Part shown: piece after piece, positions 1-64,000 of the stretch
Layout: each line of letters starts with the position of its first letter
Position numbering within the stretch: the stretch's first letter is position 1
Assembly: GCA_025057575.1 (NCBI GenBank)
Contig: JANXBO010000008.1
Location: forward strand, 1-64,000
Source of the DNA: Candidatus Caldisaccharidevorator malaysiensis
GTDB taxonomy: Bacteria > Armatimonadota > Fervidibacteria > Fervidibacterales > Fervidibacteraceae
Direction: 5' to 3'
Length of the DNA stretch: 64,000 bases
Position numbers and translations under genes: made by a program
The notes under the pieces: model-generated
What the model saw: the letters and a program-made list of their open reading frames with translations, nothing else
Told to the model about the DNA's origin: nothing
Databases searched by the model: none

Positions 1-1
1 T

Positions 2-316
2 AACGCACCGACCATTAACTTCGCTTTGGACATCGTGGAAATTGACGGTAGACCAATAGCCAAAAGGGGCAAGATGGCGGGGGCGAAAGACATTTGGTCG
101 TGCCGTAACTGCTATCATGCGGTCATCACCGTTGCCGGACAGGAGCCGCAAAAGCCCTGTCCCCACTGTGGTTCTTCTTCTCTTTGGAAGGCGACCGTCC
201 CCCTGATGCGCAAGGGGCAGCCTGTTGTGGAACCGGTATCGGCGACAGACCTGAGAAAGAAAGTCCTTGAAGTGCTCCCGAAGTTAGAACCGATTGCTCC
301 ACCGCCAGGTCGCTGA
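2..316 (+). CDS. Nicotinate phosphoribosyltransferase, C-terminal fragment (5' truncated by window edge)
   Basis: The open frame runs to the left edge: NAPTINFALDIVEIDGRPIAKRGKMAGAKDIW, typical of the NAPRTase C-terminus, followed by CxxC...CPHCG zinc-ribbon cysteines. Confidence 0.7.
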   Translation, partial: NAPTINFALDIVEIDGRPIAKRGKMAGAKDIWSCRNCYHAVITVAGQEPQKPCPHCGSSSLWKATVPLMRKGQPVVEPVSATDLRKKVLEVLPKLEPIAPPPGR

Positions 317-332
317 ACGGGGAGGGAATGTG

Positions 333-1094
333 ATGAGACTGTGGGTTTCTTTTTTGCTCCTAATCTTTTTGGGGATCGGGTTTCTTTTAAGTCAGCCTAG
401 GATAGAAACTTGGCGGATTATAGACCTGACGCACACACTCTCTCCTGGCATCCCGGTCTGGCCGGGCAACCCGCCCTTTGAGTTGAAAAACCTTGCCCGC
501 CACGATCAAGGCTATTACGCCAATGCTTTTTCTTGTGCTGAGCATACTGGAACCCATATAGACGCTCCCGTCCACTTTATCTCTCAGCAACGATACGCAT
601 CGGATATTCCTGCCCTGAACCTTGTTGGGGAGGCACGTGTAATAGATATCCGCAGAGCCGTTAGCAAGAATCCCGATTATGCACTGACCAGCCGGGATGT
701 CCTTGATCATGAGGCTCGTTTCGGGACCATTCCACCCCGCTCCTTCGTCATCGCCCGAACGGGATGGGAAGAGAGATGGAGCCGACCCAAGGACTATGTC
801 AACCAGGATGAAGGGGGCGTGATGCACTTTCCCGGTTTCAGCCCCGACGCTATCGCCCTCCTGCTCACCAGGGGCATTAACGGAGTCGGTATTGATACCC
901 TAAGCATTGACCCTGGTCCGTCAAAAGATTTCGCCGCTCACAAGGTTCTTCTGAAAGCCGGCAAGATTGCCATTGAAAACTTGACCAACCTGCGGGAATT
1001 ACCACCCCGAGGGGCTTCTTTGATTGTAGGTGCCCTGAAAATCCGTGAGGGTTCGGGAGCGCCGGCACGAGTCTTTGCTCTGATCCGTCAGTAA
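333..1094 (+). CDS. Cyclase family protein (kynurenine formamidase-like) with N-terminal signal/anchor
   Basis: DLTHTLSPGIPVWPGNPPFE...HTGTHIDAPVHF is the cyclase-family motif. ATG at 333 gives a hydrophobic N-terminus. Confidence 0.8.
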   Translation: MRLWVSFLLLIFLGIGFLLSQPRIETWRIIDLTHTLSPGIPVWPGNPPFELKNLARHDQGYYANAFSCAEHTGTHIDAPVHFISQQRYASDIPALNLVGEARVIDIRRAVSKNPDYALTSRDVLDHEARFGTIPPRSFVIARTGWEERWSRPKDYVNQDEGGVMHFPGFSPDAIALLLTRGINGVGIDTLSIDPGPSKDFAAHKVLLKAGKIAIENLTNLRELPPRGASLIVGALKIREGSGAPARVFALIRQ

Positions 1095-1098
1095 GCGC

Positions 1099-2019
1099 TC
1101 AGCGGTTACCGATAGAAAAGAACTTGTTGATCCCCAGCCGGGCGCAGACGGCTCCCAATTCCGAATCAGCAGCGGAAAGGGCAGCATCAATGCGCCCCTG
1201 AGCACCCAATCCAAAGAAGGCAACGCCCCAAAGGTCCTTTGCAGCGACTTTCTGCTTGAGAGTCGCCACCGTTTCAATGTGGTGCCGGAGGGCGTCGTCG
1301 TAAGCGCGATGGAGGTCCTGGCATTCCGGCGGGGGCACCAATTGATGGAGCCACTGGCGGAGCCTTTCAAAAGCCCCTTGATAGGCATCGTAAGTAGATA
1401 AAGCAGTCCCTTGGGGTGGCTGGCCAGTTCCCTCCAAAAGGTCCCCGCTTGAGGTAATGCCCTGGAAAGCGCCTAACAGGTCCTTTAGGGCGCCAAGGGC
1501 GAGCCACAAATTGTTGGCTTCCTTTTTCCGCTGATCTTCAATACGACGGAGTTGGTCCAAATACTCCGGCACATAGGGACTAATTGAAGGGGAAGGTGTT
1601 TGGGGCTGTTGAGGGACTGGGGGCATCCGGCTCGGATCGGTCGGCACTGGTGGACCAACGGGAGTTTGAGCGAGGGCACTGGTCGCATCCGGTCGGACGG
1701 GTGTCTCTATCAGACCGGAGGACGTTGTCGGTCCCCTCACCGGTGTCTGCACCAGCCCCTGTCCGGTAACCGGATCCGGTCGGACCGCTTGCAAAGGGGA
1801 AGCGATGCCTGCCGACCCGGACGAAACAGAGACAATCCTTCCCCACCGGTCCAGAAGGGCGATGCCCAAAAGCCCTGCCACAATCAGGATCACCAGGCAG
1901 ATCAGACCAACTGTTAATGCCAGTTTCTGCCTTGCCTTAAGGACCTCCAGTTCCCCTTGAGAGGGCTCCTCTTTGGAAACAGCCAGAACGCCACCGGGCT
2001 TTTCGGGTTGGTCTTTCAT
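1099..2019 (-). CDS. Hypothetical membrane protein with Pro/Thr-rich linker
   Basis: 306-aa ORF with one TM segment (LALTVGLICLVILIVAGLLGIALL) and a repetitive TPVRP-rich linker. Confidence 0.6.
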   Translation of the reverse strand: MKDQPEKPGGVLAVSKEEPSQGELEVLKARQKLALTVGLICLVILIVAGLLGIALLDRWGRIVSVSSGSAGIASPLQAVRPDPVTGQGLVQTPVRGPTTSSGLIETPVRPDATSALAQTPVGPPVPTDPSRMPPVPQQPQTPSPSISPYVPEYLDQLRRIEDQRKKEANNLWLALGALKDLLGAFQGITSSGDLLEGTGQPPQGTALSTYDAYQGAFERLRQWLHQLVPPPECQDLHRAYDDALRHHIETVATLKQKVAAKDLWGVAFFGLGAQGRIDAALSAADSELGAVCARLGINKFFSIGNR

Positions 2020-2109
2020 CTTTCCTCTCTACCCGAACTCCACTCTCAAGTATGCCTCATTTGCCGGTTGCGTTGGAGTCTTCAAAAAAGTGTTCCCCAC
2101 CTTTTTCTT

Positions 2110-4017
2110 CTACTGCTGCCCCTTCAAAATTCGGACATCGCCCCTTCTTACGGTGATCCCGAGGTGGTCTAAATACTCCAGAAGGGGAACCACATATTTG
2201 CGTGAAGTAGCGACGGCGTCCCGGAATTGAGCAGCCGTAAAACTTCCCCCTTCTTTGGCTAATTGCTGAGCAAGGTTGATGGCTTCTTGTATCGTCTCTG
2301 GATGATACAAGAAATCACTCACGCGAACAAGACGTCCCGATTCAATCAGAAAACTGATAAAATCCATAGGCTGTTCCCTGTCAGGGATCAGACTCAGAAC
2401 ATCGCTCACTTCTAAAGGGGCAAATTTTGCCTGTCGGCATTTTCTTTCTATCATTTGCGCTAACGACTCTTGATCAGCACTTAATCGGACAGAGTGATCG
2501 GGCAGCCGGACGACTTCCCTTTCTATCACGATCGTTCCCTGACGGCTCAGTTCGGCTAATAGCGATTCAAAGTCTTCGCTTCCTATCTGACTACCGACCA
2601 ACGAGCGCAGACCCTCTTTTGACAGACCCCGCCTCAGGGGTCGCTCCTGGTGGTATTGGTTCAGTTGCCGAACGATCCGATTTTTATAATCTTCCAACCA
2701 CTTCGTTGACAGAAGGGTCCCTGTGCTCAGAATTTTTGCATCGCCCCTTGCAACGACTTCGTGAACAAGAAGTTGAATTGCTGAAGGATTGAGAAACAGC
2801 CTTTGAGTCAACTCTCCAACGGTGACGCCATCGCTCCTTTCGTGAATCAAGGCAATAAGGTAACTGATGGGACTCTGTCCTTTTTCTGACCACGATGACG
2901 GTTGTTGTTTTCTCCCCGAGGTTGCGGTTCCGTTCATATCTACAATCACACCGCCGGCGATAGTGGTCAGGGGTGACAAGGCTCTGATGATCACGCGATC
3001 ACCCCAGGCGCAGGCGATGGGCTTATTGAGATGAAACATCACACAGGTTTCTTCCCCTGGTGTCAAAGTTTTCCTTTCTGGCACGTTGAGAATCGCCATT
3101 CTCTCCGAAGTTGCGTGGTGGAAATGAACTAAAACACCGTTTCTAATCGGTCTGCTGATGGCGGGTAGCACCCTCAACTGGACAACAATCTTATCGGTTA
3201 CCTTCAAAGGAACCTCACTGACGATCACATCACCCCTTTTGATGTCCTCCCTTTCCAGTCCGGTCAAATTCATCGCTGCCCGTTGACCGGCGAAGGCTCT
3301 TTCCACTGGGCGACCGTAGGTATGGAGCGAGCGGACTCGTGCCTTAAACCCCTGAGGCTGAACGATGACTTCCTGTCCCACGCTGATCGTGCCCGAGAAG
3401 ATGGCACCCCTGGCGATCGTGCCGAAACCAGCCTTGACAAAAATGTCATCAATCGGGAGACGGAAGGGACGGTCGGTATCCTTCGGGGGCACGTCGGCGG
3501 CACCAGCATCCATCACGGCAAGGAGGTTGTCCAGTCCCTGCCCCGTGACAGCGGAGACTTCCACGATGGGGGCGTTTTCCAGAAAAGTGCCCCGCACAAC
3601 CGTCCGAATGTCGTCCTTGACCAGTTCCAGCCAGTCCGCATCAACGATGTCTACCTTGGTAACGACAATGATCCCCCTTTTCGTCCCCAAAAGGTCTAAA
3701 ATCGCCAAATGTTCTCTCGTTTGGGGCATCACGCCTTCGTCAGCGGCGACAAGGAGAAGGACCAGGTCCATTTCAGAGGCGCCCGCCAGCATATTGTGGA
3801 CGAATCGTTCGTGACCCGGAACATCCACGATTCCCGCCACGGTCCCGCTGGGCAACGTGATGTGGGCAAAGCCCAGGTCAATGGACATTCCCCTCGCCCG
3901 CTCCTCGGGATGCCGGTCCGTTTGCATCCCCGTTAACGCACCGATGAGGGTTGTCTTACCGTGATCGACGTGCCCCGCTGTCCCAATGATCAGATAGCGA
4001 CTCGTCTCTTTTGCCAT
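2110..4017 (-). CDS. selB: Selenocysteine-specific translation elongation factor SelB
   Basis: GTAGHVDHGKTTLIGALTG...DRHPEERARGMSIDLGFA...DVPGHERFVHNMLAGA, plus a C-terminal winged-helix region. 635 aa. Confidence 0.93.
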   Translation of the reverse strand: MAKETSRYLIIGTAGHVDHGKTTLIGALTGMQTDRHPEERARGMSIDLGFAHITLPSGTVAGIVDVPGHERFVHNMLAGASEMDLVLLLVAADEGVMPQTREHLAILDLLGTKRGIIVVTKVDIVDADWLELVKDDIRTVVRGTFLENAPIVEVSAVTGQGLDNLLAVMDAGAADVPPKDTDRPFRLPIDDIFVKAGFGTIARGAIFSGTISVGQEVIVQPQGFKARVRSLHTYGRPVERAFAGQRAAMNLTGLEREDIKRGDVIVSEVPLKVTDKIVVQLRVLPAISRPIRNGVLVHFHHATSERMAILNVPERKTLTPGEETCVMFHLNKPIACAWGDRVIIRALSPLTTIAGGVIVDMNGTATSGRKQQPSSWSEKGQSPISYLIALIHERSDGVTVGELTQRLFLNPSAIQLLVHEVVARGDAKILSTGTLLSTKWLEDYKNRIVRQLNQYHQERPLRRGLSKEGLRSLVGSQIGSEDFESLLAELSRQGTIVIEREVVRLPDHSVRLSADQESLAQMIERKCRQAKFAPLEVSDVLSLIPDREQPMDFISFLIESGRLVRVSDFLYHPETIQEAINLAQQLAKEGGSFTAAQFRDAVATSRKYVVPLLEYLDHLGITVRRGDVRILKGQQ

Positions 4018-4050
4018 CTCGGATCACTGAGGGAAAGTATGGGCAAATCT

Positions 4051-4659
4051 TTACGGGCGGCAGGAGCGGCAAGGGTGAAAGCCCCGATCCAATGCTTGGT
4101 TACTGTCGGCAAACGGAACGCGATTGCGCCGGCTCATCGTTTTGGCGAAGGGACAGGTCAACCGATGGAAGGCTAAAGTCCGCCGGTTGCCGATAACAGG
4201 CTTAGTCGGTCGGTAGCGCGACCAGATGCCTTTGCGGGCTTTACGGGCTTTTGTCTGAAGGTCAATCAACAAGGGCGCATAGCGCAGGTTGGGAGGATGA
4301 AGGTAAACCCTCGCCAGTCCTTGAGCCACCAATTCTCCGTTGACGAAAACCCGCCGCGCAGAACGCCGAACATACACATACGCCAACAACCGTTTGCCAT
4401 CGTGCCGGTCCAAGTCAAATTCCAGTTCCACGACCCGTCCGGCAACCAAACGGCTATTGTAATTTCTCGCCTCAGAGTAAAAGGGCTCGCCTCTCTCAGG
4501 GGTATCAATGGCGTTGTAGCGAATGATCCGACCGTCTGTCAAGAGAACGGTATCACCGTCCAGAACCCGATGCACGATGACGCCCGTGCCTCGAGCAGGC
4601 GACCAAGGGGAAGGGAGTCCTCTCCATAAGACAACGGATCCGATTAGGGCGATGACCAA
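4051..4659 (-). CDS. Thermonuclease (SNase-like) family protein with C-terminal Ada-like Cys motif
   Basis: VIHRVLDGDTVLLTDGRIIRYNAIDTPERGEPF...LLAYVYV core; C-terminus HRLTCPFAK...FHPCRSCRP. Confidence 0.8.
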   Translation of the reverse strand: MVIALIGSVVLWRGLPSPWSPARGTGVIVHRVLDGDTVLLTDGRIIRYNAIDTPERGEPFYSEARNYNSRLVAGRVVELEFDLDRHDGKRLLAYVYVRRSARRVFVNGELVAQGLARVYLHPPNLRYAPLLIDLQTKARKARKGIWSRYRPTKPVIGNRRTLAFHRLTCPFAKTMSRRNRVPFADSNQALDRGFHPCRSCRP

Positions 4660-4808
4660 TGCCGATGCCAGTGCCGTCCGCTTTTTTCTGGCTGATCGGG
4701 AACGGCGAATGGGATCTTGCCTCCCTGCCTTTTGGAACTTTTTCGTTGATTATGATACATTTTGAAAGTGGGACAACTTTCCTCTTTGGTCATTTGGAGG
4801 CGGTTCTT

Positions 4809-5897
4809 ATGGTGACGGAAAGGGAGAAAAAGGTCATCATTGCTGTCTTGGTGCTGTTAGGCTTGATCCTTCTGTGGGCTTTTTCCGAGCCTTTTCGGAG
4901 TCGCCTCGGGGAAGGTGTGGTCGTGAAAATAGGGATGTGGAAGGCGCACGAGACGCCTATCGTCCGGATGGCGGTGTCAGTGGACGGGAAGCGGCTGGCG
5001 ACGGTCGGCAAGGATAAGGTCATCAAGGTTTGGGATGTGGATAGGCGATCATTGCTGGCAACTTTTGAGGGGCATCAAGAGCGGGTCACCTGTTTGGCGT
5101 TTAGCCCCGATGCATCCCGTTTGGTCTCTGGCAGCGTGGATCAAACTGTTCGGGTCTGGTCCCTGATGACGGGTCAGCAGGAGCGGGTCTTTTCTCCTGA
5201 GACGACGGAAGACTGGCACTCCGGCTGGATTGAAGCCGTTGCCATTTCGCCCGATGGAAACATTCTGGCGACTGGGGGACGGGACACGGCAGTCAAACTT
5301 TGGGACCTTTCGTCAGGCAAACCCCTTGCCACCCTGTGGGGTCATCAGGACACCGTTACCAGCCTCGCCTTCTCCAAGGCGGAGCCCCACTTTTTAGCCT
5401 CGGGCAGCACCGATGGCGCTATCTGGATTTGGGACGTCAAAAAGGCAGAACCGTATCTGCAAATTCCGCCCCACGGCTTGAACCCTCAGTCCATTGTCTT
5501 CTCTCCCGACGGCAAATACCTGGTAGTCGGAAGTTACGCCACAGCGGGTGTCCGGATCCTGGATTGGCGGAAGGCAAAAGTCCTCAAATGGTGCGACGGG
5601 GTCGTGGAGGGCACCGTTTGGGAGGTGACCTATAGCCCCGACGGGAGGCTGATCGCAGCGGGTTCGGGCGATAACGGGCTCTGGCTTTGGTCGTCTCCGT
5701 CCGGTCACTGGATACGGACGATCAAGGACGAATACTGGGGCGATGTCCGAGGGGTTGCCTTCACCGACAACGGTAAGGTCGTCATTGGCGCTTTTGAGGA
5801 CGGAACAGTCCGCCTGTGGCGGATCACCGGACTGAGAATTCACATTCCCGCCCCCAAACTGCCCTCAGTGCCGGGCGGGGAAGAACACGCTCATTGA
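4809..5897 (+). CDS. Membrane-anchored WD40 repeat protein
   Basis: N-terminal TM after ATG 4809 (RBS-like ggagg upstream). Repeated H...VxxLAFSPDxxxLxSGSxDxTxRxW blades. Confidence 0.85.
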   Translation: MVTEREKKVIIAVLVLLGLILLWAFSEPFRSRLGEGVVVKIGMWKAHETPIVRMAVSVDGKRLATVGKDKVIKVWDVDRRSLLATFEGHQERVTCLAFSPDASRLVSGSVDQTVRVWSLMTGQQERVFSPETTEDWHSGWIEAVAISPDGNILATGGRDTAVKLWDLSSGKPLATLWGHQDTVTSLAFSKAEPHFLASGSTDGAIWIWDVKKAEPYLQIPPHGLNPQSIVFSPDGKYLVVGSYATAGVRILDWRKAKVLKWCDGVVEGTVWEVTYSPDGRLIAAGSGDNGLWLWSSPSGHWIRTIKDEYWGDVRGVAFTDNGKVVIGAFEDGTVRLWRITGLRIHIPAPKLPSVPGGEEHAH

Positions 5898-6617
5898 GGG
5901 CTGATACTCTGTTTCGTGGCAGAGTTCCTGGCGGATCAGCAGATCCTTCTGAAAAGTCAGCCGCCAAACCCGAATGGTCTGACCCGGTCGGTTGCTGACG
6001 CCAACCCCCTCTGAGGCTTTGGGATTGTCGGCAACCACTTCTCTCCTGACGACCCAACGGAACCCTTTCCTAAAGGGATTTTCTGCTTCGCTACAGAAGC
6101 CAATCACTTGGCAAATCAGGCGGTCGTGCCGCCGAAAAAATCGGAGCCCCACCGAAAACGGGTGTGGGTTGCGAATTTTGAGGTCAGCAACCCCAGGAGC
6201 GACTGCCGCGTCCAGACCAGTTGCTACATATGTAGGGGCAACACTGTGAGCGTGCCGCTCAACGATGGCGAGTCCCGCAAAAAGAGCCGCACCATAGAGG
6301 GTTGTGGACGCCTGGCAAACCCCTCCCCCCCAAGACAAAACGAGAATCCCTCCCAGACTGACCGGCGCTCGCACATAGCCCCTCCCCTGGCTCCACTCCC
6401 CGACGGCTTTGTTAAAGGAGAAAACCTCGCCCGGTCTTATCAGCCGTCCGTTGATGGCGCGAGCAGCTTTAAGGGCATTGTAAACTTGCCCTTCCGTTCG
6501 GTTCGCAAGGGGGGTGGCAAATTCCGCCAGGACGACCGGCTGCGACCCCGAGCAGCCGATAGCCAGAGAAGCGACAACTATCCACCAGATGCCTACTTTC
6601 CTCATCACATTGTTCAT
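5865..6617 (-). CDS. VanW family protein (lipoprotein-like N-terminus)
   Basis: NRTEGQVYNALKAARAINGRLIRPGEVFSFNKAVGEWS...GGGVCQASTTLYGAALFAGL...ERHAHS is the VanW signature. The 3' end overlaps the convergent WD40 gene. Confidence 0.88.
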   Translation of the reverse strand: MNNVMRKVGIWWIVVASLAIGCSGSQPVVLAEFATPLANRTEGQVYNALKAARAINGRLIRPGEVFSFNKAVGEWSQGRGYVRAPVSLGGILVLSWGGGVCQASTTLYGAALFAGLAIVERHAHSVAPTYVATGLDAAVAPGVADLKIRNPHPFSVGLRFFRRHDRLICQVIGFCSEAENPFRKGFRWVVRREVVADNPKASEGVGVSNRPGQTIRVWRLTFQKDLLIRQELCHETEYQPSMSVFFPARH

Positions 6618-6841
6618 TCTTTTCTTTGCATTTTATGACATCAATACCGAGGGCAAGATATTTGTAATCGTCATAGCAATCGTTCAGCAACTTAAAAAAG
6701 TCTTGTGGAAACTTTCTTTTAGCAAAGAAAATGATTTTGATCGGGATGATGACAACGGTCAGCACGGCTGTTCAAAACTTCCTTTTAAGAGGTTTAAGAG
6801 GTTAATGAAAAAAATCTCAGAGGTGAACATCAGGACAGCCA

Positions 6842-7948
6842 ATGCAATGGGTCCAGTTAGACGGCAGCATCGGGGAAGGGGGTGGGCAGATTCTTCGGAC
6901 CGCCCTCTCTTTGTCAGCGCTGACGGGTCGTCCCTTTGTAATTCGCAACATTCGTGCCGGTAGGAAGAACCCCGGACTCCGACCCCAGCATCTGACAGCC
7001 GTTCGGGCAGTTCAGCAAATCTGCTCGGCGACCGTCACGGGTGCGACCGTTAATAGCACCGACCTTCGGTTTGAACCAGGACCCATTCGGTCCGGTGATT
7101 ATCTGTTTGACATCTCTGCCGAGCAGACCAGTGCCGGATCCATTGCCCTCGTGTGGCAGACAGTCTTTCCCATCCTCCTCTTCGCTGATGCACCTTCCAC
7201 TGTCGGGTTCCTTCGCGGCGGCACCTGCGTTCCCTTTAGTCCCCCCATTCCCTACATCAGCAAGGTTTTTCTTCCTATGGTAGAAAAGATGGGGGTGCGC
7301 ACCACCCTGGAAATGAGGCGAGCGGGCTGGTATCCCCGAGGGGGAGGGCAGGTTTTCAGCCGGATTCAGCCTGTTTCTGATCCTCTGCGCCCCATTCTCT
7401 GGACCGACAGGGGCGATTGTGACGAGATAGAAGTCCTCAGCCTCTATTCCCGACTTCCCCCATCGGTTGGGCAGCGCCAAGCCAACAGAGCCTTCCAGCG
7501 ACTGAAAGAAAAAGGAATGTCAACGAAAACAATAAAGGTTCTGGTCCAAGAAGAACCCGCTGACTCGCCGGGAACTTGCCTGTTAATTGTCTGTCACTTT
7601 CCTGCTGGCAGGGCTGGTTTTTCCAGCCTGGGGGCTCCCGGCAAGCCTGCCGAGACGGTCGCTGATGAGGCGGTGGAATCCTTTGCTGAATACTGGCACA
7701 GAGATGCTCCGGTAGAAAAGCACCTTGCCGACCAGTTGCTCCTTTTTATGGCGTTAGCCGAGGGAACTTCTAAAATTACGGTCAGTCATCTGACGAGCCA
7801 TTCGGAAACCAATATCCAGGTGATTCAGGCATTCATTGGGGAAAGGTGCCGAGTCGTCGGGGAAAGGGATCAAGCGGCAACCATAGAAGTATCAGGGATC
7901 AGTCTGTTGTCCCAAAATAGAAGACGAAAAGAGCAGACGCATCAGTGA
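6842..7948 (+). CDS. rtcA: RNA 3'-terminal phosphate cyclase
   Basis: LDGSIGEGGGQILRTALSLSALTGRPF...GLRPQHLTAVRA...GWYPRGGGQV; C-terminal HLTSHSETNIQVIQ. Confidence 0.92.
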   Translation: MQWVQLDGSIGEGGGQILRTALSLSALTGRPFVIRNIRAGRKNPGLRPQHLTAVRAVQQICSATVTGATVNSTDLRFEPGPIRSGDYLFDISAEQTSAGSIALVWQTVFPILLFADAPSTVGFLRGGTCVPFSPPIPYISKVFLPMVEKMGVRTTLEMRRAGWYPRGGGQVFSRIQPVSDPLRPILWTDRGDCDEIEVLSLYSRLPPSVGQRQANRAFQRLKEKGMSTKTIKVLVQEEPADSPGTCLLIVCHFPAGRAGFSSLGAPGKPAETVADEAVESFAEYWHRDAPVEKHLADQLLLFMALAEGTSKITVSHLTSHSETNIQVIQAFIGERCRVVGERDQAATIEVSGISLLSQNRRRKEQTHQ

Positions 7949-7954
7949 CCGACT

Positions 7955-8542
7955 ATGAGTATCAAAGATGATGACGGAACGGGAAAGGAATCCGATGGTC
8001 GGTTCAGAAAAGATGGTCTGCTCTCTTCTCCTGTCCTCGTTTTAAATGCCAACTTTGAGCCCTTGAACGTGGTCGCTGCGAAAAGAGCCCTTGTGCTTGT
8101 CCTCAAAGGGAGGGCGGAACTGGTCAAAGCCGCTGACGGAACTCTTGTGAAGGCAAGCCGGTTGTCCCTTCCCCTGCCGTCCGTCGTTCGGCTGATGAGT
8201 TATGCGCATCGCCCGCCTGCCCAAGTTCGGCTGAACAGGAAAAGTATCCTGCTCCGCGACGATTACTCGTGCCAATATTGCGGTTACCGCGGTCCCGGTC
8301 TCACGATTGACCACGTGATCCCCCGGGATATGGGCGGGGGACACGATTGGGACAATTTGGTCGCCTGTTGCAGCCGCTGCAACGCCAAAAAGGGGAACCG
8401 CACCCCAGAGCAAGCGGCAATGACCCTCCTTCGCCGACCCCGCAAGCCGGCTTTCCTTCCTCATATGGGCTACGTGCGACTGGTCCAGGCACTGAAAAAC
8501 CCGGACTGGAAAGAATTTTTTGCCCCCTTCGTGAAGGAATAA
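7955..8542 (+). CDS. HNH endonuclease
   Basis: VLNANFEPLNVVAAKRALVLVLKGRAE...RDDYSCQYCGYRGPGLTIDHVIPRDMGGGHDWDNLVACCSRCNAKKGNRTPEQA. Confidence 0.9.
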   Translation: MSIKDDDGTGKESDGRFRKDGLLSSPVLVLNANFEPLNVVAAKRALVLVLKGRAELVKAADGTLVKASRLSLPLPSVVRLMSYAHRPPAQVRLNRKSILLRDDYSCQYCGYRGPGLTIDHVIPRDMGGGHDWDNLVACCSRCNAKKGNRTPEQAAMTLLRRPRKPAFLPHMGYVRLVQALKNPDWKEFFAPFVKE

Positions 8543-8634
8543 ATCGGCTTCGTTACTGATTAAGTTTTGGAAAAGTTCTTGGGTTGGTCTAACCGAACGG
8601 CGATAAACCAAACGGCAATAATGGGTAGGGCGTT

Positions 8635-9561
8635 TTACCCTTCTTCCGGCAGATCTGAGTCTGTGGCAGATGCGGTTGCGGGGACGGGGCAGTAAGGGCA
8701 CCCGCTGCCGGCAGTCCACTGAACCTGAGAGCGAGAGAAGTAGGTGCACCCGCCGGTCTCCAAAGTCACCGTGATTCGGTCCATCAGAAAGTTCAGAGCC
8801 GTCACTTGTCCCCATCCTTTCGGACATTGGACCCGATCCCCGATGTGCGGGTATGATCGGCTCATTTCCACGTAGAAGTCATATTCGTGACGGAGGCAAC
8901 ATTTGAGTCGTCCGCAGGCACCCAGAAGACGAGCAGGATTTAACTCCAAAAATTGGTCCCTTGCCATTTTGAGGCTGATGGACTCAAAGGAGCGCAGGAG
9001 CAATTGGCAACAAGTCGGGCGACCACAGGGTCCGAGGGCACCCACCATCCGAATGGCGTCCCGAACACCCACCTGGAACAGCATCACCCGTCTCGGGAAA
9101 GAGGCTTTTAGGTCCGCGACCAAAGCCCGAAAATCCACCCGACCTTCTGCTGTAAAATACACGACTAATTGGTTCTTGTCCAAAGGATATTCGGCATCCA
9201 AAAGATGCATCGGAAGGTTGTGAGCATCCACTTTCTTTTTGACCAATTGCATATCTCTTCGGGCTTCTTCCAGGAGATGGAAGAAAGCGCGCACATCGTC
9301 AGCGGTCGCTTTCCGAATCAGCCGCTTTCCCTTTTTACCATCTTCGGGTGAGGCAGGCTTTTGCTTGACCCAGCCGACTTGAGGTCCGAACCGAGTTTCC
9401 ACAATGACCACATCGCCCCGCCGCAGGTCTCGAAACGCCCGAGCGTCGTAAAGAAGGACTTGGTTCGTTGGCTTTATCAAGACGGCAACCGCATCGGCTT
9501 GGGCTGAATTATCCCAAGTTTTATGATCACTGTCCTGATCGGCAAGAGTCTGATAATCCAT
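8635..9561 (-). CDS. PSP1 domain protein (RicT/YaaT-like)
   Basis: YDARAFRDLRRGDVVIVETRFGPQVGWV...DFRALVADLKASFPRRVMLFQVGVRDAIRMVGALGPCGRPTCC...LGACGRLKCCLRHEYDFY. Start placed at ATG 9561. Confidence 0.88.
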   Translation of the reverse strand: MDYQTLADQDSDHKTWDNSAQADAVAVLIKPTNQVLLYDARAFRDLRRGDVVIVETRFGPQVGWVKQKPASPEDGKKGKRLIRKATADDVRAFFHLLEEARRDMQLVKKKVDAHNLPMHLLDAEYPLDKNQLVVYFTAEGRVDFRALVADLKASFPRRVMLFQVGVRDAIRMVGALGPCGRPTCCQLLLRSFESISLKMARDQFLELNPARLLGACGRLKCCLRHEYDFYVEMSRSYPHIGDRVQCPKGWGQVTALNFLMDRITVTLETGGCTYFSRSQVQWTAGSGCPYCPVPATASATDSDLPEEG

Positions 9562-10105
9562 TCCATTCCCTCTCCATCGCCTCAAACCTTTCCTAACTGC
9601 AACCGTCCTTTTGTCAGCAAAAAACCCTACAAAAACTCTTTTGTCAAGGTAAGTTCTGCACGCTCTGAGTTGGACGGGACATTGTCTTGGGCAGGGGAGT
9701 GAACCCATCCTTGTTTAACCGCATAAGTCAAGGCGTGTGTTGGTCTTGGAAAAGGTTCAACAAAAGACTTTCGGAAGGAGCAGGCTTTGTTTAGAGAGGT
9801 TTTACGACCCAAATGGCACTTCGAGACGGTGGCTTTTTGCATAGTATTTGATTCCATATGGTGTGCTCCAGGATCAGAAGGTAGTTGGCGCGAAAACCTG
9901 CTTGATAGCGGCAGGCGTCAGTAGTGGTGCCAATGCTTTCGCGCCTTGATGAACCGTTGCTCGGCAAACAACGGAAGAATTATACTCAATAATCTGATTT
10001 CACCAGGATTGGGAGAGGAACCGTTGACGCAGTCTGAGAAGCGGACGCAGATGTAACACGCAACTAGATGCAAAAGACAGCCAAGCATTGTGGTGAAAGC
10101 GCAAG

Positions 10106-11252
10106 ATGGTAGCCGCAGATAAGCAGAAGCCTGGATCGGATAGATCAGTCGATCCAGAAATGGTCACCATTCGTGACCGCGTAATCCGCCTCTTTCAATT
10201 TTTAAGAGAGTATGCGCAGATTCGCTTTCCTCCTGTGCGCACGCTGGATAAAGTGAAGTGGACCTTGCCCATCAGGGACCTACCGGACCATCGGAGCATT
10301 TTCGTCGCTTCTATCGGCGGGGAGAAAGAAGGGGAGAATGAAGGGGTCGGGCGGGAGGAAGGCAACGGGATCCTGATGCGCGTCGAAAGACCGACCCTTA
10401 CTCGCCCACCGGAACCGCCGACTGATCTGCGCGAGTGGCTGGAGAGGAAGACGAACGGGAACTAATAAATTTGCGTCTTGATCCCCAAGACCTTATTGAT
10501 CCTGACGAGTTTGCGGTGCTGGTCAATTTGCTCCATACCAGACCCGACGGTCATCAGCGAGGGTGGTGGCGCCAGCCGCCACAACCGGAGTTTTTGAACG
10601 CTCTGAATGAGGCATTGGAATGGGTGCGAAAATTGGCGGACTTTCTCCAGCAAGCCGAGCAGTGGGAGTTAGCCCTAATAAGATCGGACCAGGAAGACCT
10701 CTTCGTGGAGCATCTGTTCAAGGCAGCCGAGCAGTTGAGCGGACTCGTAAAGTCCAATGCGAGCATTCTGATTGAATACCACCGTCTTTGCCCACTGAGG
10801 GCACTGTGGAAGAACACAAGCGAATGGCTGAGGAATTAGAAGAGGCTGCCAAAAAGCGGGGCGGGCGCTTGTCCCGAAGGGACCTTTTACCGATCGTTCA
10901 TAACAAACAACGATAGTTTGTGCGCTCCGCCACAGTGGCGCCAGGTGACCCTACGACCGCTGAGCATTTTCGCGCCTTGAGGGTTGAAGCGGAGATTCAA
11001 ATGAGAAGGAAGAGACTCCCTAATTACTGGCGCCGTCTCATTACGGAACGGGGCGGTCCTGAGGTGGAACGCCTTGGTGCGGAGCCGGAGCAAGTCATTA
11101 TAGACAACTCCGATCGGATAAGAGAATTCCTGGTCTTTTGGGCGCAGGAAATTCAACCCCTTAAGGAGACACTGAAAAGTTTGGGCTTTGACTGGAAGCG
11201 GGCTTACGGAAGGCAGGAAGTTGACGCGCCTGGAGATACGACCAAAGGGTAA
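10106..11252 (+). pseudogene. Degraded N-terminal remnant of a large AAA/SF1-type helicase-like protein
   Basis: Three collinear ORF pieces (10106-10465, 10435-10839, 10920-11252) change frame and are broken by stops. They include VTIRDRVIRLFQFLREYAQIRFPPVRTLDK and RRLITERGGPEVERLGAEPEQVI...IREFLVFWAQEIQPLKETLKSLGFDW. Confidence 0.5.
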
Positions 11253-11703
11253 AGGTCCTATTGTGAAATCTCCAAGTGATGTCGCAGACGAGATTATCAA
11301 GCAGGCGGAACGCATCCGTCTAGATCATTTTGCCGACTGAACACCCTGAGGACGGTTGTTGGAATAGATCCCAAAAGCAGACGAGGTTGCCCATACTTCT
11401 TGATAAGCCAGGTCGCCACGATGCGGCTCCCCACGTAAGCAGCGATAGATGCTTTTCTTTCTAAAGGAGAATATCAGAAAACGCGCGACAGTCGGTTGGT
11501 CATCAAAGACCGACAACGGTGAAGACAGGTCTTTTTTTCGTGGAGCAGCCACAAACCAGACCTTTAGATCCTGATTGCGGTATCGGTGCCTCTCCTTTCC
11601 TTTGGCGCCGTGGGTCGGGTCTCATCTCCCTGTGACAACCGGTTACTTGGCTTTGAATAACCTGCGCCAGAATTCTGGCAAATTGCAAAAGGGGGACGAT
11701 GGT

Positions 11704-12864
11704 TTGGAAGTTCCGATTGGGAAAGGACGGACGGCTCGTAAAGCGTATAGCCTGGACGAGATTTCTTTGGTGCCGGCGCCTTTTGGCGTGGACCCCGACG
11801 ACGTGGATGTGTCGTTGACCATCAAGGACCTGGTCTTGGAAATTCCGATTCTGGCGTCCGCGATGGACGCTGCCGTTGACGAAAAGGTGGCTCTGGAACT
11901 GTCCCGTTTGGGAGGTCTTGCCGTTTTTAATTTGGAGGGTCTGCATTTTCGGTATGACGATGTCCGTGATGTGATAGACAAGATTGTTGCGGCGCCAAAA
12001 GAGGAAGCAGTGTCTGTTCTTCAGGAGATTTACCGAGAGCCGATTAAGCAGGAACTTATAGAAAAAAAGATCGGATGGGTGGTTCGTCAGGGGGGTCGGG
12101 TCGCCGCTGCCGCAACGCCAGGGCGGGCGTTGGATTTATTGCCGGTAGGTGTCTCAGCGGGCGCGTGTGTAGCGGTGGTTCAGTCAACGGTGACGACGGC
12201 GCGGTTTCGGTCCCGAACGCGCCAACCGATCCCTTGGGAGCGGTTGATCGGTGACTTGAAAGTTCCCGTGATCGTCGGCAATTGCGTCAGTTATGAGGGC
12301 GCCTGGGAACTGATGGAGGCGGGGGCGGATGGAGTTTTGGTGGGGGTGGGACCCGGCGCTGCGTGCACGACCCGACAGGTGGTCGGTGTCGGAGTCCCTC
12401 AAGCGACAGCGATTGCGGATGTGGCAGCGGCAAGGGACGATTTTGAAAAGAGGACAGGCAAGCGGGTGGTCGTTATCGCCGATGGGGGAATGAGGACAGG
12501 AGCCGATTTGGTGAAAGCCCTTGCCTGTGGTGCCGATGGGTTAATGATCGGTTCACCTATTGCCGCTACTGCGGAGGCGCCGGGAAGAGGCTATCATTGG
12601 GGGATGGCGATGCCTCATCCGGGTTTGCCCAGAGGCACCAGAATCTATGTTGGGCAGAAAACGACCTTGAAAGGTCTTCTGTTAGGTCCTGCCTCTCGTG
12701 ATGACGGGACCCAAAATTTAGTTGGGGCGTTGCGCAATGGGCTCGCCCTTTGTGGTGCGCACAACATCAAAGAGATGCATCAGTGTCCGCTGGTCATTGC
12801 ACCCACCATCGGCTTTGAAGGAAAGGGGCTCCAGAAAGAACAGGGTGTCGGTCAAGGACGATGA
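11704..12864 (+). CDS. GuaB3 family IMP dehydrogenase-related protein
   Basis: VPIGKGRTARKAYSLDEISLVP...DVSLTIKDLVLEIPILASAMDAAVDEKVALELSRLGGLAVFNLEG...GVLVGVGPGAACTTRQVVGVGVPQ. The ORF is open from 11575; TTG 11704 fits the family start better. Confidence 0.85.
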   Translation: MEVPIGKGRTARKAYSLDEISLVPAPFGVDPDDVDVSLTIKDLVLEIPILASAMDAAVDEKVALELSRLGGLAVFNLEGLHFRYDDVRDVIDKIVAAPKEEAVSVLQEIYREPIKQELIEKKIGWVVRQGGRVAAAATPGRALDLLPVGVSAGACVAVVQSTVTTARFRSRTRQPIPWERLIGDLKVPVIVGNCVSYEGAWELMEAGADGVLVGVGPGAACTTRQVVGVGVPQATAIADVAAARDDFEKRTGKRVVVIADGGMRTGADLVKALACGADGLMIGSPIAATAEAPGRGYHWGMAMPHPGLPRGTRIYVGQKTTLKGLLLGPASRDDGTQNLVGALRNGLALCGAHNIKEMHQCPLVIAPTIGFEGKGLQKEQGVGQGR

Positions 12865-12984
12865 GGAGGGATCCCCCAGTCGGGAATAGTATCCGTCTGC
12901 GCCGATAACAAGAAATAGTTGCCAGTGAAGAAGGCGTTGAGGAATAAGAACGGCTTCGGGGTGAGCAGAGTTAACTGAAGGGGC

Positions 12985-13398
12985 GTGCCGGCAATGGCAA
13001 GGAAGAAGCAGAGGAGAGACATACCCGACCAATCAGAACTGAAATTGCAACCGTCGGAATGGTTAAGATGGTATGCCGAGCATCTGAGACAGGTGCTGAG
13101 CGAATACGCTCGGCGACGGACCTGCGAGCGGGAGGATTTGGAACTGGTCCTTTTGGATCGGTCGGACTTGGAGCGGGCGGCTCATTCCAATCCTGAGGCG
13201 TTCGGGGCGGCGGAAAGGAAACGGCTCCGAGAACTGGATGAAAAACTTCGGACCCTGGGTCCGGCGATCCAGAGGGTGATGCCGGATATCAGAGACGTCC
13301 GAAAGCAGTTAGAAATACCCCGATCCCACTGGTGGTGGTATATGGATCAGCCCCCACAGCGATCAAAGGGAGGCGGCGATGGGGAGCCGACCCGATGA
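12985..13398 (+). CDS. Hypothetical protein overlapping the guaA start
   Basis: 137-aa charged ORF on the guaB3-guaA strand; 3' end overlaps guaA by 20 nt. Confidence 0.55.
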
Positions 13399-14920
13399 CT
13401 TCGTCGTGGTCCTGGACTTCGGTGCCCAATACGGGCAGCTGATTGCCCGCAGGGTCCGAGAGTGTCGGGTCTACTCCGAAATCCTTCCCTGCGATCTGCC
13501 CCTGGAAAAAGTCCTGTCAATGAGACCGAAGGGAATCATTCTTTCCGGGGGACAAGCCAGCGTTTACGATCCAGATGCCCTGACCTACGATCCCCGACTT
13601 TTTTCCTGCGGCATTCCCGTCTTGGGAATTTGTTATGGCATGCAGTTGATGGCTTACCTTTTGGGTGGTCAGGTCACCAGGGCGGAAAAAGCCGAATACG
13701 GTCGGACCGAGTTGACAGTGCTGGACGACTCGGATCTGTTTAAAGGGCTCAACCCTCAGTTAATTTGTTGGATGAGCCACAGCGATGTGGTTTTAAAACC
13801 GCCCCCGGGCTTCACCGTCACTGCCCGAACGGCAAATGCGCCTGTAGCTGCGATGTCCGATCAAAGTCGGTGCCTGTTTGGGACTCTGTTTCATCCTGAG
13901 GTGACCCATACACCCTGGGGTGTGGAGATCATTCGGAATTTTCTCTACGACTGGTGCCAATGCCGCCCCGTCTGGACGCCCCAGAACTTCGTTCAGTCGG
14001 CCATTGAGGAGGTTCGGTCGCGGGTAAAGAATGGGCAGGTCTTGTGCGCTTTGAGTGGGGGGGTAGACTCAGCAACGACGGCTGCTCTCGTTTACAACGC
14101 CGTCGGTGACCAATTGATCAGTATTTTCGTCAACCACGGTTTTTTGCGGAAAGGGGAAGCAGAAAGCGTTTTGGACACCTTTCGGACCCGACTCAAAATT
14201 CCCGTGATCTATGTGGACGCCAGCGAAAGGTTCTTAAAAGCGATTAAAGGAGTCACCGATCCCGAGGAGAAGCGTCAGATAATCGGAAAGGAGTTCGTTC
14301 GGGTCTTTGAGGAGGAAGCCAGGAAATTAGGGCGAGTCCGGTTCCTTGCCCAAGGGACTCTTTATCCTGATGTGATAGAGAGCGGAACGGGTTATGCAGC
14401 ACGGATAAAGAGTCATCACAATGTAGCGGGGCTCCCACCCGATATGGAATTGGATCTAATTGAACCTCTAAGATACCTTTTCAAGGACGAAGTGAGAGAG
14501 GTGGCGGAGGAGTTGGGGTTACCGCCCGAGATCGCCTGGCGTCAGCCGTTTCCCGGTCCTGGTTTAGCGATCCGGATCATAGGGGAAGTAACAGGAGAGA
14601 GGTTGGCTCTCTTGCGGGAAGCGGACGCCATCGTGATGGAAGAGATCAGGAGAGCGGGCTTGTATCGCCAACTCTGGCAAGCCTTTGCCGTTCTTCTGCC
14701 GGTTCGCAGCACCGGGATCAAGGGTGACCGAAGGACCTATGGATACACGATCGTTCTCAGGGCTGTTCACAGCGAGGACGGAATGACAGCGGACTGGGCT
14801 CGGCTCCCCTATGAGGTTTTGGACCGGATCGCCGTGCGCATCAGCAACGAGGTGAACGGGATCAACAGGGTTGTTTACGACATCACTTCTAAACCCCCAG
14901 CGACGATAGAGTGGGAGTGA
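13379..14920 (+). CDS. guaA: Glutamine-hydrolyzing GMP synthase
   Basis: [18 protein letters not shown]...[15 protein letters not shown]...[14 protein letters not shown]...[16 protein letters not shown]...[12 protein letters not shown]. Confidence 0.97.
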
Positions 14921-14926
14921 GGGGCG

Positions 14927-15484
14927 ATGACCGGGTTGTCGGTCCATAAGGACATTGAAACGATTCTCCTGACAGAAGAACAGATAAGGAAAAGAGTGAT
15001 GGAAATTGGAGAAAAAGTCAGTGAGCACTATCAGGGCAAGGACCTGCACCTGGTCTGCGTTTTGAGGGGTGCGGTCGTCTTCTTAGCGGACCTGATGAGG
15101 CACATCACGATACCCTGCTCCTGTGACTTCATCGCCATCGCCAGTTACGGAGCCGACACCAAATCATCAGGGGTCGTCCGAATCTTGAAGGACCTGGACG
15201 ACAGCGTGCAGGGGCGTCACATTTTGATTGTAGAAGACATCGTGGACACGGGGCTGACGCTAAACTATATTCTCAGACTGATCCGATCGCGAAATCCTGC
15301 CAGTGTGCGGGTCTGTGCGCTGCTGGATAAACCCGAACGGCGGGTCGTGCCCGTGGAAATAGACTATTTGGGCTTTACGATACCCAACCGTTTTGTGGTC
15401 GGCTACGGGTTGGACTTCGGCCAACGATACCGCAATCTCCCTTTTATCGGTGTTTTGAGACCGGAAATCTATGGGGGAGCCTAA
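14927..15484 (+). CDS. hpt: Hypoxanthine phosphoribosyltransferase
   Basis: LHLVCVLRGAVVFLADLMRHI...GRHILIVEDIVDTGLTLNYIL...VGYGLDFGQRYRNLPFIGVL. Confidence 0.95.
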   Translation: MTGLSVHKDIETILLTEEQIRKRVMEIGEKVSEHYQGKDLHLVCVLRGAVVFLADLMRHITIPCSCDFIAIASYGADTKSSGVVRILKDLDDSVQGRHILIVEDIVDTGLTLNYILRLIRSRNPASVRVCALLDKPERRVVPVEIDYLGFTIPNRFVVGYGLDFGQRYRNLPFIGVLRPEIYGGA

Positions 15485-15678
15485 AACAGGAAGTGACTGA
15501 AAAATTCGGGAACTCAAACAACCCAACAAACGATGGAATAATAAGGAAAGGTGGAGCACCAAAAATCCCAGATCAAACGAGTAAACACTTGGACCGCCAT
15601 TGCCCCGATTGACCAGTGAAAAGTTCAAAGATAGAGGGACCGGCGAAAAAGTCAGCAACAAAGAGGAGGTTGCCATAA

Positions 15679-16980
15679 GTGGCCGAATCAGGGACTGTCA
15701 GCATTCCCGATTATGATCTGGCAGAACTGGAGAACAAGAACCTATCCGAACTTCAAGAGATCGCCCGAGGGCTGGAGATTCCCTCGGCGTCGCGCCTTAA
15801 GAAGCAAGACCTGGTCCGGCGCATCTTAGCGAGCATTGCCGAGCGAAATGGCTATAGCCTGAAGGAAGGAACTTTGGAAATCACTGAGGAACGAGAGCCC
15901 AAGGGTTTTCTGAGGGTGGATAGTTACCTTCCCTCACCAGAAGATGCCTATGTGAGCCAGACCCAAGTGCGCCGCTTCGCCTTGCGCAATGGCGATGGGA
16001 TCTTGGGCTATGTCCGACCACCCAAGGAAGGCGAAAGGTTTTACAGTCTTCTTCGGATCATCGCCGTCAATGGCGAGGACCCCGAGAAGGCTCGTCAGAG
16101 ACCGGACTTTGAGAAACTGACGCCTGTTTTCCCTTACGAACGGATGCGGATGGAGCGACTGGGGGACAACTCATCGGAGAATATAACCGCCCGAATGGTG
16201 GATATTGTCGCTCCCATCGGAAAAGGGCAACGGGGTCTCATCGTGTCTCCTCCGAAAGCGGGAAAGACGACCTTGTTAAAGACGATCGCCCGGAGCATTG
16301 AGCGCAACCATCCCGAATGCCACATCATCGTCCTCTTGATTGATGAACGACCAGAGGAAGTCACTGATTTTCGGGAGGCGGTCAACTCAGAGGTCGCCGC
16401 TTCCACCTTTGACCAGCCGCCCGAGAACCAACTGCAAGTTGCCCGACTGGTTTTGGAGAAGGCAAAGCGATTGGTGGAAATGGGCAAGGACGTAGTCATT
16501 CTTCTGGACAGCCTCACGCGCCTAACCCGTCAGTCCAACCTGACCGTAGAACCCAGTGGTCGGACTTTGACCGGTGGTCTGGATCCAGCGGCTCTGCGGT
16601 TTCCGAAAAGGTTTTTCGGTGCTGCCCGGAAACTGAGAGAGGGAGGGTCCTTAACCATCATTGCCACTGCACTGGTGGATACGGGGTCACGGATGGACGA
16701 TCACATTTACGAGGAGTTTAAGGGAACGGGTAACTTAGAACTTCATTTGGACCGAAGGCTTCAGGAGCGGCGGGTCTTTCCGGCAATAGACATCCAGCGG
16801 TCGGGCACCAGAAGGGAAGAACTTTTGTTTACCGATGCGGAAAGGGATGCCATCTGGAAACTGAGAAGAGCCCTCTCTCAAGTAGATATGGTGACGGCAA
16901 CGGAGCGACTGATAGACCAGTTACGGCGAACCCGGGGGAATGACGAATTCTTCCGAATGATCGTTCAGCAGTGGCGGTGA
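15679..16980 (+). CDS. rho: Transcription termination factor Rho
   Basis: LENKNLSELQEIARGLEIPSASRLKKQDLV...PIGKGQRGLIVSPPKAGKTTLLK...DERPEEVTDFREAV...DSLTRLTRQSN. Confidence 0.96.
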   Translation: MAESGTVSIPDYDLAELENKNLSELQEIARGLEIPSASRLKKQDLVRRILASIAERNGYSLKEGTLEITEEREPKGFLRVDSYLPSPEDAYVSQTQVRRFALRNGDGILGYVRPPKEGERFYSLLRIIAVNGEDPEKARQRPDFEKLTPVFPYERMRMERLGDNSSENITARMVDIVAPIGKGQRGLIVSPPKAGKTTLLKTIARSIERNHPECHIIVLLIDERPEEVTDFREAVNSEVAASTFDQPPENQLQVARLVLEKAKRLVEMGKDVVILLDSLTRLTRQSNLTVEPSGRTLTGGLDPAALRFPKRFFGAARKLREGGSLTIIATALVDTGSRMDDHIYEEFKGTGNLELHLDRRLQERRVFPAIDIQRSGTRREELLFTDAERDAIWKLRRALSQVDMVTATERLIDQLRRTRGNDEFFRMIVQQWR

Positions 16981-17330
16981 GGGGTGTGGGCGACTGCATT
17001 TTCTGTCGGATCGTAGCCCAAGAGATTGCCGGGCGGATTGCCTACGAGGATGCTGATCTGGTCGCCTTCCACGACATCAATCCCCAGGCACCGGTGCATA
17101 TCCTCATTGTGCCCCGCCGTCATATAGAGAGTCTCAACGCGGTTACTCAGGAAGACGCCCACCTGCTGGGGCGAATGTTAGTGGTGGCTCGGGATCTTGC
17201 CCGAGAGCACGGGCTTGCGGACGACGGCTACCGACTGGTCCTCAACACCAACCGAGCCGCTGGTCAGTCGGTTTTTCATCTACACTTTCACCTTCTCGGC
17301 GGTCGGTTCTTTCATTGGCCGCCCGGTTGA
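16971..17330 (+). CDS. HIT family protein
   Basis: CIFCRIVAQEIAGRIAYEDADLVAFHDINPQAPVHILIVPRRHIESL...GQSVFHLHFHLLGGR. Confidence 0.93.
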   Translation: MAVRGVGDCIFCRIVAQEIAGRIAYEDADLVAFHDINPQAPVHILIVPRRHIESLNAVTQEDAHLLGRMLVVARDLAREHGLADDGYRLVLNTNRAAGQSVFHLHFHLLGGRFFHWPPG

Positions 17331-17980
17331 GGAGGAGGAAAGCGCCCCGTCGTCCTTCGGCGAACGGACCGGACCAACCGGGCGATTTCCTCAGCGGCAA
17401 GGGGCTTGAAGAGAAGAAAGACAGCGCCAAAGCGCAGGGCTTTCGCCACCAGGTCACTGTCCGGATAACCGGTTATCAGAACGACGGGGACATCGGGGTC
17501 CAACTTGCGGATCTGACCGAAAGCCTCAGCCCCATCCATTCCGGGTAAAAAGAGATCCAAAAAAACAAGGTCAAAAGGTTGCTGGCTGACTTGCTGAAGG
17601 GCTTCCTCTGCCGACTGGGCAACCTGGGCAAGGGCCCCCTCGCGACTGAGGATTTCGGCAAAAAAATCGGCGACTTCCGGTTCATCATCCACGATGAGGA
17701 CTCTCTTTCGGCTGCCCGTTTCCCCGGCTTCAATCCACGCTTCCAGGTCTTTACGATGAACGCGCCACCGCCCGCCGACTTTGCTGGCAGGCATTTCCCC
17801 TGTTTTTAGGTACCGATAAACGGTCATCAAATGGAGGTTTAGATAGCGAGCGACCTGGCTGACATTCAGCCACGGTGATTCCTCTTGCGGACTACGATCA
17901 CTGTTTCGTTCCCGCCAACGTCGGCGCCGCACACCCACGTTTTGCGACCCTCCCAACTGCTGAAGTAGCAACCACCCCAT
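17312..17980 (-). CDS. Excisionase-type HTH DNA-binding domain fused to response-regulator receiver domain
   Basis: WLNVSQVARYLNLHLMTVYRYLKTGEMPASKVGGRWRVHRKDLEAWI, then RVLIVDDEPEVADFFAEIL...DLVFLDLFLPGMDGAEAF...VLITGYPDS...LFKPL. Confidence 0.88.
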   Translation of the reverse strand: MGWLLLQQLGGSQNVGVRRRRWRERNSDRSPQEESPWLNVSQVARYLNLHLMTVYRYLKTGEMPASKVGGRWRVHRKDLEAWIEAGETGSRKRVLIVDDEPEVADFFAEILSREGALAQVAQSAEEALQQVSQQPFDLVFLDLFLPGMDGAEAFGQIRKLDPDVPVVLITGYPDSDLVAKALRFGAVFLLFKPLAAEEIARLVRSVRRRTTGRFPPPQPGGQ

Positions 17981-18007
17981 CGAGGCACTCCACGGCGAGG
18001 ACCGCTC

Positions 18008-18427
18008 CTACCCCTCTTGTTCTGCCCCTAACCGTCCCGCCACATTCACCAAAACCTCCGATAATGCTTCCGATACAACCGGCGGTTCCAGAACACCGCG
18101 GAACGAAGGCTCCCCCATTAAGATTTCCGTGTCCCAGTGGCGAAAAATTTCGTCCGCCATTAACTCTCTCAGTTCTTCCGTCGGAGCAACCGCTCCCGAT
18201 TCAAACAGATCCTCAAAAGCCATTGCATCCAAGTAAAATTTTCCCGATCCTGGTTTCAACCGGAACCGAAGAATCCAACGGCTCTTTGAAGGAACATTAT
18301 GAATGGTCACTCCTGAATCTTCTTCTGCTTGTAACTCCTTTACTCCGCCGTCTTCTTTGGGAAGAACGGACAAGGTGTCATCACCCATTAGACAAAGTGT
18401 ATCACGATTTTTCATAATAAGAGGCAA
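18008..18427 (-). CDS. Hypothetical protein
   Basis: 139-aa ORF with coherent amino-acid composition in a gap between oppositely oriented genes. Confidence 0.45.
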   Translation of the reverse strand: MPLIMKNRDTLCLMGDDTLSVLPKEDGGVKELQAEEDSGVTIHNVPSKSRWILRFRLKPGSGKFYLDAMAFEDLFESGAVAPTEELRELMADEIFRHWDTEILMGEPSFRGVLEPPVVSEALSEVLVNVAGRLGAEQEG

Positions 18428-18444
18428 GGTAAAGGGGAACTGAG

Positions 18445-19170
18445 GTGCGCTCTCTTCTGTGTCCGATTTGTAAAGAACTGATAGCCGAAGAGTCGCCGGA
18501 TTTTCCCCGCTGCACTTATTGTGGCGAACTGGTCGTCCGATGTGGTGCCTGTCGTCATTTCCCTGGGGATGGGCAAGTCTGTCACCAAGCGAAAGGTCAA
18601 CCGCTGGTCAAAAAGGAATCCGTTTTGGACTGCCCTTACTTTACACCCCGCTGGCTGATCAGCCGGCGCCATCCTTTCCTCTCTCCTCGGGCTCGTTGGC
18701 AGACTCTCGGTTCCATCGCGCTATCGTTCAGCATCCTTTTGATCGCTCTCCTGCCGCAACCGAGGCAACCCGTTCGGCTGGTGAGCGCTCAAGTGCCCGA
18801 ATCGGTTGTTCGGGGTGGGGTCTTTCCGCTGCAAATCCTGGTGGAAGCCGAGGAAGGACGAGATGTCGGAGTCCGACTGGATAGAAGACTCTTTGCCCAT
18901 TTTCAAACCATTGGCGTGGATCCGATTCCCACGAGGGTGCATCCGTCCGGGCAGGCTCTTGACTTCTGGTTCCGGTCGTCATCCTCGTTAGTCCGGATTA
19001 CTTTCCAATTGAAGACCCTTCAAGAGGGCAACTATCGCCTGCAGGCGTCTCTTCTGACAGCAGATGGAGTGGTCGCCGACTGGAAGGGTGCGGTGCGGGT
19101 CGTGGGGAGCCCGCAAAAGCCAAGAGTTCCTCGGCGGCTGGGTCTCCTCGCTCTGCTGAGTGGGAGGTGA
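18445..19170 (+). CDS. Hypothetical zinc-ribbon membrane protein
   Basis: N-terminal CPIC...CTYC...CGACRHF...C cysteines, one TM (LGSIALSFSILLIALL), C-terminal extracytoplasmic region. Confidence 0.6.
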   Translation: MRSLLCPICKELIAEESPDFPRCTYCGELVVRCGACRHFPGDGQVCHQAKGQPLVKKESVLDCPYFTPRWLISRRHPFLSPRARWQTLGSIALSFSILLIALLPQPRQPVRLVSAQVPESVVRGGVFPLQILVEAEEGRDVGVRLDRRLFAHFQTIGVDPIPTRVHPSGQALDFWFRSSSSLVRITFQLKTLQEGNYRLQASLLTADGVVADWKGAVRVVGSPQKPRVPRRLGLLALLSGR

Positions 19171-19433
19171 CGAACGTGCGCCGTGACATCTATGCGGAAA
19201 AACTTTTATCTGTTCAAGTGCGCCGGGAACTAATGCGAAGTGGGCTGGATATTTCACGGGCAGAAGTGGTCTCTTCGGGCGGAGTCGTTTCCCTTTACGG
19301 GGTAATCGCCCGCGCTCGGGGCGACTACTCCGGAGAAAGCCTGGAGAGCAAATTGCAGCGGGCGTTGGAGCGGGTTCGTCGGTTGCCGGGTGTTCGTGAC
19401 GTCGTGATCCACGCTCGTATGAGAGAAGGGTAA
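19167..19433 (+). CDS. Small BON-like domain protein
   Basis: VRRELMRSGLDISRAEVVSSGGVVSLYGVIAR...LERVRRLPGVRDVVIHARM resembles a BON domain; overlaps the previous ORF end. Confidence 0.55.
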   Translation: MTNVRRDIYAEKLLSVQVRRELMRSGLDISRAEVVSSGGVVSLYGVIARARGDYSGESLESKLQRALERVRRLPGVRDVVIHARMREG

Positions 19434-19455
19434 AGAGCAATTGGGTCACCATCCG

Positions 19456-20496
19456 ATGAGAGGAATGATTTTGGCGGCGGGGGAAGGGACCCGTCTGCGC
19501 CCCTTAACCTATGCCCGACCCAAGCCCCTGGTCCCCATTTTGACGACGCCGATCATCTTTCATCTCTTAGAGTGGCTGAAGATGCACGGCATCTGGGAAA
19601 TCGCCATTAATAATTGGTATCAACCCCATTTGATTGAGGCGTTTGTCCGAGACGGATCGGCTTTTGGCTGTTCTGTTCGGTATTTGAGGGAACGGGTGCC
19701 GATGGGAACTGCCGGTGCGGTCCGAGCGATGGCACCCTTCCTGACAGAACCGCAAGAACCGATCCTGGTCGTTGGTGGCGACGAACTGGTGGACGTTGAC
19801 ATTGCCGAAATGGTTCAATTTCATAAAAGCAGGGGTGCGGCGGTCACCATCTCACTGGCTCAAGCTTCCAGCCCGTCTCAATACGGTGTTGTTATCACTG
19901 ATGAGACGGGTCGGATTAAAGAGTTCATTGAAAAACCGATTCAATGGTCGCAGCCAACAGCATGGGTCAATTCGGGCGTTTATCTCCTTGAGCCCTTCGT
20001 CTTGGACCTGATACCCGCTGACCAGTTTTATGACTTTGGCAGCCAACTCTTTCCCAGAATGGTGGCAGAAGGCTATCCTGTTTATGGTTTTTATTGGGAC
20101 GGATTCTGGGCGGACATCGGTCACATAGAAACATATTGGGATGCCAACTGGGCGGCGCTTCGGCAGAAGATTACCCTCTACCATTCTCCCCTAAGAGCAA
20201 CGCCCGACCATATTCATCTCCACCCCACGGCGGACATCGCTGACGGTGCCGTGCTGATTCCTCCTTGCGCTTTAGGAGCGCAGGTCGTCGTGGAACGGGG
20301 AGCAACGGTCGGACCGGACACCATCATCGGGGACCGTTCGGTCGTCAAATCTTCTGCCGTAATAGAGAGAAGCATCCTCTGGAACGATGTGACCGTGGAT
20401 GATGGGATGGTGCTCTGCGATGTGATCGTTACCGACGGCTGTTACCTTTCGGGGCGAGAACCGATTCGCAAAGCCTTGATCGTCTCCAAAAGATAA
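19456..20496 (+). CDS. Sugar-phosphate nucleotidyltransferase (mannose-1-P guanylyltransferase-like)
   Basis: [41 protein letters not shown]...[16 protein letters not shown]...[16 protein letters not shown]. Confidence 0.92.
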
Positions 20497-20509
20497 CAGG
20501 AAGGCGAAG

Positions 20510-21778
20510 GTGGTGGCAATGGACTTTGAAATCAAGGACCTTTCCCTTAAGGATGAGGGACTCTTGCAGATTGAGTGGGCGGACCGCCAGATGCCGGTTT
20601 TGCGGAAGATTCGGGAAGAGTTTGAAAAAACGAAGCCGCTTACCGGCTGTGTGATCGGTGCCTGCCTCCACGTTACGAAGGAGACCGCTAACCTGGTTCG
20701 AACTTTGCAGGCGGGCGGCGCTACGGTCGCTCTTTGTGCCTCCAACCCCCTGAGCACTCAAGATGAAGTGGCGGCGGCTCTTGTGAAGGAATTCGGTGTT
20801 TCCGTCTTTGCTCTTCGGGGAGAGTCGTCTGAAGAGTATTACCGGCACATCCACGCCGTTTTGAATTTTCAGCCGAAAATCACCTTGGACGACGGGGCTG
20901 ACTTGGTCACGACCCTGCACAGAGAGCGCAGGGATCAACTGGGGCAGGTCGTGGGAGGAACGGAAGAGACGACAACGGGTGTGATCCGGCTTCGGAGTAT
21001 GTTTCGGCAAGGGGTCCTTGCCTACCCCATCATCGCCGTTAATGATGCGCAAACCAAATATTTGTTTGACAACCGCTATGGGACGGGTCAGAGCGTCATT
21101 GACGGGATTTTGAGGGCAACGAATCTTCTGCTGGCAGGGTCGGTGATGGTTGTCGCTGGTTATGGCTGGTGCGGGCGGGGGATCGCGATGCGGGCGAAAG
21201 GTGCCGGCGCTCGGGTCATTGTTACGGAGGTGGATCCCGTACGGGCGTTGGAGGCGGTGATGGATGGTTACGAGGTGCTGCCAATGAGTGAAGCAGCGCG
21301 CATCGGGGACATTTTCGTTACCGCAACCGGCGATACCGCCGTCATTCGGGAAGAACATTTTCGTCTTCTCAAAGACGGCGCGATCCTGTGCAACGCCGGT
21401 CACTTTGATGTAGAGGTGGATGTCAAAACTCTCCGATCGTTAGCGGTCTCTCAAAGAAAAATCCGACCGAACCTGGAAGAACTGACGATGGAGGATGGGC
21501 GACGGATTTTTTTGCTGGCGGAGGGGCGGCTCGTTAATCTGGCAGCAGCGGAAGGTCATCCGGCAGCAGTGATGGATATGAGTTTTTCTAATCAAGCGCT
21601 CGCTGCCCTTTACCTTTGGCAGCATCAAGGAGGATGGGCTCCCGGTGTGTATCCTGTCCCCAAGGATTTGGATGAACGGGTCGCCCGACTCAAATTAGAG
21701 AGTATGGGTGTTCATTGTGATGAATTGACCCCAGAGCAGGCGGCTTATCTGGCATCCTGGGAGGAAGGGACAGCATAA
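20510..21778 (+). CDS. ahcY: Adenosylhomocysteinase
   Basis: [44 protein letters not shown]...DDGADLV...NNRYGTGQS-like...[29 protein letters not shown]...[12 protein letters not shown]. Confidence 0.95.
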
Positions 21779-21819
21779 CAACGCTCCTCTGGTGAAGATA
21801 GCCATCGGAGGGACGACGG

Positions 21820-23496
21820 ATGACCGCTTTGGGGGTGGCGGCGGTCCTGACGGCTCTGGTGCGCACACTCAAGGGCAGCCTGACGAGTTATTACCTACCT
21901 TATGTCGTGTTCGCCGTCACTCTCCTCTTAAAGTCGGGACATCCTCTTGACGACCTAACAAGGGCAGCTTTTGTTTTGGGAGCGGGACTTTCTTCTCTCC
22001 TATCGGTCTTTTGGCAGAGGGAACTACTTCATTTAACTTTTGCAGCCCTTGCCTGTTCTGGCGGGGTCGCCATCACGACCATCAAAATCCCTTTTTCCCA
22101 CCAGTTTGTTGACTTAGGCGTTCTCTCTTTTCCCCTTTCTGTTGGGTGGTTATGGCTCTTTTCTGCCCTTTTTCGTTTCACAGCCCGCTTGCCAGGGCTG
22201 ACCGGTGCGGCGGGACTGGTCAGTGGTTTGACGTTTGCTGTGATCGTTTTGATAGCGGTGGCGGAACCCAACCAGTGGGCAGTGACTGCTGCTTTGTCGG
22301 CTGGTGTCGTCAGCCTATTCCTTTTAGGGCTTCCGATGGAGACGGGCGGAGCAGCGTCCTTGGGTGCTCTGCTGGCAATGGCGACGATTGTGGGCGCTCT
22401 AAAAAATACTGCCCTTCTCGTGTTCATCGTTCCTGCCCTCGTTTTAGGGGTGCCCATTTTGGAGGTCGCCTATCGTCTCCGCTCCCGCTTTTTCCTTTTT
22501 CCTCAGCGAAGGAGCCTGATGGACGTTCTGTCTCAACAGGGAGTCAACGAGAAGGCTATCCTCCGGATTTTAGTGGCTGGTCAGATCTATCTGGCTCTCC
22601 TTAGTCTCTGGCTGGTTTGGTGGATAGAGGTCCATTTCCTTGGAAAGTTAGCCCTGATGACGGTGTGGCTGTTGATGGGAGCGGGTCTTTTTTGGCTAGT
22701 CCTTCGCCTGTGCGCTGTGAGAAGAGGCAGTCCGGTAGCAGATTTTTTGGGCATTCCGTTAAGCACCCTCTCCCATAAGGAAGTGCTGGACTTACTGGAG
22801 CAGTTCATCCAGGAGGGGCGGTTCCACCAGGTGGTGACTTCGGACACATCGTCCGTTGTGCGGGCTCGGGAAGATGAAGAGTTTCGGGAGGTCGTTAAGA
22901 AAGCCGACTTGGTCACACCTGATGGGATCGGCGTCCTTTTAGGCGCCCGTCTTCTGGGCATTCCGGTTTACGAGCGGGTTTCAGGTGTGGACTTGGTCCT
23001 CTCTTTGTGTCAACGCGGGTCCGAAAAAGGATGGCGGTTCTACTTCTTGGGGGGACGACCGGGAGTTGCCCAGCAGGCAGCGGAAAATCTGAAAAAACGG
23101 TTCCCTGGACTCAAGGTCGTTGGCACCCATCACGGTTATTTCACCCCAGAGGAAGAGGAGAAAGTCATAGCAGAAATTCAGAAGGCGGCTCCGGATGTGT
23201 TGTTCGTCGCCATGGGGATTCCCAAGCAGGAAAAGTGGATCGCCCGCAACAGTGGGCAGCTGCAGGTGCCGATCTGTATCGGTGTCGGGGGTAGCCTGGA
23301 TGTGTATGCGGGTGTGGTCAGGCGAGCACCCGTTTGGGTGCAGCGGCTGGGACTGGAATGGCTCTACCGGGCTCTCCGAGAGCCCCATCGGTTCCCCCGC
23401 CTTTTAGCGATCCCCCGTCTTTTGGCACTTGTCCTAAAAAACCTTCTCGCTACTGCTACCAAAGGGGCTGATGAGGCTTTCCATAAAGGCTCTTGA
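21820..23496 (+). CDS. WecA-like multi-TM domain fused to WecG/TagA/CpsF family glycosyltransferase
   Basis: C-terminus: HQVVTSDTSSVVRAREDEEFREVVKKADLVTPDGIGVLLGARLLG...FYFLGGRPGVAQQAAENL...MGIPKQEKWIARN...GVGGSLDVYAG. N-terminal ~270 aa is polytopic and resembles the WecA/MraY superfamily. Confidence 0.88.
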   Translation: MTALGVAAVLTALVRTLKGSLTSYYLPYVVFAVTLLLKSGHPLDDLTRAAFVLGAGLSSLLSVFWQRELLHLTFAALACSGGVAITTIKIPFSHQFVDLGVLSFPLSVGWLWLFSALFRFTARLPGLTGAAGLVSGLTFAVIVLIAVAEPNQWAVTAALSAGVVSLFLLGLPMETGGAASLGALLAMATIVGALKNTALLVFIVPALVLGVPILEVAYRLRSRFFLFPQRRSLMDVLSQQGVNEKAILRILVAGQIYLALLSLWLVWWIEVHFLGKLALMTVWLLMGAGLFWLVLRLCAVRRGSPVADFLGIPLSTLSHKEVLDLLEQFIQEGRFHQVVTSDTSSVVRAREDEEFREVVKKADLVTPDGIGVLLGARLLGIPVYERVSGVDLVLSLCQRGSEKGWRFYFLGGRPGVAQQAAENLKKRFPGLKVVGTHHGYFTPEEEEKVIAEIQKAAPDVLFVAMGIPKQEKWIARNSGQLQVPICIGVGGSLDVYAGVVRRAPVWVQRLGLEWLYRALREPHRFPRLLAIPRLLALVLKNLLATATKGADEAFHKGS

Positions 23497-24253
23497 GATT
23501 CTTGCCGACCACTTGCCGAACTGGTCCCGAAGACTTTTGGATTACCTTTACCCTCCTCGTTGTGGTGTCTGCGACACCTTTTGGGAACAGCCCATCTGTC
23601 CCTCTTGCCGGGAAGGGTGGGAGTTTGTGGAGCCACCCTATTGCCTTTGGTGCGGTCAGCCCTTTCCTAAGGTTCCCCAACCGTCCCCGTTATGCGGTCA
23701 GTGTCTTCGGGGTCGGTTCCGATTTGATGGAGCGCGCCCTGCCGTTCGCTACAGTGGGGTCGGGCGCCAAACGATTCATTCTTTAAAATTTCGCAGAAAA
23801 GCCAGGCTGGCAATTCCGATGGGGCAAGTAATGGCGGATCTATTGGTCCGGATGCTTCAAAAAGATAATGGGCTGTTACCAGAGCCTTGGCAAACGCCGG
23901 AAATAATCGTCCCCGTTCCCCTTCATCCCAAAGTTTACCGATTGCGAGGTTTCAATCAGGCGGAGCACCTGGCGAGGGAGGTGGCCAAGGGGTCCTGTGC
24001 AGCGATAGAGACTGACATTGTTGTTCAAGCCCGCTTGACGCGATCGCAGGCTACCCTTTCCGCCTCTGAAAGATGGGACAATGTGAGAGGCGCTTTTGCC
24101 GTTACCCGACCGGAACTAGTCAAAGGCAAAACCATTCTCGTTATAGATGATGTGATGACAACAGGGGCAACGGTCAACGAAATCGCTCGGGTCCTCAAAG
24201 AAGCAGGGGCTCAACGAGTCTATGTGATCGCTTTTGCCCGAGGACAAGTCTGA
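23471..24253 (+). CDS. ComF family protein (phosphoribosyltransferase-like)
   Basis: LLDYLYPPRCGVCDTF...C..C...CLWCGQPF...PVPLHPKVYRLRGFNQAEHLAREVA...ILVIDDVMTTGATVNEIARVLKEAGAQRVYVIAFARG. Confidence 0.92.
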   Translation: MRLSIKALEILADHLPNWSRRLLDYLYPPRCGVCDTFWEQPICPSCREGWEFVEPPYCLWCGQPFPKVPQPSPLCGQCLRGRFRFDGARPAVRYSGVGRQTIHSLKFRRKARLAIPMGQVMADLLVRMLQKDNGLLPEPWQTPEIIVPVPLHPKVYRLRGFNQAEHLAREVAKGSCAAIETDIVVQARLTRSQATLSASERWDNVRGAFAVTRPELVKGKTILVIDDVMTTGATVNEIARVLKEAGAQRVYVIAFARGQV

Positions 24254-24269
24254 GGAGGATAGAGAGGCA

Positions 24270-24674
24270 ATGAAAGAGATTCAGGTCAGGACGGGAAGAA
24301 GAGAGGAGATGGTGGACATCACAGATCGGGTGATGGCGTTGGTTCGGGAGGCAGGGTGGACGGAAGGCTATTGCGTCCTCTTCGTCCCCCACACGACCGC
24401 TGCCATCACGATCAACGAAAATGCCGATCCTTCGGTTGCTCAAGACATTTTAGAAGGTCTTAGAAAACTGGCTCCTTGGAACGCTGATTATCATCACCAG
24501 GAAGGCAATGCCGATGCTCACATCAAGGCGTCCCTGATGGGACAAAGCGTCTTAGTGCCCGTTTCTGAAAGAGCAATTCGCTTGGGCACCTGGCAGGGGA
24601 TTTTTCTTTGCGAATTTGACGGACCGAGAACACGAAAAGTTTGGGTCCAGTTTTTCCCAGCAACAGCCGATTGA
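24270..24674 (+). CDS. YjbQ/UPF0047 family protein
   Basis: MVDITDRVMALVREAGWTEGYCVLFVPHTTAAITINENADPSV...NADYHHQEGNADAHIKASLMGQSVLVPV...LGTWQGIFLCEFDGPR. Confidence 0.93.
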   Translation: MKEIQVRTGRREEMVDITDRVMALVREAGWTEGYCVLFVPHTTAAITINENADPSVAQDILEGLRKLAPWNADYHHQEGNADAHIKASLMGQSVLVPVSERAIRLGTWQGIFLCEFDGPRTRKVWVQFFPATAD

Positions 24675-24677
24675 CCG

Positions 24678-24920
24678 TCAATAAAGCCAGGCGAGCAGGA
24701 GGGAAGTGACTAAAAAGCCCGCAGCGATGACACCGACGAACCGGTCCAAAATAGTGGCGCCGCCCGAATGAGTGGTCAAAATCTGGCGACCGCCCACAAT
24801 TCCCCAGCCACCACCGCCACCACCCTGCTCCTCCTCGGTGATCCGGGTGACCATCGTGATGACCAAAGCAATGGCGAATAAGATGTTCAAGGCGGCTACG
24901 ATGCCCTTGATAATCGTCAT
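24678..24920 (-). CDS. secG: Preprotein translocase subunit SecG
   Basis: Two hydrophobic segments flank a Gly-rich loop (EEEQGGGGGGWGIVGGRQ), ILDRFVGVIAAGFLVTSLLLAWLY. Start at ATG 24920. Confidence 0.8.
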   Translation of the reverse strand: MTIIKGIVAALNILFAIALVITMVTRITEEEQGGGGGGWGIVGGRQILTTHSGGATILDRFVGVIAAGFLVTSLLLAWLY

Positions 24921-25000
24921 TTGCCTCACCGCATCGGTCCGTTCGTCTGAAAGAAGTTTAGCGCATTCGCAGTTTGGGCGCACAGGTGCCGTTATCTCTC

Positions 25001-25903
25001 TTAAGTAATTTCTCGCTGATCCCTTTGGGTCAAGGCAACGAGGAAAACGCTGAGGAAGTAGAGACCCACCAAGGGACCGGCGAGCAGGGACATATTGATC
25101 GGGTCAACGGTCGGTGTGACAATGGCAGCGAGGGCGAAGATGGCGACGACGGCGTGGCGCCAGAAGCGGAGAAGACTTTTAGCACTGACGATCCCCAATT
25201 TCCCCAAGAACATCAGGACTAACGGCATTTGAAAGGTAAGACCAAAAACCGCCATCACCTTTGCCAGGGTCCACATATACAGTCGGGCGAAATTGAGGAC
25301 AACGACTTCTATGGGGGAGGAGCCGGGCATTCCCATCCGAAGCATTGTAATGGCTGCAAAAGGGATCAAGTAATAACAAAGCAACACGCCACTGGCAAAC
25401 AGAAGCAAGGAAGCCGGCACCAGTTTCAAAGCAAAAGCCTTTTCGTGCGGGTAAAGGGCTGGCCAGATGAATGCCAGGATCTCGTAAAGAATGAGGGGAA
25501 AGGCCAGGATCAGCCCTGAGGCGAGGCTGATCTGAAGTTTCAGCATAATCGGCTCAAAAATGGACTGGACGGCGACCTGCCCCCCGAACTGCTTCATCGC
25601 CGGAACGATGGGGTCCAAAAGGATTTTCCAAATTCGGTCGTAAAAGTGCCAACCGACTCCGCTGGCAACGAGCCAATAAAAGATCGCTCGTAACAGCCGG
25701 ATCCTGAGTTCCTCCAGATGTTCAAAAAAGGACATCTCTCGGTCCCCTGGGGGACCTTCGCCTTCCCACTCCGGCTCCTCCGGAACCGTCTTCTGTCTTT
25801 TAAGAACCAGAAGGGAAGCCGTAACCGCAAGGGCAACGAAAGCGATTCCGGCTGCCAACCACCAAGCCCACTTCGGCAAATTGGTCACCTTTTGAATTAT
25901 CAC
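25001..25903 (-). CDS. tatC: Sec-independent protein translocase TatC with extra N-terminal TM segment
   Basis: MSFFEHLEELRIRLLRAIFYW...LQISLASGLILAFPLILYEILAFIWPALYPHEK...FGLTFQMPLVLMFLGKLGIV...VTPTVDPINMSLLAGPLVGLYFLSV. Confidence 0.93.
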   Translation of the reverse strand: MIIQKVTNLPKWAWWLAAGIAFVALAVTASLLVLKRQKTVPEEPEWEGEGPPGDREMSFFEHLEELRIRLLRAIFYWLVASGVGWHFYDRIWKILLDPIVPAMKQFGGQVAVQSIFEPIMLKLQISLASGLILAFPLILYEILAFIWPALYPHEKAFALKLVPASLLLFASGVLLCYYLIPFAAITMLRMGMPGSSPIEVVVLNFARLYMWTLAKVMAVFGLTFQMPLVLMFLGKLGIVSAKSLLRFWRHAVVAIFALAAIVTPTVDPINMSLLAGPLVGLYFLSVFLVALTQRDQREIT

Positions 25904-26017
25904 ATCAACAAATCATGACGATCATCTTTTGCCCACAAAAATTCCACCGTGCTCATAATGACTCTCAGAATCGGCTCGCTTTGGTTGCGGACAGCTGTTG
26001 AATGGGTGATAAAGGCA

Positions 26018-27871
26018 ATGGCACCCCAAACCTCTTCGCTAAGTCGCCGCAGCCGGCTACTGCTTTCCTTAAATCTTTGTCTGATTCTGCTGTTCTCTTC
26101 AATCTACCTGCATCACCTGGGGTCTGTTTCAGAGGCGCCGGGCGATCGGTTTGTCTACCAAGGTCACATCCATTGGGCAAAAGCGCCCCTTGTGAAGGGA
26201 TCTCTCACTTTTCAGGGGGGTGGGAGGGCACTCACCTTATTGGTCAGCCCTGTGAGGACCGTCTTTCTTTTAAACGGTCGTCCCATTGGGCAGTCTGCTG
26301 TCGGCGAACCTTGGACTCAAAGTCCGTTACCCTTTCGGATCGCCCGAGAAGGTGCCCGATGGTCGGCGAGAGTGGGTCCCGACTTCTCCGCCGCTGCCAT
26401 CTGTCCATTACCGCCAACGGAATCGGTCGTTGTCTCCTTTGAACCGGACATTAGCCTTGAGGCGGACTGTCAACCGTTCCGACCAAAAAGGGAACCGATT
26501 GAATTAATCCTCAGCCCCTGGGATAAAAGGGAGTCAGAAAAAGAGGGTCTCTTCTGGACTCCAAAGAAATCGCTGGCAGTGCCGTCTGTTGAATGGCTGA
26601 CCATTCCTCACAGCCTGTCGTTCGGTATGGAAGCAGAGTTGCGCATCGGTGCTGGAAAGCGCGTTGGGATAGGGATCGTAACCGATGAGGCAACCGTCTA
26701 TCTTGCTTCCCTCTTTCGAGAGCCACGATCCGACAGTCCCGTGATGATTCAACTGGTCAAGGCGCAGCGAGAGGAATCCGGATGGAATCAGGAAGTCGTC
26801 GCCGAGCAGGTGACCGGTTCTTCGGTGATGTCCTGGGTTCGCCTGCAGGTTTTTTGCTCCGAAGACCGTCTCTGGCTTTGCCGAGATGACGAGATGATTG
26901 CGGAGCAGAAGATCGGGAAACCGGTAGCAAACCGGATCGGTCTTTGGTGGGAGGGCGCCGATAAGCCCTATCCGTCTGTTAGACAGTTGCGCTGGCGGGA
27001 CTGGCGACTACTGGCTTGGAGACAGGAGCCGGACGGTGCCACTGAGCCTCTTGACCCTCCCATTCCGCTTTCCGGTTCGTGGCGGAAGCAGAAGGAAGGC
27101 TATAGTCTCGTCGCAGCCCGACATCCCGCCATTGCTCTGGTTGAGCATTGTTCCTCCCAAGGTTGGTTCATCAGCGATGTCCTCTGGACCGGTCAACCGT
27201 TTGGATTGGTCTGGGGATTCCGAGCGCCTTCCGATTACCATCTGGTCCGGTTGACCAGCCTTGGGAAGGCGACCGAACTGCAACTGGTTGTTGTGAAGGG
27301 TCGTAAAGAAAGGGTCCTGGACAAGGTTCCTTTGTGGCTGGAAGGTAACAAGACCTACCGATTGGCAGTTCACTTAAGCCCTGAGGGCGTGCGGGTTTAC
27401 CTTAACGGTTTGGAACTGCTCTTTTCGCCTGAGGCGACGGAAGGCTTCTTGGGTCTCTGGTCGGCGAAAGCGTCGCTGTTTAAAAACTTCATTTTCCACC
27501 CTTATAATCGCTCCCTCATACCCTTGATCCCCGAGCATTCTGGGGTGGTAATGCCAGACGGCGAGGGGATTGCCGTCGTTCAGGAAGCCGTCAGTTTGAC
27601 ACTCCCTTTGGGCTTTCCGCCTGGCGTTCCAATGATGGCTCGTTTGAGCCAGTCTCCGGTCACGGTTTTCGTGGAAAGAAGAGAGGACACCCTTCATTTC
27701 ACCCTTTGGCACCAGGATCAGGTTTGGGGGGAAGGGCGAGCCCGTTTGCCCGACGAACTGCCGGCTACCGTTCATTTGGAACGGCGGGGCAGTGTGATTC
27801 TCGTTCGTCTGGGCGAAAAGATTATCCTCACCCGCCGATCAACGCTTAGTCCTGCTGCTGGTCTCCACTAA
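26018..27871 (+). CDS. Hypothetical extracytoplasmic protein (repeated LamG/DUF1080-like beta regions suspected)
   Basis: Long ORF, N-terminal TM/signal (RLLLSLNLCLILLFSSIYL), recurring FKNFIFHPYN / IGLWWEGADKPYPSVRQLRWRDW-like segments. ORF is open from 25949. Confidence 0.6.
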   Translation: MAPQTSSLSRRSRLLLSLNLCLILLFSSIYLHHLGSVSEAPGDRFVYQGHIHWAKAPLVKGSLTFQGGGRALTLLVSPVRTVFLLNGRPIGQSAVGEPWTQSPLPFRIAREGARWSARVGPDFSAAAICPLPPTESVVVSFEPDISLEADCQPFRPKREPIELILSPWDKRESEKEGLFWTPKKSLAVPSVEWLTIPHSLSFGMEAELRIGAGKRVGIGIVTDEATVYLASLFREPRSDSPVMIQLVKAQREESGWNQEVVAEQVTGSSVMSWVRLQVFCSEDRLWLCRDDEMIAEQKIGKPVANRIGLWWEGADKPYPSVRQLRWRDWRLLAWRQEPDGATEPLDPPIPLSGSWRKQKEGYSLVAARHPAIALVEHCSSQGWFISDVLWTGQPFGLVWGFRAPSDYHLVRLTSLGKATELQLVVVKGRKERVLDKVPLWLEGNKTYRLAVHLSPEGVRVYLNGLELLFSPEATEGFLGLWSAKASLFKNFIFHPYNRSLIPLIPEHSGVVMPDGEGIAVVQEAVSLTLPLGFPPGVPMMARLSQSPVTVFVERREDTLHFTLWHQDQVWGEGRARLPDELPATVHLERRGSVILVRLGEKIILTRRSTLSPAAGLH

Positions 27872-27886
27872 GGCACTTAAGATCGG

Positions 27887-29371
27887 TCAGAGGGAAGGAA
27901 GCCACTTTTGCCACTTTTCGTAATTCTCATCCCACCGGTCGTCTCGTTTAGGTTCATAAACCTTCGGTGAAAAGGAAGAAGAAACAACCGCCCTCAGTTC
28001 CTGATGGGAGCCCAGATAACCCAGAGCAATGGCTTGGACCAGTGCGTTGCCGGTTGCCGTCGCTTCCACAGGTCCGGCAACGACGGTCTTTCCCGTTGCA
28101 TCGGCGGTCCATTGATTAAGGAGCCAGTTCAGGGATCCCCCGCCGACGATGTGAATGGTGGAAATCGCCTTGCCCAGCAAGACCTGGAGCCGTTCCACCA
28201 CCCAACGATAAGTCAAAGCGAGTCCTTCCAGGCAACACCGGACAAACTCGCCCTCCGTTTCGGGTGCCGGCTGACCCGTGTCGGCGCAGAACTGGCGGAT
28301 CGCCTGGAGCATATCGTCGGGTGCCAAAAAGCGGGGATCGTCGGGAACAATAACGGCTTTGAACGGTTGGGCTCGGGCGGCTAATTGAAGAAGGTCATCG
28401 TAGGAGAACTCTTTGCCTTGCCTTGCCCAAGCCCGTCGGCACTCTTGAAGGAGCCACATCCCCATCACATTTCTCAGGAGTCGGAAAGTGCCATAAATGC
28501 CTCCCTCATTGGTGAAGTTAAAAGCCAGCGATTGGTCGGTAATGATCGGAGTGGTGACCTCGGCACCGACCAAAGACCAAGTGCCGGAAGAGATGTAAGC
28601 CGCATCGGGACCCGATAGAGGAGCAGCCCCAACGGCGGATGCCGTGTCGTGGGATCCTGGGGTGACGACCTGAAACGCTGGTGAGAGACCCAGTTCATCC
28701 GCCACGCTGGGGCGAATCGTCCCAAGCACCGTCCCAGCGGGCACAATCGGACCCAGAATTTTCGTGTCTATGCCCATCTTGTGAAGCATTTCATAAGCCC
28801 AATCGCCTTTGACGGGGTCATAGAACTGAGTCGTGGTGGCGTCGGTGAACTCGCAGACCTTTTGACCCGACAGCCAAAAATGGAACAGGTCCGGCATCAT
28901 CAACAGCCGCTCAGCGATCACCAGTTGAGGGGATTGGCTCACGGTCATCGACAGAAGTTGATAGAGAGTGTTCAGCCTCATAAACTGAATGCCCGTGGTC
29001 CGGTAGATCTCGTCTCGTGGAACTCTTTTGAACGCTTCTTCCATCATTCCCTCGGTTCTCTTATCGCGGTAATGGAAGGGGTTGCCAATAAGATGATCGT
29101 GGGCGTCCAGGAGGGCGAAGTCAACGCCCCAGGTGTCTACACCGACAGAAACCAAAGTATCACCGAACTGGCGATAAGCCATTCCGATGCCTTTCTTAAT
29201 CTCGGACCAGAGGAGAAGGACGTCCCAGAAGATGCTGTCTCCGATCCGGACCGGTCCATTGGGAAACCGATGGATGACCTCAAGGCGAAACCGATGGTCC
29301 TGAAGCAGACCGACGAGGACCCGACCGCTCTCGGCACCCAAGTCAACGGCAACAAAGCCCACCTCTGCCAT
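27887..29371 (-). CDS. Rhamnulokinase (FGGY family)
   Basis: VAVDLGAESGRVLVGLL...HRFPNGPVRIGDSIFWDVLLLWSEIKKGI...GVDTWGVDFALLD...YRDKRTEGM...PGSHDTASAVGAAP...VGGGSLNWLLNQWTADATGKTVVAGPVEATATGNALVQA. Confidence 0.92.
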   Translation of the reverse strand: MAEVGFVAVDLGAESGRVLVGLLQDHRFRLEVIHRFPNGPVRIGDSIFWDVLLLWSEIKKGIGMAYRQFGDTLVSVGVDTWGVDFALLDAHDHLIGNPFHYRDKRTEGMMEEAFKRVPRDEIYRTTGIQFMRLNTLYQLLSMTVSQSPQLVIAERLLMMPDLFHFWLSGQKVCEFTDATTTQFYDPVKGDWAYEMLHKMGIDTKILGPIVPAGTVLGTIRPSVADELGLSPAFQVVTPGSHDTASAVGAAPLSGPDAAYISSGTWSLVGAEVTTPIITDQSLAFNFTNEGGIYGTFRLLRNVMGMWLLQECRRAWARQGKEFSYDDLLQLAARAQPFKAVIVPDDPRFLAPDDMLQAIRQFCADTGQPAPETEGEFVRCCLEGLALTYRWVVERLQVLLGKAISTIHIVGGGSLNWLLNQWTADATGKTVVAGPVEATATGNALVQAIALGYLGSHQELRAVVSSSFSPKVYEPKRDDRWDENYEKWQKWLPSL

Positions 29372-29390
29372 CGCCGATCATTTCCCTCCT

Positions 29391-30965
29391 CTACGGCTCC
29401 TTTTCATCCCAAATCATCTGACCGTCCTTAAGGACGTGCCGTCCGCCGATCACGACCTCTTCCACTCGGATGTCTCTCCATACGTCGGGAAAGGCGTCCT
29501 CATTGGGAAGGTGAGAAAGGATTACGATGTCCGCCAGCAGACCCGGTGCCAGAGTCCCTGCTTGCCCCTCAACGCCACAGGCAAAGGCAGCGCCCTGCGT
29601 GTAGCACCAAAGAGCCTGCGCAAGACTGATCCTCTCCTTAGGATCTGGATGGGTCAGGGCACCCAGAATTCCGTAGAAGGGACCTAACGGCATTCCGTCG
29701 GAACCAAAGGCGACGGGCAATCCCGCCGAAAGGAGCGATCCAATTGGGTTCATCTTAAAGGCTCGGTCTTTTCCTAGCCTTTCTTCATAGAGTCCCCCTG
29801 ATCCTTGCCAGCGGGTGATGAAGTTCGGCTGTAAGGAGGGGACAATAAACAGTCGTTTAAGCCAGGGAATATGTTCTGGATGGAGCAATTCCAGATGCTC
29901 CAGCCGATGGCGGCGGAAACAGGTGCTTTCCATTCGCAGAAAACGAAAGGACTCAATTGCTTGATCAATGGCTAAGTCGCCGATGGCGTGGACCGCTAAG
30001 CACCAGCCTTTTTCGTTTAAATCCATCATTAGCCCCTCGCAGGCACGGTCCCGCAAAAACAGGCGACCCGTCTCGGAAGGTTGGTCTCGGTATGGCACCC
30101 TCAGAGCAGCCGTCCGAGCCCCGATGGAACCGTCCAAGAAAAGTTTCGCAAAACGCATCTGACAACGGTGGCGGTCAAGAGACCAGTCCAAGGGACGACC
30201 CAGCGCCTGAGCGACAAAAGGCGGTGCCGCTGTAAAGAAACGAATCCGCAGGGTCCCCTCCTCTACCTCCCGCTGATAGACTTCCCAATCGGCATACATA
30301 TCGGCCACCGTGGTGATGCCGTTAACGAGGCATTGAACTTCTGCTGCCCGTAACGCCCTGCGCTTCTCGTTCACAGTCGGCTCCACAAAGGGCTCCAAAT
30401 ACTTAATCGCCTGGTCGGCGATCAGACCATTGGGTTGCCCGTTGGTCTTGTAAACCAAGGGATCGTCTGAAGGGGGATTCATCAGGCTCAATGCCTTGCT
30501 GTTGACGACCCACAAGTGACCGTCGGTTCTCTGAAGGGCGATAGGGATCTCAGCGCTCGCTTGGTCCAAGTCCCACCGACTGGGATAGCGTCTTTCGTCG
30601 GAGAAGCGGCTTTCGTCCCAGTCATAGCCGATCAGCCACTCTCTTAATCCCGCCCGCTGACGAACCGCTGCCCGGACTGTTTCTACCAACTCCTTCAGGC
30701 TGGTGACGGTGCTCAGGTCCAAGCGCAATTCCTTCAGACCCAAACTGATCGGATGCATATGGGCATCAATGAATCCGGGGAGGACCGGGCGCAGGCGGGC
30801 GTCTAAGAGATCCTTTTGGTCAACGACGATTGTGTCCGACTGGGGAACGATCCGTTCAATTCGCTCTTCTGCGATGAGGATGGTCCAGACCCTGTCTCCT
30901 CCGTCCGAAAGCGGAAGACGGGTGTTGACAATGCCTCTGACAGCACCCATAACCACCAGCACCAA
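29391..30965 (-). CDS. Amidohydrolase family protein (YtcJ-like)
   Basis: VLPGFIDAHMHPISLGL...GYDWDESRF...RTDGHLWVVNSKAL...HAIGDLAIDQAIESF...FGSDGMPLGPFYGI...GTLAPGLLADIVIL. Confidence 0.92.
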   Translation of the reverse strand: MVLVVMGAVRGIVNTRLPLSDGGDRVWTILIAEERIERIVPQSDTIVVDQKDLLDARLRPVLPGFIDAHMHPISLGLKELRLDLSTVTSLKELVETVRAAVRQRAGLREWLIGYDWDESRFSDERRYPSRWDLDQASAEIPIALQRTDGHLWVVNSKALSLMNPPSDDPLVYKTNGQPNGLIADQAIKYLEPFVEPTVNEKRRALRAAEVQCLVNGITTVADMYADWEVYQREVEEGTLRIRFFTAAPPFVAQALGRPLDWSLDRHRCQMRFAKLFLDGSIGARTAALRVPYRDQPSETGRLFLRDRACEGLMMDLNEKGWCLAVHAIGDLAIDQAIESFRFLRMESTCFRRHRLEHLELLHPEHIPWLKRLFIVPSLQPNFITRWQGSGGLYEERLGKDRAFKMNPIGSLLSAGLPVAFGSDGMPLGPFYGILGALTHPDPKERISLAQALWCYTQGAAFACGVEGQAGTLAPGLLADIVILSHLPNEDAFPDVWRDIRVEEVVIGGRHVLKDGQMIWDEKEP

Positions 30966-31006
30966 AAGACAAAATTTAGCGCTGGTGGGCTATCGGTCCC
31001 TTTTTG

Positions 31007-32104
31007 TTATCGGACCAGCAAAGTCACATCTCCCCGGACCAGCCGCACCTCAATGGGCACTCGGGCAGTTGTAATGTCGGCTGTGTAAGTGTAATGTCCA
31101 TTTTCTACCCGCATCAGTCTGAGAGGACCAATGGCATTCCCCCACTTTAGGACTGCCGTTATTTTCGCTGAGGCGAGGGAGGGAAGAGCCAGTAGGACAG
31201 AACCCCATTGGACCTTAATAGACCAAGGCTTAGCAGGACTTTGCAGGGCCTCCACCCGAACTTTTCCATAGGTCAAGTCCAACTGAACGGTGCTTTTGGG
31301 ACCTGGTAGAATCAGCAAATCACCGTTGCGCCACACCGTATAGTCAAAAGCCGTTTTGGAATAGACGGTGACATTACCTTGCGTCGCAATGGTGACCATT
31401 GGTCCGGTGCCTCGGTAGGACAAATAAACATCCCCCTCCATATTGCGAACAGTCAGGGCAGCCAGTTGCGTAGCCTCCATAACAAGGGATGCTTTGAAAG
31501 GCACCTTAAGATGGATTGCTTGATCGTGTCCTTTGCCGAAAATTTCCATACGAATTGTCTTTTCATCAAGGGCAAGGGCTCTGATAGAAGGCTCCGACCA
31601 GGAGAATTGGGACGAACCGGACAATTCCAGGTTAAGTAATTGATCACCGACCTGGCGGATATAAACGGTTCGGGCGGACGTCGGTAACCGGTTGGGCGGT
31701 CGGGTCTGATTTGGGGCGATCGTCGGGCGCGGGTAAAGAATTTCTTCGGTCAGAGGGACTGTCTCAGGAAGCACCTGGTAACGGGTTGCAACAGGGCGAC
31801 CATAAAAGCCGACCATCCAATTCAGAGGTCCTTTCCAATCGGAATTCTTCCGTAACCCAACGAAGACAATCAGCAGGATCAGGGCAAAGAGAGCCTCAGC
31901 AGCAATTTGTTTTTTCGGGATAGGTTTTTCTAACCGGTGATAGCGCCTTGCCCGTATGAGCATCCAGAGACCCATTGCCACAAGGGTTAAGGGAATAAGG
32001 GCGAAGGCGACGGTCTCGGCGAAACGCCGGTCTCCTAACACGATCAAAACGCCAGCAAGGGCTAACCAAATGCCGACCAGAACCCACAGAAAGTTCACTC
32101 TCAT
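31007..32104 (-). CDS. Membrane protein with DUF4097-like beta domain
   Basis: Two or three N-terminal TM segments, then a beta-rich region (VRNMEGDVYLSYRGTGPMVTIATQGNVTVYSK...VRLVRGDVTLLVR). Start at ATG 32104. Confidence 0.6.
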   Translation of the reverse strand: MRVNFLWVLVGIWLALAGVLIVLGDRRFAETVAFALIPLTLVAMGLWMLIRARRYHRLEKPIPKKQIAAEALFALILLIVFVGLRKNSDWKGPLNWMVGFYGRPVATRYQVLPETVPLTEEILYPRPTIAPNQTRPPNRLPTSARTVYIRQVGDQLLNLELSGSSQFSWSEPSIRALALDEKTIRMEIFGKGHDQAIHLKVPFKASLVMEATQLAALTVRNMEGDVYLSYRGTGPMVTIATQGNVTVYSKTAFDYTVWRNGDLLILPGPKSTVQLDLTYGKVRVEALQSPAKPWSIKVQWGSVLLALPSLASAKITAVLKWGNAIGPLRLMRVENGHYTYTADITTARVPIEVRLVRGDVTLLVR

Positions 32105-32135
32105 CTTTCCCTCACCTCTAATGCGGTTGATCCTG

Positions 32136-33098
32136 TCAAATGGTCTCCGAAGTCCGCAAACCGAGCCAAAGGCAAAAAGCACCAAAGAGAACCAAAAAGG
32201 CAGCAAGAGCCATTCTTAGAGCGGTCACTATCGCTTCGGACAATTGGATCCGGAAGAAAAAGAGTCCCCAAGCCCAATCTATGAGAAGCAACAGACCGAT
32301 CAGAAGGATGCCGATGCCCAGATATTGGGTCACACTGTTTCCCTTCGTTGGTCCCTGATGACCGGGCGCTGAAGGGCGAGTCCAGTCCGCAACAGGCAGA
32401 CCCGCATTGAGAGCCCGTGCCGTATGAACGCTGTCAAAGGCACTGTAAGCCATCAGGATAGCCAACAACGGAATCCCTAAGAAAACAACGGTTGCCAGGA
32501 TGTAAAGAACGAAACCGATCGTTGCCAACACCAGTCCTTTTTGCATCTGCCCCAAATAAAGATGACCGATGCCAGGAATCAGACCCAACGCAAAAGCCAG
32601 ACAGCCCGATCTCTGTCCTGTCAATGGCGGTGGTTGGGAGGGTTGAGAAAGAACACTGATGAGTTCGTCCAGGGAGCGGGGGAGGGTCCAGTCCGCAACG
32701 GAAAGTCCGTTGTTCATCGCCCGAGCCGTCTGCAGGGAGTCAAAAGCGCTGTAAGCCATCAGGATGAGAAGGAAGGGCAGGGTCGCCGGAATCACGCTGG
32801 TGAGCAAAAACAAGAGCAAGCCTAGCCCCGCCAGGACCAGCCCTTTTTGGAGCAGCCCCAAATAAAAGTGACCGATGCCCGGTATCAATCCCAGGACAAA
32901 AGCCAGCAAGTTGGACCTTTTTCCGGTGATGAGTTTGGATGCGGACGGTCGCGCCAGCGCCCGTCGCAACTCCTCTGCGCACCGATTGCAGAGGGACTTT
33001 TGCAAAATCGTCTGCTGGCACTGACTGCAGACAGCGAGCCCGCACCATTGGCAGACGCCAACGGCTTCTTGGTCTTCGTGCCGAGCGCACCGCATCAC
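32136..33098 (-). CDS. Membrane protein: N-terminal B-box-like Cys/His zinc motif plus two duplicated TM modules
   Basis: MMRCARHEDQEAVGVCQWCGLAVCSQCQ...C..C, then two near-identical ~80-aa modules LAFVLGLIPGIGHFYLGLLQKGLVLA...MAYSAFDSLQTARAMNNGLSVADW / LAFALGLIPGIGHLYLGQMQKGLVLA...MAYSAFDSVHTARALNAGLPVADW. Confidence 0.78.
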   Translation of the reverse strand: MMRCARHEDQEAVGVCQWCGLAVCSQCQQTILQKSLCNRCAEELRRALARPSASKLITGKRSNLLAFVLGLIPGIGHFYLGLLQKGLVLAGLGLLLFLLTSVIPATLPFLLILMAYSAFDSLQTARAMNNGLSVADWTLPRSLDELISVLSQPSQPPPLTGQRSGCLAFALGLIPGIGHLYLGQMQKGLVLATIGFVLYILATVVFLGIPLLAILMAYSAFDSVHTARALNAGLPVADWTRPSAPGHQGPTKGNSVTQYLGIGILLIGLLLLIDWAWGLFFFRIQLSEAIVTALRMALAAFLVLFGAFCLWLGLRTSETI

Positions 33099-33106
33099 CT
33101 TTCCCC

Positions 33107-33559
33107 CTACCTTTGACCTGAGAACAGGTGAAGCGACTGAAAAAGGGCTTCCGATCGCTCGGAAAAGGTCCGGACCTTATCGTGAAGGGCCTGGGTCAGG
33201 TTAGCGGGAAGGTCCGGCTGGCTCGCTAAGAGGAGAGCCACCATCAGCGCGACGGTGACCGCCATCCGAAAGGCAACGACGGGACGGGCGATCCATTCTT
33301 CCAGTTCTGCTCTCAGTTTTTGAAGGAAGCCGATGGGCAGGCGGGCAGACGAGGACAACTTAAGGAAAGCACCCTCCCCACTCAGCCTTGGTTCGGGAAC
33401 GGGGGTTTTCTTGATCCATTCCCGAAGGATCATAAAATCCGCAAGCGTCTCCCTGCAAAGGGGGCACTCCTTCAAGTGCACCTCAGCCCCCTCTCGTAAC
33501 TGGTCGGGTAGTTCGTCGTCCATCAAGCGATTGATCGTCATTTCCCAGGGACATTTCAT
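33107..33559 (-). CDS. Anti-sigma factor (zf-HC2-like, membrane-anchored)
   Basis: INRLMDDELPDQLREGAEVHLKECPLCRETLADF has the HxxxCxxC motif; one C-terminal TM; directly downstream of the ECF sigma factor gene. Confidence 0.82.
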   Translation of the reverse strand: MKCPWEMTINRLMDDELPDQLREGAEVHLKECPLCRETLADFMILREWIKKTPVPEPRLSGEGAFLKLSSSARLPIGFLQKLRAELEEWIARPVVAFRMAVTVALMVALLLASQPDLPANLTQALHDKVRTFSERSEALFQSLHLFSGQR

Positions 33560-33577
33560 ATCCCGATGCCACCCATT

Positions 33578-34126
33578 TCAGAAAATCCTTTTAAGAAGGT
33601 CTCGGAGAGTCTTCCTTGCCCGATGGAGGCGGGACTCCACCGTTCCGATGGGAATGCCCAAGGTCTGACTGATCTCAGAGTAGGTAAGACCCTCCACTTC
33701 CCTAAGGATAAAGACGGTCCTGAGTTCTTCTGATAGTTGGTTAAGCGCCCAGTTGAGGGCATCCGCCTTCTCCATCCGGTCCAGGTCGGGTTGCTCCACA
33801 AGTTCCTGCTCGCCGTTCCCTTCCTCGTTCGCAACTTGGGTAAGGGGACTTGATCGGCGCATCTTTGCTCGGCAGCAATTGATGACAATTCGGTAAAGCC
33901 AGGTGCGAAAGGACGATTCACCTCTGAAGGACGAAAGAGAGCGGTAGACCTGGAGAAGGGCATCCTGAGCCGCATCTTCGGCATCTTCTCGGCTCCGAAG
34001 AAGGTGGTAAGCGAGCCGATAGCAAAATCCCCAGTAGGAGCGGACCAGTTGGTGCCAAGCATAACCATCACCCTGTCGGCACCGATCCAAGAGTCGCTCC
34101 TCGTCCACACAGTTAGTCCTCCTCAA
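33578..34126 (-). CDS. RNA polymerase sigma factor, ECF subfamily
   Basis: LLDRCRQGDGYAWHQLVRSYWGFCYRLAYHLLRSREDAEDAAQDALLQVYRSL...FRTWLYRIVINCCRAKMRR...LRTVFILREVEGLTYSEISQTLGIPIGTVESRLHRARKTLRDLL. Confidence 0.95.
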   Translation of the reverse strand: MRRTNCVDEERLLDRCRQGDGYAWHQLVRSYWGFCYRLAYHLLRSREDAEDAAQDALLQVYRSLSSFRGESSFRTWLYRIVINCCRAKMRRSSPLTQVANEEGNGEQELVEQPDLDRMEKADALNWALNQLSEELRTVFILREVEGLTYSEISQTLGIPIGTVESRLHRARKTLRDLLKRIF

Positions 34127-34248
34127 CGGGACCTAAAAAGTTAGAAGCAAATAACCCTGGCATTATTCACTTAGATGGGCGATAATAGGTGTCCGAGTCA
34201 GCCAGGGATCCACTGAACGGCAGTTTACCAAACGGCTGCTCGTTCGGT

Positions 34249-34712
34249 CTACTCTCCGACTTGATGAAGGACCGAGTCAAGCAGTTGATCGCTAAAATAA
34301 CGCCCTTTGCTGCGCAATTCCAATAGTAGGGGCTTCAAGGCTTGAACGACACCGAGTTTTTTCCCGTATTTCAGTATTCCCAGCGTGCCCACGACCTCAA
34401 GACCGAGGTCAGACGCCCGGCGCCGGCAGACCCTATCATCGGAAAGAATAAGAGTTTTTCGGCACAAAGCCAGCGCCAAGGCGTGAGTCTCCCCCGCTTC
34501 GGCACTCAAATGGGTCCTTTCTACTACTCTTTTCAACCAATCGGGGTTGACGGGTTCTACCTTAACCGAATCTATCTTTTTAGTTCAGGACCAATCTCGT
34601 CGCGAACTTTTTCGGGCACTAACACAGTGCCGAACAGGTCCTGAAGGAGTGCCTGCTGACCAATCCGGAGCAAGGATATGAGGACATTGGCGTCACTGAC
34701 CGGTTCCTTCAT
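34249..34712 (-). pseudogene. DUF3368/PIN-domain toxin-like gene disrupted by a single frameshift
   Basis: Minus strand from ATG 34712: MKEPVSDANVLISLLRIGQQALLQDLFGTVLVPEKVRDEIGPELKR*. The frame changes at an A5 run (34577-34581), continuing KKIDSVKVEPVNPDWLKRVVERTHLSAEAGETHALALAL...LILSDDRVCRRRASDLGLEVVGTLGIL to 34249. Confidence 0.75.
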
Positions 34713-34719
34713 TCCCGCG

Positions 34720-35835
34720 CTACCCGTAGCGCCGAAGCCGGTCAACTTCCGACTGTAACTCGGTCTCTGTTACGCGGAAATAGGGAATACCTCGCTCCTC
34801 TGCCAGTCGGAGAAATTGTTCAAGAGTGAGAAATGAACTTATTAATGGACTCCCGGACACGGCTGCGACCGCTTCGCTGAGACTCACTGCTTCATCATCG
34901 TAGAGGTCCAGTATTGTGTCCAGGGCGGCACTACAGACTCGAATTGGCGAGATAGAAGGGTCTACCTTACCGAGGACCGTTTGCCCCCGGGGATAGTTCT
35001 TGAAAGGTTTCTGGTCTTTAGCCCACGGTTGCATGTCCTCCCGCCAATACCAGCGGATGGAATCTAAAAAACCCGTCATTGGGTCAATGTTGAAGATGGC
35101 TACGCAGTGACCTCCTTCCTGGAACAGGCGAGCCAATTGCTCCTCTGGCGACTTTGTTTCAACAAGAGGGCTCATCTGGGACCGGTCCAAATGAAGTAAC
35201 TGAGACCTAAAGCCCATTTCATTGATGCATTCGGCAAATATCAAGACAGCGTCGTGGTCTCTGCCCTTCAATTGCTCCTTTTTCTTCTGCCACTTTCGCA
35301 CGGCTCTTTGGATCGGATCCACCTCAGCGGCTTGGGTTGTGTGGACTTCAGCGAAGCACAAACGCCCTCCAACAATGAAACTCAAATCGGGTCCCTTTTT
35401 GTCAGGATCTTCTTCGGGATCAAAGCAAATCTGTTTTGCGCCCAGCCTCATTAGATGACGCGCCAGATATATTTCTGAGAGGGTATCCCAAAACGCACTG
35501 CCGCCCTTCTGCGTCAAACTTTTCGCCTTTTTATCGCAGTTGCGGACGTTCGCCCAATCCAATGTCTTGAGCGTATTTTCCAATGAGTTCAGCAACGGGT
35601 TGGGTGATGGCAACAGCGCCCAGGAAAGAAAACTATGAACCCCTCTGGCCCTCTCATCCGGCTCTTCACCTTTCTCAACCCAGTCCAGCAAAGCCTGCCA
35701 TTCTTGTTCTTGTAGTTCTGTAATTTCCCGCTTCACCCACTCAGGATCAAAGAGTTCACTTAATTTTTCGTAGCGGAAAAGGTTGAAAACAATAACGGTG
35801 ATAATTTGATCTCGGGTAAATGTGATTCTCGGCAT
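34720..35835 (-). CDS. Hypothetical protein: putative PD-(D/E)XK-like nuclease core with UPF0175-like C-terminal segment
   Basis: Core ...FWDTLSEIYLARHLMRLGAKQICFDPEEDPDKKGPDLSFIVGGRLCFAEVHTTQ. C-terminus AVSLSEAVAAVSGSPLISSFLTLEQFLRLAEERGIPYFRVTETELQSEVDRLRRYG resembles UPF0175 antitoxins. ORF is open from 35937. Confidence 0.6.
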   Translation of the reverse strand: MPRITFTRDQIITVIVFNLFRYEKLSELFDPEWVKREITELQEQEWQALLDWVEKGEEPDERARGVHSFLSWALLPSPNPLLNSLENTLKTLDWANVRNCDKKAKSLTQKGGSAFWDTLSEIYLARHLMRLGAKQICFDPEEDPDKKGPDLSFIVGGRLCFAEVHTTQAAEVDPIQRAVRKWQKKKEQLKGRDHDAVLIFAECINEMGFRSQLLHLDRSQMSPLVETKSPEEQLARLFQEGGHCVAIFNIDPMTGFLDSIRWYWREDMQPWAKDQKPFKNYPRGQTVLGKVDPSISPIRVCSAALDTILDLYDDEAVSLSEAVAAVSGSPLISSFLTLEQFLRLAEERGIPYFRVTETELQSEVDRLRRYG

Positions 35836-35953
35836 CTCTTTCACCTTTTCTATTGACTTTATCGGCGCTGTTTTGTCACCTTTGAACACTATAATGCGAT
35901 AATTGATGGGAGCGATCGTGAGGGATTGTCGGCGCACAGCAGAACAGGTCTGG

Positions 35954-37666
35954 TTGGCAGATCTGACTATCCGGAATTTGGCAATTATTGACGAGGTGGA
36001 GGTATCTTTTCAGCCAGGGTTCAATGTGCTGACCGGAGAGACGGGAGCCGGGAAATCCATCATCATCCAGGCGATTGGTTTCCTCTTCGGAGAAAGAGCC
36101 GATACCGACCTTATCCGATCGGGAGAAGAAGTCCTGTCCGTCAGTGCCCGATTTTGCCTGAAAAACTTCGGTGGTCTTTCTCCTACTCTTGAGGAGTTGG
36201 GGTTGGATGCTGAAAATGGGGAATTGATCCTCCATCGGGAACTTTGGCGGAGCGGGAGAGGTCGGTGTCGGGTCAATGGTCAACTGGTGACCGTCGGGCA
36301 GTTGAAGGCGATCGGCAAGGCACTTATAGACATTCACGGTCAGCACGCCCATCAGTCCCTATTAGACAGGGACACTCATCTATCCTTCTTGGATGCCTTT
36401 GCCGGTCCGCCGGTCGCTGAACTGAAGGAGCGATACAAGGAACACTACCGATGGCTTCTTGAAGTAGAAAAGGAACTGAAGGAGTTACAGCAGCGGGAGT
36501 CAGACCGAGCCCGCCAAGAGGACCTCCTTCGCTATCAGATCGCGGAGATTGAATCCGCCCAACTGGAGAGGGACGAAGAAGAGAGACTCTTGAAAGAGCG
36601 TCAGATCCTCCTTCATTCGGAGCGGTTGGTGGCAGCGCTTTCCGAGGCAAGCGAAGCCGTATCCGGCGACCGCAAGAGCCTTGATCTTCTTGGAGATGCT
36701 GTCAGCGCTTTGAAGCGGGCGAGCGAAATAGATACTGACCTAACATCTCTTTACCTGCTGTTACAACAAGCCTTTGACCAAGCCCAAGAGGTCGGTTTTC
36801 AGATCAGCCGCTACTTATCCAATGCCGACTTTGATCCTAATCGCCTGGAGGAAGTGGAAGCGAGGCTGGATCTGATCAGCCGGTTAAAAAAGAAATATGG
36901 TCCCGACATTCCGTCCATTTTGCAATATGCTGAACGCATCAAAGCCGATCTAACATCGCTGGAGACGCAGGAGGAACGGATCGGGCAGTTAGAAAAGGAA
37001 AGGGGTCGCCTAAGAAGGGCGTTGGCGGAACTCGCCTGGCAACTGTCTGCCGAACGGGCAAAGGCGGCGGCTCATTTGGAGAGGACGGTCTTGCGGCACC
37101 TGAAGCCATTGGCAATGGAAAAAACTCGGCTGACCATCGCCCTTATCCACGACGAGGCGGAGGATGGATTGGAAAAAGACGGCAAGCAGTGGGCTTTTGG
37201 ACCCGATGGCATTGACAGAGTGGAGATTCTGATCGCCCCCAACCCTGGTGAGCCGTTCAAACCGCTCTCTAAGATTGCTTCCGGGGGGGAACTGTCCCGG
37301 ACAATGCTTGCCTTGAAAGTTTCCCTTCAGGACCGGCAGCAAATCCCCATTCTCGCCTTTGACGAGGTGGATGTGGGGATCGGGGGACGAGCCGCTGCGG
37401 CAGTAGGGGAAAAGTTGCGGGAAATCGGTCAGTTCGCTCAAGTTTTATGCGTCACCCATCTGCCCCAGATCGCTTGCCAAGCCCATTGGCACCTGTTTGT
37501 GGAGAAAAATGAAGTAGCCGGTCGGACCCGAGTCAGTGTGCGCCCTTTGGCGGGGCAGGAGCGGGTTCACGAGTTAGCCCGGATGATCTCTGGCAGAGAA
37601 GTGACCGCCGGTTCCCTCAGCCACGCTCAAGAAATGTTGCAAAAAGCCCAAGCCAGCCCCCGATAG
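35954..37666 (+). CDS. recN: DNA repair protein RecN
   Basis: LADLTIRNLAIIDEVEVSFQPGFNVLTGETGAGKSIIIQAIGFLFGERAD...IDIHGQHAHQSLLD...IASGGELSRTMLALK...FDEVDVGIGGRAAAAVGEKL...VTHLPQIA. ORF is open from 35903; TTG 35954 matches the family start and leaves a TATAAT at 35890-35895 upstream. Confidence 0.94.
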   Translation: MADLTIRNLAIIDEVEVSFQPGFNVLTGETGAGKSIIIQAIGFLFGERADTDLIRSGEEVLSVSARFCLKNFGGLSPTLEELGLDAENGELILHRELWRSGRGRCRVNGQLVTVGQLKAIGKALIDIHGQHAHQSLLDRDTHLSFLDAFAGPPVAELKERYKEHYRWLLEVEKELKELQQRESDRARQEDLLRYQIAEIESAQLERDEEERLLKERQILLHSERLVAALSEASEAVSGDRKSLDLLGDAVSALKRASEIDTDLTSLYLLLQQAFDQAQEVGFQISRYLSNADFDPNRLEEVEARLDLISRLKKKYGPDIPSILQYAERIKADLTSLETQEERIGQLEKERGRLRRALAELAWQLSAERAKAAAHLERTVLRHLKPLAMEKTRLTIALIHDEAEDGLEKDGKQWAFGPDGIDRVEILIAPNPGEPFKPLSKIASGGELSRTMLALKVSLQDRQQIPILAFDEVDVGIGGRAAAAVGEKLREIGQFAQVLCVTHLPQIACQAHWHLFVEKNEVAGRTRVSVRPLAGQERVHELARMISGREVTAGSLSHAQEMLQKAQASPR

Positions 37667-37698
37667 AGATAGAGACAGAGACAAGGAAGGTCATTAGG

Positions 37699-38265
37699 AT
37701 GCGTTGCTTCCTTGCCATTGAGTTAGATGACTTAGTGCGGGACCGACTATCAAAAGTGATTGACGATTGGAGCCAGCATAAGGCGTCCGTCAAATGGGTG
37801 GAACGGGACAACCTTCACCTAACGATCAAATTTTTGGGTCAGTTCCCCGACGAACGCGTGGACGACTTATCCCAGCGCCTGCAAGAGGTGTGTCGGTCGG
37901 TTCAACCCTTCGTCTTCAATGTGGAAGGAACGGGTGTTTTCCCCGACTGGAAACGACCACGGGTCATCTGGATTGGGGTCAGGGACGGCGAACTTCTTAA
38001 ACAAGTTCACAAAAAGGTTGAGGGCGTAACGAGTCGGTTGGGTGTAGAAAGAGAGGAGCGCCCCTTTCATCCCCACATCACCGTTGGGAGGGTGCGAACT
38101 CATCAAGAGATCAAGCCCCTAATGGACGCTGTCAAGAGCCTAAAGGACGAGCCTTTCGGTTCGGTTCGGGCAGATCATCTGACTTTCTTTGAGAGCCGGC
38201 TCACCAGTCAGGGACCCATCTATCGCGTCATCAGCCGATTCGCCTTCGGCGGGGAGAGCGGGTGA
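37699..38265 (+). CDS. thpR: RNA 2',3'-cyclic phosphodiesterase (2H phosphoesterase)
   Basis: MRCFLAIELDD...WVERDNLHLTIKFLGQ...RPFHPHITVGRVR: both HxTx motifs present. Confidence 0.92.
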   Translation: MRCFLAIELDDLVRDRLSKVIDDWSQHKASVKWVERDNLHLTIKFLGQFPDERVDDLSQRLQEVCRSVQPFVFNVEGTGVFPDWKRPRVIWIGVRDGELLKQVHKKVEGVTSRLGVEREERPFHPHITVGRVRTHQEIKPLMDAVKSLKDEPFGSVRADHLTFFESRLTSQGPIYRVISRFAFGGESG

Positions 38266-38270
38266 GAAGT

Positions 38271-39815
38271 ATGAAAGAAGTCCTACCGTTAGACCAGGTC
38301 GCTGTTGTTGTGGACCGGTCGGACAATGTAGCGGTCGCAAAAAAGTTTTTGGCGGCAGGGTTAATTCTTTCTCTGAACGGGCGACCCATCGTTCTCAAAA
38401 AGAGCGTTCCCGCAGGACATCGGTTCGCCTTAAGAGCAATCCCTGCCGGTGCGTTCGTCCGACAATACGGTCAGCCCTTCGCCATTTCGCGAGGGATTGA
38501 AGAGGGGGAGTTAGTGAGCCGGGAGAATATTGAAGGGCAAATCCCCGGTCGTCAGGCTTCGTTGGCGAGTCAGAATGAACCTCCCTCTTACTTCCCCGAG
38601 TTCTGTCAACCGGTCTGGCAGGGGTATAGAAGAGCGGATGGACAAGTCGGAACCAGAAATTTCATCCTGATAGCCCCCACCAGTATGTGCGCGTCCACAG
38701 AAGCCTTCCAGATCTCGGTTCAGGCGGAACTTCTCCTTTACGATCCAGAAAAGTATCCCAACGTCTCAGGGGTGACCGCCATTCCCCACACGAGAGGCTG
38801 TGGCTGCCCCGATGGGACGCCGGTGGAAATGGTCTTGAAAATCCTGAGCCGATACATTGAGCATCCCAACGTGTATGGGGCGCTCGTTTTGGAATTGGGC
38901 TGTGAAAAAACCAACCTGAATGCCCTCCACCGTTTTCTCGGTGGCTTGCACGACAAAAAGCCGATCAAGACCCTCAGCATTCAGGGCTGTGGTGGCACCA
39001 AAGCGACGATCAAAAAAGGTTTAGATGTGGTCGGGGAGTGGCTGGAAGACGCCAACCGGTGTTTGCGTCAGTCGGTGGGTGCCAACGAACTAATCTTGGG
39101 GGTCAAGTGCGGGGGTTCCGATGGCTTCTCCGGCATCACGGCAAACCCCGCACTGGGTTACGCCGCCGACCTTTTGATCCGCCATCGGGGGACTGTTCTG
39201 TTCACGGAAGTGCCTGAGATCTACGGTGCCGAACACCTACTGGCAGCGCGAGCCAAAGACCCTGAGGTTGGTCAGAAGGTTTTAGAAGCGGTCCAATGGT
39301 TCCGAGCGTATGTTGGGACTTTTGGTCACGACCTGGACGAAAACCCGTCCGCAGGGAACATTGCTGGCGGTCTGGTGAACATTGCCTTGAAGTCCTTAGG
39401 AGCGATCGCCAAAGCGGGCACCAGTCGGCTGGAAGGGGTCATCGGCTATGGCGATCTCCCGCCTGGAAAAGGTCTTTATTTAATGCAAGGTCCTGGCTAT
39501 GATCAGGAATCCACGCCGGGATTGGTGGCGTCAGGGGCTCAGATCGTTGCCTTCACCACCGGTAGAGGGACAACCATCGGCAACGCCATTGCGCCAGTTT
39601 TGAAGATCGCCTCCAACACAGAAACTTTCCGAAGAATGGAGAACGACCTAGACATCAATGCGGGCGGGATTCTTGATGGAGAAGAGACGATAGAGCAGGT
39701 AGGGGAGCGGATTTTTCAGGCTATCCTCAACGTAGCCTCAGGGCAATGGACCAAAGCCGAAATCAATGGGCACAGGGAATTTGGTCTTTGGACAGTGGAA
39801 GGAGTTTCTCTGTGA
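38271..39815 (+). CDS. UxaA family hydrolase / altronate dehydratase
   Basis: N-terminal SAF-like domain, then GYRRADGQVGTRNFILIAPTSMCASTEA...ALVLELGCEKTN...LGVKCGGSDGFSGITANPALG...FTTGRGTTIGNAIAPVLKIASNTETF. Confidence 0.9.
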   Translation: MKEVLPLDQVAVVVDRSDNVAVAKKFLAAGLILSLNGRPIVLKKSVPAGHRFALRAIPAGAFVRQYGQPFAISRGIEEGELVSRENIEGQIPGRQASLASQNEPPSYFPEFCQPVWQGYRRADGQVGTRNFILIAPTSMCASTEAFQISVQAELLLYDPEKYPNVSGVTAIPHTRGCGCPDGTPVEMVLKILSRYIEHPNVYGALVLELGCEKTNLNALHRFLGGLHDKKPIKTLSIQGCGGTKATIKKGLDVVGEWLEDANRCLRQSVGANELILGVKCGGSDGFSGITANPALGYAADLLIRHRGTVLFTEVPEIYGAEHLLAARAKDPEVGQKVLEAVQWFRAYVGTFGHDLDENPSAGNIAGGLVNIALKSLGAIAKAGTSRLEGVIGYGDLPPGKGLYLMQGPGYDQESTPGLVASGAQIVAFTTGRGTTIGNAIAPVLKIASNTETFRRMENDLDINAGGILDGEETIEQVGERIFQAILNVASGQWTKAEINGHREFGLWTVEGVSL

Positions 39816-39830
39816 CGAAATGAATAAGAA

Positions 39831-40283
39831 CTAAGGGGAAAGGCTCTGCCTTCCTTCCTCTACGTGGTCCAAAAGTCTGCGGGCGAACCGCTCCAGTCGG
39901 TCCAGGACGGAGCGAACATACTCTTCAATTTCTCTTTGTTTCTCCGCCGCCTCTCGTTCCGCCCGCTGGAGCAGATCGTCCGCTTGCCTTCTCGCTTCTT
40001 GAAGAATGGCACTTTCGGCAACCAGTCGCTCCGCCTGCCTTCTTCCTTCTTCAACGATGCGATCCGCTTCTTCTCTTGCCCGCGCAAGGATCCGGTCGGC
40101 TTCCTCACGGGCGACCTGAAGATAGCGCTCGGACTCTCTCATTAGTTCCGTAGCGCGACGGATCTCGTCCGGGAGGGAGGCACGGACCTTTTGAAGTCGG
40201 ATGGAAAAATCGTCCTCATTGATGACGACCCGTCCAAAGAGGCGGGGTTTTCCGTTGCGCACTAAGTCTTCCAATTCGGTCAA
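39831..40283 (-). CDS. Coiled-coil protein (DivIVA/V-ATPase-E-like)
   Basis: Long Glu/Arg heptad region EEADRILARAREEADRIVEEGRRQAERLVAESAILQEARRQADDLLQRAEREA. Confidence 0.65.
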   Translation of the reverse strand: MTELEDLVRNGKPRLFGRVVINEDDFSIRLQKVRASLPDEIRRATELMRESERYLQVAREEADRILARAREEADRIVEEGRRQAERLVAESAILQEARRQADDLLQRAEREAAEKQREIEEYVRSVLDRLERFARRLLDHVEEGRQSLSP

Positions 40284-40306
40284 AGCCTGGTAAATTCCCG
40301 GAATCC

Positions 40307-40792
40307 TTATCGCCTCCCCTCGTTGACCTTTTCAATCAGCCGCTGGGCGACCAGGTCAGGCACCAGGCCTCTCAAGCAGCCTCTTAACGACGCCACTTCC
40401 TTAACGATGCTGGAACTCAAATAGGCGTAGGGCAGACTCGTCATCAGGAAGATCGTCTCTATTTCCGGTGCCAGTTTCCGGTTCATCGCCGCCATCTGAA
40501 ATTCATAGTCAAAGTCTGAGACCGCCCGCAAACCTTTGATAATGACCCGTGCGCCCTTTTCCCGAACGAATTGGACCAGCAGTCCCTGAAACGATTGGAC
40601 CGAGACATTTTTCAGATGTTGGCAGGATTGACGGACCATCTCCACCCTTTCCTGCAAAGTGAACCAGGCGTTTTTTTCCGGATGGGTGGAAACGGCGACG
40701 ATTAACTCGTCAAAGAGCCCACTCGCCCTCTCAATAATGTCCATATGACCGCTGGTGATCGGGTCAAAAGTTCCGGGGTAGACTGCAATCAT
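40307..40792 (-). CDS. coaD: Pantetheine-phosphate adenylyltransferase
   Basis: MIAVYPGTFDPITSGHMDIIERASGLFDELIVAVSTHPEKNAWFTLQERVEMVRQ...RVIIKGLRAVSDFDYEFQMAAMNRKLAPEIETIFLMTSLPYAYLSSSIVKEVASL. Confidence 0.97.
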   Translation of the reverse strand: MIAVYPGTFDPITSGHMDIIERASGLFDELIVAVSTHPEKNAWFTLQERVEMVRQSCQHLKNVSVQSFQGLLVQFVREKGARVIIKGLRAVSDFDYEFQMAAMNRKLAPEIETIFLMTSLPYAYLSSSIVKEVASLRGCLRGLVPDLVAQRLIEKVNEGRR

Positions 40793-40908
40793 CGCCTTTT
40801 TACCCGCCTCGCCGCTTTTTTCCTTAACCTCCTTCAGGTGCTCCTCTCCTTTCTTAACTTTGTCCCGTTTCACGACTTAATTTTCTTGCTTTTGTGCCGT
40901 TTTGAGAA

Positions 40909-41502
40909 TCAATCAAAAGATTCCGTCTCCTTCCTGTCCTCCTTCGTCCTTTCACGGAGATAAAAGGAGAGACAGTGTTCCCCGATCCGACGCCTTTTAG
41001 CGAGGGTTAGGGGACCCCATTGATCGGTTAATGCCTCTTTGGATAAATGCTGGACAATCACCCAACCCCCCGGTCGCACGACGGATCCGTGAGCGGCTAA
41101 GACTTCCAAGGTTCTCTTGCCTAAGTCCGTTCCATAAGGGGGATCCAAAAAGACAATGTCAAAAAAAGCACCCCTTTCAAAGAGGCGCTTTAGCCATTTT
41201 CTGGCATCGCCGACCAAGACCTCCGCCTGATGGGCAATCCCCAGTCGGGTCAGATTGCGCCGTAAGGCTTCGCTGGTCCGTCGGGAGATCTCAATGAAGG
41301 TTGCCCGCACGGCACCGCGACTGAGCGCCTCAATGCCGACGGCTCCCGTCCCAGCGAAAATGTCCAAAAATTGTGCCCCTTCTACCTCACCACCGAGAAT
41401 GTCAAAGAGGCTCTTTCGGATTCGGTCCGAAGTGGGTCTTAACCCCTTGCCCGTTCCCACAATTAAAGTCCGACCCTTGTATTCGCCACCGATGACCCTC
41501 AT
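40909..41502 (-). CDS. rsmD: 16S rRNA (guanine(966)-N(2))-methyltransferase RsmD
   Basis: MRVIGGEYKGRTLIVGTGKGLRPTSDRIRKSLFDILGGEVEGAQFLDIFAGTGAVGIEALSRGAVRATFIE...DIVFLDPPYGTDL. Confidence 0.96.
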   Translation of the reverse strand: MRVIGGEYKGRTLIVGTGKGLRPTSDRIRKSLFDILGGEVEGAQFLDIFAGTGAVGIEALSRGAVRATFIEISRRTSEALRRNLTRLGIAHQAEVLVGDARKWLKRLFERGAFFDIVFLDPPYGTDLGKRTLEVLAAHGSVVRPGGWVIVQHLSKEALTDQWGPLTLAKRRRIGEHCLSFYLRERTKEDRKETESFD

Positions 41503-41559
41503 TGTGACCACCCGATAAAAGGTCCGCTGCGCTCAAAACCAAGGGGAACGATGCACCGG

Positions 41560-41868
41560 CTAACCTTCGGTCTTGGCTTGTTCTGGTGGTGGGGAGGGTG
41601 TGGATTCGGCAGCCGGTGCAGGGGGCGGCACTGTCTGCCGGCTTAGTTTTTCAATTTCCCTGGCTGCCTGAAACTCGCTCCAAGCGATCAATCCAATAAG
41701 AAGACCCCCCAAAGCCAGCATCGGTCCAATGGCGCCCTTGAACAAGATCACGAAATCGGACCAAAAGGCAAAAATCAGCCCGGCTCCCACGACGACCATC
41801 ACAATTGCCGCCAGAAGAGCGACTGTCGTTCCCTTTGACACTCCTATCCCCTCCCACCAGCCATTCAA
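41560..41868 (-). CDS. Hypothetical small membrane protein
   Basis: 102 aa with two TM segments and a Pro/Ala-rich tail; overlaps only the non-coding upstream part of the 41729 plus-strand ORF. Confidence 0.5.
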   Translation of the reverse strand: MNGWWEGIGVSKGTTVALLAAIVMVVVGAGLIFAFWSDFVILFKGAIGPMLALGGLLIGLIAWSEFQAAREIEKLSRQTVPPPAPAAESTPSPPPEQAKTEG

Positions 41869-41950
41869 TCTTCTGCTTCATTATGACATCTTTTCTGCTG
41901 GTAATACTGCTCTGTCACTTCCGCACTATGATGGACGGAAAAAAGGAGGC

Positions 41951-43087
41951 ATGACGATGCCGGTGAAAAGAGAGCGTTTCCTAAGAGACTTTCTGGAATT
42001 GGTTCAAATACCCAGTCCTTCTGGACGGGAAGGGAAGGTCGCGCAAACCGTCATCTCCCGTCTGACCGCCTTAGGTCTTTCCGTCGCCGAGGACGAGGCC
42101 GGAAAGGGTTTTGGGGGCGAGCAGGGCAATCTGTTCGTCACGGTCCCTGGAACCCTGGACCGACCGTCTCTCCTCCTCAATGCTCACTTGGACACAGTGG
42201 TTCCCTGCGAAGGGGTCCATCCTATTGTGGAAGACGATAAGGTCCGTTCCGATGGAACAACGATTTTAGGTGCCGATAACAAAGCAGGTGTCTGTGTCCT
42301 TGTAGAACTCCTTAGAGTCCTTCAAGAAGACAAAGTGGCTCACGGACCTTTAGAAATTGTTTTCACCGTGGGAGAGGAGACCGGTCTTCACGGGGCGCGC
42401 CATCTGGATTACCAAAGACTAACGGCAAAGGTCGGGTTCGTTTTTGATTCGGGTCCCCCTGTGGAACGAGTTATTGTGGGGGCTCCCTCCCAGAAGAGCC
42501 TCAGGGCAGTGGTGCGCGGTCGCGCCGCTCACGCGGGGGTCTCACCCGAGAAAGGGATCAACGCTATCGTGCTTGCCTCACGGGCAATTTCGCGAATGCC
42601 GCTGGGGCGAATTGACCACGAGACAACAGCCAATATCGGGGTTATCCGGGGCGGCTTAGCAACCAACATTGTCCCCGAAGAGGTCATTCTTGAAGGGGAG
42701 GCGAGAAGCCACGACCCTGCCAAATTGGAACGCCAAGTGCAAACGATGGTGAACTTGCTAAGGGACGAATCGGAGATCGGGGGCGGTCGGGCGGAGGTGA
42801 TGGTTTGGGATGTTTATCGGGCTTTCCGGATCAAAGAGTCAGACTTGCCTTGTCAGGTGGTCCGACGGGCTTTGGAGCAGATGGGGCGGACCCCCCAGTG
42901 GGAAATCAGTGGAGGGGGCAGTGACGCCAACATCTTTAACGAGCACGGCATTCAGACCGTGATCCTGTGCTGTGGCGAGGAAAGCCCCCACTCACCGGTG
43001 AATGAGCGATTAGATATCCCTTCCGCCCTGCAAAGTGTGGAACTGGCTAAACAAATCATCGTTGCCTTCGCCCAATTGACAGGTTAG
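41951..43087 (+). CDS. M20 family peptidase (PepT-like)
   Basis: ATG 41951 after aaaaggaggc RBS. LVQIPSPSGREGKVAQTV...LLLNAHLDTVVPCEGVHP...DGTTILGADNKAGVCVLVELL...EIVFTVGEETGLHGARHLD...SGGGSDANIFNEHGIQTVILCCGEESPHSPVNERL. Confidence 0.93.
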   Translation: MTMPVKRERFLRDFLELVQIPSPSGREGKVAQTVISRLTALGLSVAEDEAGKGFGGEQGNLFVTVPGTLDRPSLLLNAHLDTVVPCEGVHPIVEDDKVRSDGTTILGADNKAGVCVLVELLRVLQEDKVAHGPLEIVFTVGEETGLHGARHLDYQRLTAKVGFVFDSGPPVERVIVGAPSQKSLRAVVRGRAAHAGVSPEKGINAIVLASRAISRMPLGRIDHETTANIGVIRGGLATNIVPEEVILEGEARSHDPAKLERQVQTMVNLLRDESEIGGGRAEVMVWDVYRAFRIKESDLPCQVVRRALEQMGRTPQWEISGGGSDANIFNEHGIQTVILCCGEESPHSPVNERLDIPSALQSVELAKQIIVAFAQLTG

Positions 43088-43100
43088 GGGATCTTGTCGC

Positions 43101-43604
43101 CTATCCACCCGACTCCTTCGGAACCGGTAGATAAGGTCGGTCATAGAGGGTGCTGTCAAAAAAGGTATCCTTAGAAAGGCTCCTGGGATAAGGCTCCAGC
43201 AAGTCCCCTTTGTTAACGATAAAGTCCTTGCGATGGTACGCGGAGAGGGCGAAGGTCGGTCCCAGGACAATGGCGTTGACGGGGCACGCATCTTCGCAGT
43301 AACCGCAGAAGATACAGCGGAGAAGGTCAATCTGATAGACCTTGGCGTAGCGTTCCCCACGAGAGATGGGACGATCTCTGGGATTGTCCTCCGCCACGAC
43401 CGTGATGGCATCGGCAGGGCAGGCAGCGGAGCAGAGATGGCAGCCGATGCAGCGTTCCAATCCGTCGTCCCATCGCCTTAAAATATGCCGACCCCGAAAT
43501 CGGGGAGCGACCTTAACAGGCTCTTCTGGAAACTGGACGGTTGCTTTTCGCCTCGGCAGGTGGCTCAGGGTCACCTGCAGGCTCCTTAAAAGTTCCCGAA
43601 CCAT
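43101..43604 (-). CDS. nuoI: NADH-quinone oxidoreductase subunit I-like 2x[4Fe-4S] ferredoxin
   Basis: FRGRHILRRWDDGLERCIGCHLCSAACPADAITVVAEDN...YQIDLLRCIFCGYCEDACPVNAIVLGP. Confidence 0.92.
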   Translation of the reverse strand: MVRELLRSLQVTLSHLPRRKATVQFPEEPVKVAPRFRGRHILRRWDDGLERCIGCHLCSAACPADAITVVAEDNPRDRPISRGERYAKVYQIDLLRCIFCGYCEDACPVNAIVLGPTFALSAYHRKDFIVNKGDLLEPYPRSLSKDTFFDSTLYDRPYLPVPKESGG

Positions 43605-43749
43605 TCACTGTCTCCTCCAAAACCTCTCCGTCAACTGCTGGCAAGTCTGTCACGAAAAGGGCGATCACGTCTTTGACTGCAGACAAAAAAGCGTTTTAAC
43701 CTTGACTGACCTATCCTGTGCTCATCCCAATTTTATGTTCAAAGAAACT

Positions 43750-44778
43750 TCAGATGGTCCCGTAGCCTACTTTAAGAATGTGATAGAAAGCGAGCGCCAC
43801 GACATTCGCCAGTCCCACCGGCAACAGTGCCGTCCAGCCTAACTGCATTAATCGGTCGTATCGGATTCGGGGCAAAGTTGCCCTCGCCCACATAAAGAGA
43901 AAGACCACCAGCGACATTTTCAATAGGAACCAAACAAGGGGTGGAAGAAGGGGACCGTGCCAGCCCCCGAAGAAAAGCGTCACGGTCATTGCGCTGACCG
44001 TTAGGACATTGGCGTATTCAGCGAGAAAAAACATCGCAAATTTCATCCCTGTATATTCGGTATGATAGCCGGCGACTAACTCTGTTTCCGCTTCCGGCAG
44101 GTCAAAGGGTGCCCGGTTCGTCTCTGCAAAACCGCCCACAAGAAAGATCAAAAGGGCAGGCCAGGCGAGGGGCTTGAGAGCCAGCCAATTCGGAAGAAAA
44201 GGCACTTCCACCAGTTGACCCGCCCACCAGAACCGAAGGGGTCCTGCCTGTTCGTTAACGATCTCGCCCAGACGCAAACTTCCCGTCATCATTACGACGA
44301 CGACGATCGCCAGCCCGACTGCTAGTTCATAACTGATCATCTGGGCGGAACTGCGAAGGGCGCCCAAGAAAGCGTATTTGCTGTTGGACGACCAACCGGC
44401 AAGGACGATCCCGTAAACGCCCAGGCTGGCAAGACCCAGTATGTAGAGCACCCCGATGCCTAAATCCACAGGCTGGGCGTTGGGACCGAAGGGGATGACG
44501 ACGAAAGTGCACAAAGCCGGAACGAGGACCAGCGCGGGTGCCAACAAATAAAGGGCCTTATCGGCACCAGCAGGAATGATCTCCTCCTTAAACAAAAGTT
44601 TCACGACATCGGCAAACGATTGGAGAAGTCCCCCAGGACCGACCCGATTGGGTCCATATCGGTCCTGCATAAAACCCAAAAACCGCCTTTCGGCTAAAAT
44701 GACGAAGGGGATGGACAAAAAGACGCAGGTCAGGACGATGACGAATTTAAGAATTCCCCAGAAGACTTCCTCAGCCAT
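43750..44778 (-). CDS. nuoH: NADH-quinone oxidoreductase subunit H
   Basis: ERRFLGFMQDRYGPNRVGPGGLLQSFADVVKLLFKEEIIPAGADK...SSAQMISYELAVGLAI...FAETNRAPFDLPEAETELVAGYHTEYTGMKFAMFFLAEYANV. Confidence 0.96.
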   Translation of the reverse strand: MAEEVFWGILKFVIVLTCVFLSIPFVILAERRFLGFMQDRYGPNRVGPGGLLQSFADVVKLLFKEEIIPAGADKALYLLAPALVLVPALCTFVVIPFGPNAQPVDLGIGVLYILGLASLGVYGIVLAGWSSNSKYAFLGALRSSAQMISYELAVGLAIVVVVMMTGSLRLGEIVNEQAGPLRFWWAGQLVEVPFLPNWLALKPLAWPALLIFLVGGFAETNRAPFDLPEAETELVAGYHTEYTGMKFAMFFLAEYANVLTVSAMTVTLFFGGWHGPLLPPLVWFLLKMSLVVFLFMWARATLPRIRYDRLMQLGWTALLPVGLANVVALAFYHILKVGYGTI

Positions 44779-44926
44779 TGCCGAAACTCCTTACTAATTG
44801 TTTTCTGTTTCATTATGGAGCGCGGGGCTCACAGGGGAGGGAGTCGGGCTAACTCTCTTTTCCACGATCGTTTTACTGTTTTACCATTATCCTCATTGTC
44901 AGCGGTAGCACGAGCGACGGGAGGCG

Positions 44927-45994
44927 ATGGATGTGGCAGAAGAGGCGCTTTTTGACCCGATGCCGTGGTTGATGAGGCTGTATGAGACTACCCAGCAACG
45001 CCTCTTTTTTTCTGCTTCCGACCGGGCGGAAGCCCGTCACTGGCAAGAGCGATTTCGCCAGGCGCTTTTACAAACGCTGGGGGGCTGGCCGGAGAAGGCG
45101 CCGGACCTTGATGTGAGGGTTTTTGAGGTGAAGGAACTGGTGACGACAACGGATGACGGTCGGAGTATCCCTTATCGCCGGGAGACCTTAGCCTTTCAGA
45201 GTCAGCCAGGTCTGTATGTCTTCGCCTACTTCTTAAGCCCTCTTTCCAACGACCAGCGGCGACCGGTCATCATTTGCCTTCACGGTCACGGTAGGGGTGT
45301 GGATGACATTGTGGGAATTGAGGAGGACGGCAAACTTCGGGATCGGTGGGGTGGTTATCATCGGGACTTTGCTCTTCAATCTGTCGCCCACGGTTTTTCT
45401 GTTTTAGCGATAGAGCAACTGGGGTTCGGTCGGCGGAGGCTGGAAGAAGCGCGCCGGCAAGGTCCCCATATTTGGTCCTGTCTTCCAATGGCAGGTTCTG
45501 CCTTCCTTCTCGGGCAGACGATGGTGATGTGGCGGGTTTTTGATGTAATTTGCGGTCTGGACTATCTGGCGACCAGAAATGATGTTTTTTCCGAGCGGGT
45601 AGCCGTAATGGGACTTTCCGGTGGGGGCACGACTTCCCTTTATGCTGCCGCGTTGGAACCTCGGATCAAAGCAGCCGTCATCAGCGGTTACTTCAATACC
45701 TTCAAAGATAGTATCTACAGTCTCATCCACTGCACCTGCAACTACGTTCCGGAAATGTTGCGGATCGGTGAGATGCCCGATGTCGCAGCGCTCATCGCTC
45801 CCCGACCTCTTCACATTGAGAGCGGCACCAAGGATGCCATTTTCCCCGTGGAGGCGACGAAGAGAGGCTTTGAGCGCCTTTCAAAAGTTTATGAAGTCTT
45901 CGGTGCTCAGGACCGGCTCACGCTCAATATCTTTGAAGGGGAACACATCTTCAACGGAGAAGGGGCGTTCCCCTTCCTTAAGAAATGGCTCTGA
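44927..45994 (+). CDS. Alpha/beta hydrolase (acetyl xylan esterase/abhydrolase_7-like)
   Basis: RRPVIICLHGHGRGVDDIVG...FSVLAIEQLGFGRRR...RVAVMGLSGGGTTSLYAAALEPRIKAAVISGYF...APRPLHIESGTKDAIFPV. Confidence 0.88.
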   Translation: MDVAEEALFDPMPWLMRLYETTQQRLFFSASDRAEARHWQERFRQALLQTLGGWPEKAPDLDVRVFEVKELVTTTDDGRSIPYRRETLAFQSQPGLYVFAYFLSPLSNDQRRPVIICLHGHGRGVDDIVGIEEDGKLRDRWGGYHRDFALQSVAHGFSVLAIEQLGFGRRRLEEARRQGPHIWSCLPMAGSAFLLGQTMVMWRVFDVICGLDYLATRNDVFSERVAVMGLSGGGTTSLYAAALEPRIKAAVISGYFNTFKDSIYSLIHCTCNYVPEMLRIGEMPDVAALIAPRPLHIESGTKDAIFPVEATKRGFERLSKVYEVFGAQDRLTLNIFEGEHIFNGEGAFPFLKKWL

Positions 45995-46786
45995 TCAAGT
46001 CATCTGAGACCGAAGGAAACTGGCTGCCTGAGGCAGGGTCTCTCGGGGATCGCCGGGAACACCGCATTCCAGCGCCATAAAGTCAGTGAAGCCGATCTCT
46101 TTCAACGCCGCAAAAGCAGACCGAAAGTCGGTGTGCCCCCATCCCGGCAGAAGGCGGTTACTGTCCGCCAGGTGGACATGCCGGATCCACCGTCCCCCCG
46201 CCCTAATGGCATCAGGAAGGGAAGCCTCTTCAATGCTCATATGGAAAAGATCCGCCATGACGGCTATGCCAGGTGCCTGCACCTTCTCACAGAGGGCGAC
46301 GGCTTGTTCCACACGCCTTAAGTAATGGGTTTCATACCGGTTCAGAGGCTCCAGAAGAAGGAGGGTATGTTCCCTTTCCGCTACAGGAGCCAGCCGCTCC
46401 AAATACAGAAGAAGAAGTTCGTCCTCCAGTTGCAGGGCTGATCGGAAGGGGGATAGGTCCGGCAGTCTGGGACCACCGAAAATGGGAACGAAGATGAGCC
46501 CGACGGCACCCAGTTGCCCAGCGGCTCTCAATCGGGCTTCAATGTCCTTCTGAGCCTGCTGCCGAACAGAGGGGTCCGGATCAAGGAGAGACCCCCGATA
46601 ACCCGCACAAACCGTGCTGACCGTTAGACCCGCTTTCTCTACCTTCTGGCGGACCGTCTCGGCGTTCTCCACCAACCAGTCGCTTCCCCAGAATTCCACC
46701 CCCTCATACCCCCACGCCGCCAACCGATCCAGCTTCTCTTCCAACGAATCGCCCGGCACCAGCCCGTCCTGACAAGCCAATTTCAT
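45995..46786 (-). CDS. Sugar phosphate isomerase/epimerase (TIM barrel)
   Basis: MKLACQDGLVPGDSLEEKLDRLAAWGYEGVEFWG...LLLEPLNRYETHYLRRVEQAVALCEKV...IRHVHLADSNRLLPGWGHTDFRSAFAALKEIGFTDFMALECG. Confidence 0.9.
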   Translation of the reverse strand: MKLACQDGLVPGDSLEEKLDRLAAWGYEGVEFWGSDWLVENAETVRQKVEKAGLTVSTVCAGYRGSLLDPDPSVRQQAQKDIEARLRAAGQLGAVGLIFVPIFGGPRLPDLSPFRSALQLEDELLLLYLERLAPVAEREHTLLLLEPLNRYETHYLRRVEQAVALCEKVQAPGIAVMADLFHMSIEEASLPDAIRAGGRWIRHVHLADSNRLLPGWGHTDFRSAFAALKEIGFTDFMALECGVPGDPRETLPQAASFLRSQMT

Positions 46787-46832
46787 CGTTCGCCACCTCA
46801 CTTTTTTGTTTCTCTTTTTCCTTCTCGGTTTG

Positions 46833-47963
46833 TCAACCGGTAAAGATGATCTTCTTGACCACATCCAAAACGGCGCCCTGATCACCGGACGCCCTGGCGG
46901 CTGCCAAACGGTCTCTTTCTCGGTAGATCAGGAGGGCTTTCTTCATCGCATTGCCGAACAGTTCCTTGCTCAATCTCATTGCCTTGACTTGTTCCATCCG
47001 GTAGGTAAACTGGTCTTCCCCAAACCAACCGTCGTAGTCGGTGTCCACAGCGGCATAGCAGAAGTCCACCAGCCGCCAGATGTCGCCCGTGCCGGTCACT
47101 CTGTCCTCATCGTTGCTGTGGTATTTGGCGTTGTTGATGTGAAAGTTGGTGATGGGCACCCCGAACCTCTTGAGCATATAAAGTTGAGCCGCCGGTTCGT
47201 CCCCATACATCTGCTCGTGACCGTAATCAATGGCAACGCCCATATTCTTGCCACCGCAAATTCTGTTGACTTCCAAAGCAACCAAAGCGGCTTTCGCTGT
47301 CGTGGCGGTGATCATATTGCCTTCCCGAGGCTCTTTGGGCTTGGCTTCGGTCCCGAACTTCAGTCCTTTTGCCATCGCCGCCTGGTTGATCTGAACACAA
47401 GCGTCCACAAACCAATCCAATTGCTGCCCGTAGTTGACCTCAAAGTTGTAGTCCCAGCCGTCGGAACCCGGCCACAAGGCAACGGAAGCACATCCGACCC
47501 GAGCTGCGATGTCCACTGCTTGAAGGCACTGGTCCAAAGCCCTTTTGCGAATTTTCGGGTCGGGGTTCGTCACCCCACCCAGACGATAGACCGAATCGCT
47601 CCAAACATTGATGTTCATATTCGTTGCGACCATCCGATGGTGGGACAAAGCGTCCCGGACGGCGGCAATAATCTGATCGTCCACCTCACCCTTCTCGTTG
47701 AGAAAAAGGACATCGTGGAATTCAATTCCCTTAATCTTTGCCTGGGCGACGCGCTCGATCTGGTCTAAAAGGGAATCGGAGAAGTCGGTCCGGTGTCGGT
47801 TGTAACCCTTTGGGTTGAACCGGTCAAAAAACTCTCCGGCACACCAATGACCGGCAGCAAAAGGGATTTCAAAGTCCTCAAAAAAAGCATCCAAAAGGTC
47901 GCCTTCCAGATAGCCGGTGAACTGTTCGGTCAATCGGGCAAGGCTCTGCTCATCTTTCTTCAT
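46833..47963 (-). CDS. Xylose/L-rhamnose isomerase-like TIM-barrel sugar isomerase
   Basis: FEIPFAAGHWCAGEFFDRFNPKGYNRH...KIKGIEFHDVLFLNE...VALWPGSDGWDYNFEVNYGQQLDWFVDACVQINQAAMAKGLKFGTEAKPKEPREGNMITATTAKAALV...VAIDYGHEQMYGDEPAAQLYM...WFGEDQF. Confidence 0.88.
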   Translation of the reverse strand: MKKDEQSLARLTEQFTGYLEGDLLDAFFEDFEIPFAAGHWCAGEFFDRFNPKGYNRHRTDFSDSLLDQIERVAQAKIKGIEFHDVLFLNEKGEVDDQIIAAVRDALSHHRMVATNMNINVWSDSVYRLGGVTNPDPKIRKRALDQCLQAVDIAARVGCASVALWPGSDGWDYNFEVNYGQQLDWFVDACVQINQAAMAKGLKFGTEAKPKEPREGNMITATTAKAALVALEVNRICGGKNMGVAIDYGHEQMYGDEPAAQLYMLKRFGVPITNFHINNAKYHSNDEDRVTGTGDIWRLVDFCYAAVDTDYDGWFGEDQFTYRMEQVKAMRLSKELFGNAMKKALLIYRERDRLAAARASGDQGAVLDVVKKIIFTG

Positions 47964-48086
47964 CCTAATCCCTCCTCTTCGCCGAATCCGTTCTTTCACG
48001 ATAGCGGGCGGTCTGTTACCTGTCAATGCGGTTTTGTCCGTGCCGAGATAAAATAGAAAAAGTCCGGCAAGGACCGGTGAAGGACG

Positions 48087-49058
48087 ATGGAAAGGGAAAG
48101 GAGGCTTGACACCCTTCATAAGTTACTGAAGCGGTTAGCGGAAAAGGTCGGGGAGAAGGAGTTCGTCATTCGTTACTTCCAAGTGATTCTGAATTATTGG
48201 CGGGAGGCACCGATTGATTCGGAGAGCGTCACTGATGCCATTGAGTCGGTCCTCCGCTACGAACTGTGGCATCACGGGGCGTTACGACGATTGGCAGAAA
48301 AACCGGATCTGCAGGGGCGCTACTTGATCCCAATGGGTGTGGAGATGCGAACAGCCCTTCTTGCCCTGACCGCACGGTTGGAGAAACTTTCCGTTTTCCA
48401 TCTCGCCGAAAAAGGTGTCGTGTCCCTTCTTTTGGCTCATTGCCATTACCAACTGGGCAGCACGCCGGCAGTGATCAGCGCACTGGAAGATGCCGTTGCT
48501 GCTGGGGTGACGGATTCTCTTGTTTACTTTGCCTTAGGTTTTAATCGCCACCGTTTAGCCCTCTCCCAATACGCCCGATGGGAAGCCTTCGGTCGAAGGC
48601 TGGTGGTGCTGGACCGAGAAGGCTTTGAAACGCAGTTGCGGAGGGCAATTGAGGACTTTAAGGCAGGACTAAGCCCATCGGGGTCACTTCCGTCGGATGC
48701 TCCTTTTTATATGTGGATCGGGCTGATTCAAGAAATGCTGGGGGAAACGCAAGAAGCCCTGGCATCCTATGAGCAAGCCCGACGGTTGGACCCTGACGCC
48801 TTCAGCGGGGAAGCCACCGGTCACATTGAGAGAATTCGGAGAGCGTCGGACCGACCTGCCGAAAAAGAGAAGGAGACGGCGCAAGGCAGCCCTCCCGCTT
48901 TGCCCCGACCATTTGTGCCGGAATCGGAGCCCCGCTCGCCCGTTTCCGCCATTACGGAAGCCGATCTGGAGAGACTGCGAAAAGCCATCGGGGAAGTGAG
49001 CACGATGGCGGACTTCTTAAAGCGTCTGGGAGAAGAAGAATCGGGTCCCGAAAACTGA
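48087..49058 (+). CDS. TPR-containing hypothetical protein
   Basis: MWIGLIQEMLGETQEALASYEQARRLDPDAF TPR-like repeat; Pro-rich C-terminal tail. Confidence 0.65.
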   Translation: MERERRLDTLHKLLKRLAEKVGEKEFVIRYFQVILNYWREAPIDSESVTDAIESVLRYELWHHGALRRLAEKPDLQGRYLIPMGVEMRTALLALTARLEKLSVFHLAEKGVVSLLLAHCHYQLGSTPAVISALEDAVAAGVTDSLVYFALGFNRHRLALSQYARWEAFGRRLVVLDREGFETQLRRAIEDFKAGLSPSGSLPSDAPFYMWIGLIQEMLGETQEALASYEQARRLDPDAFSGEATGHIERIRRASDRPAEKEKETAQGSPPALPRPFVPESEPRSPVSAITEADLERLRKAIGEVSTMADFLKRLGEEESGPEN

Positions 49059-49139
49059 GGTCAAGGTGGGGCGGTATTGAATTTTTCACTGTGGACCTCA
49101 TCGTTTAAAGGTCGATTCCTCGGCTTGGGAGGGGGATAA

Positions 49140-49844
49140 ATGATGCAAGTGGGTTGGATGGGAATAGCCGTTTTTCTGCTCTCGGTCTTCGTGTGGGCAC
49201 AGCAACCAGCACCGTCGCCAGTGCCTCCAAAAGACCGCTTTTATTTACCCGTTCGGTTTCGGATCGCTACGGTCGTCAAAATTGATCCTGGTGCGGGACT
49301 ACTGACGGTCAAAGAAACTGTTCACGGTGGGGGACGGGAAAGGACTTATGCGGTGACCAAGGAAAGTAAGGTAATGAAGGACGGTAAGGACGCCAAACTG
49401 GACGCTTTCAAAGAAGGTGAAGCGGTTCTGATCACAGCGACGCGCCGGCGGGTCCAGCGACATCCGGTCCTTGGCAGCGTTGCCGATCCGGTGACCTTTT
49501 GCTCCTTCCTGCTTTATCCCACACTGCAAGGAACCGTTAAGTCTTTTGACCCAGGAAAATTGACCTTACTTTTGACGGCAGCGGATGGAAAGGAACACAC
49601 ACTGAGTCTCCCGGGACGAGGGATTTGTTGCTATGCTGGGGGCAAGGGTCATCAGGGTAAGGCGGGAGTCTGGAAGGGTGGCGAATCGGTCGTTGTCGTT
49701 TTGTCAGGACCCGAGCGCGCCCGTGCCGTTTTTGATCAGGACTCCTGGAAGGTCTATGGTGAGGCGGAGTGGGCAGCAATCAAAGCGAGACGGGAAAGAA
49801 GGACTCAGCAGGTCCGTCCGCCTGCAGCGGGAGAGGGTAAGTAG
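49140..49844 (+). CDS. Hypothetical secreted protein
   Basis: Signal peptide (MGIAVFLLSVFVWAQ), beta-rich region with repeated 'IDPGAGLLTVKETV / FDPGKLTLLLTAADG' elements. Confidence 0.6.
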   Translation: MMQVGWMGIAVFLLSVFVWAQQPAPSPVPPKDRFYLPVRFRIATVVKIDPGAGLLTVKETVHGGGRERTYAVTKESKVMKDGKDAKLDAFKEGEAVLITATRRRVQRHPVLGSVADPVTFCSFLLYPTLQGTVKSFDPGKLTLLLTAADGKEHTLSLPGRGICCYAGGKGHQGKAGVWKGGESVVVVLSGPERARAVFDQDSWKVYGEAEWAAIKARRERRTQQVRPPAAGEGK

Positions 49845-49849
49845 CGTCG

Positions 49850-51229
49850 TTGAATCCAGTTGACAAAGACGAAGGGAACGATCGGTCAGCCTTGGAAAGG
49901 GAGACGCCGGTCGCCCAGCCGACTGCCCGGCTGACGGTGACCGATGCCAGCGCCATCATCATTGGCATCGTTATCGGGGCTGGCATTTTTAAGACGGCGC
50001 CGATGGTCGCAAGCCAAAGCGGTCACCCGGTGACTTTTCTCCTTCTTTGGGTCATCGGTGGGCTGGTTTCTTTCATCGGCGCGCTCGTCTATGCAGAGTT
50101 GACCACCGCTTACCCGGATGCCGGTGGAGAGTATCATTTGCTTCATCGGGCTTTCGGTCCTGATCTTTCTTTTCTGTTTGCCTGGGCAAGGATGACCGTT
50201 ATCCAGACGGGCTCCATCGCCGGTCTGGCTTTCATTTTCGGGGACTATGCCAGCCAAGTGTGGTCTCTGGGCACTTACTCGTCCGTCGCCTATGCCGTGC
50301 CCGCGATCGTTATCCTGACCGCCCTCAACGCTGTCAGCGTGGAGCAGGGTGCCCTTGCTCAAAAAATCCTGACGGGAGCCAAGATTCTCGGGCTCTTGAT
50401 CGTCGTTGTCGGCGGACTGATCGCCGGACCAGCGTCCCCAGAACCGGTAAAACCTCCCGAATCCTTTTCCATCGGGCTGGCGCTCGTTTTTGTCCTCTTT
50501 ACCTACGGAGGCTGGAATGAGGCGGCTTACATCTCGGCGGAAGTTCGCAATGTGGAAAGGAATTTGGTGCGGGCGCTTTTCGTCTCTATCGGCACCATTA
50601 CCGGCATCTACGTTCTCGTTAATGCTGCTTATCTGTATGGGCTGGGATTTTATGCGGTTGCCCAGTCGAAGGTCGTGGCAGCCGATTTGATGGAAAAGGC
50701 TTTGGGCTCCTGGGCGGGAAAACTGGTCAGTGTTTTGGTGGCGGTCTCTGCCCTCGGCGCTCTCAATGCGACGATCATCACCGGCGCCAGGACTAACTAC
50801 GCTTTGGGTCGGCAATTTCCTCTCTTCTCCTTTTTGGGACAATGGAACACCACCACTCAGACGCCCCTCAACGCTCTCATCGTTCAGGCGCTAATCGCTC
50901 TGGTCCTCACCGCCCTCGGAGCCTACACCCGTGATGAATTCACTACAATGGTAGAGTTCACCGCCCCCGTCTTTTGGTTCTTTTTTCTGCTAACGGGGTT
51001 AACGGTGTTTGTCTTGCGCACTCACCATCCGGACCGACCCCGACCCTTCCGAGCCCCTCTCTATCCCTTGACACCGTTGCTGTTCTGCCTTTTCTGCCTT
51101 TATATGCTTTACTCCAGTCTCGCCTACAGTGCCACTTTAGAACACAAAGGATTGGGTGCCCGAGCAGGGGTGGCGTTCTTGCTGTGCGGACTGCCCTTTC
51201 TTTTGGCGATTCGCCGCCAGTCTCGGTGA
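49850..51229 (+). CDS. APC family amino acid permease
   Basis: LTVTDASAIIIGIVIGAGIFKTAPMVASQSG...SFIGALVYAELTTAYPDAGGEYHLLHRAFGPDLSFLFAW; about 12 TM segments. Confidence 0.92.
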   Translation: MNPVDKDEGNDRSALERETPVAQPTARLTVTDASAIIIGIVIGAGIFKTAPMVASQSGHPVTFLLLWVIGGLVSFIGALVYAELTTAYPDAGGEYHLLHRAFGPDLSFLFAWARMTVIQTGSIAGLAFIFGDYASQVWSLGTYSSVAYAVPAIVILTALNAVSVEQGALAQKILTGAKILGLLIVVVGGLIAGPASPEPVKPPESFSIGLALVFVLFTYGGWNEAAYISAEVRNVERNLVRALFVSIGTITGIYVLVNAAYLYGLGFYAVAQSKVVAADLMEKALGSWAGKLVSVLVAVSALGALNATIITGARTNYALGRQFPLFSFLGQWNTTTQTPLNALIVQALIALVLTALGAYTRDEFTTMVEFTAPVFWFFFLLTGLTVFVLRTHHPDRPRPFRAPLYPLTPLLFCLFCLYMLYSSLAYSATLEHKGLGARAGVAFLLCGLPFLLAIRRQSR

Positions 51230-51302
51230 CGGAGCGTTCGTCTAAAACTTTACCAGGAACGCTTTACCGATCGGGCAAGAGAAAAAGGAGGAATGGACGA
51301 TT

Positions 51303-52460
51303 ATGACGGTGAGGAGGTTGCTTGTGGTGCTCGGCGTTGGTTCTTTGCTTTCGGGTTTGGTCGTTGCTTGGGTGATTGCTGGACAGCCCCGACCGCCCGA
51401 TGTCCCTTATGTGCCGACGCCCCAGCCGGTGGTGGAAGAGATGCTCAAAATAGCCCAAGTCACAAGTGCCGATGTGGTCTATGACCTGGGATGTGGTGAC
51501 GGGCGCATTGTGGTGACCGCTGCCAGCAAGTTCGGTGCGCGCGGTGTCGGCGTGGACATTGACCCTCAAAGAATTAAGGAGTCCAAGGAGAACGCCCAGA
51601 AAGCCAGGGTCACCGACAAGACTAAGTTCATCCTCGGTGACCTTTTTGAACTAGACCTGCGCCCTGCCACAGTCGTGACCCTTTACCTTCTCCCCAGCAT
51701 CAACATTCGTTTACGACCCAAACTGTTTCGGGAACTGGCTCCTGGAACTCGGGTCGTCTCTCACGATTTTGATATGGACGAGTGGGAAGCCGACGAGACC
51801 CGATCGGTTGATGGTCCTTATCGGGACCACACCATCTATTACTGGGTGATCCCAGCATCGGTCGGAGGCATTTGGGAGTGGACCGTGCCGACAGCCCAAG
51901 GACAAAGGACCTATACTGCCCGTCTCCGTCAACACTTTCAGAAACTTTACGGGACCGTTTCCTGGGGGCGTCAAGAGCAGACCATCCGATCAGGCAAAGT
52001 GACGGGGCATCTGGTCGCTTTTGAAGTGCAGACCAAGATGAACGGGCAGGCGGTTAAAATCGCCTTTTCCGGCAAAGTGAACGGAGACTCGCTGATCGGA
52101 ACCGTTGACATCAGCGGTGGTCCCCTTGCGGGCAAGAGAGACTGGAAAGCGACGCGAAAACCGGGAAAACTGACCGGTCGCTGGCGCTTCGGCGTTCCCT
52201 CGTCGGCTGGTGGTGGAGAGGCAGACCTGATCGTTCAAGAGGAAAAGGGCTCTTTATCAGGCGTTTTGTCTTACAAGGGTCGCAGGGAGCAACTGGAACA
52301 GTTCTATGTTTGGGGGACCTCTATCTACTTCACCGCCAATGGAGAGGGAGCCAGCCGATGGGCCGTGAGCGGTCTGGCAGAGGGCGATCGGATGACCGGC
52401 ACCTTCCAGTTCGGCTCTTCCGACCCCGTCCCTTGGACAGCAGAGAGAGTGATCCGCTGA
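51303..52460 (+). CDS. SAM-dependent methyltransferase with N-terminal signal anchor and C-terminal beta domain
   Basis: VPTPQPVVEEMLKIAQVTSADVVYDLGCGDGRIVVTAASKFGARGVGVDIDPQRIKESKENAQ...FILGDLFELDLRPATVVTLYLLPSINIRLRPKLFRELAPGTRVVSHDFDMDEW. Confidence 0.88.
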   Translation: MTVRRLLVVLGVGSLLSGLVVAWVIAGQPRPPDVPYVPTPQPVVEEMLKIAQVTSADVVYDLGCGDGRIVVTAASKFGARGVGVDIDPQRIKESKENAQKARVTDKTKFILGDLFELDLRPATVVTLYLLPSINIRLRPKLFRELAPGTRVVSHDFDMDEWEADETRSVDGPYRDHTIYYWVIPASVGGIWEWTVPTAQGQRTYTARLRQHFQKLYGTVSWGRQEQTIRSGKVTGHLVAFEVQTKMNGQAVKIAFSGKVNGDSLIGTVDISGGPLAGKRDWKATRKPGKLTGRWRFGVPSSAGGGEADLIVQEEKGSLSGVLSYKGRREQLEQFYVWGTSIYFTANGEGASRWAVSGLAEGDRMTGTFQFGSSDPVPWTAERVIR

Positions 52461-52473
52461 TTGCGTAGAGTGG

Positions 52474-55400
52474 GTGGCGATGGCGAAAGAGAGGGCTTCG
52501 CCGCCCCACAACACCTGGCTAGTGAGGGCCTTTTCAAGCCTGCTGTTGACCTGGATCTCCCTCGCAGCGGCATTAGAGCCTAACCAGATTGAGAACGGCG
52601 GGCTTGATTGGGACCGCGACCGAGACGGCGTCGCCGACGGTTGGCAACCGGAGGTGCACATCACAGAAGGCGCCGCAGGGTCCTTTGTTCTTGATCGGCG
52701 GCAGGCTCGTTTTGGGCGAGGCTCTCAGAGAATCCAGCACTATTCTGATTCTGGCTGGGTTCGGGTCAGTCAGGATTTGATTCCCGCTGCCCCTAACTGC
52801 CCCTATCTCTTTCAATGCTGGGTTTTGCCCCAGACCCGCTTCGTTGTCATTCTCTACACGAGGGACGAAACGGGGCGCTACAGAGACCTGTGGAGCATTC
52901 GGGGTAAGGCACGCGATGGCAACCGATGGGAAAGGATTCAAGCGCTTGTGGTGACCCCGCCGTCGGCTCGTTGGATAAAGGTTTCTCTCGTAACCGAAAC
53001 GAAGGGCATCGCCTGGTTTGACGAGGTGGAATTGGTTCCCCTTTCCCCACCGCCCACCATCCTTGTTCCCAGACGACCGGATTCGCCCGTGCTGGATGGG
53101 CGGCTGGACGATCCCTGCTGGAAAGACTTAGAACCGTTGGACTTGTTTCTCAATATTCAAGACCAAAAACCAGTAGCCGTGAAGACCGTTGCCCGCATGT
53201 TTTCCAATTCCGAGAACCTTTTCCTCTCCTTCTTCTGCGAGGAGCCGTCGCCACAGAGGATGAAACTTGGCAGTCGCCAGCGAGGCGAACCTGCCTACCA
53301 GGATGACTGCGTGGAAGTCTATCTCTCCGATAACCGGCAGGACTTCATCCAGTTAGTCGTCACCGCTGAGGGTAATGTCTTCAGCCAGAAGGCGACAGCA
53401 GAACCGATTACCCGCCATTGGTGGTCCCTTCCGTCCCGATTCCAGATACCCTGGTCAGGACAATGGCGCACCGCCACACATATCGGACCAAACTATTGGA
53501 GCGCTGAGATCGCAATTCCCCTGAAAGAGGTTCCCAATCTGGTCTCGGGCAGCGGCGGCATTAACTTGTGCCGTTCGCGAAAGGCAGGCGACCAGAAGGA
53601 AGAGAGTGCCTTCGCCTACCTGGCGCCTGCTTCTTTCCAGAGAACCAGCGCCTTTCCCATCCTAATGCTCTTGCACAAAGTCCCTGAAACAAGGCGGTCG
53701 TCGGGCAGAGTCGCTGACGATCAGGTGCTCATTCCGGCGCCTCAAAGGCTGATTAAGAAAAAAGGCGGGCTGACGGTCCGCCAAGGTCTTGATGTTTTGG
53801 TCTTTGCACCTGATGATCCCCTTATCCGATCCGCTCTATGGTTTTTTCAATCCAAAACTGGTCTGCCCATCCGCTGGCGGTTCGCTACTCGTCATCAGGG
53901 AGACCGAAAGTTGCCCACTTTGACGATCGCCACCCCTGATCAGTTGCCTTCTTCCGCTCCGGTTCCTGCCCACCTTCCAACCGTTCTTCAGTTTTTAAAG
54001 CAAAGAGGAGAAGAGTCCTACTTCCTTTTGATCTCACCCGATAGGGAAAGTGTCTCTCGTTCCTCCACCCGGAAGCGCCCAAACAAGCCGGGCGATGTCT
54101 GGCTCATCGGTTCTACCTCAAGGGGTCTTCGGAATGGATTAATGACCCTCTTTCACCTCGTCGGCAATGCCCTTAGCAACAAGGACCTTGGGGTCCTACC
54201 CGCTTGTGAAATCTGGGATTACCCTGATCTGTCATTTCGCGCCTGGCATACCGTTGCGCCCTTAGAGCATCAGTTGCCGATCTATGAGCGCTTTCTAGAT
54301 CTTTTGGTAAGCCTCAAGTTCAACGCTTGGGTGATAGAGGTCAATGACCGTTTTCCCTACCGATCTCATCCCCAGATCCCTCATCCCCGTGCGCCGACCC
54401 GTGAGCAATTAGCACAATTCCTAAAAAGAGCAAGAAGCCTCGGCGTAGAGGTAGTCCCCCAAGTCCAGTCCTTTGGTCACTTTGAATATGTGCTGTCCCA
54501 GCCGTCCTACGCCCACTTAAGCGAGTTGAAGGACCCTGATCCCCGCTGGGGCTTCTACTCCTATTGCCCTTCCAACCCGGAAACCTACAAGGTTCTCTTT
54601 GACCTGATGGATGAGGTCATTGAAGTGTTCCAGCCGACTTGGTTCCACATCGGACACGACGAGATCACCTTTGTCCCGATGGCGGTCTGCCCTCGTTGCA
54701 AAGGGCAAAACCCCTGGGACCTGTTAGCAAGCGACATCATCCGGATTTATCAGCACCTAAAGAAAAGGGGTATTGAGAAGGTCTGTCTTTGGTGTGATCA
54801 ATTGGAACCCAGCCGGACGGGGGGACCACCTTACAACACTTATTTGGCTGCTGACCAACTTCCAAAGGACCTGGTGATCTTCTGCTGGCACTACGAGCCC
54901 GCCAGGACCTATCCCTGGTTGACGCGTCTTCGGGAGAAGGGGTTTGCCACCATTGCCTGTCCCTGGTATCACGCCAGCAATATTTGGACTTTTGCCCGCG
55001 AAAGCCTTGACCGAAAGGCGCTGGGTCTGTGCGGAACGACGTGGTATGACCTATCAGGTTTTGAGAACCAGATAGACCTGATGACCAGCCTCATCGTCGG
55101 CTCCGAAAACTCTTGGTCAGTGGAAATTCCCCCTCTCTCCCGAGCACCCCACCCCGGACCGGTGATTCAAGACCTATTGGCTCTTTTGGGCTACCGCTCA
55201 CACTGGGTGTCGAAGACAGGTTCGTTTCAAGTCCTTGACATTAGCCCCTGGGCGAATAAGAGTCTTTTTGAGCCGTCGGCGGATCCGTTCATCCGCGACC
55301 GAGATTCCCGTTTGGCGTCCGTAGACCAATTGATTGGTTATAAGCAACAGGTGCCCTTTTTACTACCGAAGTTTGCCGGTGATGTCGGCGTCGTCGCTCT

Positions 55401-55818
55401 CAGCCATCAGTCCCAACCAACGATCACCAACTTCATCGCGATCCCGATCAATCGGAAAGTGCGTTCCCTCTACTTTCTTTGGACGACCAGTCGCCGACCC
55501 ATCCCGACAGAGACGCTCTATGAGCGGGGCGCGACCGATCCGCGCCGAGTCGCTATCCTAACCGTCCACAACCAGGATGGGACATCCTTCCACCAGAGGC
55601 TGATCTATCGCCGGCATATAACCGAGTGGACCGATCGGCTGGGTTGCAGCGAAGCCCGACTGGTCTATCAAGGAAGAACAGACAGGGGACAGATTTTCAG
55701 TTTGTGCGCTTATCGGTGGGACAACCCGAGCCCGGAACAACCAATTCAGTGGATCGCTCTCTCCGCCCTGCCGGTGCCTGTAACCATTGCTTTGTTAGCC
55801 ATTACTCTCGTTGACTGA
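52474..55818 (+). CDS. Multi-domain glycoside hydrolase (GH20 beta-N-acetylhexosaminidase-like)
   Basis: Signal peptide; N-terminal CBM-like beta domains (VLDGRLDDPCWKDLEPLDLFLNIQDQKPVAVKTVARMFSNSENLFLSFFCEEP is CBM9-like). Catalytic region LKFNAWVIEVNDRFPYRSHP...VEVVPQVQSFGHFEYVLSQPSYAHLSE...PTWFHIGHDEITFV. Confidence 0.82.
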   Translation: MAMAKERASPPHNTWLVRAFSSLLLTWISLAAALEPNQIENGGLDWDRDRDGVADGWQPEVHITEGAAGSFVLDRRQARFGRGSQRIQHYSDSGWVRVSQDLIPAAPNCPYLFQCWVLPQTRFVVILYTRDETGRYRDLWSIRGKARDGNRWERIQALVVTPPSARWIKVSLVTETKGIAWFDEVELVPLSPPPTILVPRRPDSPVLDGRLDDPCWKDLEPLDLFLNIQDQKPVAVKTVARMFSNSENLFLSFFCEEPSPQRMKLGSRQRGEPAYQDDCVEVYLSDNRQDFIQLVVTAEGNVFSQKATAEPITRHWWSLPSRFQIPWSGQWRTATHIGPNYWSAEIAIPLKEVPNLVSGSGGINLCRSRKAGDQKEESAFAYLAPASFQRTSAFPILMLLHKVPETRRSSGRVADDQVLIPAPQRLIKKKGGLTVRQGLDVLVFAPDDPLIRSALWFFQSKTGLPIRWRFATRHQGDRKLPTLTIATPDQLPSSAPVPAHLPTVLQFLKQRGEESYFLLISPDRESVSRSSTRKRPNKPGDVWLIGSTSRGLRNGLMTLFHLVGNALSNKDLGVLPACEIWDYPDLSFRAWHTVAPLEHQLPIYERFLDLLVSLKFNAWVIEVNDRFPYRSHPQIPHPRAPTREQLAQFLKRARSLGVEVVPQVQSFGHFEYVLSQPSYAHLSELKDPDPRWGFYSYCPSNPETYKVLFDLMDEVIEVFQPTWFHIGHDEITFVPMAVCPRCKGQNPWDLLASDIIRIYQHLKKRGIEKVCLWCDQLEPSRTGGPPYNTYLAADQLPKDLVIFCWHYEPARTYPWLTRLREKGFATIACPWYHASNIWTFARESLDRKALGLCGTTWYDLSGFENQIDLMTSLIVGSENSWSVEIPPLSRAPHPGPVIQDLLALLGYRSHWVSKTGSFQVLDISPWANKSLFEPSADPFIRDRDSRLASVDQLIGYKQQVPFLLPKFAGDVGVVALSHQSQPTITNFIAIPINRKVRSLYFLWTTSRRPIPTETLYERGATDPRRVAILTVHNQDGTSFHQRLIYRRHITEWTDRLGCSEARLVYQGRTDRGQIFSLCAYRWDNPSPEQPIQWIALSALPVPVTIALLAITLVD

Positions 55819-55827
55819 CAAGGAGGT

Positions 55828-56745
55828 GTGCGGATGGTGGTAGAAAAGGTCGGCTACGGAGGCTGGACAAACTGTTACCGAATGAGCAACGGGATCATTG
55901 ATCTTATCGTCACTGCCGATGTGGGTCCCCGAATCATCCGGTTGGGTTTTGTCGGATACGAGAATGAATTTGCGGAGTTCAGCGACCAGTTGGGACGGAC
56001 CGGCGGTGATCAGTGGCGGATCTATGGTGGACATCGCCTCTGGCATGCCCCCGAAGCAAAGCCCCGAACCTATTCTCCTGATAACCAACCTGTGGAAATC
56101 ATCGTCAGCGACAGCCATCTGACCGCTGTGCAGAAGACGGAGCAGGAAACGGGCATTCAGAAGAGTTTGGTCATTAAAATACATCCCATCAGACCCCAGG
56201 TGACGGTGTCCCACATTTTGACGAATAGGAATCTGTGGGCTGTTGAACTGGCACCGTGGGCACTGTCGGTGATGGCGCCCGGCGGAAGGGCTCTGATTCC
56301 TCTTCCTCCCTACATCCCTCACGAAGAGAAACTGCTGCCGGCAGCCCCTCTTGTGCTATGGCACTACACTGACCTTTCCGACGCCCGCTGGCAGTTTGGC
56401 CGCCGCCTGATCGTTCTCCGCCAAGATCCTCAACAGAGCCAGCCCCAAAAGATTGGTTTATCCAATGGTGAGGGCTGGCTCGCCTACCATCGGTCGGATC
56501 GTCTGTTTGTCAAGCGATATCAACATTTTTGGGATCGTGCCTACCCCGACTTTGGTGCTTCTACGGAAGTTTTCACGAATGCCGAAATGTTGGAACTGGA
56601 AACCTTGGGACCTTTGACCCGCTTGGAGCCTGATCAATCGGTGACCCACACCGAGCACTGGAGCCTTTACAAAGGCGTGGCGTTACCGGACGAGCCCGAT
56701 CAAATTGCTGAGGCTTTGGATGCGTTGTTTGAGGCGGAGCGATAA
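55828..56745 (+). CDS. DUF4380/aldose-epimerase-like hypothetical protein
   Basis: GGWTNCYRMSNGIIDLIVTADVGPRIIRLGFVGYENEFAEFSDQLGRTGGDQWRIYGGHRLWHAPEAKPRTYSPDNQPV. Confidence 0.75.
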   Translation: MRMVVEKVGYGGWTNCYRMSNGIIDLIVTADVGPRIIRLGFVGYENEFAEFSDQLGRTGGDQWRIYGGHRLWHAPEAKPRTYSPDNQPVEIIVSDSHLTAVQKTEQETGIQKSLVIKIHPIRPQVTVSHILTNRNLWAVELAPWALSVMAPGGRALIPLPPYIPHEEKLLPAAPLVLWHYTDLSDARWQFGRRLIVLRQDPQQSQPQKIGLSNGEGWLAYHRSDRLFVKRYQHFWDRAYPDFGASTEVFTNAEMLELETLGPLTRLEPDQSVTHTEHWSLYKGVALPDEPDQIAEALDALFEAER

Positions 56746-56747
56746 GA

Positions 56748-58088
56748 CTACTCGGCGGAGCCAGTGACATCCGTCAAGTGGAATTCACTGACCCGCATCG
56801 CCGGCACGACTTCTGCCCACTCCCACTCTGGAGCCCCTGCCCTTTCCGCTTCGCTCATCGCCTCTACACTGTTGAGAAGATCAAGGACGCTCTGGTTAAA
56901 CCGGAAATTCTTGACAGCGCGGGTGACCTCGCCCTTCTCTATCAAAAAAACACCATCCCGAGTCAATCCGGTAAGGAGCACCTTCATCGGATCTACGGTC
57001 CCGATATACCAAAGCCGAGTGATCAGCAAGCCCTTGTCCGTTTCCCGAATCAGATCGTCAAGAGTCTTTTGCCCGCCGACCAGGACCAGACCCCGAGGAA
57101 AGGCTCCGAAAGCCCCTTTGGGATCCACCGAGTGACCCGTCGGCTCCTGACCCAGTCGGTGGGCGGTCACCCGATCATAGACGAGGTTGGTGGCGACCCC
57201 TTTGTCAATCAAGACCACTTTCTTTGTCGGATAACCTTCCGCATCAAACGGACAGCCCTGATGAAGGGGATGACTAATATCGGAGACTAAGGTGATATTC
57301 TCCCCAAAAAGTTTCTGCCCGACCCGACCGGTCAGCCAACTTCTCTTCTCATAGACGGACAAAGCATCAAAGCCCACAGACAAGAAAATGATTAAGTCCG
57401 CCACCGCACTGGGTTCCAAAACGACCCGATAAACGCCCGGGGGCAACTCAATCGGATTTCGGTTCCTCTTCGCCTTTTCAATGGCTTTTGTTGTTGCGGT
57501 ATGCGGGTCGGCATCATCCCACCGAAAACTGCTGACCGATGCCCAGCCCGTCCCGTCTTCGCCAAAAACCGTGATACTAAAGGAACGATCGGTCCTTTCA
57601 TAAAAGGCGACGAGACCGTTGCTATTGGCGAGAAAGAGTGAGGTAAAAGCCGTCCGATGTGCGCCCGCTGCCGTCAGATTTTCCGCTCGGCATCGTTCAA
57701 TAGCAGCGACAACCGAGTCCGCCCTTTCCTGTGGTGACACGCTCAGCAGCCGATCGTCAACAGCGTGAATGGGCGTGTAAGTCTGAGGACCGAGCCGGGG
57801 CAATAGCGAGGGATCGGGAGGCATCACCTTAACGGCATCCAGTGCCCGTTCCGTCACCGCCCTCAGCGACTCATCGTCCATCTGGTTGGTAGCCGATTCC
57901 GCCATTCTTTGATCCTGAAAGACCCGCACCGTTAACGAGATATCGTTGCGAGCGACATTCTGGTGAATCTCGTTATTGGCGAATCGGGTCAACGCTTCAT
58001 CTGTAACAGTGATCACGACTTCTGTCTCGGAGGCAGAGGACTGGTGGAAAACTTTGTCGGCGATGTTCATCAGGTGTTCTTTCGTCAC
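56748..58088 (-). CDS. TldD/PmbA family protein (PmbA-like)
   Basis: EVVITVTDEALTRFANNEIHQNVARNDISLTVRVFQDQRMAESATNQMDDESLRAVTERAL...GCPFDAEGYPTKKVVLIDKGVATNLVYDR. Confidence 0.9.
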   Translation of the reverse strand: MTKEHLMNIADKVFHQSSASETEVVITVTDEALTRFANNEIHQNVARNDISLTVRVFQDQRMAESATNQMDDESLRAVTERALDAVKVMPPDPSLLPRLGPQTYTPIHAVDDRLLSVSPQERADSVVAAIERCRAENLTAAGAHRTAFTSLFLANSNGLVAFYERTDRSFSITVFGEDGTGWASVSSFRWDDADPHTATTKAIEKAKRNRNPIELPPGVYRVVLEPSAVADLIIFLSVGFDALSVYEKRSWLTGRVGQKLFGENITLVSDISHPLHQGCPFDAEGYPTKKVVLIDKGVATNLVYDRVTAHRLGQEPTGHSVDPKGAFGAFPRGLVLVGGQKTLDDLIRETDKGLLITRLWYIGTVDPMKVLLTGLTRDGVFLIEKGEVTRAVKNFRFNQSVLDLLNSVEAMSEAERAGAPEWEWAEVVPAMRVSEFHLTDVTGSAE

Positions 58089-58132
58089 TTATCTATCCTC
58101 CCTTAGATAGAAACAGTCGTCCCTCAGAAAAG

Positions 58133-59578
58133 TCAGCGTGCTGGAAAGACCTTGACTTTTCGGAAAAGAGCGGGCGCAGCGCCGTGGGACATTTCGGCTC
58201 TTTGCGGGGGTTCCCCTTTGCCACAATTCGGAACGCCCCACAAAATCCAATGATGAGGTCCTGCAATCCCTTGACAGGAACCCCAAAACTCCCAAGTGAT
58301 CCCCGAGTAACAAGGGTTCTTCACCATTCGGACCTTCTTACCATCCTTGATCTCCCAGCCGACCTCGCAGCCAAACTGAAACTGAACCCTGCGGTTGTCT
58401 ATACTCCAACTCCGGTTGACCGCCATTAAAACCCCGTGCCGGACGTCGTTGATCAAATCGTCTGGTTCACCTTGCCCGGGCAGGAGGCTGATGTTGACCA
58501 TCCGGATGATCGGCAGGTTCTGCCATCCATCGGCTCGCAAGCAGCCGTGACTGCGCCTCTCTCCAGTCGCCCCTGCCGTCTCGCGGGAGGTCAAGTAGTC
58601 AACCAATATTCCTTCCTTAATCAGATGCCAACTTTGGGCTTCCACTCCTTCATCGTCGTAGCCGAAAGTCGCCAGTCCGCCCGGCGAAGTAGCGTCTGCG
58701 ACGATGTGGACCAATGGAGAGCCATACCGAAAACTGCCTTTCTTTTCCAAAGTCGCAAAACTGGTGCCGGCATAGTTCGCCTCCATCCCCAAGACCCGAT
58801 CTAACTCAAGAGCATGACCGACGGATTCGTGAATTTGAAGAGCCAATTGCGAGCCATCCAAAACCAGATCCATCTCCCCCTCCGGACACAAGGGTGCTGA
58901 CAAGAGGGCTCGGGCTTCTTCGGCGATCAAAGACGAGTGACCGGGCAAATCCAGTTCTTCCACCAACTCATAACCTTTGCCCATAAACTGACCGCCGTGG
59001 GACTGCGGATAGGATCGGACCTGAAGGTCGCTCCCGTCGGTCGCCTGAGCCTGAATCCCTGCCCCACTGCGGATCAGAATCTGCTCAATAAGTGACCCCT
59101 CTGAATTGGCAAACCATTGGGTCTTTCGTTGAAAACTCATCCAACCATACGCCAGAGCGACCGAAGGGGTCTTTAAGATGATTTCCGTGCAGTGGAGAAG
59201 GAGAGCCACTTTGTCTTCCAAAGGAACAGCGAAGGGATCTTTTGCGATGGGAGTCTGATAGAAAGCCTGATGAGCCGGCTCGGGGGCAAGACGAACAGGT
59301 CCCGGTTTCATCTGAGCGCTGGCTCTAGCAATTTCTACAGCGGCTTTGGCAACAGTGGTGGCGCCCTCCTCCGTCAAGTCCCGACTGGCGCAATAGCCCC
59401 AAGCGCCGTCACAAAGGACCCGTATTCCGATACCCTTATCCTCCCCCCTCTCTACCGTCGCCACCCGATCGTTGCGAACGATCAGTTCTTCCCTCTCTGT
59501 CATCAGCACGCGGACATCGGCAAATTCCGCGCCCAGCCGTCTCGCTTCCTCAACGGCGACCTGACACATTTCCTTCAT
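58133..59578 (-). CDS. TldD/PmbA family protein (TldD-like metalloprotease subunit)
   Basis: GAEFADVRVLMTEREELIVRNDRVATVERGEDKGIGIRVLCDGAWGYCAS...LHCTEIILKTPSVALAYGWMSFQRKTQWFANSEGSLIEQ...LQIHESVGHALELDRVLGMEANYAGTSFA (HExxH-like). Confidence 0.92.
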   Translation of the reverse strand: MKEMCQVAVEEARRLGAEFADVRVLMTEREELIVRNDRVATVERGEDKGIGIRVLCDGAWGYCASRDLTEEGATTVAKAAVEIARASAQMKPGPVRLAPEPAHQAFYQTPIAKDPFAVPLEDKVALLLHCTEIILKTPSVALAYGWMSFQRKTQWFANSEGSLIEQILIRSGAGIQAQATDGSDLQVRSYPQSHGGQFMGKGYELVEELDLPGHSSLIAEEARALLSAPLCPEGEMDLVLDGSQLALQIHESVGHALELDRVLGMEANYAGTSFATLEKKGSFRYGSPLVHIVADATSPGGLATFGYDDEGVEAQSWHLIKEGILVDYLTSRETAGATGERRSHGCLRADGWQNLPIIRMVNISLLPGQGEPDDLINDVRHGVLMAVNRSWSIDNRRVQFQFGCEVGWEIKDGKKVRMVKNPCYSGITWEFWGSCQGIAGPHHWILWGVPNCGKGEPPQRAEMSHGAAPALFRKVKVFPAR

Positions 59579-59950
59579 CGTTGTCCTCCCCAGCCTTGTT
59601 ATCAACAAACTTTCTTTCAAGTCTGTCATTTCCAAGCGGTTCTGAAAGGATTTTCGCCTTCAAGCCCCCGACTCATTGACTCTTTCCAACAAAGGGCTGA
59701 TCTGACTGCGAGGGATCGGCGTTCAGCCATTTTCCTTGACCGAACACGTGAGCGTCTTGACAAAACGATCACGTTTCGGGTAATTCGCTGGGTGAGACTC
59801 ATCCCCTCTCCACCAAAAGCAGCCTGCTCCGGTTAGAAACCCGATTTTAGTAAAACCGCTGCCTGAACGGGGCAACCGTTTGGACTTTGGATTTAAAAGA
59901 CAAAGCCCCTTTAGTGAAGAGAACCGGTTACAGTTAGCCTGCTTTCGCTG

Positions 59951-60784
59951 CTAAGCCTCCGCCAGGACTTTTTTAAGGTATTGAATACTTCTCTCGGCTT
60001 GATCTTCGGTGCCGCATTCTACCGAAAGAACGCCGTTAAAGCCTGCTTTGCGGAGGACCCGAACCACAGCAGGCCAGTCAATGAGCCCCTCCCCGCAGGC
60101 GCAACCGACGGGCGTGCCGGTCACCTTTCCCCTTTCGGCTTCTGCGTGCTCGTAAGCAATGTCCTTAGCGTGGACGTGGACGACCCGGTCGGCAACGGCT
60201 TCTAAATATTCCACAGGGTCGTTGCCCGCCAGAAAGGCATTGCCGGTGTCGTAATTGACCTTGACGACCGAGGAGGGGACCAAATCCAGAAGTTTGAGAA
60301 AGGTCTCCTTTCGGACAGTGTAGATCTGGTGGGGCTCCAGACCGATCAAAATCCCGTGGCGTTCGGCAACGGGCACCACTCGCTTTAGGGTATATCTCAT
60401 CACTTCAAAGGCTTCTTCATCGCTCTCAATCCAGGGCTGCTTGGGACCTTCGTCCGTATTAACGACCGGGGCGCCAATGTCAGCCGCCCAGCGGATCGCC
60501 TGCGTCAGGTAGGGCACCGCCACTTCTGGCTTCATCAATGGAGAATGAGCCGAAAGACCAGAGACCTTCAATCCTAAACGGTCCAGGAGGTCTTTGTAAT
60601 AAAGAGGGTCCTCCTCCATACTCAGCATATGGTAGTAACCAGCCTCCGCCAGAAGGTCCCGACCCGTCGCCACGCAGGGCTCCACATACTCGTAACCCAA
60701 TTCCGCCGCCTTTTGGGCGCCGTAGTCAAAGGGCTTGTCGGCGTGCCGGACAAACTCTAAATTGATCCCAATTCCGATACCCAT
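59951..60784 (-). CDS. Sugar phosphate isomerase/epimerase (TIM barrel)
   Basis: MGIGIGINLEFVRHADKPFDYGAQKAAELGYEYVEPCV...ILIGLEPHQIYTVRKETFLKLLDLV...VNYDTGNAFLAGNDPVEYLEAVADRVVHVHAKDI...LIDWPAVVRVLRKAGFNGVLSVECG. Confidence 0.9.
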   Translation of the reverse strand: MGIGIGINLEFVRHADKPFDYGAQKAAELGYEYVEPCVATGRDLLAEAGYYHMLSMEEDPLYYKDLLDRLGLKVSGLSAHSPLMKPEVAVPYLTQAIRWAADIGAPVVNTDEGPKQPWIESDEEAFEVMRYTLKRVVPVAERHGILIGLEPHQIYTVRKETFLKLLDLVPSSVVKVNYDTGNAFLAGNDPVEYLEAVADRVVHVHAKDIAYEHAEAERGKVTGTPVGCACGEGLIDWPAVVRVLRKAGFNGVLSVECGTEDQAERSIQYLKKVLAEA

Positions 60785-60834
60785 CGGTAGCACCTCCTCC
60801 TAACTAATGTTGGCACTGGTCTACGGAAAAACAA

Positions 60835-60863
60835 TTGACGAATCTCCTAAGAGTCGCTATAAT
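60835..60863 (+). promoter_or_regulatory. Near-consensus sigma70/sigmaA promoter upstream of the selenoprotein gene
   Basis: TTGACG at 60835-60840, 17-nt spacer, TATAAT at 60858-60863. Confidence 0.75.
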
Positions 60864-60880
60864 TAAGGGGAAAATTGATA

Positions 60881-60887
60881 AAGGAGG
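60881..60887 (+). promoter_or_regulatory. Shine-Dalgarno for the selenoprotein gene
   Basis: AAGGAGG, 8 nt upstream of the TTG start at 60896. Confidence 0.8.
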
Positions 60888-60895
60888 TCTATCAG

Positions 60896-61117
60896 TTGGC
60901 GAACGAAAAAGTTGTCGTGATCTACGGGAAGGATGGCTGACCGTATACCACGGCAGCCCGTGAGGACTATGCCAAGCAGGGGTATCAAGTGGATTATCGG
61001 GATGCAAAGAACAACAAGTCTTACCTGGAAGAGATGCTCAAATATAGCGGAGGGAAGCGCCAGGTTCCGGTCATCGTTCTGGGCGACAAGGTGACCATCG
61101 GGCACGGTGGCACCTGA
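60896..61117 (+). CDS. UGA/Sec-containing glutaredoxin-like selenoprotein (UXX-star-like family)
   Basis: Reading TGA 60938-60940 as Sec: (M)ANEKVVVIYGKDGUPYTTAAREDYAKQGYQVDYRDAKNNKSYLEEMLKYSGGKRQVPVIVLGDKVTIGHGGT*. Grx-like fold with U at the redox position; no six-frame ORF covers it because of the UGA; selB lies in the same window. Confidence 0.88.
60935..60962 (+). promoter_or_regulatory. Candidate RNA hairpin(s) at the Sec UGA (possible bSECIS component)
   Basis: GGCTG(A)CCGT-ATACC-ACGGCAGCC (60935-60958) can form a 9-bp stem with one bulge overlapping the UGA. The alternative CACGG-CAGC-CCGTG (60949-60962) lies downstream of it. Confidence 0.45.
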
Positions 61118-61125
61118 GGGGTCTA

Positions 61126-61154
61126 AAGTTCGGCCGGTCGGCCGACAAGAACTT
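61126..61154 (+). terminator. Hairpin shortly downstream of the selenoprotein stop (possible terminator, no U-tract)
   Basis: AAGTT CGGCC GGTC GGCCG ... AACTT: inner stem TCGGCC/GGCCGA (61130-61145) and outer AAGTT/AACTT. Weak as an intrinsic terminator. Confidence 0.3.
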
Positions 61155-61179
61155 CCCTGGCTCCAAAGTCAGAGAGACA

Positions 61180-61199
61180 CTGTTGGCGTGCCCCAACAG
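61180..61199. other. Perfect 7-bp inverted repeat
   Basis: CTGTTGG-CGTGCC-CCAACAG, located between the convergent selenoprotein and EVE/nuclease genes. Confidence 0.5.
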
Positions 61200-61386
61200 G
61201 ATTATTCGGCGTCCGACATAGGAATAGAGATCAGAATTTTTTGTGACCCAAGGCATCGCGTTCCCGCCACCGTTGAGGTAGAGAAGGAAATCTGTGTAAC
61301 TGAAGCACGGCGGTGCGGCTCGTCCCTCATTTTTGGTTCTCCTATGCGGCTTAAGACTCAAAACCAAAAATAGAGAGATGCAATCA

Positions 61387-62418
61387 TCACTTCTGAACTT
61401 CCTTCAGCAAGACGCTTTGGTTTCGCACGTCGTACTTTATCAGTTTGATGCCACGCGAATTGAATTCTGCATGCTTCGCCTTTACGATCGCATCTTTCTG
61501 GAAACTGTGTGCTACGATGACCGGAACCACCATATCCACTTCTCCACATGCCAGTCTTCCGGCAACCCACTTTGAATACTCAATGATCTGACCGATATCG
61601 TCCGGAGACGCCTCGTCCCTCTTCAACTCTACTACAGTGAACCGGTATCGGAGAGGATATCTGGTATATGTCTGATTGGCATGGTAACAAAGAAGGTCAA
61701 TATGCCGCCCTGAAACGTGATGGGGAACATTGTTGGCAAACCATTCAATATCTCCTGATGGTCCGAATAGGTCGCGCATATCCTTATTGTGTGGGTCATC
61801 TATGTTTTGTACAAACCATCCTCTGAGAATGTCCTCCAAAGCAACTTTGCCGTCTATAGGCAACGGCAATTTTATCGGAGTGCTTTGTTTCGGTTGGTAA
61901 ATAGAGCGTTGCACCCGCAGGTTAATGGCGTTTCCATTAACTTTAACCAAGAGTTCGCAGAGTGTCTGTGCTGCTTCAGGGTTTAATGGACTTGAACCCC
62001 TTGGTCCCTGGATCTTGCGATAAAACCACGACCAGCATCGTGTTTCGTATTCGGGAGTAGAGAAGAGATAGGCTTCTGGAACGGGATCAGGGAAATAGTG
62101 GACGCACTCAATCAAAACCCGTAGGGGCCACTGACTTGAGACGGACCCAACAGGAGTTGCATCAAAGAACGGTTCGCTGGCAATTCGGTAAACTCCGTGA
62201 AAGCCCCTTCCTCGCTCGTAAAGAAACACAAGATCTCCAATTCGGGTCGCCAGCAGGTCTGCAACCATCGCAAAGTATGGCAACTTACCATTCGCCAGAT
62301 TCTGCTGCACGAGAGAATGATAGTTATCGGGAATTTTCGGCGCACCGACACCCCAAAAGCCGTAATCTCTTACCGTTGGAAAAGTTTTGGTGTCAGTGAT
62401 GAACACATGGGCTCCCAT
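61387..62418 (-). CDS. Putative EVE/PUA-like domain fused to C-terminal PD-(D/E)XK nuclease (DUF91/NucS-like)
   Basis: N-term: MGAHVFITDTKTFPTVRDYGFWGVGAPK...LLATRIGDLVFLYERGRGFHGVYRIASEPFFD. C-term: VSGRHIDLLCYHANQTYTRYPLRYRFTVVELKRDEASPDDIGQIIEYSKWVAG, a D...ExK...QxxxY pattern. Confidence 0.7.
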   Translation of the reverse strand: MGAHVFITDTKTFPTVRDYGFWGVGAPKIPDNYHSLVQQNLANGKLPYFAMVADLLATRIGDLVFLYERGRGFHGVYRIASEPFFDATPVGSVSSQWPLRVLIECVHYFPDPVPEAYLFSTPEYETRCWSWFYRKIQGPRGSSPLNPEAAQTLCELLVKVNGNAINLRVQRSIYQPKQSTPIKLPLPIDGKVALEDILRGWFVQNIDDPHNKDMRDLFGPSGDIEWFANNVPHHVSGRHIDLLCYHANQTYTRYPLRYRFTVVELKRDEASPDDIGQIIEYSKWVAGRLACGEVDMVVPVIVAHSFQKDAIVKAKHAEFNSRGIKLIKYDVRNQSVLLKEVQK

Positions 62419-64000
62419 CAGTCTGCGTCCGGTTTTTCCTTCTCACTCGTAATGGCACAACAGGTGTCAATAAATTCTCCTATCCTCCGAAGTCGATCAA
62501 TTCGGAGATCGGGTGGTCCGGAGCGGCTGAGACCGTGGCTCGTTTCGGCAGGATAGCGGACAAAAATGACTTGTTTTTTCAGTCGGCGCAAGGCAGCGAA
62601 CAGTTCTTCCGCTTGCCCAATTGGGCACCTCAAATCGCCTTCGCTGTGAATGATCAGCACCGGCGTTTGAACATTGCCGACATACCGAAGGGGTGATTGC
62701 ACCCAAAGTTTGTCCGGTCGGTCCCAGGCGTTGCCTTCCCAGTAACCGTCGGGATGGAGGGGAAAGTCGCTGGTTCCCGCCATACTGTGTAGGTTGACCA
62801 CGCTTCGGTCCGTGACGGCACAACAGAATCGGTTAGTGTGACCGATGATCCAGTTGGTCATATAACCACCGTAACTCCCTCCTGCAACTGCCATTCGCTG
62901 GGGATCGACATAGGGGAGTGATTGGGCGAAATCGGCAGCCGCCATTACGTCCTTGAAGTCCATTTCCCCCCAATTGCCTCGGATGGCAGCAGCAAAGGAT
63001 TCAGCGAAGCCCAGGCTGCCTCTCGGGTTGGTGTAAAAGACGATATAACCATTGGCGGCATGCCATTGAAACTCGTGAAAGAAGGTCCAGCCGTATTGAG
63101 CGTGAGGTCCTCCGTGGATGTAAAGGAGCAATGGATAGCGCTGATTCTGGTCAAAGTCTGGTGGTTTCAACAGCCAACCCTGAATTTTTGTCCCGTCAAA
63201 ACTGTCAAACCAGACCTCTTCGGGCTCTGACAGAAGGCGTTGCTGAAGCCAACGACCGTTAAGGTGTGTTAATGGGCGAAGCGTTATGGTGCTCACAGCG
63301 CTATCAGTCGTTAACTCTCCGGTAAACAGTTCTCCAGGGGCGGTGGGTGTGCTCTGCGCCACTACCAGAACGTTAGCGGAACGGTCAAGACTGAACCCAT
63401 AAATATCGTGGGGTCCTTCGGTAACAGGTCGCCAGTTGCCGTCGGTATCAGCGCAATACACCTGGCAGGAACCCGCATCGCTAACGGTGAAGAAGATAAG
63501 ACGGGAGTCGGATGACCAGATCGGCTTGCCACCCCCTGTAAATGCCTCTCGGCAGTCGCTCAAGGTGTCATTTCCTATATCCCGGTCCAGTTCAGCGGTC
63601 AGGCAGCGGACTTCTTCGGTGTGCGGGTTGACGATCCAGACCTTATCGTTGCGGGGCACCCAGGGATCGTCCCGGCTCTCGTGTCCGATGAAGGCGATCC
63701 AACGCCCGTTAGGGGAGAAGGCGGGCAGCCCCTTGTAACCTGTGGGCGTAGGAACCTTTTTTATCTCTCCGCCCTCCACGGGAACCAGCCACAAGTCCAC
63801 TTCATAAGGACGCTCTTCAGGATCTTCGGACCTGTTGGACACGAAAACGAGAAAGCGTCCGTCAGGGGAGAAGTCGGGGTTACTGTCGTCGTAATCACCA
63901 TTGGTGATGGGGCGAGCGGCTCCGGTGGCGACATCGCAAATCCAAATATGCTGCCTTTGATCTAAAAAGCCCACTCCGTCCAACCGGTAGTGCAGTCGGG
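62418..64000 (-). CDS. S9 family peptidase (prolyl oligopeptidase/acylaminoacyl peptidase-like), N-terminus beyond the right window edge
   Basis: TolB/WD-like N-terminal repeats. C-terminus: LLLYIHGGPHAQYGWTFFHEFQWHAANGYIVFYTNPRGSLGFAESFA...VAGGSYGGYMTNWIIGHTNRF...HSEGDLRCPIGQAEELFAALRRLKKQVIFVRYPAETSHGLSRSG. The frame stays open to the edge (RLHYRLDGVGFLD). Confidence 0.93.
   Translation of the reverse strand, partial: RLHYRLDGVGFLDQRQHIWICDVATGAARPITNGDYDDSNPDFSPDGRFLVFVSNRSEDPEERPYEVDLWLVPVEGGEIKKVPTPTGYKGLPAFSPNGRWIAFIGHESRDDPWVPRNDKVWIVNPHTEEVRCLTAELDRDIGNDTLSDCREAFTGGGKPIWSSDSRLIFFTVSDAGSCQVYCADTDGNWRPVTEGPHDIYGFSLDRSANVLVVAQSTPTAPGELFTGELTTDSAVSTITLRPLTHLNGRWLQQRLLSEPEEVWFDSFDGTKIQGWLLKPPDFDQNQRYPLLLYIHGGPHAQYGWTFFHEFQWHAANGYIVFYTNPRGSLGFAESFAAAIRGNWGEMDFKDVMAAADFAQSLPYVDPQRMAVAGGSYGGYMTNWIIGHTNRFCCAVTDRSVVNLHSMAGTSDFPLHPDGYWEGNAWDRPDKLWVQSPLRYVGNVQTPVLIIHSEGDLRCPIGQAEELFAALRRLKKQVIFVRYPAETSHGLSRSGPPDLRIDRLRRIGEFIDTCCAITSEKEKPDAD

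Follow-up and report, generated by a model that had tools for sequence, protein, structure and literature searches.

A UPF0175-like antitoxin tail on a large N-terminal domain without family assignment, encoded upstream of a frameshifted DUF3368 PIN toxin gene

Gene order at the locus and the split PIN gene

The locus lies on the minus strand of a 64-kb window, which denotes the whole stretch of DNA that was analysed and belongs to a 2.78-Mb Armatimonadota genome in 102 contigs. Its first gene encodes P0001, a fused protein of 371 aa (34720..35835, minus), which according to the ORF listing and its translation starts with an ATG at 35835 and has a stop codon ending at 34720. The original prediction had assigned a 405-aa ORF to 34720-35835. 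The frame and the peptides quoted for it proved correct, but these coordinates correspond to 371 aa; the longer form has to begin further upstream, at a GTG (35937) that falls within the first part of the divergent recN frame. Since each of the remaining five frames across this stretch contains 11–23 stops, the P0001 frame is not a product of chance. The locus is flanked by an ECF-sigma-like gene (33578-34126, minus) and by the divergent recN, whose frame runs from 35903 (plus); both names were assigned by sequence reading. In the same way, a gene for a SelB-like selenocysteine elongation factor (2110-4017, minus), an RtcA-like RNA 3'-phosphate cyclase gene (6842-7948, plus) and a ThpR-like 2'-5' RNA ligase gene (37699-38265, plus) were recognised elsewhere in the window, in which no tRNA genes were found.

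The GC content of the locus is 50.7%, compared with 54.6% in the window. Its codon usage matches that of the neighbouring genes less well than the neighbours match themselves, which is only indicative as the neighbours were also the training set. The lower GC content and the weaker codon fit are consistent with an acquired locus. In three relatives (G001, G003 and G004), the recN regions have no neighbours in common with the P0001 locus, and hence an empty site could not be defined. Repeats and terminators near the locus occurred only at chance level, and P0001 was not found in plasmids, phages or viral contigs.

Seven nucleotides downstream of the P0001 stop, at 34712, is the ATG of a DUF3368 PIN gene, which is not one intact frame. 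Its 5' piece (34572..34712, minus) carries the first two acidic residues, in the motifs SDAN and RDEI, and was identified from its sequence and by a match to the PADLOC family PDC-S70 (E 7.7e-8). The 3' piece (~34249..34569, minus) is in a different frame and carries the last two (AGE, SDD). It matches PF11848 with 44.1 bits (E 1.8e-11, cut-off 27.3) and PDC-S70 with an E-value of 5.6e-19, which bears out the earlier description of a downstream DUF3368 PIN remnant. Comparison with intact PIN genes places a -1 frameshift near 34577 (34570..34584, minus), where a short A run is followed by an in-frame TAG. Each piece thus retains only two of the four acidic residues, and activity is unlikely for either of them. 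No further DUF3368 gene was detected in the genome, so the split gene is the sole one found. PDC-S70, which both pieces match, is a candidate defence gene that encodes a PIN nuclease domain; most such candidates are without experimental validation (PMC12988326).

It is rather unlikely, though worth weighing, that the PIN toxin is not broken at all and that an assembly error or slippage at the A run conceals a complete toxin-antitoxin pair. The shift falls within a short A run, both pieces are clean, the family's four acidic residues can all be read across them, and the genome is a 102-contig assembly. The run, however, consists of five A only, which is short for transcriptional slippage. The neighbouring recN, thpR-like and ECF sigma genes are open, which argues against an assembly error since an assembly with such neighbours is not generally error-ridden.

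The N-terminal domain and its possible relative

The N-terminal ~290 residues of P0001 (34966..35835, minus) have no family match in Pfam, NCBIfam, PADLOC or PHROGs. The original prediction placed a PD-(D/E)XK-like nuclease core in this region, and a degenerate core of this kind is possible at residues ~113-205 (E121, D150, E163-V-H165). Queried alone, the core matched no Pfam family even at E-values up to 10, and a search of the PDB by sequence returned no convincing match to P0001. Single-sequence AlphaFold2 predicted a helix at 113-130, strands at 134-138, 152-155 and 158-163, and a helix at 174-189, in models of low confidence (pLDDT 37.5 and 57.8). The order of these elements is compatible with the alpha-beta-beta-beta-alpha-beta core of PD-(D/E)XK proteins, albeit in poor models. 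Foldseek found no match with the core model, as expected from the low confidence of the latter. Among 20000 shuffled versions of the core, 545 (2.7%) contain the bare E...PD...ExH pattern, as do 47 of 1069 ORFs compared (4.4%); the motif is not significant, i.e. not beyond chance. A longer PD-(D/E)XK-style pattern matches P0001 and none of the shuffles, but it was composed after the sequence had been seen.

Among ~1,330 genomes searched, one possible relative of the domain was found. This protein, P0005, has 358 aa and comes from a genome in the Acidobacteria-centred set. Its E-value is 7.5e-5 for its own genome and about 0.1 across all genomes searched. The Smith-Waterman score between P0001 and P0005 is 100, against a maximum of 66 in 2000 shuffles and of 85 among 800 other ORFs. 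The match covers the P0001 core and includes FW, A..L...G and PDLS..V.G..CF.E. Within it the Asp and the Glu of the putative catalytic set are kept, a Gln stands at E121, and ECY replaces EVH, with Tyr at the position of H165. P0005 has neither a UPF0175 tail nor a PIN neighbour. This single remote sequence thus lacks two of the features that the original prediction had expected homologs to share, the PIN neighbour and the conserved ExH site, which speaks in part against that prediction. It hints at a domain that also occurs independently, with a catalytic set that is not conserved. At L133 1386-5219, P0005 adjoins two more large genes without a Pfam family in an apparent genomic island, and a further gene (173-1213) contains a restriction-nuclease-like 'VVIEAKL' stretch.

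L003 is a weak genome match (E 0.0056). L002 turned out to be a metallo-beta-lactamase-fold protein, L101 is out of frame with a formate dehydrogenase-like gene on the same strand, and L102, L103 and L104 were weak genome hits rejected on inspection. A scan of genome contigs with core patterns gave 25 pattern matches and no relatives. The core-pattern alignments A1–A3 are hand-made variants of the P0001 core, which served for the choice of patterns only and do not constitute evidence. A close relative of the whole of P0001, as a sign of selection on the fusion, was not found in the ~1,330 genomes.

A functional PD-(D/E)XK-type nuclease, with His in place of Lys and itself an effector, is an improbable reading of the N-terminal domain; P0001 would then combine nuclease and PIN antitoxin in a single polypeptide. 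The predicted order does resemble that of the superfamily: E121 lies in a helix, P-D150 precedes a strand and E163-V-H165 stands at the end of the next strand, followed by a helix. Moreover, PDLS..V.G..CF.E is kept in P0005. In contrast to known members of the superfamily, however, P0001 lacks a profile, sequence or fold match and has the His for Lys exchange, and even its sole candidate relative has no equivalents of E121 and H165, so that catalysis appears not to be conserved there. With a bare motif that is common by chance, the nuclease core is unproven.

The UPF0175-like tail and its occurrence elsewhere

The C-terminal module of P0001 comprises residues ~308-371 (34720..34914, minus). 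In Pfam, PF03683 (UPF0175) matches the whole protein with 16.1 bits (E 0.0089) and the last 76 aa with 20.8 bits (E 0.00031), both under the 27.9-bit cut-off. A profile HMM trained on 30 Armatimonadota UPF0175 proteins scored 22.2 bits against the last 81 aa, whereas the top score of 2000 shuffles was 9.5 bits. Positions 12-58 of this HMM pair with residues 309-364, a span that holds the entire helix-turn-helix and the C-tail. Likewise, hhalign aligned residues 307-365 with UPF0175 14-63 at a probability of 80%. The resemblance to UPF0175 that had been noticed by eye is therefore recovered by profile searches with the phylum HMM and hhalign, and below the cut-off by Pfam. By homology the tail is a true but divergent UPF0175 (COG2886) module. 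A 7-residue insert, SPLISSF, is located within its helix-turn-helix. This insert may alter DNA binding or abolish it, whereas the C-terminal portion, which presumably binds the toxin, is kept.

It would be quite improbable for the resemblance to be convergent or that of a generic helix-turn-helix, with P0001 an unrelated orphan gene that happens to precede a PIN remnant. The sub-threshold Pfam score would fit such a view, as would the generic UPF0175-like helix-turn-helices on unrelated proteins, namely the TatA-like tails of L113 and L114 and the kinase-like L115 and L116. On the other hand, the alignment reaches past the helix-turn-helix into the C-tail (FLRLAEERGIPYFRVTETELQSEVDRL), the score is far above that of the shuffles, and P0001 sits before the PIN gene where a cognate antitoxin is normally located.

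For this position, 48 DUF3368 loci from many phyla were sampled, 3 of which are cut by contig ends. A UPF0175 gene with an open frame of 77-161 codons ends at or near the PIN start in 43 of the 48, and 2 show none. P0001 thus occupies a toxin-antitoxin slot, as had been predicted. None of the 43 readable loci contains a P0001-like fusion, nor was one found in surveys of UPF0175 in 292 Armatimonadota and 301 Chloroflexota genomes. P0001 shares with UPF0175-DUF3368 (COG2886-COG2405) VapBC-like pairs the gene order, the operon spacing and a UPF0175 module encoded immediately before a DUF3368 PIN gene. It differs from them in its length (371 aa versus about 80-100), in the replaced N-terminal part and the helix-turn-helix insert, and in the frameshift of its PIN partner.

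UPF0175-like tails also occur on other proteins. The surveys found XRE-ImmA/IrrE proteins with such a tail (L042–L045, L051, L117, L119, L121 and L122), most of which precede a PIN-like gene. A Pfam check of L119 and L051 showed both HTH_3 and Peptidase_M78, with the UPF0175-like tail just under the cut-off. These proteins resemble P0001 in being long and in having such a sub-threshold tail before a PIN gene. Unlike them, P0001 has no XRE helix-turn-helix and no Peptidase_M78 domain (neither HTH_3 nor Peptidase_M78 was hit in Pfam), and HExxH is absent from its sequence. In the literature, COG2886 is described as a PIN-associated helix-turn-helix antitoxin, and fusions of COG2856 and Xre share operons with PIN toxins (PMC2701414). 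The recurrent tail on XRE-ImmA/IrrE (Peptidase_M78) proteins may be the PIN-binding part of antitoxins of the COG2856 type.

A second precedent is L055, whose frame ends at 3828, upstream of a DUF3368 PIN gene, and combines a Phd/YefM N-terminus with a UPF0175 C-terminus, both above the Pfam cut-offs. Judged by its domains it is a hybrid antitoxin. As in P0001, the N-terminal domain on the UPF0175 tail has been swapped; unlike P0001, L055 is small and its partner is a known DNA-binding domain. Further UPF0175-like segments were noted in Chloroflexota, at the extreme C-terminus of TatA-like proteins as a helix-turn-helix (L113, L114 and L129) and as an N-terminus joined to a histidine-kinase-like region (L115 and L116). 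L034, L035, L037, L040, L125 and L126 were rejected as fusions and left out of the count: in these GC-rich genomes, ordinary antitoxins lie within long open frames.

Since Phd/YefM and XRE-ImmA/IrrE proteins encoded next to PIN genes have also acquired UPF0175-type tails, the principle of the fusion has precedent. The original prediction of an undescribed variant holds in that the particular combination in P0001 is unusual, but to call the antitoxin fusion itself undescribed is too strong, because other fusions with UPF0175 tails adjoin PIN genes. The new element would be the N-terminal partner only, and the UPF0175 tail is apparently a portable module.

Proposed origin and present state of the locus

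We consider it probable that this is a type II toxin-antitoxin locus of the UPF0175-DUF3368 (COG2886-COG2405) type with an unusual antitoxin N-terminus, most likely decaying and with its toxin lost. The usual N-terminal part of UPF0175, of ~30 residues, would have been replaced by a ~300-residue domain without a family, possibly of a degenerate PD-(D/E)XK fold. The UPF0175 tail would originally have blocked the active site of the PIN toxin, the product of the next gene in the operon, by binding to it, and the large N-terminal domain may have served in DNA binding, sensing or dimerisation. At present the frameshift parts the catalytic acids of the PIN domain, which presumably leaves the antitoxin without an active toxin. 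As the PIN gene is frameshifted, the locus is probably in decay or retains only its antitoxin.

A further reading, in which a nuclease-fold effector with its own PIN antitoxin tail would restrain the PIN ribonuclease and, on disturbance of the pair, act as an additional nuclease, is very unlikely; the locus would then be a module of two toxins that share one tail.

For the toxin-antitoxin locus proposed here, the fusion is a single-genome case, and both a maintained fusion and a transient accident are compatible with it. The impact is limited so far, as the fusion is known from one genome, the toxin is broken and the nuclease core is unproven. The N-terminal domain without family assignment is a concrete target to characterise. 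If the fusion is maintained, the UPF0175 tail would be a portable PIN-binding module that is found on very different proteins, which would bear on the diversification of PIN toxin-antitoxin systems.
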